64,000 bases of DNA from Mesostigma viride. Taxonomy: Eukaryota > Streptophyta > Mesostigmatophyceae > Mesostigmatales > Mesostigmataceae. The notes under the pieces were generated by a model that ran no database searches, was not told the DNA's origin, and was given only the letters and a program-made list of their open reading frames with translations. The position numbers and the translations under genes are program-made. Location: the NCBI GenBank assembly GCA_009746045.1, contig RPFO01000028.1:7501-71500 (forward strand), read 5' to 3'. Positions within the stretch are counted from its first letter, which is position 1. Every line of letters starts with the position of its first letter. This document shows positions 1 through 64,000 of this stretch, one piece after another.

Positions 1-678
1 TTTGGTTGGCTTGAGTTGTGTTCACGCCTTAATTTGGGTCGAATAGGCATTTTGAGTTCAAAGTAGTTCAGAATAGTATGTTTTATTATCTTTACAGAGT
101 TCAAATTAGTAGAATTCAGTGGAACCATTCACGCCTTAAGTTGGGTTCACGCCTGAAGGCCTCGAACCCAACTTAAGGCGTGAATAAGAATGTCCGTTGT
201 GGTGACACTTGGCAGGCGGCAGCACTGCAGCCGATCTGGACTGCTGTCAGCATAGCGCAATGGAAGGGCAAAAGGCTCCGGAAGCTCTCGATTGGCTGGC
301 TGATCGCCTCCGTCATTGATGAGTTGCGTTGCGTCGAGTCATAGGTTATGGAGGTTATGTATGGTATGTTTATAGGTTGTTAGTTTTGGACTGCGTTATG
401 GAGTGCCACGCAATCGATTCGTCATGGTGATGCAGCTGTTTCGCTGTTTATCAATGGGGAACGTGCCAGTGCGCTGTAAACGAAGTTGGAATGCAGCGGT
501 CATATTGGATGGGTCTTGTCGTATCCGCAGCAACAGCGGCAACGACGTCCCCGTTCAAACCGTGCATGTCCCCTGATCACCCGGGCTACCGCCAGCGGCC
601 CCTCTATCTGATCCCGCCGTAACCGCTATCGATAACAAATGCCAGCTGCCTGGGCTTTAGCTTGCCTATCCACTTCAA
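1..678. promoter_or_regulatory. Region upstream of the NRPS gene
   Basis: No coding region is recognisable here. The stretch is AT-richer than the gene that follows. It holds a perfect inverted repeat (annotated separately), and its first 45 bases contain a diverged copy of the same repeat arm. The last 200 bases presumably hold the NRPS promoter and 5' leader, but no TATA box or other core element is convincing. Confidence 0.4.
127..185. repeat. Perfect 22-bp inverted repeat with 15-bp spacer
   Basis: The arm at 127-148 (begins ATTCACGCCTTAAG) is the exact reverse complement of 164-185. The spacer itself contains the short palindrome GCCTGAAGGC. A diverged copy of the arm lies near 19-42. 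The structure could be a small foldback element or a hairpin-forming regulatory site. No target duplication was seen. Confidence 0.7.
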
Positions 679-3600
679 ATGGATTTGCCCGGCAATCAAT
701 CTGTGAAACCCGCGAATTCCGGGACTTGGACGCTCAACAACGTCGCGTCTTTGGTTTCCCCACCATTTTTGAAAACCCGAGCAGCGGATGACGTCGATCG
801 ATTGCGAGGGACGGCAAACAGTCTGCCTTGTCTTTTGCTCAATAGAGCTTGCAACGTGACGACTTCTAATCCCCGCTCTGAGGCAGCAGTAGAACGAGCT
901 ATCTCAGTGGACAACATTTGCAGGAGTGATCTTACACGTTTGAGCACAGCTTTTTGCGAATGTTTAGTAGCTGCATCTGTGCTGCCTGGCGAGGTTGTGA
1001 CCATATGTATGCCCAATGTGGCCGAATTCGCTCCAGCTTTCCTGGGAACGGCATTTGCTCGAGCAATTGCAGCACCCTTGGACCCTGCGTGTCCTCCTCG
1101 CGAGTTCGAGTTCAGTATATCCGCATCTGGATCTCGTGTACTGGTCCTAGTCGCAGGAGATGTGCGCACGCAGGAGCTTCAAGGCATTGCTCAGCGAATG
1201 GGCATGTCAGTGTGCTGTGTCAAACTCGAGATCGAGCCACAAGCCATGGGTGGCAAGGAAGCGTGCCATCTGCACACATCCTGGTTGAGTCGAGCAGAAC
1301 CCTGGCCCCATGCAGAAAACAATGCGCTCTCGTCAGGCATGCATCCCATTGAGAGGCTTTGCTCTGAGGATGACGTGGTCCTTCTGCTGCAGATGCCAAG
1401 CATGGCGAACGGTGAACCTATGCTGGAGCGTGTCACCCATGGTCAACTGGTCCGCCATGCCGTCAGGCTGGCCGAACTTTACGACCTCACCAGGCATGAC
1501 ACCACCATGCTTTTGATGCCCTTCTCCCACGCCGGTGGCCTGGTCGCCACCTTTCTGGCATCCTTTGTGGCAGGATGCCCCGTCCTCGTGCCTCGGCTGG
1601 CAGACGCCCCTTCCCTTTTCTCCCTGATCGCGCGGCACCGAATCAGCTGGTACGCTGCGGCGCCGGCGCTGCACCACATGCTGCTGGAGCAAGCGGAAGC
1701 CCATCCGGAGCAACTGTGGCCAGCTGGCCAGCTGCGCTTTGTCTGCTCACTTGGCGGCTCACTGGATGCCGCACAAATGGCGCGCATGAACGCCCTGCTG
1801 CGTGCACGTGTCGTCACACTGCCATCGCAGTGCGCGGGCCTGTTGCAGCTGCCAGAAGCAAGCACGCAGGTTGCAGTGCCTGTGGATGCTGCTGGTAATG
1901 AGAGACCCCATCCTCCACACGCACATGTTGCAGGCAATCCTGCAGCCAGGGTGTCAAGTGCATGCCGGGGCCTGGATACCCACTCAAGTGGGCGGACAAC
2001 ACTGACGGAGGAAGCTGCGGCCAACGTAGAAAAGGATCCCCTGGGATGCCCTGCTGAAGAATTGGGTGGTCAGGTGGGCCCGCGTGATGTTCTCGAGGCC
2101 AGGCTACAAGAGATTGTGCAGGACTTGCTGGGGGCAAGCCAGCCAGTGAGTGTGCTGGCTAATTTCTTCCACTTCGGCATGAGCTTGGCGGCTACAGTGA
2201 GATTGGCATCGGTGATAGGACAGCAGTTCCGTGATGTCATCCCAGGTGCAGATTGCATGCAGGTGGCAACCGTGTTGACGCATGCCAGCATAGCTGGGCT
2301 GGCTGAGGCGCTTCGCCAAGGGTGCGGGACGAGGCCAGCGCTGGCAAGTGAGCAGACGCAATCAATCCACCATGGACAACCCTCACCACGCAGTCACTCA
2401 TCGCCAGTCTCTTTTGGCCAGGAGCAAATGCTAGCATTACACGAGCTGGACCCAACCAGCCCTGCCTACAACATGAGCATCTGGTGGAGTGTGGCGGGCC
2501 ATGTGGATGTCAACAGATTGCGGCAGAGCATTCAGGTGGTTGTAGGGCGCCACGATGTGCTCCGCTGCATCTTTGCCTCAAACCCCGATGTACCCCCAGG
2601 TCACTTGGGTACTGGCTGCCAGCTGGCTGTTCCAGCCGCCGATTTCACAGTGCCCTGCAAAGTGTGGGATTGCCGACGGGAACCCGGGAAAGCTGGGCAG
2701 GCTAAGGATGAGCTCCTGCAGGCATGGGCAGCGAGGCCATTCGACCTGTACAGCGGGCCTCTGCTGCGCGTGCTCCTGCTCATCAAGAGTGATGTGGCTG
2801 CCAGCCTAGTGGTGAGCATGCACCACTCCGTGGGTGATGGTCCGTCCAGGGAGCTACTGGGTCGAGAGCTGTCTGAATGCTACTCGGCCTTGAGTGAGGG
2901 CCGGCCACCGTGCTTGCCCCTACTACCAGTGCAGTACAGTGACTATGCGTTGTGGCAGCGGCGTTGGTTGGAAGAGTCGGGGGAGATGGCGGCCCAGCTG
3001 ACATACTGGAAGGGCCACCTGGCAGATGTGCCCCAACTCCTGGAACTACCGACCGACAAGCCGAGGCCGAGGGTGCAGAGCTTTGCTGGTGGCTCTGTGC
3101 ATGTGAGGTTGGATGAGGGGCTGGTCCAAGGCCTGAGGGCTGTGGGGGCGCAGCACGGTGCGACTTTTTTGATGGTGCTGACAGCATTATGGGCGGCTCT
3201 GCTGGGCCGTTGCAGCCAGCAGGATAGGGTTGTGGTGGGCACGCCCTGGAATGGGCGCAGCAAAGCCGAGGTGCAGCACCTCATCGGGTATTTCATCAAC
3301 CCGCTGGCCCTCTGTGTGGATGTGGATGGTGCGCTGCCCTTCTCACGCATCGTGCAGCATGTGCGCGATGTGGTCCTGACCGCCATGGAACATGCGGACG
3401 CGCCCTTCCACAAGGTGGTGGAGGCTGTTGGTTCAACCGGGGTGGTTGGCCACAACCCCATCTTCCAATCCATGGTGGTGCCCAACGATTTTGCGGATGG
3501 AAACCCCTTGCCCTTGGGTTCCGACTGCCTGCTACACCCTCAATTTGTGCAGCAAGGCAGCTCCACCTCAAAGGTGGATGTCTCCTTGGTGCTCACCGGA

Positions 3601-6600
3601 GACCCTGGCTCTGCTGACCAGCTGCTTCTGCTCGAGTACCGGACGGACCTGTGGTGTGAGGCCAGCATGCAGCGGCTTGGCCAGCAGCTGGTGTGCCTGG
3701 CCAGCAGCGCCGTGGCATCCCCCGAGACGCCGGTGGGCCGCCTGCCGATGATGACCGAGGCAGAGCGCAGGCGGGTGGTGGAGGAATGGAACGCAACAGA
3801 CACGGCTTTTGCTTGTGCTGGCAAGTGCTTGCACGAGCTGTTTGACGAGCAGGTGTCTAGCACGCCGGACCACGTGGCGGTTGAGACGGGGACGGAGCGC
3901 GTGACCTACCGTGAGCTGCAGCAAAGGGCGGACGCCTTGGCTTGCTGTTTGCGGGATGCCGGCATGGTGGTAGGTGGCAGAGTTGGCCTGTGCCTCAAGG
4001 GCTGTGCGGAGATGGTGGTGGGTATGCTGGCCATCCTCAAGGCAGGGTGTGCGTACGTGCCGCTGGACCCCGAGTACCCAGCTGAACGCGCGCAGGGTAT
4101 GCTGGAGGATGCTGACGTCAGCATCCTCCTCACAAGACCGTACCAGCCACCCACTTGGGGTGCGGACACGTTCGGCCACTTGAAGCAGCTGGAAGTGCCG
4201 CTGACCCCTGCCTACGCCCCTGACCTTCCTGCACAAAAGCGCGTCATTCACCGCAAGGTGTTCCCCACCGACCTTGCCTATGTGCTCTTCACATCAGGCA
4301 CCACTGGCCGTCCCAAGGGTGTCATGGTGGAGCACCGCAACGTGTGCAACCTGGTGGCATGCGTGATTGACAGATGGCAGCTGGACGGCAGCAGCCGCGT
4401 GCTGCAACTTGCCAATCCCAGTTTTGATGCGTCGGTGGCCGAGGTGTTCGGGACACTGGCCGCTGGAGGGACCCTGGTCGTGCACCCGCCTGGGTCCGAC
4501 CTGCAAGACTCGCTTCGCCACGCCACCTGTGCCTTTGTCGTTCCTTCCGTCCTCTCCGTGTTCAACCCTGCGCACTTCCCGGGCCTGTCCACCATCTGCA
4601 TCGGGGGAGAGATGGTGCCCCTGCACATGGCAACCAGCTGGGCGGCGGGCAGGCGCTGTCTCAACGGCTACGGCCCCACGGAATGCTGCGTCTTTGCCAC
4701 CATGGGGCAGATGATAGCCGAGGACCAATCAGTCTCAATAGGTGGCCCACTCCCAAATGTGCGGGCCTACGTGCTGGATGCCTACCTTCAACCGACACCC
4801 ATCGGGGTACCAGGGGAGCTGTACATTGGCGGTGCAGGCGTGGCAAGGGGCTATGCCAACCGAGACGACCTGACCAAGGAGAAATTCCTGGACAACCCAT
4901 TTGCGGCGGGCAGGTTGTATCGAACTGGAGACCTGGCCAGGTGGCTGCCTGATGGCCGGCTGCAGTGCTTGGGGCGTGTGGACCGGCAGGTAAAACTTAG
5001 CGGTGTACGCATCGAGTTGGGTGAGGTAGAGGGCGTGCTGGAGGCCTGCCCAGGGGTGGCCAAGGCGGTGGCCATTCTGCAGGATGTGGGCCGTAGCACT
5101 GATAACCCTGGCTTGTCCAGGAAACATCTGGTGGCCTATGTGTGCCCTGCCAATGTCCAGGTGGATGCGTTGATGGAAGCAGCTCAACGCAAGCTCCCCA
5201 GCTACATGGTTCCCTCGGCGGTGGTGGCCCTGGAGAGGTTTCCGGTGACCATCTCGGGCAAGGTGGACTCGAGGGCACTTCCCCCAGTGGATCTGAGTAC
5301 CAGCGGCGGTCGCGAGTATGTAGCTCCTCGGAACGTGTACGAGGCGCGTGTACAGGCTGTGTGCCAAGACGTGCTGGGTGTGGCGTCGCTGAGTGTGCTG
5401 GCGAGTTTCCACAAGTTTGGCATCAACTCGCTGATGGCCATGGCACTTGTTCACCAGATGCGCGAGCGACTGGCTGAGTTCCCTGGCGCGGGGGAAGGCC
5501 TGCGGGTGACCACGGTGTTGTCACACCCAAGCGTTGCGGAGCTGGCAGCGGCGATGACATGTGGGAGGCAGGTGACGCGGGCCCATGCGGTGGAGCCACC
5601 ATTGCAGCCCTTCCATGGAGACATGCCCACTGGCATACTGCCTCCCGTCTCGTATGGCCAGGAGCAGATGCTGGCATTACACGAGCTGGACCCGACCAGC
5701 CCTGCCTACAACATGGGACTCTGGTGGAGTGTGGTTGGCCATGTGGATGTCGACATATTGCGGCAGAGCATGCAGGTGGTGGTGGGACGACATGAAGCGC
5801 TTCGGACCCATTATGCGATGCCAGCAATTCAGGCAGCTTTCCAGGGTGCACCAGGGGCTGTCCAGGTGGTTGTGCCTCCTGGTGACTTTGTCCTCCCATT
5901 TGAGGTGGTGGATGCAGGGGATGGCGACCAAGGGCTGTGGGCCGCACTCCACAAGGAGGCCTCGACGCCTTTCGACCCGTACACAGGGCCCCTGGTGCGC
6001 TGCCTGCTGGTAAAGAGGGGTGACCGTTCCAGTGCCCTCATGGTGAATATGCACCATTCAGTGAGTGATGGCCTCTCAGGGGTGCTGCTCATGCGTGAGC
6101 TCTGCCACAGCTACTCATCAATTTTGAAAGGTGGCGAGTTGTGCTTGCCCCCGTTACCTGTGCAGTACAGTGACTATGCGTTGTGGCAGCGGCGTTGGTT
6201 GGAAGAGTCGGGGGAGATGGCTGCCCAGCTGGAATACTGGAAGGTTCAGTTAGCAGACACGCCCCAACTCCTGGAACTGCCGACCGACAAGCCGAGGCCG
6301 AGGGTGCAGTCCTTTAAAGGTTACCGGCTGGAATTCACCCTGGAAAGGAGGGTGGTTCAGGTGCTGAAGAAGCTCGCAAGGGATTGTGGCGCGACCTTCT
6401 TCATGGTGATGCTGACTCTTTGGGCGGCTCTGCTGGGCCGTTGGAGCCGGCAGGATAAGGTGGTGGTGGGCACACCCTGGAATGGGCGCAACAAGTCAGA
6501 GGTGCAGCACCTGATCGGGTATTTCATCAACCCGCTGGCCCTCTGTGTGGATGTTGATGGCACGCTGCCCTTCTCACTTATGGTGCAGCATGTGCGCGAT

Positions 6601-9600
6601 GTGGTCCTGGGCGCCATGGAACATGCGGAGGCGCCCTTTCACAAGGTGGTGGAGGCTGTGGGGGCAACAGGCAGCGTGAGTGGCAACCCCATCTTCCAGT
6701 CCATGATCATGCCCAACGAAATGGTTGGCATGACTGAGTTGGCACTTGGGCCAGATGCTCGCATCATTCCGGGTCGTCATATCAAGCGCCACGGCTCTTC
6801 CAAGGTGGATGTGAGCCTTGCCCTCTGTGGTGAGTCACAGACGGGCAACCTGACTCTGCTGCTTGAGTACCGGACGGACCTGTGGTGTGAGGCCAGCATG
6901 CAGCGGCTTGGCCAGCAGCTGGTGTGCCTGGCCAGCAGCGCCGTGGCATCCCCCGAGACGCCGGTGGGCCGCCTGCCGATGATGACCGAGGCCGAGCGCA
7001 GGCGGGTGGTGGAGGAATGGAACGCGACAGACACGGCCTTTGCTTGTGCTGGCAGGTGCTTGCACGAGCTGTTTGACGAGCAGGTGTCTCGCACGCCGGA
7101 CCACGTGGCGGTTGAGACGGGGACGGAGCGCGTGACCTACCGTGAGCTGCAGCAAAGGGCGGACGCCTTGGCTTGCTGTTTGCGGGATGCCGGCGTGGTG
7201 GTAGGTGGCAGAGTTGGCCTGTGCCTCAAGGGCTGTGCGGAGATGGTGGTGGGTATGCTGGCCATCCTCAAGGCAGGGTGTGCGTACGTGCCGCTGGACC
7301 CCGAGTACCCAGCTGAACGCGCGCAGGGTATGCTGGAGGATGCTGACGTCAGCATCCTCCTCACAAGACCGTACCAGCCACCCACTTGGGGTGCGGACAC
7401 GTTCGGCCACTTGAAGCAGCTGGAAGTGCCGCTGACCCCTGCCTACGCCCCTGACCTTCCTGCACAAAAGCGCGTCATTCACCGCAAGGTGTTCCCCACC
7501 GACCTGGCCTACGTGCTCTTCACATCAGGCACCACTGGCCGTCCCAAGGGTGTCATGGTGGAGCACCGCAATGTGTGCAACCTGGTGGCATGCGTGATTG
7601 ACAGATGCCAGCTGGACGGCAGCAGCCGCGTGCTGCAGCTGACCAGCCCCAGCTTCGATGTGTCGGTGGCCGAGGTGTTCGGGACACTGGCCGCTGGAGG
7701 GACCCTGGTCGTGCACCCGCCTGGGTCCGACCTGCAAGACTCGCTTCGCCACGCCACCTGTGCCTTTGTCGTTCCTTCCGTCCTCTCCGTGTTCAACCCT
7801 GCGCACTTCCCGGGCCTGTCCACCATCTGCATCGGGGGAGAGATGGTGCCCCTGCACATGGCAACCAGCTGGGCGGCGGGCAGGCGCTGTCTCAACGGCT
7901 ACGGCCCCACGGAATGCTGCGTCTTTGCCACCATGGGGCAGATGATAGCCGAGGACCAATCAGTCTCAATAGGTGGCCCACTCCCAAATGTGCGGGCCTA
8001 CGTGCTGGATGCCTACCTTCAACCGACACCCATCGGGGTACCAGGGGAGCTGTACATTGGCGGTGCAGGCGTGGCAAGGGGCTATGCCAACCGAGACGAC
8101 CTGACCAAGGAGAAATTCCTGGACAACCCATTTGCGGCGGGCAGGTTGTATCGAACTGGAGACCTGGCCAGGTGGCTGCCTGATGGCCGGCTGCAATGCT
8201 TGGGTCGCTTGGACCGGCAGGTGAAACTTAGCGGTGTACGCATCGAGTTGGGTGAGGTAGAGGGCGTGCTGGAGGCCTGCCCAGGGGTGGCCAAGGCGGT
8301 GGCCATTCTGCAGGATGTGGGCCGTAGCACTGATAACCCTGGCTTGTCCAGGAAACATCTGGTGGCCTATGTGTGCCCTGCCAATGTCCAGGTGGATGCG
8401 TTGATGGAAGCAGCTCAACGCAAGCTCCCCAGCTACATGGTTCCCTCGGCGGTGGTGGCCCTGGAGAGGTTTCCGGTGACCATCTCGGGCAAGGTGGACT
8501 CGAGGGCACTTCCCCCAGTGGATCTGAGTACCAGCGGCGGTCGCGAGTATGTAGCTCCTCGGAACGTGTACGAGGCGCGTGTACAGGCTGTGTGCCAAGA
8601 CGTGCTGGGTGTGGCGTCGCTGAGTGTGCTGGCGAGTTTCCACAAGTTTGGCATCAACTCGCTGATGGCCATGGCACTTGTTCACCAGATGCGCGAGCGA
8701 CTGGCTGAGTTCCCTGGCGCGGGGGAAGGCCTGCGGGTGACCACGGTGTTGTCACACCCAAGCGTTGCGGAGCTGGCAGCGGCGATGACATGTGGGAGGC
8801 AGGTGACGCGGGCCCATGCGGTGGAGCCACCATTGCAGCCCTTCCATGGAGACATGCCCACTGGCATACTGCCTCCCGTCTCGTATGGCCAGGAGCAGAT
8901 GCTGGCATTACACGAGCTGGACCCGACCAGCCCTGCCTACAACATGGGACTCTGGTGGAGTGTGGTTGGCCATGTGGATGTCGACATATTGCGGCAGAGC
9001 ATGCAGGTGGTGGTGGGACGACATGAAGCGCTTCGGACCCATTATGCGATGCCAGCAATGCAGGCAGCTTTCCAGGGTGCACCAGGGGCTGTCCAGGTGG
9101 TTGTGCCTCCTGGTGACTTTGTCCTCCCATTTGAGGTGGTGGATGCAGGGGATGGCGACCAAGGGCTGTGGGCCGCACTCCACAAGGAGGCCTCGACGCC
9201 TTTCGACCCGTACACAGGGCCCCTGGTGCGCTGCCTGCTGGTAAAGAGGGGTGACCGTTCCAGTGCCCTCATGGTGAATATGCACCATTCAGTGAGTGAT
9301 GGCCTCTCAGGGGTGCTGCTCATGCGTGAGCTCTGCCACAGCTACTCATCAATTTTGAAAGGTGGCGAGTTGTGCTTGCCCCTGTTACCTGTGCAGTACA
9401 GTGACTATGCGTTGTGGCAGCGGCGTTGGTTGGAAGAGTCGGGGGAGATGGCTGCCCAGCTGGAATACTGGAAGGTTCAGTTAGCAGACGCGCCCCGACT
9501 CCTGGAACTGCCGACCGACAAGCCGAGGCCAAGGGTGCAGTCCTTTAAAGGTGACCGCCTGGAATTCACCCTGGAAAGGAGGGTGGTTCAGGTGCTGAAG

Positions 9601-12600
9601 AAGCTCGCACGGGATTGTGGCGCGACCTTCTTCATGGTGATGCTGACTCTTTGGGCGGCTCTGCTGGGCCGTTGGAGCCGGCAGGATAAGGTGGTGGTGG
9701 GCACACCCTGGAATGGGCGCAACAAGTCAGAGGTGCAGCACCTGATCGGGTATTTCATCAACCCGCTGGCCCTCTGTGTGGATGTTGACGGCACGCTGCC
9801 CTTCTCACTTATGGTGCAGCATGTGCGCGATGTGGTCCTGGGCGCCATGGAACATGCGGAGGCGCCCTTTCACAAGGTGGTGGAGGCTGTGGGGGCAACA
9901 GGCAGCGTGAGTGGCAACCCCATCTTCCAGTCCATGATCATGCCCAACGAAATGGTTGGCATGACTGAGTTGGCACTTGGGCCAGATGCTCGCATCATTC
10001 CGGGTCGTCATATCAAGCGCCACGGCTCTTCCAAGGTGGACGTTAGCCTTGCCCTCTGTGGTGAGTCACAGACGGGCAACCTGACTCTGCTGCTTGAGTA
10101 CCGGACGGACCTATGGTGTGAGTCTAGCATGCAGCGGCTTGGCCAGCAGCTGGTATGCCTGGCCAGCAGCGCCGTGGCATCCCCCGAGACGCCGGTGGGC
10201 CGCCTGCCGATGATGACCGAGGCGGAGCGCATGCAGTTGATAGAATCATCGCAGCTGAAGCAGTGGTTGCAAGCGCCTCCCTCCCCCCTCACCCTTTGTG
10301 ATCTGTGGGACTGCCAGGTGGCCACACGCCCAGCCGACATGGCGGCACGCTGCCAAGAAGTGGCCCTCTCATTTTCCCAGCTGGACGGCGCCGCGGGCTT
10401 GCTGTCTGCGGCGCTGGCTGCTAGCGGCGTGGGCGCAGAGATGCGCGTGGCGATTGTCATGGAGCGGTCGCTCCTTATTCTGGCCGCCATGCTGGGTGTG
10501 CTCAAGGCTGGCGCGTGCTACGTGTCCCTTGACCCTGCCAACCCGCCCGCCTACCTGGCCAGCCTGCTGGATGCCGCGTCCATCACAGCGATCCTGTGGG
10601 ACCGCGCTGTTTGCGGGCGGTTGCAGGGCATGGCCGGGCTGGAGCAAACCACGTGCTTTGTCGTGGACGACCTCGTGGCAGATGCCAGTACAGCATCAGG
10701 CACAGGGGGAGGAAGGGGTCTTAACCAGGACTTCTCAGTAGGTCCGTTCATCCACGCTGACCAGGCGGCGATCTGCCTGTTCAGCTCCGGCAGCTCCGGC
10801 GTGCCCAAGGGGGTCGAGTTGACCCACCGCGCGCTCGTGGCCAAGCTGGAGGGCTACTGGGCAGCGTGCCCCTTTGCGCCGGGCGAGGCCTGCCTGGCGC
10901 GCACCACGGTGTCGTTTGTGGACCACACGCTGGAGATCCTCGGGTCGCTCCTGCATGGCGTGCCCGTGGTGCTGGCGACTGCGCAGGAGGCGCGCGACCC
11001 CGCGTCCCTGCTGCACGTGGTGGCGTCCGCCCACGTCACGCGGCTCGTGGTCGTCCCGTCGCTGCTGCAGGCGATGCTGGCGGACACGCAGGAGGATGAG
11101 CGCGTGCGCGCCACGTGGCGCGAGGGGCCCCTCTCGCTCGTCATCAGCAGTGGCGAGCCGCTCCCCCTGTCCCTGGCGCAGGCGTTCCTGGCGGCCGCGG
11201 GCGACCACTGCCAGCTGGTCAACCTGTACGGGTCCACGGAGACGTGCGGCGATGCCACATGGGCGCCTGTGACGCGCGCCATGGTGGCCGCGGGGCACGT
11301 CACGGTTGGCCACCCACTCCTGCGCGCCGTCACGCTGGTGCTCGATGACCACGGCCAGCTGGCGCCGCCGGGCGTCCCGGGGGAGCTCTGCGTGGGCGGC
11401 GGCGTGGTTGCGCGTGGGTACCTCCACCAGCCGGAGCTGACCGCGTCGCGCTTCACGCGCATACCCATTGGAGACCTGCTGGGGGGGGATGCCGCCGCGC
11501 TGCCAGCGTCCAGGTTTCCTCAGCATCCCGTATCAGACATGTTCACCCCAAGCCCCGATGAGGCTGCTAGCGGCAAGGACGACCGCCCCTCGCTCGTCCT
11601 GTACCGCACGGGGGACTGTGCGCGGCTGCTGCCGTGTGGAGACCTGGCGCTGATGGGCCGGCTGGACCACCAGGTCAAGGTGAGGGGCGTGCGCCTGGAG
11701 CTGGGCTTTGTGGAGCAGGCCATGGCGCGGCTGCCAGGCGTGGCCGCCGCTGGGGCCGTGCTGGTGCCCGCCACCCAGCAGGGCCTCGCGGACGCAGCGG
11801 GCCATGACACCCTGGTGGCGGTGGTAAGCCCCCGGCGGCTGCTCCCGGAGGCACTGCTGGCGGCCCTGGGGCAGCAACTGCCGCAGTACGCGCTCCCCGC
11901 ACGCATCCTGTGTGAGGACGAGCTGCCGCGCCTCATCAGCGGCAAGCTTGACCGCCGCAAGCTGCTGGCCATGGCGGCGGCGGAGATGGCGGAGATGCGG
12001 CGCGTGGGGACGGGCGGGGGCGGCCGTGAGGCGCCCACATCGCACGCGGCGGTCAGGATGGACCCGCTCGAGGCCAAGCTGGCTGCGCTGTGGGGGAAGG
12101 TGCTGCGCCTGCCCAGCGTGTCCGTGTTCGACGACTTCTTCAACATCGGCGGCAACTCACTGGTGGCGGTGCAGCTGCAGAGAGAGCTGGCCAGGGAGAT
12201 GGTCAGGGACCCTGCGCTCGCCCCGCTGGCGTCTGGCGACCGGCACCTGTCGGTGTTCAGCCACCGCACCATCAGCAGCATGGCTGCCGAGGCCGCCAGC
12301 GCGCTGGGCAGGACGGCAGGCAGGGGTGCTAGTGGCACCAGCGACAATGGCCACGCCTTTAGGGGTGCTGCTGCCGCCTCATCCCTGATGTTCAGGCCGC
12401 AGTCCTTGTTTGCGCTCTTGCTGGGGCCAGCTTCATCATCCAGTGGTGCAGAGCCAGCCACGTCGGGTGAGGAGCATGCTCTGTCGGGCGTGCTGGAGGT
12501 GGTCACTTCCAACCTGCGCTTCCTGTGGAGCTTCTCCGTCGTCATGCTCCACTTTGGCCACTGCGGGGGCCAGAACCTGCGCTGCTTCCAGAACACGCAG

Positions 12601-13728
12601 CTGGCCGGGCTGTGGGCGCCGCACGACAACACCTCGCTCGCCAACTTTGTGCCCAGGGCGTTCCAGGGGGGTGTCCTGGGCCTGTCCATCTTGTCAGGGA
12701 TGGGAGCCGCGTCAGGCGGCATGCGTCCATCCCTGCGCACGCCCGTGCTGGCGGTCATACTGGCACTGCTCATGGAGTTTGGGGTATCCCGCGCGTTTGA
12801 CGACCTCGTGCGGTCATCGCCGCAAGAGCACTTCTCCACCACGGCCCACCTGTGGGGCCTGTGGGCGCTGGCCTTCAACCAGCTGCTGCTGTGGCTGTGT
12901 GTTGGCTTGTGGCGCAGCCACACACGCCGGGAGGGTCCCAGTTACCGAAATGGTGGTGTTGTGCTCTTGCTACTGGCCGCTGGCACGGTGCAATTCCTGC
13001 TCCCCATTCTCTTCGCATTGCTGTGGCCCCCGGCTTCAGCGGCGGGTGTTCGTGGGATGTGGTTTGGTCCCTGGGGCATGCACCAGTTGGGCTGGGAGCC
13101 ACTGGGACCGCGCGTTCTCACTTCTGCTTTGCCCTTTGCCATCGGGTATGCGTACAACAGCCAGATCACTCGCCTGGTGCACACGGTTCGGTCGCATGTG
13201 TGGCTTCGCGTGGCGCTGGCAGCCATCTTTGTGCAACTCACGGTTCGATCCACGTTCTTCCTCGACATCCTCTCGGGGCTGGACCTGCGTTCCAGCGAGG
13301 CAGCGCGTTTCGCCACCGTCGCGGACGTGATGGCCACGTGGGAGCTCGGGTTGTGGTGGCGGGAGTGGCCGCTGAGGGTGCTGGGCTACATGGGTGCGCT
13401 AGCCGAGGATATGGTGATGGCCTTTGCGATGCTGGCCATTATGCCAGCGCTGGATGGCACGGTCACCAGGTTTGGTAGGGCCTCCCTGCCCATCTATCTT
13501 TTCCATCCCCATGTGTTGAGGCTGATGGAACCGTTCTCGTTCTGGTTGCTGCGCCAGGTGTCCTCCAACATGCCGCTCACAGTCATGTTGGAGGTCCTCC
13601 TGCCGCTCAGCTCCACGGTATGCCTGTGCCTCGCTTTTGCTGCGATGCAGCGGAGGGCACTGGGCGTCGGGAAGACTGTCCTCGGTCTGTCCATGGTGCT
13701 GCATGTCTTAAAGCGGGCTCTTGTGTAA
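679..13728 (+). CDS. Multimodular NRPS fused to a C-terminal membrane acyltransferase-3 domain
   Basis: Intronless 4,349-residue protein that should build a short peptide on carrier domains. Order by residue: degenerate AMP-ligase-like domain (~60-400); PCP (Ser502, in a shortened FGMSL motif); C1 (~576-1010, HHSVGDG at 715); A1 (~1052-1560, TSGTTGRPKG at 1205); PCP1 (Ser1584); C2 (HHSVSDG at 1792); A2 (P-loop 2282); PCP2 (Ser2661); C3 (HH at 2869); A3 (~3205-3790, SSGSSGVPKG near 3370); PCP3 (GGNSL, Ser3827); low-complexity linker; acyltransferase-3 domain (~3940-4349) with many hydrophobic segments, the R-X10-H signature (Arg3947, His3958) and a GRASLPIYLFH segment. There is no thioesterase, reductase or epimerase. 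The ATG is the first in frame, and a typical AMP-ligase N-terminus follows. I infer product release or transfer by the membrane domain. The final A-PCP-acyltransferase block is more GC-rich than the repeated modules. Confidence 0.93.
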   Translation: MDLPGNQSVKPANSGTWTLNNVASLVSPPFLKTRAADDVDRLRGTANSLPCLLLNRACNVTTSNPRSEAAVERAISVDNICRSDLTRLSTAFCECLVAASVLPGEVVTICMPNVAEFAPAFLGTAFARAIAAPLDPACPPREFEFSISASGSRVLVLVAGDVRTQELQGIAQRMGMSVCCVKLEIEPQAMGGKEACHLHTSWLSRAEPWPHAENNALSSGMHPIERLCSEDDVVLLLQMPSMANGEPMLERVTHGQLVRHAVRLAELYDLTRHDTTMLLMPFSHAGGLVATFLASFVAGCPVLVPRLADAPSLFSLIARHRISWYAAAPALHHMLLEQAEAHPEQLWPAGQLRFVCSLGGSLDAAQMARMNALLRARVVTLPSQCAGLLQLPEASTQVAVPVDAAGNERPHPPHAHVAGNPAARVSSACRGLDTHSSGRTTLTEEAAANVEKDPLGCPAEELGGQVGPRDVLEARLQEIVQDLLGASQPVSVLANFFHFGMSLAATVRLASVIGQQFRDVIPGADCMQVATVLTHASIAGLAEALRQGCGTRPALASEQTQSIHHGQPSPRSHSSPVSFGQEQMLALHELDPTSPAYNMSIWWSVAGHVDVNRLRQSIQVVVGRHDVLRCIFASNPDVPPGHLGTGCQLAVPAADFTVPCKVWDCRREPGKAGQAKDELLQAWAARPFDLYSGPLLRVLLLIKSDVAASLVVSMHHSVGDGPSRELLGRELSECYSALSEGRPPCLPLLPVQYSDYALWQRRWLEESGEMAAQLTYWKGHLADVPQLLELPTDKPRPRVQSFAGGSVHVRLDEGLVQGLRAVGAQHGATFLMVLTALWAALLGRCSQQDRVVVGTPWNGRSKAEVQHLIGYFINPLALCVDVDGALPFSRIVQHVRDVVLTAMEHADAPFHKVVEAVGSTGVVGHNPIFQSMVVPNDFADGNPLPLGSDCLLHPQFVQQGSSTSKVDVSLVLTGDPGSADQLLLLEYRTDLWCEASMQRLGQQLVCLASSAVASPETPVGRLPMMTEAERRRVVEEWNATDTAFACAGKCLHELFDEQVSSTPDHVAVETGTERVTYRELQQRADALACCLRDAGMVVGGRVGLCLKGCAEMVVGMLAILKAGCAYVPLDPEYPAERAQGMLEDADVSILLTRPYQPPTWGADTFGHLKQLEVPLTPAYAPDLPAQKRVIHRKVFPTDLAYVLFTSGTTGRPKGVMVEHRNVCNLVACVIDRWQLDGSSRVLQLANPSFDASVAEVFGTLAAGGTLVVHPPGSDLQDSLRHATCAFVVPSVLSVFNPAHFPGLSTICIGGEMVPLHMATSWAAGRRCLNGYGPTECCVFATMGQMIAEDQSVSIGGPLPNVRAYVLDAYLQPTPIGVPGELYIGGAGVARGYANRDDLTKEKFLDNPFAAGRLYRTGDLARWLPDGRLQCLGRVDRQVKLSGVRIELGEVEGVLEACPGVAKAVAILQDVGRSTDNPGLSRKHLVAYVCPANVQVDALMEAAQRKLPSYMVPSAVVALERFPVTISGKVDSRALPPVDLSTSGGREYVAPRNVYEARVQAVCQDVLGVASLSVLASFHKFGINSLMAMALVHQMRERLAEFPGAGEGLRVTTVLSHPSVAELAAAMTCGRQVTRAHAVEPPLQPFHGDMPTGILPPVSYGQEQMLALHELDPTSPAYNMGLWWSVVGHVDVDILRQSMQVVVGRHEALRTHYAMPAIQAAFQGAPGAVQVVVPPGDFVLPFEVVDAGDGDQGLWAALHKEASTPFDPYTGPLVRCLLVKRGDRSSALMVNMHHSVSDGLSGVLLMRELCHSYSSILKGGELCLPPLPVQYSDYALWQRRWLEESGEMAAQLEYWKVQLADTPQLLELPTDKPRPRVQSFKGYRLEFTLERRVVQVLKKLARDCGATFFMVMLTLWAALLGRWSRQDKVVVGTPWNGRNKSEVQHLIGYFINPLALCVDVDGTLPFSLMVQHVRDVVLGAMEHAEAPFHKVVEAVGATGSVSGNPIFQSMIMPNEMVGMTELALGPDARIIPGRHIKRHGSSKVDVSLALCGESQTGNLTLLLEYRTDLWCEASMQRLGQQLVCLASSAVASPETPVGRLPMMTEAERRRVVEEWNATDTAFACAGRCLHELFDEQVSRTPDHVAVETGTERVTYRELQQRADALACCLRDAGVVVGGRVGLCLKGCAEMVVGMLAILKAGCAYVPLDPEYPAERAQGMLEDADVSILLTRPYQPPTWGADTFGHLKQLEVPLTPAYAPDLPAQKRVIHRKVFPTDLAYVLFTSGTTGRPKGVMVEHRNVCNLVACVIDRCQLDGSSRVLQLTSPSFDVSVAEVFGTLAAGGTLVVHPPGSDLQDSLRHATCAFVVPSVLSVFNPAHFPGLSTICIGGEMVPLHMATSWAAGRRCLNGYGPTECCVFATMGQMIAEDQSVSIGGPLPNVRAYVLDAYLQPTPIGVPGELYIGGAGVARGYANRDDLTKEKFLDNPFAAGRLYRTGDLARWLPDGRLQCLGRLDRQVKLSGVRIELGEVEGVLEACPGVAKAVAILQDVGRSTDNPGLSRKHLVAYVCPANVQVDALMEAAQRKLPSYMVPSAVVALERFPVTISGKVDSRALPPVDLSTSGGREYVAPRNVYEARVQAVCQDVLGVASLSVLASFHKFGINSLMAMALVHQMRERLAEFPGAGEGLRVTTVLSHPSVAELAAAMTCGRQVTRAHAVEPPLQPFHGDMPTGILPPVSYGQEQMLALHELDPTSPAYNMGLWWSVVGHVDVDILRQSMQVVVGRHEALRTHYAMPAMQAAFQGAPGAVQVVVPPGDFVLPFEVVDAGDGDQGLWAALHKEASTPFDPYTGPLVRCLLVKRGDRSSALMVNMHHSVSDGLSGVLLMRELCHSYSSILKGGELCLPLLPVQYSDYALWQRRWLEESGEMAAQLEYWKVQLADAPRLLELPTDKPRPRVQSFKGDRLEFTLERRVVQVLKKLARDCGATFFMVMLTLWAALLGRWSRQDKVVVGTPWNGRNKSEVQHLIGYFINPLALCVDVDGTLPFSLMVQHVRDVVLGAMEHAEAPFHKVVEAVGATGSVSGNPIFQSMIMPNEMVGMTELALGPDARIIPGRHIKRHGSSKVDVSLALCGESQTGNLTLLLEYRTDLWCESSMQRLGQQLVCLASSAVASPETPVGRLPMMTEAERMQLIESSQLKQWLQAPPSPLTLCDLWDCQVATRPADMAARCQEVALSFSQLDGAAGLLSAALAASGVGAEMRVAIVMERSLLILAAMLGVLKAGACYVSLDPANPPAYLASLLDAASITAILWDRAVCGRLQGMAGLEQTTCFVVDDLVADASTASGTGGGRGLNQDFSVGPFIHADQAAICLFSSGSSGVPKGVELTHRALVAKLEGYWAACPFAPGEACLARTTVSFVDHTLEILGSLLHGVPVVLATAQEARDPASLLHVVASAHVTRLVVVPSLLQAMLADTQEDERVRATWREGPLSLVISSGEPLPLSLAQAFLAAAGDHCQLVNLYGSTETCGDATWAPVTRAMVAAGHVTVGHPLLRAVTLVLDDHGQLAPPGVPGELCVGGGVVARGYLHQPELTASRFTRIPIGDLLGGDAAALPASRFPQHPVSDMFTPSPDEAASGKDDRPSLVLYRTGDCARLLPCGDLALMGRLDHQVKVRGVRLELGFVEQAMARLPGVAAAGAVLVPATQQGLADAAGHDTLVAVVSPRRLLPEALLAALGQQLPQYALPARILCEDELPRLISGKLDRRKLLAMAAAEMAEMRRVGTGGGGREAPTSHAAVRMDPLEAKLAALWGKVLRLPSVSVFDDFFNIGGNSLVAVQLQRELAREMVRDPALAPLASGDRHLSVFSHRTISSMAAEAASALGRTAGRGASGTSDNGHAFRGAAAASSLMFRPQSLFALLLGPASSSSGAEPATSGEEHALSGVLEVVTSNLRFLWSFSVVMLHFGHCGGQNLRCFQNTQLAGLWAPHDNTSLANFVPRAFQGGVLGLSILSGMGAASGGMRPSLRTPVLAVILALLMEFGVSRAFDDLVRSSPQEHFSTTAHLWGLWALAFNQLLLWLCVGLWRSHTRREGPSYRNGGVVLLLLAAGTVQFLLPILFALLWPPASAAGVRGMWFGPWGMHQLGWEPLGPRVLTSALPFAIGYAYNSQITRLVHTVRSHVWLRVALAAIFVQLTVRSTFFLDILSGLDLRSSEAARFATVADVMATWELGLWWREWPLRVLGYMGALAEDMVMAFAMLAIMPALDGTVTRFGRASLPIYLFHPHVLRLMEPFSFWLLRQVSSNMPLTVMLEVLLPLSSTVCLCLAFAAMQRRALGVGKTVLGLSMVLHVLKRALV
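3640..10225 (+). repeat. 3,231-bp tandem duplication of an A-PCP-C unit inside the NRPS gene
   Basis: Positions 3661, 6892 and 10123 begin the same sequence (AGCATGCAGCGGCTTGGC nearby), giving a constant period of 3,231 bp or 1,077 codons. Units 3640-6870 and 6871-10101 are nearly identical at DNA level over the adenylation, carrier and condensation domains. The third start runs only to about 10,225, where identity stops abruptly and a different adenylation domain begins. In the roughly 500-residue A domains I count only about eight amino-acid differences. This points to recent unequal exchange or continuing gene conversion. Confidence 0.93.
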
Positions 13729-14384
13729 TTTTTCTCTGTTTATACAGGGTGTCAACTGTTGTTAGCAGGCAGCAACTGCTAGGCAGCAGCAGCATACTGC
13801 AGCGGTAATGTACTGGACGCAAAGCGCATGAGTCCTGGGCCAGGGCATGTAAATATCGCTCCGTGTCAGGGGCAAATTAGGGAATATGTTGATTTACCGG
13901 GGGTTAGTTCGCAGACATTGTACATATGCTGCTTGGCTAGCTGCAAATTAGCTCGTTGTCCAGCCATCCCATGCATGTACAACAAAACTGACTGGTTGTT
14001 GTGCATGTGCACAAGCAGCCTAACCCAGCTAGACACACATTAACTTGACCAACAGGCATGATGCAGTGAACCGGCGCCCCCATGTAGATATTGGTGCTCT
14101 GACGTAGCACCATGGCTGGCCGGCCCTTTTTATGTTGCAGCTCCCGCATATTTGCATGCGGTTGTAGCATAGCTTAGCATAGCACAGCATCATTGCTAAA
14201 CAGAACTCCAAGAAAGAAAAAAGGCCTTCCTCTAGAGCATACATGTGAAACCTTGTCACCCAAGGAATAGTGCCCAACTAGCCTCTTACATTGTATCGTG
14301 GATTGAGATGCGTACATGTTTTGGGCCCGGCCGCTAGTCTATATTTGGCTGCACTAAATAATAATTGCAAAGCATGGAGCATGT
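13729..14384. other. Intergenic region after the NRPS gene
   Basis: The first 120 bases are likely 3' untranslated region ending near a TGTAA signal. I see no gene, RNA or ordered repeat in the rest, which is AT-rich unique-looking sequence. Confidence 0.5.
13848..13852 (+). terminator. TGTAA poly(A) signal candidate for the NRPS gene
   Basis: TGTAA, the poly(A) signal typical of chlorophyte nuclear genes, lies 120 bases after the stop codon. A second TGTAA overlaps the stop itself (13724-13728). Confidence 0.5.
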
Positions 14385-14424
14385 ATCAAGGAGACAACCA
14401 GCGCAGGCCAGAAATCGGGAGAAT
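14385..14424 (+). repeat. Copy 1 of a dispersed 40-bp motif
   Basis: Begins ATCAAGGAGACAACCAGCGC and ends AAATCGGGAGAAT. Near-identical copies lie at 31715, 50926 and 51576, with diverged ones near 25561 and 45850. Here it sits directly before a microsatellite and a retroelement 3' end. Identity unknown; possibly part of a retroelement or SINE. Confidence 0.75.
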
Positions 14425-14430
14425 GTATAT

Positions 14431-14957
14431 GCGCCCACCCACCCACCCATCCATCCATCCATCCATCATATCCATCGATCCATCCATCCATCCATCCATC
14501 CATCCATCCATCCACCCACCCACCCACCCACCCACCCACCCACCCACCCACCCACCCACCCACCCACCCACCCACCACCCACCCACCCACCCACCCACCC
14601 ACCCACCCACCCACCCACCCACCCACCCACCCACCCACCCACCCACCCACCCACCCACCCACCCACCCACCCACCCACCCACCCACCCACCCACCCACCC
14701 ACCCACCCACCCACCCACCCACCCACCCACCCACCCACCCACCCACCCACCCACCCACCCACCCACCCACCCACCCACCCACCCACCCACCCACCCACCC
14801 ACCCACCCACCCACCCACCCACCCACCCACCCACCCACCCACCCACCCACCCACCCACCCACCCACCCACCCACCCACCCACCCACCCACCCACCCACCC
14901 ACCCATCCATCCATCCATCCATCCATCCATCCATCCATCCATCCATCCATCCATCGA
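14431..14957. repeat. (CCCA)n/(CCAT)n tetranucleotide microsatellite
   Basis: About 520 bases of CCCA units flanked on both sides by CCAT units. All three frames are open on each strand because the unit contains no stop, so the long open frames (PTHP/GGWV repeats) are artefacts. Confidence 0.97.
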
Positions 14958-15010
14958 TCCGTGACTCCCCAACGGGAGCACTAGTCTAATTAATTAATTA
15001 ATTAATTATC
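14958..15010 (+). mobile_element. Truncated LINE 3' end with terminal hairpin and TTAA-type tail
   Basis: A 5-bp stem, CTCCC (14965-14969) with loop CAAC and partner GGGAG (14974-14978), is followed after a few bases by a (TAAT)n run at 14987-15008. The same hairpin-tail arrangement ends the retroelements at 31-42 kb and 63 kb. The 5' side is cut off at the microsatellite. Confidence 0.65.
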
Positions 15011-15613
15011 TATCCTAGTTACATGGTTGTGGGCACGGCCGGCCTGAATCGCTATGAATGCCAGACGCGGTCACACGCGGAGCCCCCACAGACTTGGGGG
15101 TGGTCTCCTTCATCACTACTTGCCATCTATCCTTGCGTACCATCTGCCTCCATATTACAGACAAACCAGGAGGCTGCCCGGGTGTTCACGAGCCCGTCAC
15201 GTCTAGTGTAGCACATGTCCAAGCCGAGTCTATCACGAAAAGTCCACGGGTGGCGGCCCTGCCGCGCGCGGCCTGGGGCACGCCAGGACATATGATGGCG
15301 ATAGTTGTCTTAAAATCATGTTATCAATATTTTTTAAAAGGACGGTACAAGTAGTTGTTGTGAATACCTGAGGCACTTGCCTCAGAAGATGCTATGAAAA
15401 GTACAAAGCGCCATAAGTGAGAAATGGATATATCAAGTGGTAATGGGATATATACAGCCCTCTGGGTAAGTGGAAAAAAATACTGGAGCGCAGCCAATCA
15501 AGTGCCACGATCGCTCCAATGGTAGCTAGCATAGTTCTTCACAGCTGGTGTAGCACTACCCCGCAAATGCAGCGCATTCCAACTGGTGAGCACCGCAGTT
15601 GCGAGAGCTATGC
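15011..15613. other. Intergenic region; presumed 3' flank of ClpB
   Basis: No gene is recognisable. On the minus strand TGTAA occurs at 15159-15155, 455 bases past the ClpB stop, and again near 15023-15019. Either could serve as poly(A) signal for the ClpB transcript. Confidence 0.4.
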
Positions 15614-28107
<12,494 letters not shown>

Positions 28108-28771
28108 GGTGGACGAGCGCAGAACACGATAGCCGGATATAGCTCCGCGCGGAAGAAATGATTTCAATATCGAAGCCGTGATGGATGGTTAGCCTATAGA
28201 CGCACTGCAGAATTTGCACATGCAAGGTAGGCTACCATAAGCCCGGATATATTACGACGCAGTCGACGCTGGAGTGAGCACGTTTTACTTGGTTGGGTTC
28301 GTCGGTCATGGCGCACCAGTTTTTCCGTCTTATGACGCTCCCTAACTGACGTGGACCGTCATCCATAGGAAAATTCCGCACAACAACACTCGGAATCCCG
28401 GGAGTTCTAAACAGGTCGAGAACCGCCCGTATTCCTTTCCGAATCGCCCAGAACCGCCCAGAATACCGCTTGAATTGCAGCCCCTTCTCAGGTCCTTATC
28501 AGCACCCTAGTCAGACCCAAAATATTTTTCAAGGGGCTAAACGATTGCTACCTGGGGTGGTTCGCCATGACGTCCCTCCCTACGTTTGTCGGGCCGGCGC
28601 GGCACTGCAGCAGGTAGTAGCTACCGTATGTGCAACTTGCAGCCCGAAAGATCCAGGAAAAGCAATCCGGCGACCCGTGATGCAGGGTCGGGTAGGCCGC
28701 CGCCGTCGGCACTCCCCCACATAAGCAAGGGCGTGAACACAGGCTCGGTCTCTTTGACCAACGCTGGAGCC
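28108..28771. promoter_or_regulatory. Shared divergent promoter region of ClpB and RPS8
   Basis: The 664 bases between the two start codons, which point away from each other, must hold both promoters and 5' leaders. I found no clear TATA box or heat-shock-element array. The stretch holds no gene of its own. Confidence 0.5.
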
Positions 28772-31053
28772 ATGGGTACGTCAATGGCTGCCGCCGTAGG
28801 ATATTCCGGGATTAAGGCCATGGATAGTGTCATGTATTTCCACGGTTCAGATTTCTTTACATTTCCTCGTTCGCGTGAATAGTTTATGCGATAGCAGCTG
28901 TGAAAGCTGATGAGGTAGAATGCAGAATTAGTGGGGGGAGGGGTAAGTAGAGGGTGGAGGCTTGGGCAGTCTTTCCCGGGCGTTTTCGAGTAAGCTTCGC
29001 GCGTATTGAAGCTTTTCTACGTTTGGCATTCATGCGAATCACGCCATTGCAGGTATCACCCGTGACTCGGTTCACAAGAGGCGTTTGACGGGTGGGAAGC
29101 AGAAGAAATGGCGAAAGAAGAGAAAGTAAGCCGATCTCCTTACATCGGTCACCTTCCCTCGCAATATACGCTGTTTCTTTTGTGATGGAAGTATGCTGGA
29201 CATTTTCTGAGACATCCTGCCCTCCTGTTGCTTGCTGTGGATCCTCAGGTATGAGCTCGGTCGCCAGGCCGCCAACACCAAATTGGTGGTTGGCGCCAAG
29301 GTCGTCCGACCAGTCAGGGTCCGCGGTGGGAACCTTAAGTTCCGTGCCCTGCGCATGGACCATGGAAGCTACTCGTGGGGAAGCGAGTCGGTTTCCCGCA
29401 AGGTATGCTGCTTGCTTTTGCGTGGGCGACTGTCACTGCCATCATGGCATGGTTGCGGTCTACAGTGGACGCTTTGATATTAGCCGCTTGCACTTCTCCA
29501 GGTGCTGATGGTTGCTCTGGACCTTGGTCACTGCCCTTGCTTGTGTGCAGGCCCGTATCTTGGATGTCGCCTACAACGCGTCCAACAACGAGTTGGTCCG
29601 CACGCAGATGCTCGTGAAGAACGCCATTATTCAAATCGATGCTGCCCCCTTTAAGCAATGGTACCAGCAGCATTACGGGGTGGAGATCGGGAAGAAGAAG
29701 AAGAAGGGATCTGAGGTAATTTTTCACGTGCAGGGTGTGTTCTGAGTTTTCTTTATGCAGAGTGCACATCTTAAACTTTTTGATTTCCCTAATGTCTCCA
29801 ATTTTTCTTTTGCATGCCAGCATAGGTCAAGGATCTAGAAGACATTCTCTGAAATGGCTCATGTTGAGTCTGTCCACCCCAGGATTTAGAGAAGTGTGCT
29901 TGTTTATACAGCGCCCTTCTAGTACAGTTGACATTATGTTTTCTGCCGAATTGATGCGATAGGGGTACCTGGCACAGTGCCCAAAATATAGCCAGCGACT
30001 GAAGGACAAACCTCATGTGATAGTGTGCACAGGAGAACCATGCGGATAAGTATATATATTTCACTCTTCTTTTTGTTTTGGTTATGCTTCATTGATGCTT
30101 TCTTTCTGTGAGTTGACTGATTCCGTTTTCATCTCCTATCCTGCTTTCTATCCCTATCTGCAGGAGGAGGTGAAGGAGGACGAGAAGAAGAGCAAGCACG
30201 TGGAGCGCAAGCTGGCCCAGCGCTGCCAGGGGCGCAAGCTGGACCCCCACCTGGATGAGCAGTTCACCGCGGGGCGCCTCTACGCGTGCATCTCTTCCCG
30301 ACCCGGGCAGTGCGGCCGTGTCGACGGGTACGCATGCGGCCCACTTGATGTTGGACTAAAAGCTTGCATTTTCATGATGTTGGCGGGTTTGGTTGAGGGT
30401 GGCAGGATGAGGCTTGGCGCGTGGACATGTTTGCGTACAGTTGTAAAGTGGAAAGCATTAATTGGGTTTCAATTTACCTAGCCTACAGGCTTTCAGGGTT
30501 TGTGAATGGGTTTTGTTCACATCCTTGGCACGCGTTCCTGTTATCACCAGCCCGTGCACCCTGGGTTGGAATAGTAATTGGGTAAGTGATGTAGGTTAAT
30601 GGTTGGCTTGACAGGGAGCGTTGATGCTCCCACTTACCTCTGCTTTTGTGATCGTTCCGTGAGTTTCTCGTTTGCCCTTTTCTGGCATGTAGTACATGTC
30701 TGTCATCGTGGCCCCCCTTGTGGCTTAAGCAAGCTACGTTTGTTTCTTTGCCAGCAGAGCATGCTCTAGAGAGCTTCTCTAGTTTCTTTTAATGTACTCT
30801 GATGTAATTCTGCACATTGGCCTGTTTTGATTGCAAGGTGTATTGTATGCTTCTGGCAGCGCGTTTTGATTGAACTCCCTCCTTGAGTGGTTGATTGCCT
30901 CCTTGTCCTTGTATGCAGCAATCATGCTGGTTGTGTGTATCTCACATATTTACAAAATGTTGCCGTGCCTTGTCCGTGGGCAGATACATCTTGGAAGGGA
31001 AGGAGCTGGAGTTCTACCTGAAGAAGATGCAGAAGAAGAAGACCACCAAGTAG
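28772..31053 (+). CDS. RPS8: 40S ribosomal protein S8 (eS8), 6 exons
   Basis: Cytosolic small-subunit ribosomal protein. Exons 28772-28775, 29053-29125, 29249-29402, 29551-29715, 30164-30327 and 30984-31053 join in frame to 209 residues, the usual length. The first exon contributes only ATGG before a GTACGT donor, so the coding start is split by an intron after four bases. Diagnostic stretches are [58 protein letters not shown], a charged segment [20 protein letters not shown] and the C-terminal [19 protein letters not shown]. The tiny first exon is inferred from frame and donor quality; the other exons are certain. Confidence 0.95.
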
Positions 31054-31714
31054 ACGTTAAACACGAGTTTCTTGCAGGTGTATTCTTTCGTACATAGAGG
31101 CCATGTATTGGCAGCAGAGGGAGCTCTCCACAGTGCCCTCACCGAGGCCAATGAAGTTGTGCTTGCCCTGCGCTTAGCAATAAAGCACAGGTAACTTATT
31201 ACCATTTCTAGTCTTTGAAATAAAGCCAGGAAAAATTTCTCTTGCCTTCAAGCCCTGAGTTTGCTGACACCAGCAGCTTGTGCGGCATTGCGGTCGGTCT
31301 CTTGAGCAAATAAAACCCAAAAATCTCATGTGCGCACAATGCGGACTCCTTATTGTGTGTCACTCTGATGGAGTGCAAAATGGGGTTTTGTGACACATCA
31401 TGTGTCTGGTGTGATTTATGAGACAACACGTACAGGTGATTGCCATTTGCTCGGGATGTCCATGATTGTAAAGACAAGAGAACTGTGACAAGATTATGCC
31501 TTCGAGGCTTGTTGAAGTATATATAGGGACTTGGGTCTGCCTTCAGAAATGTACAAGCTGCTGTGAAGTAGAAGCTACAGGTTGTGAACTGGCGCGCACT
31601 GGATCCCTAGCTTGTTTGGCAGATGTATGCAATCTGTACATGCTGCGATCCATTTTCAGAGTAGGCTATGCTGCTCATGTTCGCAATGAGGACCTGTACC
31701 TCGGCATGCCATAT
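31054..31714. other. RPS8 3' flank
   Basis: Probable RPS8 3' untranslated region in the first 150-200 bases, then unique-looking AT-rich sequence without a recognisable gene. Confidence 0.45.
31179..31184 (+). terminator. AATAAA-type poly(A) signal candidate of RPS8
   Basis: AATAAA occurs 126 bases after the RPS8 stop and again at 31219-31224. No TGTAA was noted this close, so the signal used is uncertain. Confidence 0.3.
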
Positions 31715-31754
31715 ATCAAGGAGACAACCAACGCAGGCCAGAAATCGGGAGAAT
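31715..31754 (+). repeat. Copy 2 of the dispersed 40-bp motif
   Basis: One mismatch (CAACGC for CAGCGC) relative to the copy at 14385. As there, a retroelement 3' terminus with TTAA repeats lies close by, 40 bases downstream. Confidence 0.75.
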
Positions 31755-31794
31755 CTGGACAATGGTAGCTCCAGCCTGCCGTTATCTTGTCCGC

Positions 31795-31850
31795 TTAATT
31801 AATTAATTAATTAGACTCGTGCTCCCGTTGGGGAGTCACGGAGCATTAAC
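31795..31850 (-). mobile_element. LINE 3' end in minus orientation
   Basis: A TTAATTAATTAATTAATTAG tail is followed on the plus strand by the terminal hairpin CTCCC (31822-31826), loop GTTG, GGGAG (31831-31835) and the adjoining GGAGCA arm. Only the terminus is left. Confidence 0.6.
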
Positions 31851-31974
31851 CCCGATGGATGGATGGGTGCAAACAGTCCTACCGGTCTAATCTATCTACA
31901 TCGGCTACATACAACATCTATCTAACAGCATTCTAACTACTACATCTATCTAGGCAGCCGCACGCTGCCCTATC

Positions 31975-32340
31975 TTGTCCGCTTGTTCGAGTGATGAGTA
32001 GTGTAGTTAGGATTTTCTCGATAGCTTAGAGTTAGGATAGTTCGATCACGCGGCTAGCTTCCTCCACCCCATCCATCATGGAATATGTGCTACATGACCT
32101 CCCCACGGAGGCATTAAATTAAAAATTAAATTAAATTATAACATGCCTCCGTGGGGAGGTCATGTAGCACATATTTCATGATGGATGGGGTGGGGGAAGC
32201 CGCGTGATCGAACTATCCTAACTCTATCTAGAAAATCCTAACTGCACTACTCATCAAAACGCCTCCTCCGCTTGGGGGGAGGTGGCTTGCCCACAGGGTC
32301 GGGCGTGTGTCCACGGAGGCATGTTATAATTTAATTTAAT
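31975..32340. mobile_element. Tail-to-tail LINE 3' ends forming a long inverted repeat
   Basis: The plus-strand end at about 31990-32115 (ATGAGTAGTGTAGTTAGGAT to CCTCCCCACGGAGG and an AT-rich TTTAA-type tail) faces a minus-strand copy at about 32135-32298. The arms match over more than 100 bases and would fold into a hairpin. A further plus-strand terminus follows at 32310-32345. The minus copy includes the last codons of the ORF2 protein (KPPPPKRRRR region). The termini belong to the same family as the LINE ORF2 at 34.5-36 kb. Confidence 0.75.
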
Positions 32341-32425
32341 TTAATTTTAATTTTGTTCGAGTCGTTTAGGATGATGAATGGTGATGGAAATGTGTAGCCG
32401 TGTGCATTGAAATTATGGCTGGCTT

Positions 32426-33355
32426 ATGTGTAGAGCCGACAAACCAGGAGGGTCTTCACGCCCCTCGGAACCGCGCTTTCGGCTCAAATCTTTCCAGGTC
32501 GATGATCACGACTGGACCAACATGTCTCCGTTCGAGGCTCTGGACTGCCTCTTCTACGGGGACTACGCCGCGCTTTACGACCTGTGCATCCATCTCCACG
32601 CCACCGGACGCCTCCTCGTCACCGACGGCCGTCGCTGGCACAACGTCAGCATGGTTTTCGGCTCCCCCCGCCCCGTTCTCCAGCACGCCATCCTCAACTC
32701 CCTTCTCCAGCGCTCTGACGGCGAGATCTGGGCTCCATCCATCTCCGCCCCCACCCTCCGTTCCATCCTCATGGAAGCCTTTCAGCAGCACGTGACCCCC
32801 CTTGCTGCCGACGTCGCAGCAATGGGTGGCACGCTGACTGCTGAACTTCCTCACATTTCCACCGCCGCCGCATCCACCTCCACTGCCATTTCCGCCTCCA
32901 CTGCCGACATCAAAGCCCAGCTCCTCGACATCGACCAACGCCTTCAAGCCACCGCCAACGCCCTTGAGAGCTTGCATGACACCGCCGGCCTCACCGCCCA
33001 GGCGGTGAAGGACATCGCCGCCCAGCCGGCGCCTGCTGGCCCGGCCGGCGATGCTCCCCCCACCCGGGCGGACTTGCTTAAGCAGCACACCACCTCCACC
33101 ACCTCCACCATCTCGGCACAACTCAAGCAACAAGCCCTCGACCTTCGCGAGGAAGCCGACATCGCCCGGCGCAGCCACAATGTCATCGTCAAGCACTTCG
33201 ACCAGCAGGCAGGTGAGACCTCCACGAGCCTTCTTGAGGCATTTAAGCGCGCCATTCTTGCCCCCTCTACGTCGGCCACAAGCCCTGGCAGGCGACCCCC
33301 CCCCCCGCGGCCCCAGCGACTCCAGACGCCCCAGCTTAGGGGAATACAGCAGTAG
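32426..33355 (+). pseudogene. LINE ORF1 relic, coiled-coil half, internally deleted
   Basis: A 309-codon open frame resembling the N-terminal and coiled-coil part of L1-like ORF1 proteins. It shares blocks with the copies at 38-41 kb and 62-63 kb: PFEALDCLFYGDYAALYDLC, the QQHVTPLAADVAAMGGTL heptad-like segment, TAQAVKDIAAQPAPAGPAG and LDLREEADIARRSHNVIVKH. After AILAP the frame jumps directly to the extreme C-terminal sequence (SATSPGRRPPPP), so the RRM-like domain is missing; an internal deletion of roughly 270 bases explains this. Such proteins bind the element's RNA. I regard this as a dead copy. Confidence 0.7.
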
Positions 33356-33587
33356 TAGTGCAGAATAGATAGACCGTGGCCATGTACATGTACGCCTCCT
33401 AGAGGCACTATCCCAGCTAAGCCCCGCGCTTTATTTAATCATGTACATGTGTGCCTATGATGTGCCACACTCCAGACGATGCCTAGCCTTATTTAGTAAT
33501 GTTGTGCCCATGCAGGGAGTCACTCTCTGCTGAGAAGCCATGCCATAGCTCTTGTATAGCCATGATGATCTTCCCCCTCACAGGCAT

Positions 33588-33965
33588 TAATTAATTAATT
33601 AATTAGGAACATAACTCCGTTGGGAGTATATGTAGCACATAGCCCTGAGAAGGGGCATATGAGCCTATAATACATTCTAAGCTACTTCCTGCAAGGGTGG
33701 GAATGTAAACAACACTTGCTCTAGGGGCACCAGGGCACCCGCACCCTCATGGTTCTCACAGGCATGCTCCCCCCTTACCCGGGCATAGCGTGATAGACCA
33801 TGAGGGTGCGGGTGCCCTGGTGCCCCTAGAGCAAGTGTTGTTTACATTCCCACCCTTGCAGGAAGTAGCTTAGAATGTATTATAGGCTCATATGCCCCTT
33901 CTCAGGGCTATGTGCTACATATACTCCCAACGGAGTGATGTTGATAATTAATTAATTAATTAATT
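33588..33965. repeat. 138-bp inverted repeat of LINE 3' UTR flanked by TTAA runs
   Basis: The arm at 33615-33752 is the reverse complement of 33798-33935, with a 45-base spacer. Both arms are the LINE 3' UTR (…GGCATATGAGCCTATAATAC…) ending in the hairpin ACTCC-CAAC-GGAGT. Each outer edge carries a (TTAA)n run, at 33588-33604 and 33946-33965. I saw no mismatch by eye, so the inversion is young. Confidence 0.9.
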
Positions 33966-34282
33966 CTTGCCCCCATGTTACTCACTGGTGAGCTGGACAT
34001 GTCGGCTGTCCGCCTCCCCCGCGCGCGGGGGAAGGCTGGCCCGGCACCCGTGCTCCTCACCTTTAAGTACATGGCGGACAAGCATGCCGCAAGAAGCTCT
34101 CGGAGACTCGCTTCACGCTGGACGACGACTTGACCCTGGCCCAGCAACAGCGGCGACGCGAGCTATGGCCGACCTACCTTCAGCTCCGGCAGAGCGCAAG
34201 GGGGAAGCCGGTATACTGGAGGGGGGCGGTCATCCACGTTGACCACAAGCCCTGGCAGCCCCCTCCTGCCACCTCAGACTAG
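33966..34282 (+). pseudogene. LINE ORF1 fragment, RRM-like C-terminal part
   Basis: Starts exactly where the preceding ORF1 copy was deleted (TTCTTGCCCCCATG). It encodes, across frameshifts, RLPRARGKAGPAPVLLTF, then RFTLDDDLTLAQQQRRRELW and KPVYWRGAVIHVDHKPWQ. This matches the C-terminal domain of the copy at 40.6-41.0 kb. It is frameshifted near 34087. Confidence 0.65.
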
Positions 34283-34424
34283 GAATATATATACCAGTAG
34301 TGTAGATTAGTAAGGCTTAGCCTAGCATGTGGCCCACGCGCATGTGCGCCCATAATGGCCCCCATGGATGATGCCTTCAACATTTAGCCATGCTTTGTCT
34401 ATAATGGGACCCCCATGGATTAAA

Positions 34425-36074
34425 AATTAAATTAAATTAAATTATAACATGCCTCCGTGGGGAGGTCATGTAGCACATATTTCATGATGGATGGGGTGGA
34501 GGAAGCCGCGTGATCGAACTATCCTAACTCTATCTAGAAAATCCTAACTGCACTACTCATCAAAACGCCTCCTCCGCTTGGGGGGAGGTGGCTTGCCCAC
34601 AGGGTCGGGCGTGTGCGCCTTGACAATCTTCTTCCACCGCGTCTTGTCCTGCATGGCAGTCCAAAGACGGGAGAGAGAGTGGATGCGGTGCTCAAACTGG
34701 GCTGGGACCACGAGGTCGTCCAGCAGCATCTGAACGTAGTTGGTGACAGGTTTCCCGACCCTTTTGGGAATGTCCTTGGGGCCAGGCCAGGTCAGAATGT
34801 GCCGCCCTGGCTGTCCAAGCCGCTGGGGGCCGGCCAGACCAAGGGTGGTGTCGACCTGGCTGGTGCGGGCAAGGTGTCCTACAAATGCTATCCTACGCTG
34901 TCTAATCTCGTCCGAAACACGAGGCATGCCATGATACAGAGACTCTGATGACGGGCGCTCGGAAAAACCTACATTAAGGACCTGCCGGAGCATCCGGTAA
35001 ACTGTGCCGTCGAGCCGAGCTGCCAGTTTGGGTGTGATTGTCCACGCCTCGGCGCCATACGTGAGCACCGTGAGGACGAGGACCTTGAAGAGCATGCGCT
35101 TGCGGTGCCCGTTCAGGCCCTTCGAGCGCCAGTAGGGTGTGAGCGAACGGAGCTTGGCCCAGGCAAGGCCGATGCGGGTGTCCACATCGTCGGCGGTGTC
35201 AGGAAGCCAGCTCCCCAGCAGCTTGAAGCGGTCGCGGAACGGGACCTCCGTCCCGTCGAGCAGGCGCGGCAGCGGTGGTTTACTGGATGCTCCTATCACC
35301 ATCGCCTCAGTTTTGACACTGATCTCCAGCCCCACCGCCCGCGCCTCCAGGCCCAGGCAGTCCAGCCAGGTCTGAATGTGCTCGGGGCTCTCGATGAGGG
35401 TGGTATCATCCGCATAAATCAGGTCGGCAAGGCGGTAACCCGGTCTAACCCCGCCGTGCTCTTTCACGTTAAGGATGTCCAAGCCTGGCTCGAACCCCTT
35501 AAGAGCAGTAAAGCGCGCACGTGCCCGGCGCATGACGTGATCCACGACAATAATGAACAGGTATGGGGACAGGACACAACCTTGCCACACCCCATGGTGA
35601 AGGGGGAATGGTGGAGTGGTGCCCTCCGCAGTCCGCACTACTGCCTGTGAACCCTCATACAGACGGCGAATGGCAGCAATAAACGCAGGTGGTACCCGAT
35701 CCAGAGCTAGGATGGCCCAAAGAGCCTCCCAGAGAACCGTGTCAAAGGCTTTGATATAGTCAACAAAAATGAAGACCAGCGGCAAACTGTCAGGGGGAAG
35801 TCGACGCACCTCCTCCATCAACCGGCGCGCGACAAACACAGCCATGACAGTGTTACGACCACTACGGAAACCCATCTGAGACTCACCCAGGTGTGGGTCC
35901 AGCGCGGCGCGGAGCCTGTGCAGCATCATGCGCATGAAGACCTTCAGCGCGGCGCTCTGGAGGCAGACACCCCGGTAGTTACCGGGGTCAGCAGCAGAGC
36001 CCTTCTTGTACAGCATGACGCGGATGGCCGTCTGCCACTCAGCAGGCGGAGGCTCGTCCCCCTGGATGTTGCAT
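34425..36074 (-). mobile_element. 5'-truncated LINE with reverse transcriptase and 3' tail
   Basis: The element runs on the minus strand from its truncated 5' end near 36074 to an AT-rich (TTTAA)n tail near 34425. Its 3' UTR ends with the hairpin CCTCC (34452-34456), loop GTGG, GGAGG (34461-34465). The 3' UTR matches the tail-to-tail copies at 32 kb and the end of this window at 63.85-64 kb. No endonuclease domain is left. Confidence 0.8.
34553..36065 (-). pseudogene. LINE ORF2 reverse transcriptase, N-terminally truncated
   Basis: Non-LTR retrotransposon polymerase that copies element RNA into a nicked target. The frame is open from about 36065, before the first ATG at 36016, so the present N-terminus is a truncation edge. 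Counting from that Met: NYRGVCLQSAALK, MGFRSGRNTVMAVF, FVDYIKAFDTV (Asp86), GVWQGCVLSPYLF (the usual R of GxRQG is W) and YADD (201-204). The three catalytic aspartates are present. The C-terminal part has thumb and accessory sequence with RRRIAFVGHLAR-like and basic KPPPPKRRRR segments. A degenerate second copy lies at 61.2-61.7 kb. It is L1-like in overall look, but the clade cannot be fixed by eye. Confidence 0.85.
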
Positions 36075-36375
36075 TAAGAATTTAGCCATGCTATGCCATG
36101 CAGAGAGATGCTCTCTGTCGAGAAGCCATGTCCTAGCTCTTGTATAGCCATGATGATCTTCCTCCCTCACAGGCATGCTCCCCCCTTACCCGGGCATAGC
36201 GTGATAGACCATGAGGGTGCAGGTGCCTTGGTGCACCTAGAGCAGGGGTAGCTTACATTCCCACCCTTGCATGAAGTAGCCTAGAATGTATTAAAAGCCA
36301 TATGCCCCTTCTCAGGGCTATGTGCTACATCTACTCCCAACGGAGTGATGTTGATAATTAATTAATTAATTAATT
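36075..36375 (+). mobile_element. LINE 3' UTR fragment with hairpin and TTAA tail
   Basis: Matches the right arm and spacer of the inverted repeat at 33.6-33.9 kb and ends in ACTCC (36333-36337), loop CAAC, GGAGT (36342-36346), then (AATT)n to 36375. It has no coding sequence. Confidence 0.75.
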
Positions 36376-36415
36376 ATGTGTAGAGCGACTAGATGACCTA
36401 GACGGTGGGGCCGGA

Positions 36416-37097
36416 ATTAATTAATTAATTAATTAAACTCGTGCTCCCGTTGGGGAGTCACGGAGCACCGAAGTGCTTTTAATCCATGTGTGTGTGCACA
36501 CTACAGGAGAAAGGGCAGAGACCCCCAGTCTCCTTCATGCCAAAGGCATGCCACAGCTGCAATCGGGCGCGGCTAGCTAAAAGGACAGGCTAACGATCCG
36601 GCAAACTGTGGGTGCAATAAGACCCATGTGAGCATATCATAGCAAGGAGCGTGGGCAGGTAATCTGAACATAGCCAGGGCGTAGCATGGCTGTACTAATT
36701 AATTAATTAATTGAACTCGTGCTCCCGTTGGGGAGTCACGGAGCACCGAAGTGCTTTTAATCCCTGTGTGTGCACTACAGGAGAAAGGGCAGAGACCCCC
36801 AGTCTCCTTCATGCCAAAGGCATGCCACAGCTGCAATCGGGCGCGGCTAGCTAAAGGACAGGCTAACGATCCGGCAAACTGTGGGTGCAATAAGACCCAT
36901 GTGAGCATATCATAGCAAGGAGCGTGGGCAAGTAATCTGAACATGGCTGTACTAGGACTAGGCTGAGGCTATGGCTGGTTGTGTACTGTGCGTTGGCGGC
37001 ACGTGACTAAGTGTATTGGCACAGCTAGGCAACATTCTAGGCATGGCTGCCTTAGCGGCAGTGACGCCAATGGTTACAAGCTAGGGCTATTGCTATT
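36416..37097 (-). mobile_element. Duplicated LINE 3' UTR in minus orientation
   Basis: Two direct copies of about 280 bp, one from 36416 and one from 36697. Each begins with TTAA repeats, then the hairpin CTCCC-GTTG-GGGAG (36444-36457 and 36722-36735) and the same GGAGAAAGGGCAGAGACCCC stretch. The second copy continues into the 3' flank of the ORF1 relic at 37.1-37.9 kb, so it is that element's 3' UTR; the first is an extra tandem copy. Confidence 0.7.
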
Positions 37098-37945
37098 CTA
37101 GCCCGCTGGGGGCGTGCACATCTTGTGGTTGATCATCAGGTCCCCGCCCCTCCAGTACACCTTGGGCTTCTGGGGGTCCTGCTTATGGCGGAGGTATTCC
37201 GGCCACAGGTCGCGTCGCTGCTGTTGCTGAGCGGGGGTGAGGTCGTCATCCAGCGTCCAGGTGAGGTCGTGCAACCGCTTGCGACGAGAGAGGAACCGCT
37301 GCTTATCCTCAGGGGAGGGGAAGGTGAGTAGGACTGGTGGGGGAGCCGCCTTGTCCCGTGAGTGGGGAAGGCGGTGGCACCCACGCAGTTCTACCTCACC
37401 TACCAGGCCCATGAGGCCGTAAGAAGCTGGTTCTTGAGCTCGTCAGCAAGAGAGGTTGACGTCTCACCTGGCTTCTGGGGGAAGCGACGTAGCACCACTC
37501 GGCACTCGCGGCGAGAGCGGTCGGTGACCTCCCGTTGCTGGGCCTGGCGGTGGTCCTCCAGCTCCTGGAGCTTTGTGGCCGGATGGCGTCGGTGGTGGAG
37601 GCAGTCGCTGACCGCAGCAGGTCCGCGTAGGAGAGCGGCGGGAGGTCGCCAGCATCCTGCCAGGGTGGCTGGGATGCAATGGTGGCCGTCTGCTCCGCTA
37701 CTGATCTTGGGGACCTGTGTGGCCAGGGCCTCGGTGTGGGCGGTGATGGCCTCAAGCTTCTTCAGGAGCACGCCACACTTGCCCTCCACCTGGTTAAGGC
37801 GAGAGACAAGTGCCGCATGCGTTTCCGAAGCCTGCGCCGCGGTGTGTAGCGCCGTGAACTGGGGTTGTAGCTTGTGGACGACCTTGGTTTCCACGTTGGA
37901 GACCCGGGCCTCGACCGTGTTGAGCGTGGTGTTTAGCAATGTCAT
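37098..37945 (-). pseudogene. LINE ORF1 relic with coiled coil and RRM-like domain, frameshifted
   Basis: Read on the minus strand, the first frame (from 37945) has a long heptad-type region (NTVEARVSNVETKVVHKLQ, LVSRLNQVEGKCGVLLKKLE) and then LADELKNQLL. A frame change near 37410 continues as MGLVGEVELRGCHRLP, PPPVLLTFPSPEDKQRFLSR, TLDDDLTPAQQQQRRDLW and KPKVYWRGGDL. Coiled coil followed by an RRM-like nucleic-acid-binding domain is the layout of L1-type ORF1 proteins. It is a different subfamily from the plus-strand copies. Confidence 0.7.
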
Positions 37946-37984
37946 CTGGGGCCGGAAACATCATGCTTGATCAGGGCGTGTGTT

Positions 37985-40900
37985 TCGAGCCTAACTGGCC
38001 GGGAGTGTCTAGTGGTGAGCACCATTGCTGCGATCGTTTGCAGCTGGCCTGCTGCAGCTTCGCCCACCGGCCCAGACGGCAACGGTGACACTAGTCGTGC
38101 ACTGGTGCTCGCCCAGCCTCCCGGGCTTGCCTCGCCATCTGCATCGCCTGAACCTAAGCGCAGTCGCTCTGCTGAGCCGCCCTGGGAAGAGATCACCTTT
38201 GACATCAACGCCTCCAGCTACTGGCAACGCCGCCCAGGAGCCTTCATGGACGACGTGTTTTTCGGCACGCACGCCTCGCTTCTAGCCCTGTGCGTGCACC
38301 TCACGTCCCACAACCGCGGCCGCTGGCCTGGTGATGGCCAGCTTGCCGACCCCGCCGAGGCCGGCTCTCACCAACGCTATGCCCTCTGCTCGGACCCTCC
38401 TTGGCCGCTCCGAAACCGCGATCTGGGCTTCCCCACCGCCCCCCCCCACCTTCCCCACCGAAGCCACCCTCCTTAACCCCTAAATGGTCTTGCTGCCGAT
38501 TTTCCGCCAAAAAGTGACTTACAGCCGATTTGTCGGCACCTACTCGGGGGACCAGTTTGCGAGAATACTATTGGGAATTAGGAAACGTTTAGCTGAGAAG
38601 AATGAAAGTTTATAAGTTTCTCCAGAACATGATACTAGGGTTTGCTATATTTTGACCAAGTTTAACAGGTGTTCCAGACCGTCAAAGTACAAGGGGTCAG
38701 GGTACTTTTTCACGTAAAACGTGCATTCCGGAAAACGACGACCTGGCCATGGCGGCTTGCGCCCACGCATGGCATTTACGTTTTCGTTCGAATTTTCTGG
38801 CCAAACTTAGGATATTGATTTTATACGTCCTAAAGATCATACAGGCCAATTTTTGGTTCGCGGGAATGCCATTTGATAGGTGTCGGCAGCGTTCTTGCTG
38901 GAAAAAACTGCGATCAGGCCGGACGATAGAAACGTTGACAGCAATACCTTTCCGGCGTATTTTAAAGGATATATCGGTTTCTTTGTACTTTTTATGATAC
39001 ATATTAGTCGTAAACGTGCAAGGGTGGCCAGAAATCGCCGAATCCAGCGACCATGCTGCACAACTTTGGTGTGCCGAAATGCGCCATTTTGCGGCCACCG
39101 CCTGGGCCAAGGTAACGCCATCCATGCCTGGTAAAGCTTAAGCATCGTTTTCCTATCGATGTTTGACGTTTATATATACGTTCTAGCTTGTGTAGCACAT
39201 TCTTTTTGCATTATTCATGCTCTTTCTTGACCCTGGCCTGGCCCCTTTCTAAAACACCCTTCTTAGATGCTTCCCTCAGTCAGTTGACCTGCCACAGGGT
39301 GATGGTGATAAGTTTTAGAGGCTGTATGGGTTTGAATACCTCCATATATGTTTGTTATACATTTCCCACACACATATTGCATGAGTGTGAGGCAGTTGGC
39401 CGGTCTCTGTGGCATCATCAAGCATGTAACCGGTAAGTAGAAGCTTCCCATTGTCAGCATGTGCCACCAGGTGTGCTGGCCATCACCTGGAAAGCCATAG
39501 CAGCTTAGGCCTAGTTTATCCTTGCTAGGGCAGGCTGAAATAGGCTTAAAATCACTAGTTTGTTGGTGGCTGCCTCCTAGAATGCATGCCTTGCGTAGGG
39601 TATCCGTACCACGTTACCTACGTGCATGGACAAGGTGGCACCTGCACATAGGTGCCATGTAAGGGCAGTGTGATGATGCAGTTATGTTTCCCCATCATTG
39701 TGGAAGGGAAATGTATTGTTTGGCATGGTTGGGGGCCATATTAGTAGGTATTAGTAGGTAGTATGCCCACTCCTACCCCCTTGGTTGCTTTTTACCAACG
39801 GTACCCCTATGGGCTGTACTGGGTGTAACTGCTGGTATACCCACCCAAATGATGACCCCAATGGCTCAAACTGTTCAGCAACTAATTGTTTATCATCCCT
39901 GAAGTGGTAGGTGCCTAGCTCTTACAACATAATTCAAAATGCACATTCTACCAAAAATGAAAACGCTCGTCTTGACCCCCCTGACTTTGACGGCAGTTAT
40001 ACATGGCCTACGATGAATATATGTGAGGTTGTGATATATCATGGCTTAGGGCAACTCATGGACATGCTTGCCCCCCAAGGACAGCCATTGGATATTGCTA
40101 GGTTGTACAGGGGCTGGTTTACAAAATAGGTGAGTTACTGCCGATTTATCGGCAGCATTTCCGCCCATTTAGGGGTTAAGGAAGCAACACGTGACCCCCC
40201 TTGCCACAGATGTGGCGGCAATGGGAGGCACGCTGGCTGCTGAGCTCCCCACCATCCCCACCGCCACCGCCACCCTCCTCGCCTCCCCCCCCCCCCCCCC
40301 CTCCGTCTCCACCGACTCCATCACCGCCCAGCTCCGCGACAATGATCGACCAGCGCCTCAAGGATAATGCAATCGCTATCGAGGTCCTGCAGAACACCGC
40401 CGGCCCCACCGCCCAGGCGGTGAAGGACATTGCCGCCAAGCCAGCCCCTGCTGGCCTGGCCGGCCGGCGATGCTCGATCCTCCCATCACGACCTGGGCGG
40501 ATATTCTTAAGCATCACACCACGTGCCTCCACCACCTCCGCCGTCGCAGCCCAGCTCCAGCGGCAGACGCTTGACCTCCGCGAGGAGGCCGAGCTCGCCA
40601 AGCGCAGCCTTAACGTCATCGTCAAGAACTTCGGCATGGTGGAAGGTGAGAATTCTGAGAAGCTTGCGCGTGCGTTTGAGAGAGAAATCCTTGGTCGCAT
40701 GGGCCTTACTGGTGAGATTGAGCTGGTCGCCCACCGCGCGCGGGGTAAGGCAGGGGCGCCCCCGCTCCTTCTAACCTTTAAGAACCCGGCGGACAAGATT
40801 TCTTTTCTCCGACGCCGCAAGCGGCTCGAGAAGACTCTCTTCACCCTTGACGACGACTTGACCCTGGCGCAGCAACAACGGCGACGGGAGCTATGGCCGA

Positions 40901-41035
40901 CCTACCTCCAGCTTCGGCAGACCAAGGCGCGCGGGGCAGCCGGTGTACTGGAAGGGGGCGGCCATCTACGTCGGCCACAAGCCCTGGCATGCGACCCCCG
41001 CGGCCCCAACGACTCCAGACGCCCCAGCTTAGGGT
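37985..41035 (+). pseudogene. LINE ORF1 copy split by a DNA transposon
   Basis: The N-terminal half at 37985-38472 (ASPSASPEPKRSRS, MDDVFFGTHASLLALCVHL) is continued at 40180-41035 (QHVTPLATDVAAMGGTL across a frame change, TAQAVKDIAAKPAPAG, LDLREEAELAKRSLNVIVKN, ARGKAGAPPLLLTFKNPADK, TLDDDLTLAQQQRRRELWPT). The gap is a TTAA-flanked insertion. The RRM-like C-terminal domain is the best preserved in the window. Frameshifts near the poly-C run at 40290 and the C-terminus make it non-functional. Confidence 0.7.
38477..40175. mobile_element. piggyBac-like DNA transposon, probably non-autonomous
   Basis: The 1,699-bp insertion starts CCCCTAAATGG and ends with its reverse complement CCATTTAGGGG. 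It is flanked on both sides by TTAA (38473-38476 and 40176-40179). TTAA target duplication with C-rich termini is characteristic of piggyBac elements. Subterminal motifs GCTGCCGAT and TTTCCGCC recur near both ends in rearranged order. The interior is AT-richer than the host sequence. I could not recognise a transposase; open frames of 142 and 72 codons are uninformative. Confidence 0.8.
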
Positions 41036-41495
41036 AATACAGCAGCTGTAGTGTAGAATAGATAGACCGTGGCCATGTACATGTAAGCCTCCTACATGCT
41101 CTATACCAGCTGATTCACGAGTATTATTGAGCCATGTACATGTGCGCCTATGATGTGCCACACTCCAGATGATGCCTAGCTTTATTTAGTTATGTTGTGC
41201 CCATGCAGAGAGCTGCTCTCGATCTGCTGAGATGCCACGCTCTAGCTCTTGTATAGCTATGCTGATCTTCCCCCCCCATGACAGGCTCCCCCTTAGCTGG
41301 GCATAGCCTGATAGATCATGGGGATGCAGGTGCCATGGTGCACCTAGAGCAAGTGTCGTTTGGCATTCCCACCCTTGCAGGAAGTAGCTTAGAATGTATG
41401 TTAGGCCATATGCCCCTTCTCGAGGGCTATGCAGTGCTACATATACTCCCAACGGAGTTATGTTCCTAATTAATTAATGTAATTAATTTATTAAT
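41036..41495 (+). mobile_element. 3' UTR and tail of the split LINE copy
   Basis: Follows the ORF1 relic directly. It shares the GCCATGTACATGTA and CTCTTGTATAGC segments with the 33.4-33.6 kb copy and ends with ACTCC (41445-41449), loop CAAC, GGAGT (41454-41458), then a TTAA-rich tail to about 41495. Confidence 0.7.
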
Positions 41496-41496
41496 G

Positions 41497-42250
41497 GGCC
41501 GGCCTGGTAGGTGAGGTAGAGCTGCGCGGGTGTGACCGCCTTCCCGGCACTCACGAGACAAGGCGGTTCCCCCGGCCAGTCCTGCTCGCCTTCCCCTCCC
41601 CGGCCCAAGGACAAGCGCAGCGGTTCCTTTCTCGTCGCAAGCTAGATGTCCATAGAGGTTGCACCACCTCACCTTGACGCTGGACGATGACCTGACCGGC
41701 AGCAGCAGCAGCGACGGGACCTGTGGCCTGAATACCTCCGCCACAAGCAGGACCCCAAGAAGCCCAAGGTGTACTGGAGGGGCGGGGACCTGATGATCAA
41801 CCACACGATGTGGACGCCCCCTGCGGGCTAAAATAGCCCTAGGTAGCTTGTAATAATTGGTAGTACGTCACTGCCGCCATGGCAACCATGCCTAATAATT
41901 AATGTTTGCCTAGCCGCGTGCCAAACCTAGAGTCACGTGCACCGCTAACGCACGGTCCACAACCGGCAGCCTTAGCTTACTGCCCTTGTACCGCCATCCA
42001 TGCTAGCGCTACGTCCTGGCTATGATTAGCTTACTTGCCAACGCTCAGGACTTGTTATGATATGCTCACACGGGTCTTATTGCACGTACCCACAGAATTC
42101 TTGCCGGATCGTCTATCGTGTCCGATTGCTGCTGTGGCATGCCTCTGGCATGAAGGAGAAAGGGGGTCTCTGCCTTTTCTTCCTGTTGTGTTCATACAGG
42201 GATTAAAAGCACTCCGGTGATCCGTGACTCCCCCAAGGGGAGCACGTGCG
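41497..42250 (+). pseudogene. LINE ORF1 RRM fragment plus 3' UTR
   Basis: At 41497-41832 is a decayed copy of the minus-strand ORF1 at 37.1 kb: MGRPGR/GEVELRG, RPVLLAFPSP, TLDDDLT and KPKVYWRGGDLMINHTMW appear across several frames. Then comes its 3' UTR, with a hairpin CTCCCC-CAA-GGGGAG (42228-42242). The tail that follows has expanded into the next microsatellite. Confidence 0.65.
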
Positions 42251-42253
42251 TTT

Positions 42254-42808
42254 AATGAATGAATGAACGAACGAACGAACGAACGAACGAACGAACGATC
42301 GAACGAACGAACGAACGAACGAACGAACGAACGAACGAACGAACGAACGAACGAACGAACGAACGAACGAACGAACGAACGAACGAACGAACGGACGGAC
42401 GGACGGACGGACGGACGGACGGACGGACGGACGGACGGACGGACGGACGGACGGACGGACGGACGACGAACGAACGAACGAACGAACGAACGAACGAACG
42501 AACGAACGAACGAACGAACGAACGAACGAACGAACGAACGAACGAACGAACGAACGAACGAACGAACGAACGAACGAACGAACGAACGAACGAACGAACG
42601 AACGAACGAACGAACGAACGAACGAACGAACGAACGAACGAACGAACGAACGAACGAACGAACGAACGAACGAACGAACGAACGAACGAACGAACGAACG
42701 AACGAACGAACGAACTAACGAACGAACGAACGAACGAACGAACGAACGAACGAACGAACGAACGAACGAACGAACGAACGAACGAACGAACGAACGAACG
42801 AACGAATG
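42254..42808. repeat. (GAAC)n/(GGAC)n microsatellite at a LINE tail
   Basis: About 550 bases of GAAC units with an internal block of GGAC (about 42391-42463). It begins right after the LINE terminal hairpin through GAAT units. The NERT, RTDG and FVRS repeat frames are artefacts. Confidence 0.97.
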
Positions 42809-42810
42809 AA

Positions 42811-43204
42811 TAATATCAGACACACGGGGCATCCCATCATACAACACCGCCATCCCATCATCGCATTACCAAAGAAATAATATGAATTGAGACAGTCATA
42901 CAAGTAATACTAAGTGAGACAACTATGATAGAATGCTGAAAGCGTTGCTATAAGACTTCATTTGCGAACATTCTTATCTATTGCAATGCACAGCCACCCA
43001 AGCCTTACTGCAAGTCCTGCAATAATTCCCCGTCTGCGGCCCTAGGATTGGACACGCTCTTGTTTGTAGTTACAAATCCCACCGGCACCGGCATCTGGAA
43101 GTGTGGGAGTTCCAAGGGAAAAAAAGGCTCCAGTGGAGGGAACGACCTGCCAAATACCGTTTTCCAAAAAGTTACGAGGTTCACCCCGCTTCTGCCACCC
43201 ATCA
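42811..43204. other. Whirly 3' flank
   Basis: No gene is visible. On the minus strand TGTAA lies at 43074-43070, 131 bases past the Whirly stop, and is a good candidate poly(A) signal for that gene. Confidence 0.5.
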
Positions 43205-46200
43205 TCAGAATGGGATTTTCTCATCCTCCATCATGCCAGACACCATGCCTGGGGCTACCTCCGCCCTGGATGGGTCAACAAAGCCATGCCACCCCATGAG
43301 GTAACTCAGCAGGAACTGCATAGTGCGGTGGTTGCACAAAATATCACAAGAAACACAAGGGTGCAGGCACAACGTAAATACAAAAGAAAGCAGGTAGAAT
43401 CAGTAGTAGAAGGTGATGCCCGATAGCCCATGCACACAAGCAAGCAAGCAAGCGTAGCACCTTTAAAACCATTGGCATCTTCGTATATTCCCAGGGTCCC
43501 AGGGTTTAATGCTCAGCGGCTCCACAACGGGAACGTGTGTAATTAATTAATAACTTAAGTGTAGCTATCGATCTTCCCAGCAAGTGCTTCATGAAATAGA
43601 AAGGAGAGCCATTTCCAACCCGACTGCCAGGTGGCAGGTGAAGTCGTGGGACAACCACGGCTGACTTTGTCTGAACCCCAACAGACAAGAGCACCCCATG
43701 CAGGCTGCTCTATGCAGATGCTGGAAAGGTGGAGGATGACCCCGATCCAGCAAAAAAAGGCACCTACAACGACCCCAATAGTGCGACGCACAGCAATGCC
43801 AGCACCAACACCCACAACACCTAAACAAAGCCAACAAGAATACTATACAAACGATAACACCATTATTGGATGTCTGCCAGTCTTGTCCATACTTTAACCC
43901 ACAAGGAGTCCTGATGGACATGTGCCTATAAACACAGCGGGAGCACGCACCCGAATGGCCTCTAAAGGAACCAATCTTTCCATTCTAGACATAGGCATAC
44001 CAATAGTCCCATTCGCCTAGAACGATTCTAGTGCCAGTGACGGGGGGCCTGTGCCTGGATAAGCAGACACACAACTCACCCGAACCAACTAGCGGAGCAT
44101 TATCACGTACGGGGTATAATGACACGCACCAATGAGCACATCCAGCTTTGTTAGATAACTAAACCTACATAATAGCATCTCGGGCTTTGTTGTACAATTA
44201 AACCTACCAAGTAGCACCCGCCAGCTCAGCCACATAGCTACACCTAGCACCAGCACCACCAGCTCTACTGCCGCAATCATGGCTGGACCTGCCTGATACC
44301 GGTGCCCAAAGACACATGCCTGCGACAATAAAGAGCATACGGGGGCAATTGTGTGACTAATTAGTTAACAAGGAGAAACAAGAGGGAGTACTCACGCGCA
44401 CGGACTCCTTGAACACCATGAGCTCAAAGAGAAACAAGGAGAAGATTATAAGGAGCTAGTTAAGTGTAAAGCCTTCAAGGGAACTCACGCGCACGGACTC
44501 CTTGAACACCATGAGCTCCCCGTACGTGATGGCGATGCCGATGTTGATGGGCGCCTTGTTCTTCTCGCGCATCTCTGGACGTGGGTACGACAGATAGGCA
44601 GCGCGATTTAACATGTCAATTTAAATATGTGAAAGGGAAAATATGCGTGTCGCATGTGCACGTACGTGTGTGTGCTTGTTCTTATCAAGTACCTGCATCT
44701 GTGGGCGTGGGTGCGACAGTGTGGTGAGTGAGTGAGTGAGTGAGTGAGTGAGTGAGTGAGTGAGTGAGTGAGTGAGTGAGTGAGTGAGTGAGTGAGTGAG
44801 TGAGTGAGTGAGTGAGTGAGTGAGTGAGTGAGTGAGTGAGTGAGTGAGTGAGTGAGTGAGTGAGTGAGTGCGTGAGTGAGCGAGCGAGCGAGCGAGGGGG
44901 TGGGTGGGTGGGTGGGTGGGTGGGTGGGTGGGTGGGCGGGCGGCGGGCGGGCGGGCGGGCGGGCGGGCGGGCGGGCGGGCGGGCGGGCGGGCGGGCGGGC
45001 GGGCGGCGGGCGGGCGGGCGGCGGGCGGGCGGGCGGGCGGGCGGCGGCGGGCGGGCGGGCGGGCAGGCGGCGGGCGGGCGGGCGGGCGGGCGGGCGGGCG
45101 GGCGAGCTTTTGAGTGACACGGATGGCTGGCATGTGTCCGAGACAGGCTGCCAAGTGTTCAAGCTTGCGGAAGGGAGCATAGCCACAGGGGGGACCTGCG
45201 CATGGATAAGTCGTACACATTTGTCACATATGTATGTGCGTTGATATGTATGTGCGCGCGTGCCTGCAACAGCCATTTCATGCGTCATGGGCTGTTGCAA
45301 CACAACATATATAGCAGATATCTTCTTGCAAGGATGTGCCAACAGTGAGGCTCCGCCCCCGCACCCACCACGCGCTGCACACCCGCCCTTATGCCGGCCA
45401 CCCACCACGCCAGTACACTGTGCCGATTACGACTCCGTAATCCGCCCCCCTGCAGCATGCCGAGTAAACCCACCCCCTGTCAATGCAACTCTCCCTGCGC
45501 AACGTGACAATCACTGCAGCTTGCCACCCACTGCACGCAAGGTCCCCTCGAGAAGCCCCTAACAGTGCGACACACCGAGTGCAAAGTGACAGCCCTACGG
45601 TTGCCACCCACCACACGCAAAATCAGCTCGACAAGGCCCTGACAGGGCGACGTACCGAGCGCGAAGTACATGTCCTTGGTCGGCTCCTTGAACTCCGAGA
45701 TGCGCAGCGTCTTGAACACCAAGCCTCCGTCCCTGCATGGAGCGATCCAGGCCGACGGCATGAGCAAAGACCGTGTCAACACAATCACAAGAATCTTATC
45801 AACTAGTTCTATTAAATCATAAATATGCGGCCAGGCTGGCATACTTAATATGCATGAGAAACCAGCGCAGGCCTCCTGAAATATGAAAAGCTCAAACTTA
45901 GTTTAGTTGTAATGTTCACTTGGGTACCGTACAGTGTTGTATTGTGTACCGTTGCAGATGCGGTCAAGTTGTCCTTGTGGACTGGGGCACGGGTCCATCA
46001 TCTTCCAGGAAGGCTTGCGCCAACCTGTCATCCCACTGTCAACCTGCCAACCTGTCAAGGGTGGCTTAAGCGATGTAGATGGCACCCGCCCTTCTCCCGT
46101 GACCCTCAAGCACCCACACGCCTGAGAGAGCGTAACCATGCCTTATCCAATGATATGCGGCCAATGGACATGCCAGCAAAAACAGCAACGCATGGCATTT

Positions 46201-49200
46201 CATCCAGGGGGGTATAGTATACATAGATTGCGCAACGTGTCAGGATTCGCATGGTCTATGTGCTAGCATAGATCATAGCGTCGTGACAAGTGCTATCATG
46301 ATTCCATCTGGCCTGTCTCAAGCAAAGGGGGAAAAAGAGAACTGACGGGGGAAAAAAAGAACAAGACAGGAAAAACTACAGTACTCACTGCGTGCCGATG
46401 TTTGGGTCATGGATGGACTCCCATGGGCCATGCAAGTGTTCGCCTCACAGATACGGCAGTAGCAAACCTTCAGTCTGCATCCAAGTGTATAAATAGGCCG
46501 CAGTACTCACTGCGTGCCGATGTTTGGGTCATGGATGAACTCGATCGGCCCCCTCTGGCCAACCGCACTGTCCAGATCGTGCAGAAGGCCCCCCATCTCA
46601 GCAGGAGAGAGTGCAAAAGCCTGCGTGGGCAAACCCATGCCACCGCGTCACCCACGCAGTCAATAAATGAGTTTATTTATAAGTTCATTGATTAATGGAG
46701 CACGTAGACTGCATCACCAGACCCACGCAGCGGAAGGGAATCGGTGCCTTGTGGTATTTATAAGTTCATTGATTAATTGAGCACGTAGACTGCATCACTA
46801 GACCCACGCAGCGGAAGGGAATCGGTGCCTTGTGGTAACTATAAGTTCATCGATTAATTGAGCACGTAGACTGCATCACTAGACCCACGCAGCGGAAGGG
46901 AATCGGTGCCTTGTGGTAACTATAAGTTCATCGATTAATTGAGCACGTAGACTGCATCACCAGACCCACGCAGCGGAAGGGAATCGGTGCCTTGTGGTAT
47001 CTACAAGTTCATTGATTAATTGAGCACGTAGACTGCATCACTAGACCCACGCAGCGGAAGGGAATCGGTGCCTTGTGGTATCTATAAGTTCATTGATTAA
47101 TGGAGCACGTAGACTGCATCACCAGACCCACGCAGCGGAAGGGAATCGGTGCCTTGTGGTATCAGCTTGCGTGCCAAACTCCCAGGTTATTCATACACCT
47201 CAACTATGTCTACCACCGAACTTAATCAAGCAACCTAAGTAAACCCAACTCTCACGTTCTGACAATGCCCTAACGAATTCCAAAAAAAGGGGGGGGGGGG
47301 GGGGTCTATCATTAAGACCCCCTCTCTCACTATCTCCGAGGCCCGACGGCCACGATGCCTAAACCATCCGAATGAGTTCCATACTGAACGAGCAGTGGTA
47401 TATGTCGCTTTCCAGCCAGTGAAATGATAGTGCCACAATACTGACAATTGCCGGTGGAGACGTAAGGGAAGCTGCCACGCTAGACGGCCGCCATTTCCCT
47501 CCCACCGGCAACAGTTTTGAGAACACTACCGCACGGAAGTCAGATCTTAGTAACGCATGCAGGAAAGGAAAACCTCGCTTACCAGCTCGTTGAACAGATG
47601 CTATTTATCCATTGATGGAACAAATACTGCCCCCACAAAAAGCACGGGAAAAAAAAAATCACGCACCAGCTTGTTGGCCCAGTCATACTTTCGCTCCCCC
47701 GGCCGCCCGCTCACGGCTTGGCTGAACTCGAGCAGCAGGGAGCCCTGCTTCTCGAGCACAATGTTGCCGTCCTGTGGTGGTGCGGCCAGGGTGGTGCGCA
47801 CACGCACATGATGGAGGCAATCGGACAGTACGTGCGATGAGAACAGGTAACATCGGTTCGGATGAATCACATCATCGGGTCGGGATGATACACATCCATA
47901 ATTATAGCAGTGGCCAGTGGAAGCCACTAGAACTGACATAACAAGATAGCGAATCCAATCTCTGGCGATGGTGGCGCCGAGGAGGCAGGTCCACAGAGCT
48001 AGCGGCATTCTAGAGAGAGATGCTCAAGTTGCCCTACGTAACCCTTTGCCCCCCCGACCCCCCCCCTGACCCCCCCCGCTTCCCCCCCCCGTAAGACTAC
48101 CCAACGGATCCACCAACGCTCCCCTGCCCAGCCACCAAACATGCGCACAGTCCCGTTGTTCAGACCCGACCTACATCCTCAGTCGCCATCCCATCCCATC
48201 CCATCTCATCCCATCCCATCCCATCCCATCCCATCCCATCCCATCCCATCCCATCCCATCCCATCCCATCCCATCCCATCCCATCCCATCCCATCCCATC
48301 CCATCCCATCCCATCCCATCCCATCCCATCCCATCCCATCCCATCCCATCCCATCCCATCCCATCCCATCCCATCCCATCCCATCCCATCCCATCCCATC
48401 CCATCCCATCCCATCCCATCCCATCCCATCCCATCCCATCCCATCCCATCCCATCCCATCCCATCCCATCCCATCCCATCCCATCCTTAACTGCACAGGG
48501 GGGTTCCATGGGGTGGCTACCCCATCAATTCCTGGAGCAGCCTAACAAGTAGGCACAGTAGCAAACGGCAGGCGGGCAGACGCACAGGGGGGGTAAATAC
48601 AGCGCAAATGGGCCAATAATACAACTCCAAGTGACCATTCACCCAATATACCTCTTACATAAACGTAGTCTTCTAAAGAGACGTGCAAATATTGCATAAC
48701 ATACGAATTACATACAATATTGCATAGCATACGAATTTACCTGAAGCTCTCGGAATGTAGGGTGAATGGCCTTAACGGACAATGCCGACTTCCCCTTGTA
48801 GATCTGGTACTGGACGAAGGCACGCCGGCTCATCGGGTACGGAGCGTACGGCGGAGCGTGGGGAGCCATCTCCGCGCGTACTTGTAGGCTACCCGTGTCT
48901 GCAGACAAGAGGGACATGCCAACCGGAGCTCCCCGTCAGTGCACACCCCCGTCAGTGCTCCCACGACAACAAGCTCCAAACCGCTCAGACACTGAACGGA
49001 GTGTCGAAAACACCAGGAGCAATCTAATTCTGCAAACAATGCTAAAAATTACGCGTGCCGAAACGTCTGAGTGCACTAAATCAGTGTTCACAACCGAGAG
49101 CGCGATGGGTAACTCAGAGCAGCTGGGAATGCGGCAATACAATAGCTTTTTTTTACCTGCTTTCTGGGCTGGGGACACGGTTGCATAGAACGCCGGCCCA

Positions 49201-49430
49201 GCCCTGCAAAACAGAGGAAAGTGCAGCGGAGCGTATCGAGTAAGCTGTTGCTGCTTGTCGACCATGGAAGAGGCACCATAAAGCACGAGCACGAGGAAAA
49301 GTCGTCACTTTTCTTACCTTTGCAAGGCCCGAGGCAGAGAACGAAGGCATCCGAATTTGGAAACCGTGAGCGACGTCATGGTGCTGGTAACGACACCCTT
49401 TGCTAACGAAGCGGGAATAGACATCGCCAT
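43205..49430 (-). CDS. WHY1: Whirly family ssDNA-binding protein, 8 exons
   Basis: Plant-type single-stranded-DNA-binding protein, expected in plastids or mitochondria, where the family stabilises organelle DNA and affects transcription and splicing. Exons, high to low: 49430-49318, 49203-49157, 48898-48741, 47771-47667, 46620-46511, 45732-45656, 44574-44489, 43315-43205; they join in frame to 268 residues. A basic, Ser-rich leader is followed by FVQYQIYKGKSALSVKAIHP. KGKSAL at 88-93 is the KGKAAL DNA-binding and oligomerisation motif with one change. Then come GSLLLEFSQAV, ERKYDWANKL, the acidic FIHDPN turn, INIGIAITYGELMVFKESVR and FLLSYLMGWHGF, all matching Whirly strands and helices in order. 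The C-terminal tail is short and acidic. Plastid against mitochondrial targeting is undecided. Some introns contain partial copies of exon ends. Confidence 0.92.
44390..44425 (-). repeat. Duplicate of the Whirly exon-7 end with its 5' splice site
   Basis: A 36-base exact copy of 44483-44518 covering the last 30 bases of exon 7 plus the GTGAGT donor, displaced 93 bases into the intron. Some flanking AGAAACAAGGAGAA sequence is also repeated, indicating a local tandem duplication. Confidence 0.9.
44723..45105. repeat. (GTGA)n followed by (GGGC)n microsatellites in a Whirly intron
   Basis: GTGA units at about 44723-44880, then GCGA, GGTG and GGGC units to about 45105, between Whirly exons 6 and 7. 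The plus strand is G-rich; the transcript carries the C-rich complement. Repetitive frames are artefacts. Confidence 0.96.
46379..46415 (-). repeat. Duplicate of the Whirly exon-5 end with its 5' splice site
   Basis: A 37-base exact copy of 46501-46537, covering the last 27 bases of exon 5 (HDPNIGT region) and ten intron bases (GTGAGTACTG), displaced 122 bases into the following intron. It offers a second complete donor site. Confidence 0.9.
46681..47166. repeat. 81-bp minisatellite, six copies, in a Whirly intron
   Basis: Units start at 46681, 46762, 46843, 46924, 47005 and 47086 (AAGTTCATTGATTAATGGAG and variants). Copies differ at only a few positions. It lies between Whirly exons 4 and 5. 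Units are contiguous, so it is a satellite rather than a CRISPR array. Confidence 0.95.
48188..48485. repeat. (CCCAT)n pentanucleotide array in a Whirly intron
   Basis: Almost 60 units with one early variant (TCTCAT), between exons 3 and 4. Open frames of SHPIP or MGWDG repeats on both strands are by-products. Confidence 0.97.
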
Positions 49431-50241
49431 TATAGTTTTCAGCAGTCCTCTACGATTTAGACAATTTGCTTAGTAAGAATTGTCAAAGGGCGTTCTCCTG
49501 AAGAGCAAAGCTTAGCTTGTGGGGAATGGCTTTGCAGACGTGTGTCCGCGTTCTGGGTCCAAAGATGTGCCTTCGTCACACAGGAAGCCGAGGTTTTGAA
49601 TGATATTACTTTTTACCTCGCCTTCCTAATAATCATTTATGAACCTAGGTCCTAGATCGCAACCCCCCAACTTCTAATAACTAGGTAATCTCAACTTTGG
49701 TCTAAACAACAGACACAAACCAAGTTACTGTAGCACAGGCTGCTGACTGGCGAAAGGTGCAGTCAGTTTATTCCCGCCAGATGCGAAGTAGCAAGCATTG
49801 CTGGGATATTTCTTCATATCAGCCAATCACGAAATTTAAAAGGATAAATTGGTACGGACATTTGAAACATGGTGCTTCCTGCGTCCTGTCGCTGGTGACT
49901 GGTGAGTTGTGACCTACCACGCTGGTTACTGCGCCGATGATTTTTGCATTTTCCATTTCCTCGCCTGCTGGTTCAGTTTTGTGTACTGGTACCAACGACT
50001 GATAACAAGCGACAGCGCAGGTTAAAAAATAGTAACACCTTCATGGTTAGTTAAAACTGGGATCTTCTAATCACAAACGCACAGCAACGATTTCTCGAGT
50101 GATATTCAGTGTTAGGTTAAAGCGTGAAGTCTGTGTCTGCAAGAATTGTTCTTCATGGCGATGGAAGCAGTGCGCGTGTGCTAGCGCCGCTGTATATGGT
50201 GTTTCCACACGTGATTCGATTACCTCAAATATATTTGGCGA
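49431..50241. promoter_or_regulatory. Divergent region between Whirly and the Dad2-like gene
   Basis: The 811 bases between two outward-facing starts presumably contain both promoters. The sequence is AT-rich with no clear core element and no coding potential I could support. Confidence 0.45.
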
Positions 50242-50493
50242 ATGGAAGCAGCCAAAACCCTTGACAATGCCGCCGAGACGGGCGTGCTTCCAACAGGAGA
50301 CGGCAAGCTTGCGACCATATCTGAAGAATTAATGGCGCTAAGGAAGGTTCGCACCTCCGTGGAGGCGGTGGAACAGATGATGCAGGCGTTTGAAAGGGAT
50401 TTGCATGCCATGTCGGACAACTATGCCGCGCATGCTCGCTTGAACTCGCAGTGGGCTCAGCTGTTTGGAGCTCCACCCCCAAAGCAAAATTGA
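50242..50493 (+). CDS. Small helical protein resembling DASH/Dam1-complex subunit Dad2
   Basis: An 83-residue single-exon frame with an ATG start and a typical TGA end. After a short N-terminal tail (1-20) the protein is almost entirely helical by composition: KLATISEELMALRKVRTS, then VEQMMQAFERDLHAMSDNYA, and a terminal LNSQWAQLF. The pattern (leader helix, a KLR-like segment, a long heptad helix, then a Trp-containing end corresponding to the NWxxxF of Dad2) fits Dad2 of the DASH complex, which links kinetochores to spindle microtubules. Resemblance is by pattern, not strong identity. Alternatives are Dad1 or an unrelated coiled-coil protein. TGTAA at 50835-50839 could end the transcript. 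Confidence 0.45.
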   Translation: MEAAKTLDNAAETGVLPTGDGKLATISEELMALRKVRTSVEAVEQMMQAFERDLHAMSDNYAAHARLNSQWAQLFGAPPPKQN

Positions 50494-50925
50494 TGGGCGA
50501 CAGTGCCGATCTTGAACGGTGAGATTGCCTATCAGGGAAGGTCATTCGTGACGGCAGGGATGAAGTGAAAGATTATTCTAGATCGCCGTTGCTAGAAAGG
50601 AGTTTCCTCGGGATGCTCGGTCTGGTGGTTCTGGACTCTGTGATCGGGCCATTTGCTCTAGTGGCAAAACGTGGAGTCACAGGGAGGATGGCCACGTGCC
50701 ACCTGTACACAAGACACGATGGTGGTATTGGCAGCTTGCTTCCTTACAGCACGGTGGACATCAGCCAAGACTGCAACGTCCAACCAGCTGCCCGATGGCT
50801 GCACTTGCTTGCGTTGCTGCCCATGCATCACGCCTGTAAGACACAGCATGCTGATGTAGAACTTAGGAACGGCACTCGTCTGCCACTCCACATTTACATC
50901 TGAAATGCATGCCTAAGAATAATAT

Positions 50926-50964
50926 ACCAAGGAGACAACCGGCGCAGGCCAGAAATCGGGAGAT
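50926..50964 (+). repeat. Copy 3 of the dispersed 40-bp motif
   Basis: ACCAAGGAGACAACCGGCGC onward, with three differences from the 14385 copy. Confidence 0.7.
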
Positions 50965-51575
50965 GAATATACCGGCCGCCCGACAAACGGGTTGGAGAGG
51001 ATGGCCAAACTGTCGCATGCACATGCATGAAGACATCGGAAGTTGCAATGAAGCAACAATTATTTGATTAATTAATTGAAAGCATGTGACTGTGTCACAC
51101 GCAGGTAACAATTAGAAGCTTCAACCCATACGTACATGTACACAATAAGGCTTGCATCACTCCCCGGACAGGAGAACTTTTGCGGATGACTGTAGGTGTA
51201 AGTTGGCGATGCCATGGTAACCGGAGACGTCCGTCCTATAGTCAGCAAAATTGGTGCGAGAGGTCCCCAGTTCGATTCCGGTCAGATTCATTTGCAGATC
51301 GCGTTTTTCCGCGTTTTCCGCGGCCCGGCACTGACCGCAAATGGTTTTCACCTTTGCGGAGTGTCTGATCAGAATGTACACACTGAGCCGGAGCTAGGAG
51401 CTGGCGCCCTACTGAGCTTCTCGACACTATCTACAGTGGGCAGGCCACAGAGGCAACAAACCTCAATTTGTACGTATCGACCACATGCATGCAGACAGAG
51501 ACATTGATCTGGTGTAGTTGTCTCTCTTCATATACCCTGCATGCATGGGTTTGAGAAAATCTTTCTAACCATGAT

Positions 51576-51615
51576 ATCAAGGAGACAACCAGCGCAGGCC
51601 AGAGATCGGGAGAAT
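51576..51615 (+). repeat. Copy 4 of the dispersed 40-bp motif
   Basis: Differs from the 14385 copy by one base (GAGATCGGG for GAAATCGGG). Confidence 0.75.
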
Positions 51616-52052
51616 CCATGATATATAGAACTTTATTGAGATACAATTTATTTATTACACCATAAAATTGTCTCGATCCTTGATAAATTCAAAACTAAGC
51701 CTTGGTTGTTAGTCTAACGTTTGTGTTTGCCGTCCATCTCTCTCAACATCAACCTGGCAAACAGCTCCAATAGTAAACCTTCAATATGTGTACGTGCTCA
51801 TCACTTGAGGCCGGTGCCCGCAAAGATCTTTTTAAAATAAATATCTGCGGCACACGCATGCACGCACTTGCAAGCATGCACAGACCCATGCACACATAAA
51901 TTGCAGCATATATCAACATTGATATCTTATGTTCTAGCCGCTGGTGCATGCGGGCGTGCATAGCCTCATTTCCACGGGAAATTTCTATTCCTAATACTCA
52001 GCAAAATAGCTCTTTGCCTGGTTCAGCTGCTTCTCTATACTAATCTGGTCCT

Positions 52053-55000
52053 CTACTTCTTGACGGCCGCAAGAATCTGGTCATCGATCGGGAATGAGAT
52101 GTCCTTCTTCGCGCGCCCGCTCTCCACGTACACCTGGAACCGCTCCTTGAGCGTGTCGGGCAGCTTCCGCATCGGCTTCCAGCCCAGCTTCTCCACCGCG
52201 GCGCGTGGCTCAGCATAGAAGTGCTGCGGGAGCATAAGCAACAAGCAGGGTCAACACAGTGGTGGGACAAACCCAATTAGGTCAGCAGCAGAGTTTATCT
52301 TCAGGGTTGACAAATCTTTGAAGACTGCAAGCTTAAAAAATCTTAATTTGAAGACAAATCTTTGAAGACTGCAACCTTGACAAATCTCAATTTGGATACC
52401 ACTACCTGAAAGAACTTGCAGAGTAGTGATATTTTAGTGTCCTTCACTATTCCACGAGGGTGACCCCAAACTTGTGCTCAGCTCCCTGTGGCGTTGACAA
52501 CTGTCAACCAACCCTACCAACATTTGATCAAGCCTGCCTGTGCGGGTATCGACCCAAAGCAGATTTTTCCTTACTTGACTTCAGTGAATGAGACGATTCA
52601 CTATTATGCTAAGGTATGATGGCTTTGCTTTCACCAGCAGCTCTCTGTAGTATCACATGGGGAGCGTGTGGACACTGTATGGACACCGCACTGCTACTAC
52701 GCTGGGTCCAAACCATGCACGTACCACGGGGCGGAAGGGGAACGCCTTCTTGACGTCCACGCCCGCGGCCTTGGGGTCGTAGTGCACGATCTTGACATCG
52801 GTCGGCTCCTTGCCCGCGGCGATCGCGCACAGCTTGACGATGCTGTCGAGGGAGACGGCGCGGTTGGACACGCAGTTGAAAATAGAGTTCTTGGCCGCGG
52901 CCGGGTCGTTCACGGCGAGGCCGATCATGGACGCCAGGTCGGCCGCGTGCGCGATGTTGGTGAGCTGCATGCCGGAGCCCGGGATGGGCACTGGCCGGCC
53001 ACGCACGATGCGGTCAAAGAACCACTCCTGTGGGGATGGGGTAGGTTGGGGTTGGCATGGTGAGGGGAGGCAGGATAAGGTGGGGTAGTGAAGTTCATGG
53101 GGTTATTGGTGGCAGCAAGTGCGCGTAGGGAATGAGTCAGTAGAGAAACCAATGAATCCGTATAGCCACATCCCTCCCTCTATTCCTCCCCCTTGCCCTC
53201 CCCCCGCTAACCTTGGCAGTCCTAGTCATTTACCCAGCCCTGTCATATCCGCCACCCACCCACCCATCCCCTTCACCTCGCAGTCCTGGTCATTACCCAG
53301 CCCCGCCATATTCCAGAACCTTCAGTTCCCCCCCCTCATCCCCCCTTACCTCGCAGTCCTTGTTGTTGCCCAGCCCAGTCATGTACTGCGGGCGGAAGGC
53401 GGCGAAGCCTGATGCGAAACCGGCGCGGCCGAGCGCCACCTCCACCTCGGCATGGCCGCCATCCTTGACCTTGTCCTGTAGCAGGTGCATGCAGGCATGC
53501 AGGCATGAAGGCGGGCGGGCGGGCGGGCGGGCGGGCGGGCGGGGGGGGGGGGCGGGCAGGCGGGCGGGCGGGCGGGCGGGCGGGCGGGCGGGTGGGTGGG
53601 CGGGCGGGCGGGCGGGCGGGCGGGCGGGCGGCGGGCGGGCGGGCGGGCGGGCGGGCGGGCGGGCGGCGGGCGGGCGGGCGGGCGGCGGGCGGCGGGCGGG
53701 CGGGCGGCGGGCGGGCGGGCGGGCGGGCGGGCGGGCGGGCGGGCGGGCGGGCGGGCGGGCGGGCGGGCGGGCGGGCGGGCAGAGATTTGTGACGGATGGA
53801 GGGAGAGTAAGGCTTTTGGGAAAATAGTCCAATCCCTCCCCAGTAAAAATCTTCTACATACGTTGAAAAACTCTTAACAGTCAAAGTGCTGGCGAAATCA
53901 ACCTGTGCGTCTTGGTAACTAACCCCTCGCAACCACAGCAAGCAAGTGGGAAAAAAATACAAAAAGCTTTCTAGCTTCCTCCAGGAATGTTACGATGCAG
54001 TCTTTAGAATCGAGCCGTGCAATACATCGACCAATACATCGACCAATAGATGGAATCCTGTTTCGTGAAACGTATCTGTACACGTAAAAGGTATCTGTAC
54101 ATGCTGAGTCCACAGGTACCCATCCACATGCGGGACACACTGTGAGCCCCCTTGCATGGGCCCCAGGTACCCCCTTGACATGCAGCATATATCAAAACAC
54201 CCACAATGAAACACCCTCACGCACAAAGTCACACATACCTCCTCCCCATGAAGTATGCAGACTACCAACTACTCCCCTTCTAAATGCTTAGGCCCCATGG
54301 CCCCACGTACCCCCTACCCATGCGGCATTCATTTAACACACCCACAAAGGCATACCCCACGTGCACGGGGTCACACATACCCCCTCCCCATGCAGCATAC
54401 AGACTACAACTGCTCCCCTTCAATCTGCCTAGGCCCCACGGCCCCATGGCCCCACGTACCCCCTCAACATGTGGCGGCTCGTCGGTGGTCGCATAAATAC
54501 CCGCGCTGGACACAAACAGGAACTGGTCGGCGCCGGCCTTCTTGGCAAAGTTGATCACAGGGCTGGGGTAGCGACAAGAACAATAAGGGATGCAGGAATA
54601 GACAGATACACAAGATGAGGCAAAACTTTGCAAGGTAACCATAAGAATGGGGTAGGGACAGGAACAACAAGGAATGCAGGAATAGACAGCAATTCTGATA
54701 AGAGCAGCAAGGAAATGATAAAGAAGACAAAACCTGGCAAAGTTTATCACGGGGATGGATGGGTGAGCGGCATGCATCATATGATGGGTGAGCATCATAT
54801 CACAGGGATGCATGACGAAAGCTACACTATATGTAGCAGTAGTACATAAATAGCAATGGAGAGCTTGTGCAGAGCGACACAAAGCTTGGCAAAGTTGACC
54901 ATGGGGCCGGGATAGGGTGACAAAGGATGATGAAGTACTTAAAGAATTAGGACGATCAAGTACTAAAAAGAAAAAGGGTGATCAAGTACTTCAAGTCCCG

Positions 55001-57884
55001 TACTAAAGATTGCTGAGGAGGTCCCAAATTTTGCTATTAGTGATTGCTAATGAGGTTTCAATTTTGCAGGAGGAAGGACACCTGGAGCCGTCATCTCCCT
55101 ACTGACCGTGCAACCTCGACGCAGGAAAAACCCTTGCCCGATCTTCACGCCCGACCGTGCCTGTGGTGCCGTCGTGCTGCTACAGAGTTGTCCATGGCGT
55201 TCACAAGAGGATGACCGCTTGTAGGGGCTACTTGGTCAAATCCAATCTCCAGCTCACGTACAGCTGCGCCATTAGCTGAAGTGCTGCTCATGTTCTGATC
55301 TCGACAGGCTACGCGTCCGGGCTACCCACCCGCCCACCCGCCTGACCAACCGGCCGCCCGCCCGCCCGTGCGCCGGCCCGTTGTTCATCCAATGACATGT
55401 GCATATATGACCTTGAGTGGCTCGCCACCAACCTGACTGAGATGCCCTTATGTGCTGCCCCCCCCCCCACACACACACACCCCTCCCACCCCCACCCCCC
55501 ACCCCCACCCCCCACCCCCCCCCCCCACCCCCACCCCCACCCCCACCCCCCACCCCCACCCCCACCCCCACCCCCACCCCCCACCCCCACCCCCACCCCC
55601 CACCCCCCACCCCCCACCCCCCACCCCCCACCCCCCCCCCCACCCCCCACCCACCCCCCACCCCACCCCACCCACCCACCCACCCCCACCCACCCACCCA
55701 CCCACCACCCAGGGCGCCACGCACCTGACCGACTCCATGTCCTTGCCGTTGTTGTCAATCACGGTGTTGAACTTTGCGGAGCCGAGAGTGGCGCCGATGT
55801 TGCTGGGGTCGGCCCACACGGTGGTCACGCCCGCTTTGCGCAGCTCCTGTGGTTGATTGTGCGGGTCGTCGGTCCGGCAGGCAGTGCACACTGATCAGCA
55901 ACAAGGAGATGCAGTGATTATACATGCTCACACTGTGGTAATGCCGGCCCTGCACAGCTCCAGGCCATGCGTGGCCCGGGGGGGTTGATGCAATGGGACG
56001 CTGCGCCAGGCATTACTATTGAGTCAGCAAGGCGAGGACAAAAGATCACGGATGTTGTCCAACGAGGCCCAGAGACAATCACCCATCATGCCAAGCTCCT
56101 GCCAGAAAATTTCCATCGGCGCTACACAATTGCAGGAGCGGGCGGGGGCTAAAAATGCAGCCTGGCAGCCAGACAGCACATGGTGGACATCCAGTCTTCA
56201 GACAACCGGAATGCAGCATCGAGGCATGATAGCAGGGCGGGGTCTAAATCTATGGCACTGTGGCCATGGCACCAGAACCTTGGCACCCGGTGCTTGACGC
56301 CAGGTGGTAAATATGCCTCTGTGTCTTTGACACTAGGTGCTTAACACTCGGTCCAGAACATTAGGGCCACAAGCCCTGCATGCTGCCGCGAGAACCCTGC
56401 CAGCAGGGACCCGCTATGGAAAGCTGCACATTACCTGTGAGCGTGTCGTGCCCGTTCTACGGCTTGTTGTTGTTTGAGTCTACCCTAGTGGCATTCCGAT
56501 ATGCCCTAGTGCCAGAAGGCTACTTTGAAATTGCCACGGCATTGGCCTAGTTGCGATTATTGCAATTAGGGACAAGCTCTATGTATCCGGTTCGGCCCAC
56601 CGTGCTTAAAGAAGGAAGCACTGTGGCTAGATTGGAAGGCCGCTGAGGCCACCAGGGCACCCTGCACTCATGAAGCCCACCATGCCCTTGCCACTTTGAC
56701 TGTGTGGAAAGCCTCTTATCTTAATGACGACCTAGGGCTTTGAAGACCTTTTTCCTTAATTAAGAAGATCTTATGATCAGGTGACCCCAATCACTGTCGC
56801 CGGTTTTAGAGGAACCCCTGGTCGTTGTCATCTTCATGAGGACAACCCACCACTATACACGTCAGTGCTCTCGTGCACGCATGCGCCCAACGGCGCTGCG
56901 GCACTAGTGGACTTGCATGCTGAATTTGGAGCTGCAAGGTTATAGTGCATAAAACAGCATTACTACAGACATATGACTGCAGACCTAAGGCCGCACTCGG
57001 GTAGTTGATAAGAAAATATCAGGTTCTCTGGATGACTGCAACCAAGCCAAGAATCAAGACGCGTGTTATTGGACACGCGGGTAGTGGTGCCACCCTGGGT
57101 TGCATTAGTGGGGGACGAAAGCAAGTATCTTGCGTACGCCAGCAACCAAAACGAACGTGTCTTGGCAAACCAGAGGGCAAATTCGAGGAGAATGCAACCT
57201 AAACAGCGGCCTGCGACAGCCATGGGGCAGAGAGGGGACGGAGATGGGACCGATGATGGGGTAGACAGAGCGAGAGGCTTACGTGCAGGCGCGAGAACGG
57301 CTCCTTCTTCATCTTGTCCGAGTGCTCATCACCGACGACCAGGAAAGTGACCTTGTGGCCGTCGCGTGCCAGGATCTTGGACAGCCTGCAACCGACATGT
57401 GTGTCGGGACAGTGCGCAGGGTGTCAGCGTGTCTGGCAGCCTGGAATTTCGGCCGTAACGATCGCACCTACGACGATAGTGTCCCCTTTGACATTTGTTT
57501 TCCCGGCAATTATCCTTGTCGACAGTGCAACCGGGCATTTTCTGTCAGACTTGATGCGTAAACGTACCAGAAACCGATAATAGCATGTCCACCCGCGTTG
57601 GTGTTGACAATGAGGACCTCGCGGGACTTAATGCTGGCTACAACCGCTGGCATGACACCAGACAAGCTCTGCACCGCGCCGGCATTGCTCGCGGCCCGGC
57701 TGGACCACTGAATTCGCTGCTTGAGGTCGACTACACCTGAGAACAGCGCAGACGACTGCCGTAGGCACAGGGGTGCCTTGCTAGACGCCTTGCGAGCATC
57801 GACGCTAGAGAAGCATGCCTTGCTCTGCACCTTGCTGACGCAGGGCACCACCACGGTGGACGACAAAGTTGCTGCGGCAGCCAT
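52053..57884 (-). CDS. CSP41A: Chloroplast stem-loop-binding protein CSP41a (RAP38-type), 7 exons
   Basis: Atypical short-chain-dehydrogenase-fold protein of the plastid stroma that binds and can cleave RNA stem-loops and associates with plastid ribosomes. Exons, high to low: 57884-57568, 57385-57283, 55846-55725, 54562-54460, 53475-53350, 53027-52725, 52223-52053; joined length 414 residues, the normal size. A plastid transit peptide of about 75-85 residues is followed by [20 protein letters not shown] (modified Rossmann motif), [115 protein letters not shown] and [15 protein letters not shown]. These match CSP41a better than CSP41b. It lies head-to-head with the PfkB-like gene. Confidence 0.94.
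53508..53780. repeat. (GGGC)n microsatellite in a CSP41a intron
   Basis: About 270 bases of GGGC/GGC units with a short run of pure G, between exons 4 and 5. It begins about 30 bases from the exon-5 acceptor. The transcript strand is C-rich. Confidence 0.96.
55455..55710. repeat. C-rich CCCCCA-type repeat in a CSP41a intron
   Basis: Irregular CCCCCA, CCCCA and CCCA units. On the CSP41a transcript this reads GGGTGGGGGT and so on, starting within about 20 bases of the exon-3 donor, and could form G-quadruplexes next to the 5' splice site. Confidence 0.95.
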
Positions 57885-58691
57885 GGCGGGAGTGGCGAGG
57901 TATGTGGCTGACCAGCGTTCCTGGCAGGCCCGTGACTTTCAGGTTTGGTGGTGCTGGGTGGTAGTGTAGTGGATAAACGCAATTGTAACGGATTGCAAGT
58001 GCCAGGGTCAGTAATTGCATGCACGAGCAACGCCAGCGCTCCAGGTGTAACACGCCTGCCTGCTGACCTGTAATATCCTAGTGGCTGTCAACGCATGAGG
58101 CCGACAGGGATCTGCGTGTCCGTCCGCCTGGCCTTTTGCTGGGGCGTTGTCCTCTGCGGGAAAATCTCAGCGCCCTAGTGGCGAATGGCAGAGCTAATGC
58201 CAGCCATCCTGCAGTGCAGCAGCGGTCAGCCGGGATTAATTTTACTGCCAACAGTGCACGTGTGGTGCCGAACGCCCGTCGTGAATACGTGAATCCTCAA
58301 GAATAATGCCCTCCAGACCAGCTGCTCCATGGGCGCACGCGTTACCTATACTGCTCAGAGCACGCAACATCTGCTGAGGGAACATCTTACGCTTGCTGCA
58401 TCATGTTGCCAGATGAAGACGTAGGGGAACTTCCATGCCATTGTTTATGCAATACCTGTACTGGCCTGTAATTGCCCCTTGCCATTTTGCGACTGTCGCA
58501 ACTGCTCTCGATCAACGTCTCGATGCCTCCTGCCGAGAAGAGAAGAAGCGATGTTGCTGGATGCCCTCGGAAAGGAACCATAGGCAAGGAACTATAAAGG
58601 TGCATTAACTGTTTTGGAGGGCACAATGACTGTGCAAGGTACGTAACAGCGTGAAGCTTCCATCCCATCACTAGTGCTGCATTCAGCAAGG
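57885..58691. promoter_or_regulatory. Divergent region between CSP41a and the PfkB-like gene
   Basis: 807 bases between outward-facing start codons. No gene or clear core promoter element is visible. A possible upstream mini-exon for the PfkB-like gene (ATG at 58625 followed by a GTACGT donor) was considered but has no matching evidence. Confidence 0.4.
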
Positions 58692-60928
58692 ATGATGTCA
58701 ATTAACGTGAAGGGCTGCCCTGAACGCACGGTTTTGCGGACTAAATTCCAGCCACCCGCTCGGTGCCGCAGCATCCGACCCCGGAAAGCACCCGCCCGTT
58801 GCCAGGCTGGCACCTCAGCGTCCCCATCCGACGCATTCCTGTGCTTTAACTGGATAACGGACGACATTGTCAGGTACGACGGCAAGACGATGATGGCCAG
58901 CCCAGGTGGCGGCGGGTTTCAGACTGCCATTGGCGCCGCGCTGTCCTGCCCCGGCCTCACCTGCATTCTCTCCGCCCGGGTCGGGTCTGACTGGCAAGCC
59001 GACGTGTTCAACCGCCATCTCGACGGCTTCGGAATCACGCCGTACTTGGTGCAAGTGCCCGACGCGCACACGCCACGAGCGTGGCAGCTGCTAGAAGAGA
59101 CCGGAAAAAGGACCCAGGTGTGGCGGACGGACGCGCCTGCCTCTCAGCGCATGCTCCACCTGGGAAAGGAGATGATCCCACCTGAAAGGAGTATCGGCGC
59201 AGCGCACGTGTCCTCGCATCCTGCCGACCCGCCGACGTCCTTTGTGGCTGAGCTCAGGGCGCGGGGCGTCAAAACGGTCGGCCACGAGGTGTACACCAAC
59301 AACACACATCCGATTGGGGGGGGGGCTATAAATAGACTCGTCACGTGCGCTGACTTGTTCAGCCCCAACTTGCTCGAGCTCGAATGCCTGACCCGGGGGG
59401 GAGAATTCGACCCCCAGACCATCGCCAAGGAGCTTCTTTCCAAGTCCCTGGAGCAAATGGCCGCGGGCGCGTGGCAGCTCGCCACCTGTCACTCCCACCC
59501 CGTGGTCATCCGGGCGGGCGAGTTTGGCGCCTTTTCCGCAGTCCCCGGGCGCGCCTATGTCCTGCACGTGCCAGCTGTCTTGGCAGCTGCTGACGTGGTG
59601 GACACCACCGGGTGTGGGAACGCCTTCCTAGGCGCGTTCGAGGCCAGCCATTATATCTGCAGGCGCTCGGAGGAGGAGTCCCTGGCGTGGGGCGCGGCAG
59701 CATCCAGCGTCATGGCGCAGGTATAACACGTGCATTGGCAGCAAGCGGTTGTGTGGTGTCCTTGTACAGCTTGTACGGTGCAGTTACATGTATGCATCAC
59801 ATAGGCTAAGCTTTATAATGATACGTCACATGGCACAATAGGACTGTTCCTATTGTGCCCGTACATTTTTTAAATAGATGTGTGCTACTACTTGCGCTAT
59901 TCAGGGTGGCTGTCTCCTCTTATATGTGTGTAATAATAGAATTACCGGTCAAAATCACTTTGTCTTTGCGTGTAATTACTTTGCGACCCCAAAACAAGGT
60001 GAAATGTATAGTTTGCGACCCAAATTGAAGGCAAAGTTTTAGGTTGCGAGCCGGTCGACTTGTTTGTGGTCAGTGGCTTGGGTCTCACCGACTTTATATC
60101 CCTTGGCCCCCTCTCGATGTAACCCAACTACCAACCTGAGTAATTGGATTGATCCATTGGGTAGCACTGATTATAATAGATAGGCTTGGGGCTATGCGGG
60201 GCGGCGCAGGCGCGACACAGTAACATTTGAACTTTGCGACCCAAAATGAAGCCCATAAATGGCAGTTTGCGAGGTCTATTCGCAAACGATTAGACGCAAA
60301 GTGATTTTGATCACTACGGTAGCATACAACTAGGTGAGAGACCCCATGTATGTGCATTCCTGGAGCGCAGTTACCCAGGGTTCTGTGGAGTCTGCGCTCT
60401 GCAGCACGGGTGACTTGATCCTGCGTGAGGTGTCATGAAGCGTGAAGGGGAGTCAGGAGTGTATAATGATACTAAGCATTTAGTATGCCCAACTCTTTAT
60501 ATGTGTAGTAAAGAACAAGTATATTTTGGTTCTTTTTTCTCAGGCACTCGCCCTTGTCATGGTTTATATGGGTAGTTAGCCGTTGAAACTAGTCTTTGAA
60601 CATAGATAGCCTGCATTGCCTACATTGTGTGCCCTCCTCTCCGCATGTGTGGGAATGCGTCCCGGGTTAATGCCGACCATTCGTGATCTATCAGCCTGGC
60701 TGGCCGTTGCACTTGTCCCAGCACTCCAATTTTTTTGTCTACACTGTTTTCGCTGTTGTGCTTGCTCGATTTTTCATCTCGCAGTCCTGGGGGGTGCCCT
60801 CCGTCCACTCTCCATCCGACCGGCACCTCTTGGAGGCATTGGTGGCCCAGCGGGCGGAGGCCGTGTCGAGCCGTGTACGCAAGTATACCACTGTAGATTT
60901 CGAGAAACACATAAGCGAGGTCATGTGA
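58692..60928 (+). CDS. PfkB-family carbohydrate-kinase-like protein, 2 exons
   Basis: Exons 58692-59720 and 60785-60928 join at codon 343 (CAG|GTATAA … GCAG|TCC) to give 390 residues. An Arg/Pro/Ser-rich N-terminus (~1-45) may be an organelle transit peptide. The ribokinase-fold core contains SPGGGGFQTAIGAA (substrate-side glycines), LSARVGSDW, FSPNLLELE, and the family signature near the C-terminus as DTTGCGNAFLGAF (304-316). In active PfkB kinases that motif reads DTxGAGD with a catalytic Asp; here it is Asn310. Mak32-like proteins are a possible relative. The second exon supplies the final helix. The first six codons of the open frame precede the ATG and begin with GTG, so 58692 is the start. 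Substrate unknown; it may be a non-canonical or inactive member. Confidence 0.8.
59949..60310. mobile_element. MITE-like element in the PfkB-like intron
   Basis: Perfect 14-bp terminal inverted repeats TCAAAATCACTTTG (59949-59962) and CAAAGTGATTTTGA (60297-60310) enclose 362 bp without coding potential. Inside, TTTGCGACCCAAA occurs several times. No clear target-site duplication was found. Confidence 0.55.
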
Positions 60929-61229
60929 ACGCGGTCATTGGTGCCAAGCCTGACTTTATCATGAGTGTATGGTTCAGCAACGAGCCGGGGGATTGTCTCT
61001 TATTTACGAAAGCCATGGAATTAATCAATTGATCTTCATTAAGCCGCCGGCCAGACAAGTTTTTGCCTGCCATTGTGCCAACCAATCGCCATCATTTCTA
61101 TTCGAGCTAGAACCAAGATTGGATCTAGTACTTGAGTAGCGTCAACATGAACATCAAGGAGACAAGCAGCCCATTGTTGTCGTCAACCAGCCAGAGTAAG
61201 GCAGGGAGGCTCACAAGAAGGGGACCAAG
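60929..61229. other. PfkB-like 3' flank
   Basis: No gene is visible. Near 61149 ATCAAGGAGACAAGCAGCCC is a diverged start of the dispersed 40-bp motif. Confidence 0.4.
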
Positions 61230-61740
61230 CTGACAGAGCTCATGTATGCTGACAACCCAACGCTCCTCGAGGAGCCGGCCCAAATACAGACTTGGCTAGA
61301 GACTGGCTTGCCGGCCGGGCCATTGAGGCACGAGCCGTGGGGCTTGAGGTTAACAATCGACGACGTAAGCAATGGCACTTGGGCTCGCGCCCCCCCCGCC
61401 GGAGCTTATGCTTCTGGACTGCTCCGCTGTGCCTGATTGGTACCGCTTTGAACAAGCTATTGGGCAGCATTCATCATTCCGACTGTGATGACCTGCTGGC
61501 TCCCCAACTGAACTGTGAGGACGACATCGAAGTACACCCGGATGGGCCCTGCATTCTCGGAAAGGCCACCGTACGTCACTACCGCGCCCTGCACATGGCG
61601 CAAGCACTGGGCATGCTCAAGACACACGATCTCTTCAAGGTTCTTGTCCTCGATCCCGGCCGTCCGACCGTCCTCATAAATAGGGCGGATACGTGGACAA
61701 CTGGACTATATATTCTCCCCGTGGCCAAAAGTCCAAGCGT
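61230..61740 (+). pseudogene. Decayed LINE ORF2 (reverse transcriptase) fragment
   Basis: Segments of the 34.5-36 kb ORF2 recur in order: LMYADNPTLLEEPAQIQTWL (YADD changed to YADN), then a frame change to AGRAIEARAVGLEV, ALNKLLGS, and LFKVLVLDPGRPTVLINRAD (for the MLFKVLVLTVLTYGAEAW part). Frameshifts and the lost catalytic Asp show it is dead. Confidence 0.75.
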
Positions 61741-61939
61741 ATGCATAAGAAATCATGAAGCCATCATAAACGCTCGAATGCTACTCTCAACGGTTACAAC
61801 TGTAACGCAGTATTGTGACCAGCCTGCAGCTATTACGCGAACTGATATAATATTCTCCGAAGCTATAACGCAAAATTATGACGAGCAAACGCTCCTCTAC
61901 GCAACGCAGCCTGGCAACTGCGCTCAGCCCTTAAAATAC

Positions 61940-63322
61940 GTCTGCATCTGGCCTACTGCAGCTTCGCTCTCCGGCCCGGAAGGCAGCGGTGACACTAGTC
62001 GTGCCCTGGTGGTTGCCCAGCCCCCTCCCGGGCTTGCCTCGCCCTCTGCATCGCCTGAGCCTAAACGCAGCCGCCCTGAGGATCCGCCCCCTGCCGAGCC
62101 GAGCTGGAAAGAAATCGACTTTGACGTCACCTCAGCCACATGCATGGTGGACACACTGTCACGCAGCTCCCACCCAATTTATGAGCGCCGTGTTCTACGG
62201 GGCGCGCACCTCGCTTCTTGCTCTGTGCAAGCACCTTTACGTCCAAGGTCGCCTCATTCCGCCTGGCCGCTTGGTCGGTGCTTACTCGCCGGATCTGTCC
62301 AGCTACCCCCGCCCCCGCCTTCAGCTCCTCGCCCTCTGCTCCCTCCTCGGGCGCTCTGTCGCCGAGATCTGGGCTCCCACTTCCATGCATTCCACCTCCG
62401 AAATCTGCTCCATCATCAACCAGGCCCTCGTGCAGCACGTGACACCCCTCGCCGCAGATGTGGCGGCCATGGGCGCGGCACGCTGGCTGCCGAGCTTCCC
62501 CTCCTCTCTCTCCTCGATCCACCACCACCGCCACCTCCAAGCTCCTCGCCTCCACCTCCACCACCACCGACACCCTGATCACCGCCCAGCTCCTCGCCAT
62601 CGACAAGCGCCCGGCAGGACAATGCCATAGCCATCGAATGCTTGCAAAACACCGCAGGCATCACTGCCCATGCGGTGAAGGACATCGCCGCCCAGCCGGC
62701 CCCTGCTGGCCCTGCCGGCGATGCCCCTCCCACCCAGACCTGGCTGGGCAGCCATGCTGATCAATGAACCACACCACCACCACCACCTCCGCCATTGCCG
62801 CCCAGCTAAGTTACGCAGCAGACGTTGGACCTCCGCTAGGAGGCCGAGCTCGCCAAGCGCAGCCTTAACATCATAGTCAAGCACTTCGACCAGCTGCAAG
62901 ACGAGACCTCCGTCCTCCGAGACCCTTGCCCTGGCGTTTGAGAACAAAATCCTTGTCCCCATGGATGGCTCTCACTGGTAAGGGCCGGCAAGCCGCGGGG
63001 GGGCGCGGGGTGACCCGCCTTCCCCGCTCGCGGGGTAAGGCCGGCCCCTCCCCCTTGCTCCTCACCTTTGACACCATGCAGCGGATAAGATGGAGTTCCT
63101 CAAGCGTCGCAAGCGGCTTGGGAGGACCTCCTACACGGTGGACGACGACTTGACCTAGTTGACGCAGCAACAACGGCGACGGGAGCTATGGCCGACCTAC
63201 CTCCAGCTCCGGCAGACGGCGGGACAGAAGCCGGTCTACTGGAAGGGGGCGGACGTCTACGTCGCCCACAAGCCCTGGCAGGCGACCCCTGCCGCCCCAG
63301 CCACCCCAGCCACCGCAGCCTA
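61940..63322 (+). pseudogene. Decayed LINE ORF1 copy
   Basis: Homologous throughout to the split copy at 38-41 kb: a GDTSRALVVAQPPPGLASPS start, SPEPKRSRPEDPPPAEPSWK, LLALCKHLYVQGRLIPPGRL, TSTTTDTLI, AQLSYAAD-type coiled-coil remnants, RGKAGPSPLLLTFD, and TVDDDLT followed by an in-frame stop near 63158. It ends KPVYWKGADVYVAHKPWQ. Several frameshifts; non-functional. Confidence 0.7.
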
Positions 63323-63797
63323 GGGAATATATAGCAGTAGTGTAGACTAGAAAGCTTAGTGATGTGGCCATGTAATGTGTATGCCTACGTGATGGGCCCA
63401 CACCAGCCCTTGCAATAGCCGTAGCAATTTCGAGTCATGCTTTGCCCATGCAGGGAGTTACTCTCTGCTGAGATGCTATGTGTACACCAGCTATAGCCTA
63501 TCCATATATACCTTCCACCCCATATGTCATGCAGGCCTTCTAGGCCCTCTCCCGCCAATTAAGCCGCCCTGTGTGAGCTCGATTAGGAGGCATGAACCAT
63601 GCATCATGGCGGTGCACGTGCACCTTGTGCACCCACAGCAGGTGATAGTTGTACATCCTACAGACCTACACCCGCAGTTTGTCGTCCTGATTGTACTACA
63701 AACCCATAGATGCCTCTTTCTAATGCAGGGCTATGCCCCAGTGTGTTACATATGCTCCCCAAGGAGCTATATTCTTAATTAACTAATTAATTAATAA
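63323..63797 (+). mobile_element. 3' UTR and tail of the decayed LINE copy
   Basis: Follows the ORF1 relic and ends with GCTCC (63754-63758), loop CCAA, GGAGC (63763-63767), then a TTAA-rich tail (63775-63797). The outer pair is G-C here rather than the A-T of other copies, so the stem is kept. Confidence 0.7.
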
Positions 63798-63849
63798 ACA
63801 CTCATGCATGACTGGTCAAAGCTGCCGGGTGAATAGTTACACGTAGACA

Positions 63850-64000
63850 TCAACCTGGGGTTGATGCGGAGGAGGCGTTTTGTTGATGAGTAGTAGTGTA
63901 GTTAGGATTTTTTAGACTAGACTAGATAGCTTAGAGTTAGGTTAGTTCGATTTCGCGGCTTCCTCCACCCCATCCATCATGGAATATGTGCTACATGATC
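63850..64000 (+). mobile_element. 3' end of a second LINE copy, cut by the window edge
   Basis: GGAGGAGGCGTTTTGTTGAT encodes the end of ORF2 as in the 34.5 kb element. ATGAGTAGTAGTGTAGTTAG and CCTCCACCCCATCCATCATG follow, as in its 3' UTR. The terminal hairpin should lie just beyond 64000. Confidence 0.75.

Follow-up and report, generated by a model that had tools for sequence, protein, structure and literature searches.

A recurrent fusion of a nonribosomal peptide synthetase to an AT3/TmAT-like membrane domain in Mesostigma viride

The window analysed here, a stretch of 64,000 nucleotides from the tiny freshwater alga Mesostigma viride, contains no ambiguous bases (N count of 0). One open reading frame of 4,349 codons runs from ATG to TAA on its forward strand without an internal stop and encodes a nonribosomal peptide synthetase (NRPS), the features of which are listed in Table 1. 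Pfam searches and a motif scan give the domain order A0-PCP0-C1-A1-PCP1-C2-A2-PCP2-C3-A3-PCP3-linker-membrane domain. This order bears out the original prediction, which had described carrier (PCP), condensation (C) and adenylation (A) domains in repeated order ending in a PCP, a linker and a polytopic domain. Pfam places four AMP-binding, three Condensation and three PP-binding domains on the product, together with one weak first carrier (PCP0, residues 475-532), which scores 16.7 bits against PF00550 where the cut-off is 20.8. The repeated C-A-PCP modules have the intact catalytic motifs expected of an NRPS, with the exception of the degenerate A0-PCP0. By motif scan, HHxxxD is kept in C1, C2 and C3, the core motifs A3, A5, A7 and A8 are kept in adenylation domains A1, A2 and A3, and GxxS is present in PCP1, PCP2 and PCP3. 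A unit of 3,231 bases is present in two copies, A1-PCP1-C2 and A2-PCP2-C3; compared in steps of 300 bases across about 3.3 kb, they share 96-100% identity.

Table 1. Features of the NRPS gene in the window (positions are those of the window).
Feature	Position	Strand	Evidence or remark
Whole NRPS ORF	679..13728	+	4,349 aa, single open frame
A0, degenerate N-terminal AMP-binding domain	925..1815	+	PF00501 9.7e-30, profile 25-316 of 384
PCP0, weak carrier, altered Ser motif HFGMSL	2101..2274	+	PF00550, below cut-off
C1 condensation	2398..3774	+	PF00668 3.3e-76 (C1622:9898-11274); HHSVGD
A1 adenylation	3829..5280	+	domain search and motifs
PCP1	5347..5553	+	PF00550
C2 condensation	5644..7005	+	PF00668 8.6e-79
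A2 adenylation, 98.6% identical to A1	7060..8511	+	sequence comparison
PCP2	8578..8784	+	PF00550
C3 condensation	8875..10239	+	PF00668 4.4e-79
A3, terminal adenylation, lineage differs	10315..11946	+	PF00501 4.6e-65; code VDLVVSLGDK
PCP3, terminal carrier (FNIGGNSL, Ser3827)	12076..12198	+	PF00550; motif scan
Ser/Gly/Ala-rich linker, PCP3 to membrane domain	12259..12489	+	sequence
C-terminal polytopic AT3/TmAT-like domain	12490..13725	+	R3947-x10-H3958, HLW 4057-4059, SLPIY 4269-4273

The membrane domain is encoded at 28 places in the assembly, which comprises 440 Mb in 2,243 contigs. This count was reached by merging 39 rows into 23 and adding five places (L036-L040), each of which carries a single exon of the domain at profile positions of about 29-162. 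The 28 are assembly places, some of which may be haplotype duplicates (those at C131 and C887:2651285 score identically), so distinct genes may be fewer. Of the 28 places, 27 have a terminal-type PCP no more than about 1.3 kb upstream of the membrane domain and on its strand, and at 12 of these 27 the PCP and the membrane domain are listed with an open frame of the same length. The exception, L033, is a free-standing protein of 523 residues that is also annotated as such (P0005); it no longer has the Arg, His and Tyr that mark the motifs described below. Locus L041, which was examined for its PCP, shows no membrane domain. C domains are found further upstream at most places, with none seen in the 10 kb examined at L034, and they number at least five at C1846, at least three in the window and at least two at C2. 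The length of the assembly line varies, the terminal A-PCP-membrane domain recurs, and the fusion is a family in Mesostigma viride, not a single odd gene.

This recurrence bears on the possibility that the fusion is a chimera, made either by an assembly join or from two genes with transcripts that end between PCP3 and the membrane domain. The near-identical 3,231-base repeats of the window gene are a known assembler risk, but the junction appears at 27 places on many contigs, and in the annotated Mesvir1 gene models the proteins P0002 and P0003 each contain a terminal PCP and the whole membrane domain (P0004 contains part of the domain). We regard a chimera of either kind as very unlikely. The original prediction had named an assembly join at the linker as a finding that would overturn it, and such a join is ruled out by the order of PCP, linker and membrane domain at 27 places, 12 of them with PCP and domain listed with the same open frame.

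The C-terminal region matches three proteins at 87-92% identity, all of them gene models from Mesostigma viride, which identifies the host as a streptophyte and corrects the "green-algal" label first attached to the gene. Four Mesvir1 proteins match assembly loci at 98.9-100% over stretches of 39-883 residues in a comparison that kept only rows above 98.5% identity. The assembly also holds a contig of 1.49 Mb (C2011) that carries NRPS genes and that we take for the presumed bacterial symbiont Ca. Megaira; it is close in size to the closed Ca. Megaira chromosome from Mesostigma viride, given as 1,448,425 bp in the available text of its description (PMC9098888). The presence of this contig raises the question of whether the window gene is itself bacterial, an origin that we largely reject and consider extremely improbable. 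The domains of the presumed-symbiont NRPSs (loci L001-L010) are at best 27-37% identical to those of the window, contigs that carry paralogs of the window gene reach 12.1 Mb, and some paralogs are interrupted inside the membrane domain in an intron-like manner. The NRPS of the presumed symbiont has a thioesterase (TE), and the membrane domain was not found on the contigs assigned to it.

The original prediction had also suggested looking for such a fusion in other algae. Word-based protein searches with the membrane domain, each covering the roughly 8,000 candidates that share the most five-residue words, returned 3 + 1 proteins from Mesostigma and none from elsewhere; full-NRPS-length proteins fell outside their scope. 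A protein search with the terminal A-PCP found PF01757 in none of the best 120 of 2,670 matches. By sequence, the best solved relatives belong to linear gramicidin synthetase.

The substrate pockets of A domains are classically described by a ten-position code. By alignment, these positions read DAAVIIGVFK in A1 and DVAVIIGVFK in A2, and the code of A3 (Table 1) begins with Val-Asp and has Asp at its ninth place, a pattern that we take to be typical of beta-alanine. The substrate of A3 is probably a beta-amino acid, for instance beta-alanine. Terminal A domains that are 34-41% identical read IDL[AF][CV][CS]LGDK (L031, L032, L035-L040), that of L025 has Glu at the last place, and the codes of several other copies are readable only in part. 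As judged from these alignments, the terminal code is conserved and beta-amino-acid-like. A literature search for four beta-alanine-like codes found no paper. Beta-alanine-activating NRPS-like enzymes are known from animals, where the available text describes Ebony and ACSF4-U26 (PMC10531068).

At the other end of the protein, A0 lacks the A3, A5, A7 and A8 motifs in the motif scan and PCP0 lacks the normal G-x-x-S spacing. Compared with its nearest paralog, at C2, A0 has a dN/dS of 0.66 over 397 codons; for the same pair of genes the value is 0.42 for PCP0 and the rest, and 0.30 for the membrane domain. Distant paralogs have A0-like stretches with recognizable core motifs (TSGTTGAPK in L034; GYGQTETG and TGD in L032); in their light, the A0 of the window copy resembles a decayed starter acyl-ligase.

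The C-terminal region had been predicted to be a polytopic acyltransferase-3 (AT3) domain. Its polytopic nature is upheld by 11 hydrophobic peaks in residues 3938-4349, a number compatible with about ten transmembrane helices. Domain searches return nothing for residues 3881-4349, either in Pfam at E 10 or in NCBIfam at E 1. The AT3 identity is not obvious from the window protein itself, and the evidence for it comes from one paralog and from profile comparisons. The paralog L031 (38-43% identical) matches PF01757 at 8e-6, with 25.6 bits against a cut-off of 31 over profile positions 120-322, while the other 11 of the 12 family members in our alignment have no such match. The alignment draws on 12 of the 28 places. 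It leaves out the near-duplicates L014 and L032, L025 (one in-frame TGA), the frame-broken copy L027/L030, the partial or interrupted L017/L028, L018, L020-L023 and L035-L040, and the third C1106 place and the C1468 places. The reference set consisted of 14 bacterial AT3 proteins, namely E. coli WecH, OpgC and 12 plasmid-borne proteins hand-picked among 63 hit records (15 + 48).

Comparison of the two profiles with hhalign gave 55.5% (P 1.2e-4), against 0.4% and 1.2% for two reversed controls, with a confident stretch of 49 columns around TMH9. The two halves of the bacterial set gave 98.4% to each other, and 16.6% and 5.4% to the algal family. In a forced full-length alignment, R-x10-H, the SG of TM2, HLW and YLFH fall in register with the bacterial proteins. 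With a hidden Markov model built from the 14 bacterial AT3s, the window domain reaches 14.3 bits and its reversed sequence -8.7. The same model places eight of the 12 family members above every reversed sequence; five of these eight form one group (the window together with copies at 88-97% identity to it), and the four that are not so placed include L031. In the reciprocal search with a model of the family, three AT3s came top of 109 ORFs, but the best score was 9.9 bits and most of the 14 AT3s scored no better than unrelated ORFs. The family profile found a single chance match among PDB sequences (ADAM 33, E 0.54), and an AlphaFold2 prediction for the membrane domain, supplied with the homologues P0002, P0003 and P0005, gave a pLDDT of 36.4 and no usable fold. 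The window C-terminus is likely to be related to AT3/TmAT proteins, but distantly, as judged by these profile comparisons and by L031; the predicted family identity stands in this form.

Like members of the AT3/TmAT superfamily (PF01757, clan CL0316; OafB, OpgC, WecH and HGSNAT), the window domain is polytopic and carries R-x10-H in TM1, Gly in TM2, HLW, a putative TMH6 Gly and the SxxxY of TMH9 in the same order. The Arg3947 and His3958 of R-x10-H lie at the residues originally claimed, in register with the bacterial motif in the forced alignment, and the predicted GRASLPIYLFH segment corresponds to residues 4266-4276 and contains the SxxxY (S4269 and Y4273). The putative TMH6 Gly, G4156, is aligned to the LG of AT3 within a low-confidence part of the forced alignment. 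The window domain differs from the superfamily in its fusion to an NRPS carrier, in being so divergent that Pfam finds no match, and in three motifs. The DxxR of TMH1 reads SNLR, with the Arg present and Asp replaced by Ser, and the Asp occurs in one of 13 readable copies (DNLR in L019). The FxxxxG of TMH2 reads LSILSG, with the Gly present and Phe replaced by Leu in all 12 rows. The RxxR of TMH3 is an RxxxR formed by R4016 and R4020, and the more distant rows have one or no Arg there. In a crude pattern scan of the bacterial references, RxxR is absent from six of 14 and R-x10-H from two of 14, one protein has SxxR in place of DxxR, and HLW is present in all 14.

Within the family, TMH1 was read in 14 of the 27 NRPS-linked copies (the window, L012-L016, L019, L024, L025, L026, L029, L031, L032 and L034). 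The TMH1-His is present in all 14. The TMH1-Arg is present in ten, among them the window, and is replaced by Gln in three and by Cys in one. The TMH9-Tyr is found in 10 of 11 NRPS-linked aligned rows. Among NRPS-linked copies that share 39-52% identity with the window, HLW is invariant and HQ nearly so, and the TMH1-His, the TMH9-Tyr and the His of FHP are kept. The membrane domain is clearly under purifying selection, with dN/dS of 0.18-0.30 in five comparisons over 412 codons; PCP3 and the linker gave values of 0.71 and 0.46 in two comparisons.

These observations bear on whether the membrane domain does chemistry at all. It could act as an anchor only, with the peptide released by hydrolysis, spontaneously or by a free thioesterase. 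Loss of the TMH1-Arg in four of 14 copies would fit such a role, as would the free PF00975 proteins in the assembly and L033/P0005, which lacks Arg, His and Tyr and thereby demonstrates that such versions exist. Nevertheless, a dN/dS near 0.2 among the closer copies exceeds the apparent need of an anchor, as does the retention of HLW, HQ, His and Tyr across copies that share only 39-52% identity, and we consider an anchor alone to be improbable. Since the available text of one study describes R-x10-H as absolutely conserved across AT3 proteins (PMC9833829), some of the four copies without the Arg may be inactive.

A catalytic domain raises the question of the acyl donor. In the OafB modelling described in the same text, the CoA 3'-phosphate is positioned at Arg14 and the thioester near His25 (PMC9833829). 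The available text of a second study reports that the conserved residues of TmAT proteins mostly contact the adenosine and 4-phosphopantothenate of CoA, with the TMH9-Tyr surrounding the mercaptoethylamine (PMC12423673). A pantetheine bound to a carrier lacks the 3'-phosphate, and with such a donor one would expect a variable Arg beside a constant His and Tyr, as observed. The argument is weakened because the bacterial references often lack RxxR and the literature found places only the TMH1-Arg at the nucleotide end of CoA, and it does not apply directly to the window copy, which keeps this Arg. The domain could instead be a genuine AT3 enzyme that uses acyl-CoA to tailor the peptide or an attached group, with the chain released in trans by a separate enzyme. 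The TmAT members discussed in the second study bind acyl-CoA (PMC12423673), and the window copy retains both the TMH1-Arg and the His. Set against this, a terminal-type PCP precedes the domain at all but one of the 28 places, and the Arg modelled at the 3'-phosphate is missing from four of the 14 copies read. Tailoring from acyl-CoA is in our assessment unlikely, though it deserves serious consideration.

NRPSs normally end in a thioesterase, a reductase (R) or a terminal C domain. Pfam finds no match to any of these release domains after PCP3, so that, compared with modular NRPSs that carry one, the window protein has the same C-A-PCP modules and a replaced terminal domain. A genome scan for release domains covered PF00975, which occurs at 19 places in the assembly, including free-standing proteins, and none of these was found joined to an algal NRPS place. 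Two of the 19 lie within NRPS frames, on C2011 and C870, both taken for Ca. Megaira. These two thioesterases serve as an internal control for the PF00975 search.

We propose, with a probability of about 55%, that the window encodes a membrane-tethered NRPS in which the AT3/TmAT-like domain takes the peptide from PCP3 and releases it to a membrane or lumenal acceptor. In this mechanism, the three intact C-A-PCP modules would assemble a short peptide, A3 would load a beta-amino acid such as beta-alanine, and the peptide would end on PCP3 with that residue. The membrane domain would then draw in the peptidyl-phosphopantetheine arm of PCP3 from the cytosolic side, so that the PCP3 thioester replaces the acyl-CoA used by other AT3 proteins. 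The acyl group would be transferred to a hydroxyl or an amine located within the membrane or at its lumenal or outer face, and this transfer would be the chain-release step that stands in for a thioesterase. A more specific version, in which the PCP arm threads an AT3-type pore and the peptide becomes ligated to an acceptor in the lumen or at the surface, would couple NRPS peptide synthesis to transmembrane delivery; we hold it tentatively, at somewhat less than even odds. The original prediction had likewise envisaged that the last PCP passes its peptide to such an acceptor. Its domain order and AT3-like C-terminus stand, and the transfer itself is an interpretation that fits the anatomy of the protein. 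The most likely reading overall is that of a real, recurrent and selected fusion that creates a membrane release step.

Several known systems share individual features with this arrangement. Ebony and ACSF4-U26 activate beta-alanine, as A3 is predicted to do, and carry other types of C-terminal domain instead of C domains; they are not known to have a membrane acyltransferase. The epsilon-poly-L-lysine synthetase Pls, which we take to be both a single-chain NRPS and an integral membrane protein, has six transmembrane helices and three tandem C-like domains, grows its chain iteratively and is not known to have an AT3 domain. A 509-residue chain of Pls (7wew) is an A-domain match among solved structures. 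The closest analogy to the proposed donor is found in D-alanylation by the Dlt system, in which, according to the available text, DltA loads DltC and DltC hands D-alanine to the membrane acyltransferase DltB (PMC11035591). In both systems an A domain would load a carrier from which an aminoacyl group is delivered to a membrane acyltransferase. The Dlt proteins are separate, transfer one amino acid and use the MBOAT protein DltB, whereas the window encodes a multimodular single polypeptide with an AT3-like domain. The DltC/DltB step nonetheless provides a precedent for transfer from a carrier to a membrane acyltransferase and, by analogy, supports PCP3 as a possible donor.

NRPSs and AT3 proteins are each known in kind, and their combination did not turn up among the literature and databases searched. 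Our literature searches on Mesostigma NRPSs and on NRPSs with AT3, which reached few subscription journals, found no report of such a fusion among the papers listed. The available texts on AT3 fusions name SGNH and alanine racemase domains along with unspecified others in Eukarya (PMC9833829, PMC9558356), and PKS-NRPS hybrids are described in the available text on a haptophyte genome (PMC4580454). In a survey of algal gene clusters, six of the eight NRPS hits come from Mesostigma, NRPSs of Haematococcus and Vitrella are also named, and in the text available the hits lack a thioesterase (PMC10794256). The six may include members of the window family and could also include symbiont NRPSs; the terms "membrane", "Megaira" and "contamina" are absent from the main text of the survey (PMC10794256).

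Chain release decides the identity of an NRPS product. If a membrane acyltransferase replaces the thioesterase, the peptides would be attached in or beyond the membrane and not freed in the cytosol, which may explain the lack of thioesterases among the Mesostigma NRPS hits in the available text of the survey (PMC10794256). If the proposed mechanism is correct, it would constitute a new type of NRPS chain release and would extend the AT3/TmAT superfamily to carrier-protein donors, with the first TmAT to use one as far as the literature found goes. The prediction is testable, since strain NIES-296 of Mesostigma viride is held in a culture collection. Such a release step would be encoded at 27 places in the assembly of a single early-diverging streptophyte alga, where it may serve to decorate scales or surface glycans with peptides that end in beta-alanine.

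The public Mesostigma model P0004 (jgi Mesvir1 1626) lacks both the serine motif of the terminal PCP and TM1, the helix bearing R-x10-H. Since TM1 is present in the genomic copy matching this model (L016), P0004 is probably wrong along this stretch. The membrane domain also occurs as a free-standing protein of 523 aa (L033:20-1639, public model P0005), which has lost the motif residues R, H and Y; it may serve as a regulator or be a relic without activity. A further copy of the terminal region, at G000:C887:3336894-3338228 (loci L027 and L030), is interrupted by several frame changes and is perhaps a pseudogene or the product of a poor consensus.

At the opposite end of the protein, the N-terminal A0 domain (window 925-1815) is degenerate. 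A0-like stretches with recognisable acyl-ligase motifs are found in distant paralogs (L032:1-2600 and L034:2700-5300), and the window A0 seems to be a starter domain that has decayed.

The assembly that carries the algal NRPSs also contains NRPS genes with a thioesterase at the C-terminus; these are on contigs C2011 and C870 of G000, which are presumed to belong to the symbiont Ca. Megaira. The domain-search scores on C870 are those of parts of C2011.

A profile scan covered 10 of the 36 ORFs in the window, and no obvious cluster partner for the NRPS was seen among those 10. The reverse transcriptase ORF marks a retroelement downstream of the NRPS.

Neighbouring window ORFs with profile matches
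Feature	Window position	Strand	Profile match
AAA_2 ATPase-like exon	19532-20617	-	3.1e-31
Reverse transcriptase ORF	34556-36016	-	PF00078, 3.1e-24
PfkB carbohydrate kinase	58674-59723	+	9.1e-12

Within the NRPS, A1-PCP1-C2 (window 3679-6978) and A2-PCP2-C3 (6910-10209) are copies of a 3,231-base unit and are 96-100% identical. A profile search of the assembly located at least five C domains spaced 3,231-3,237 bases apart on contig C1846. Together, the near-identical units and this spacing suggest that NRPS module number varies through tandem duplication.
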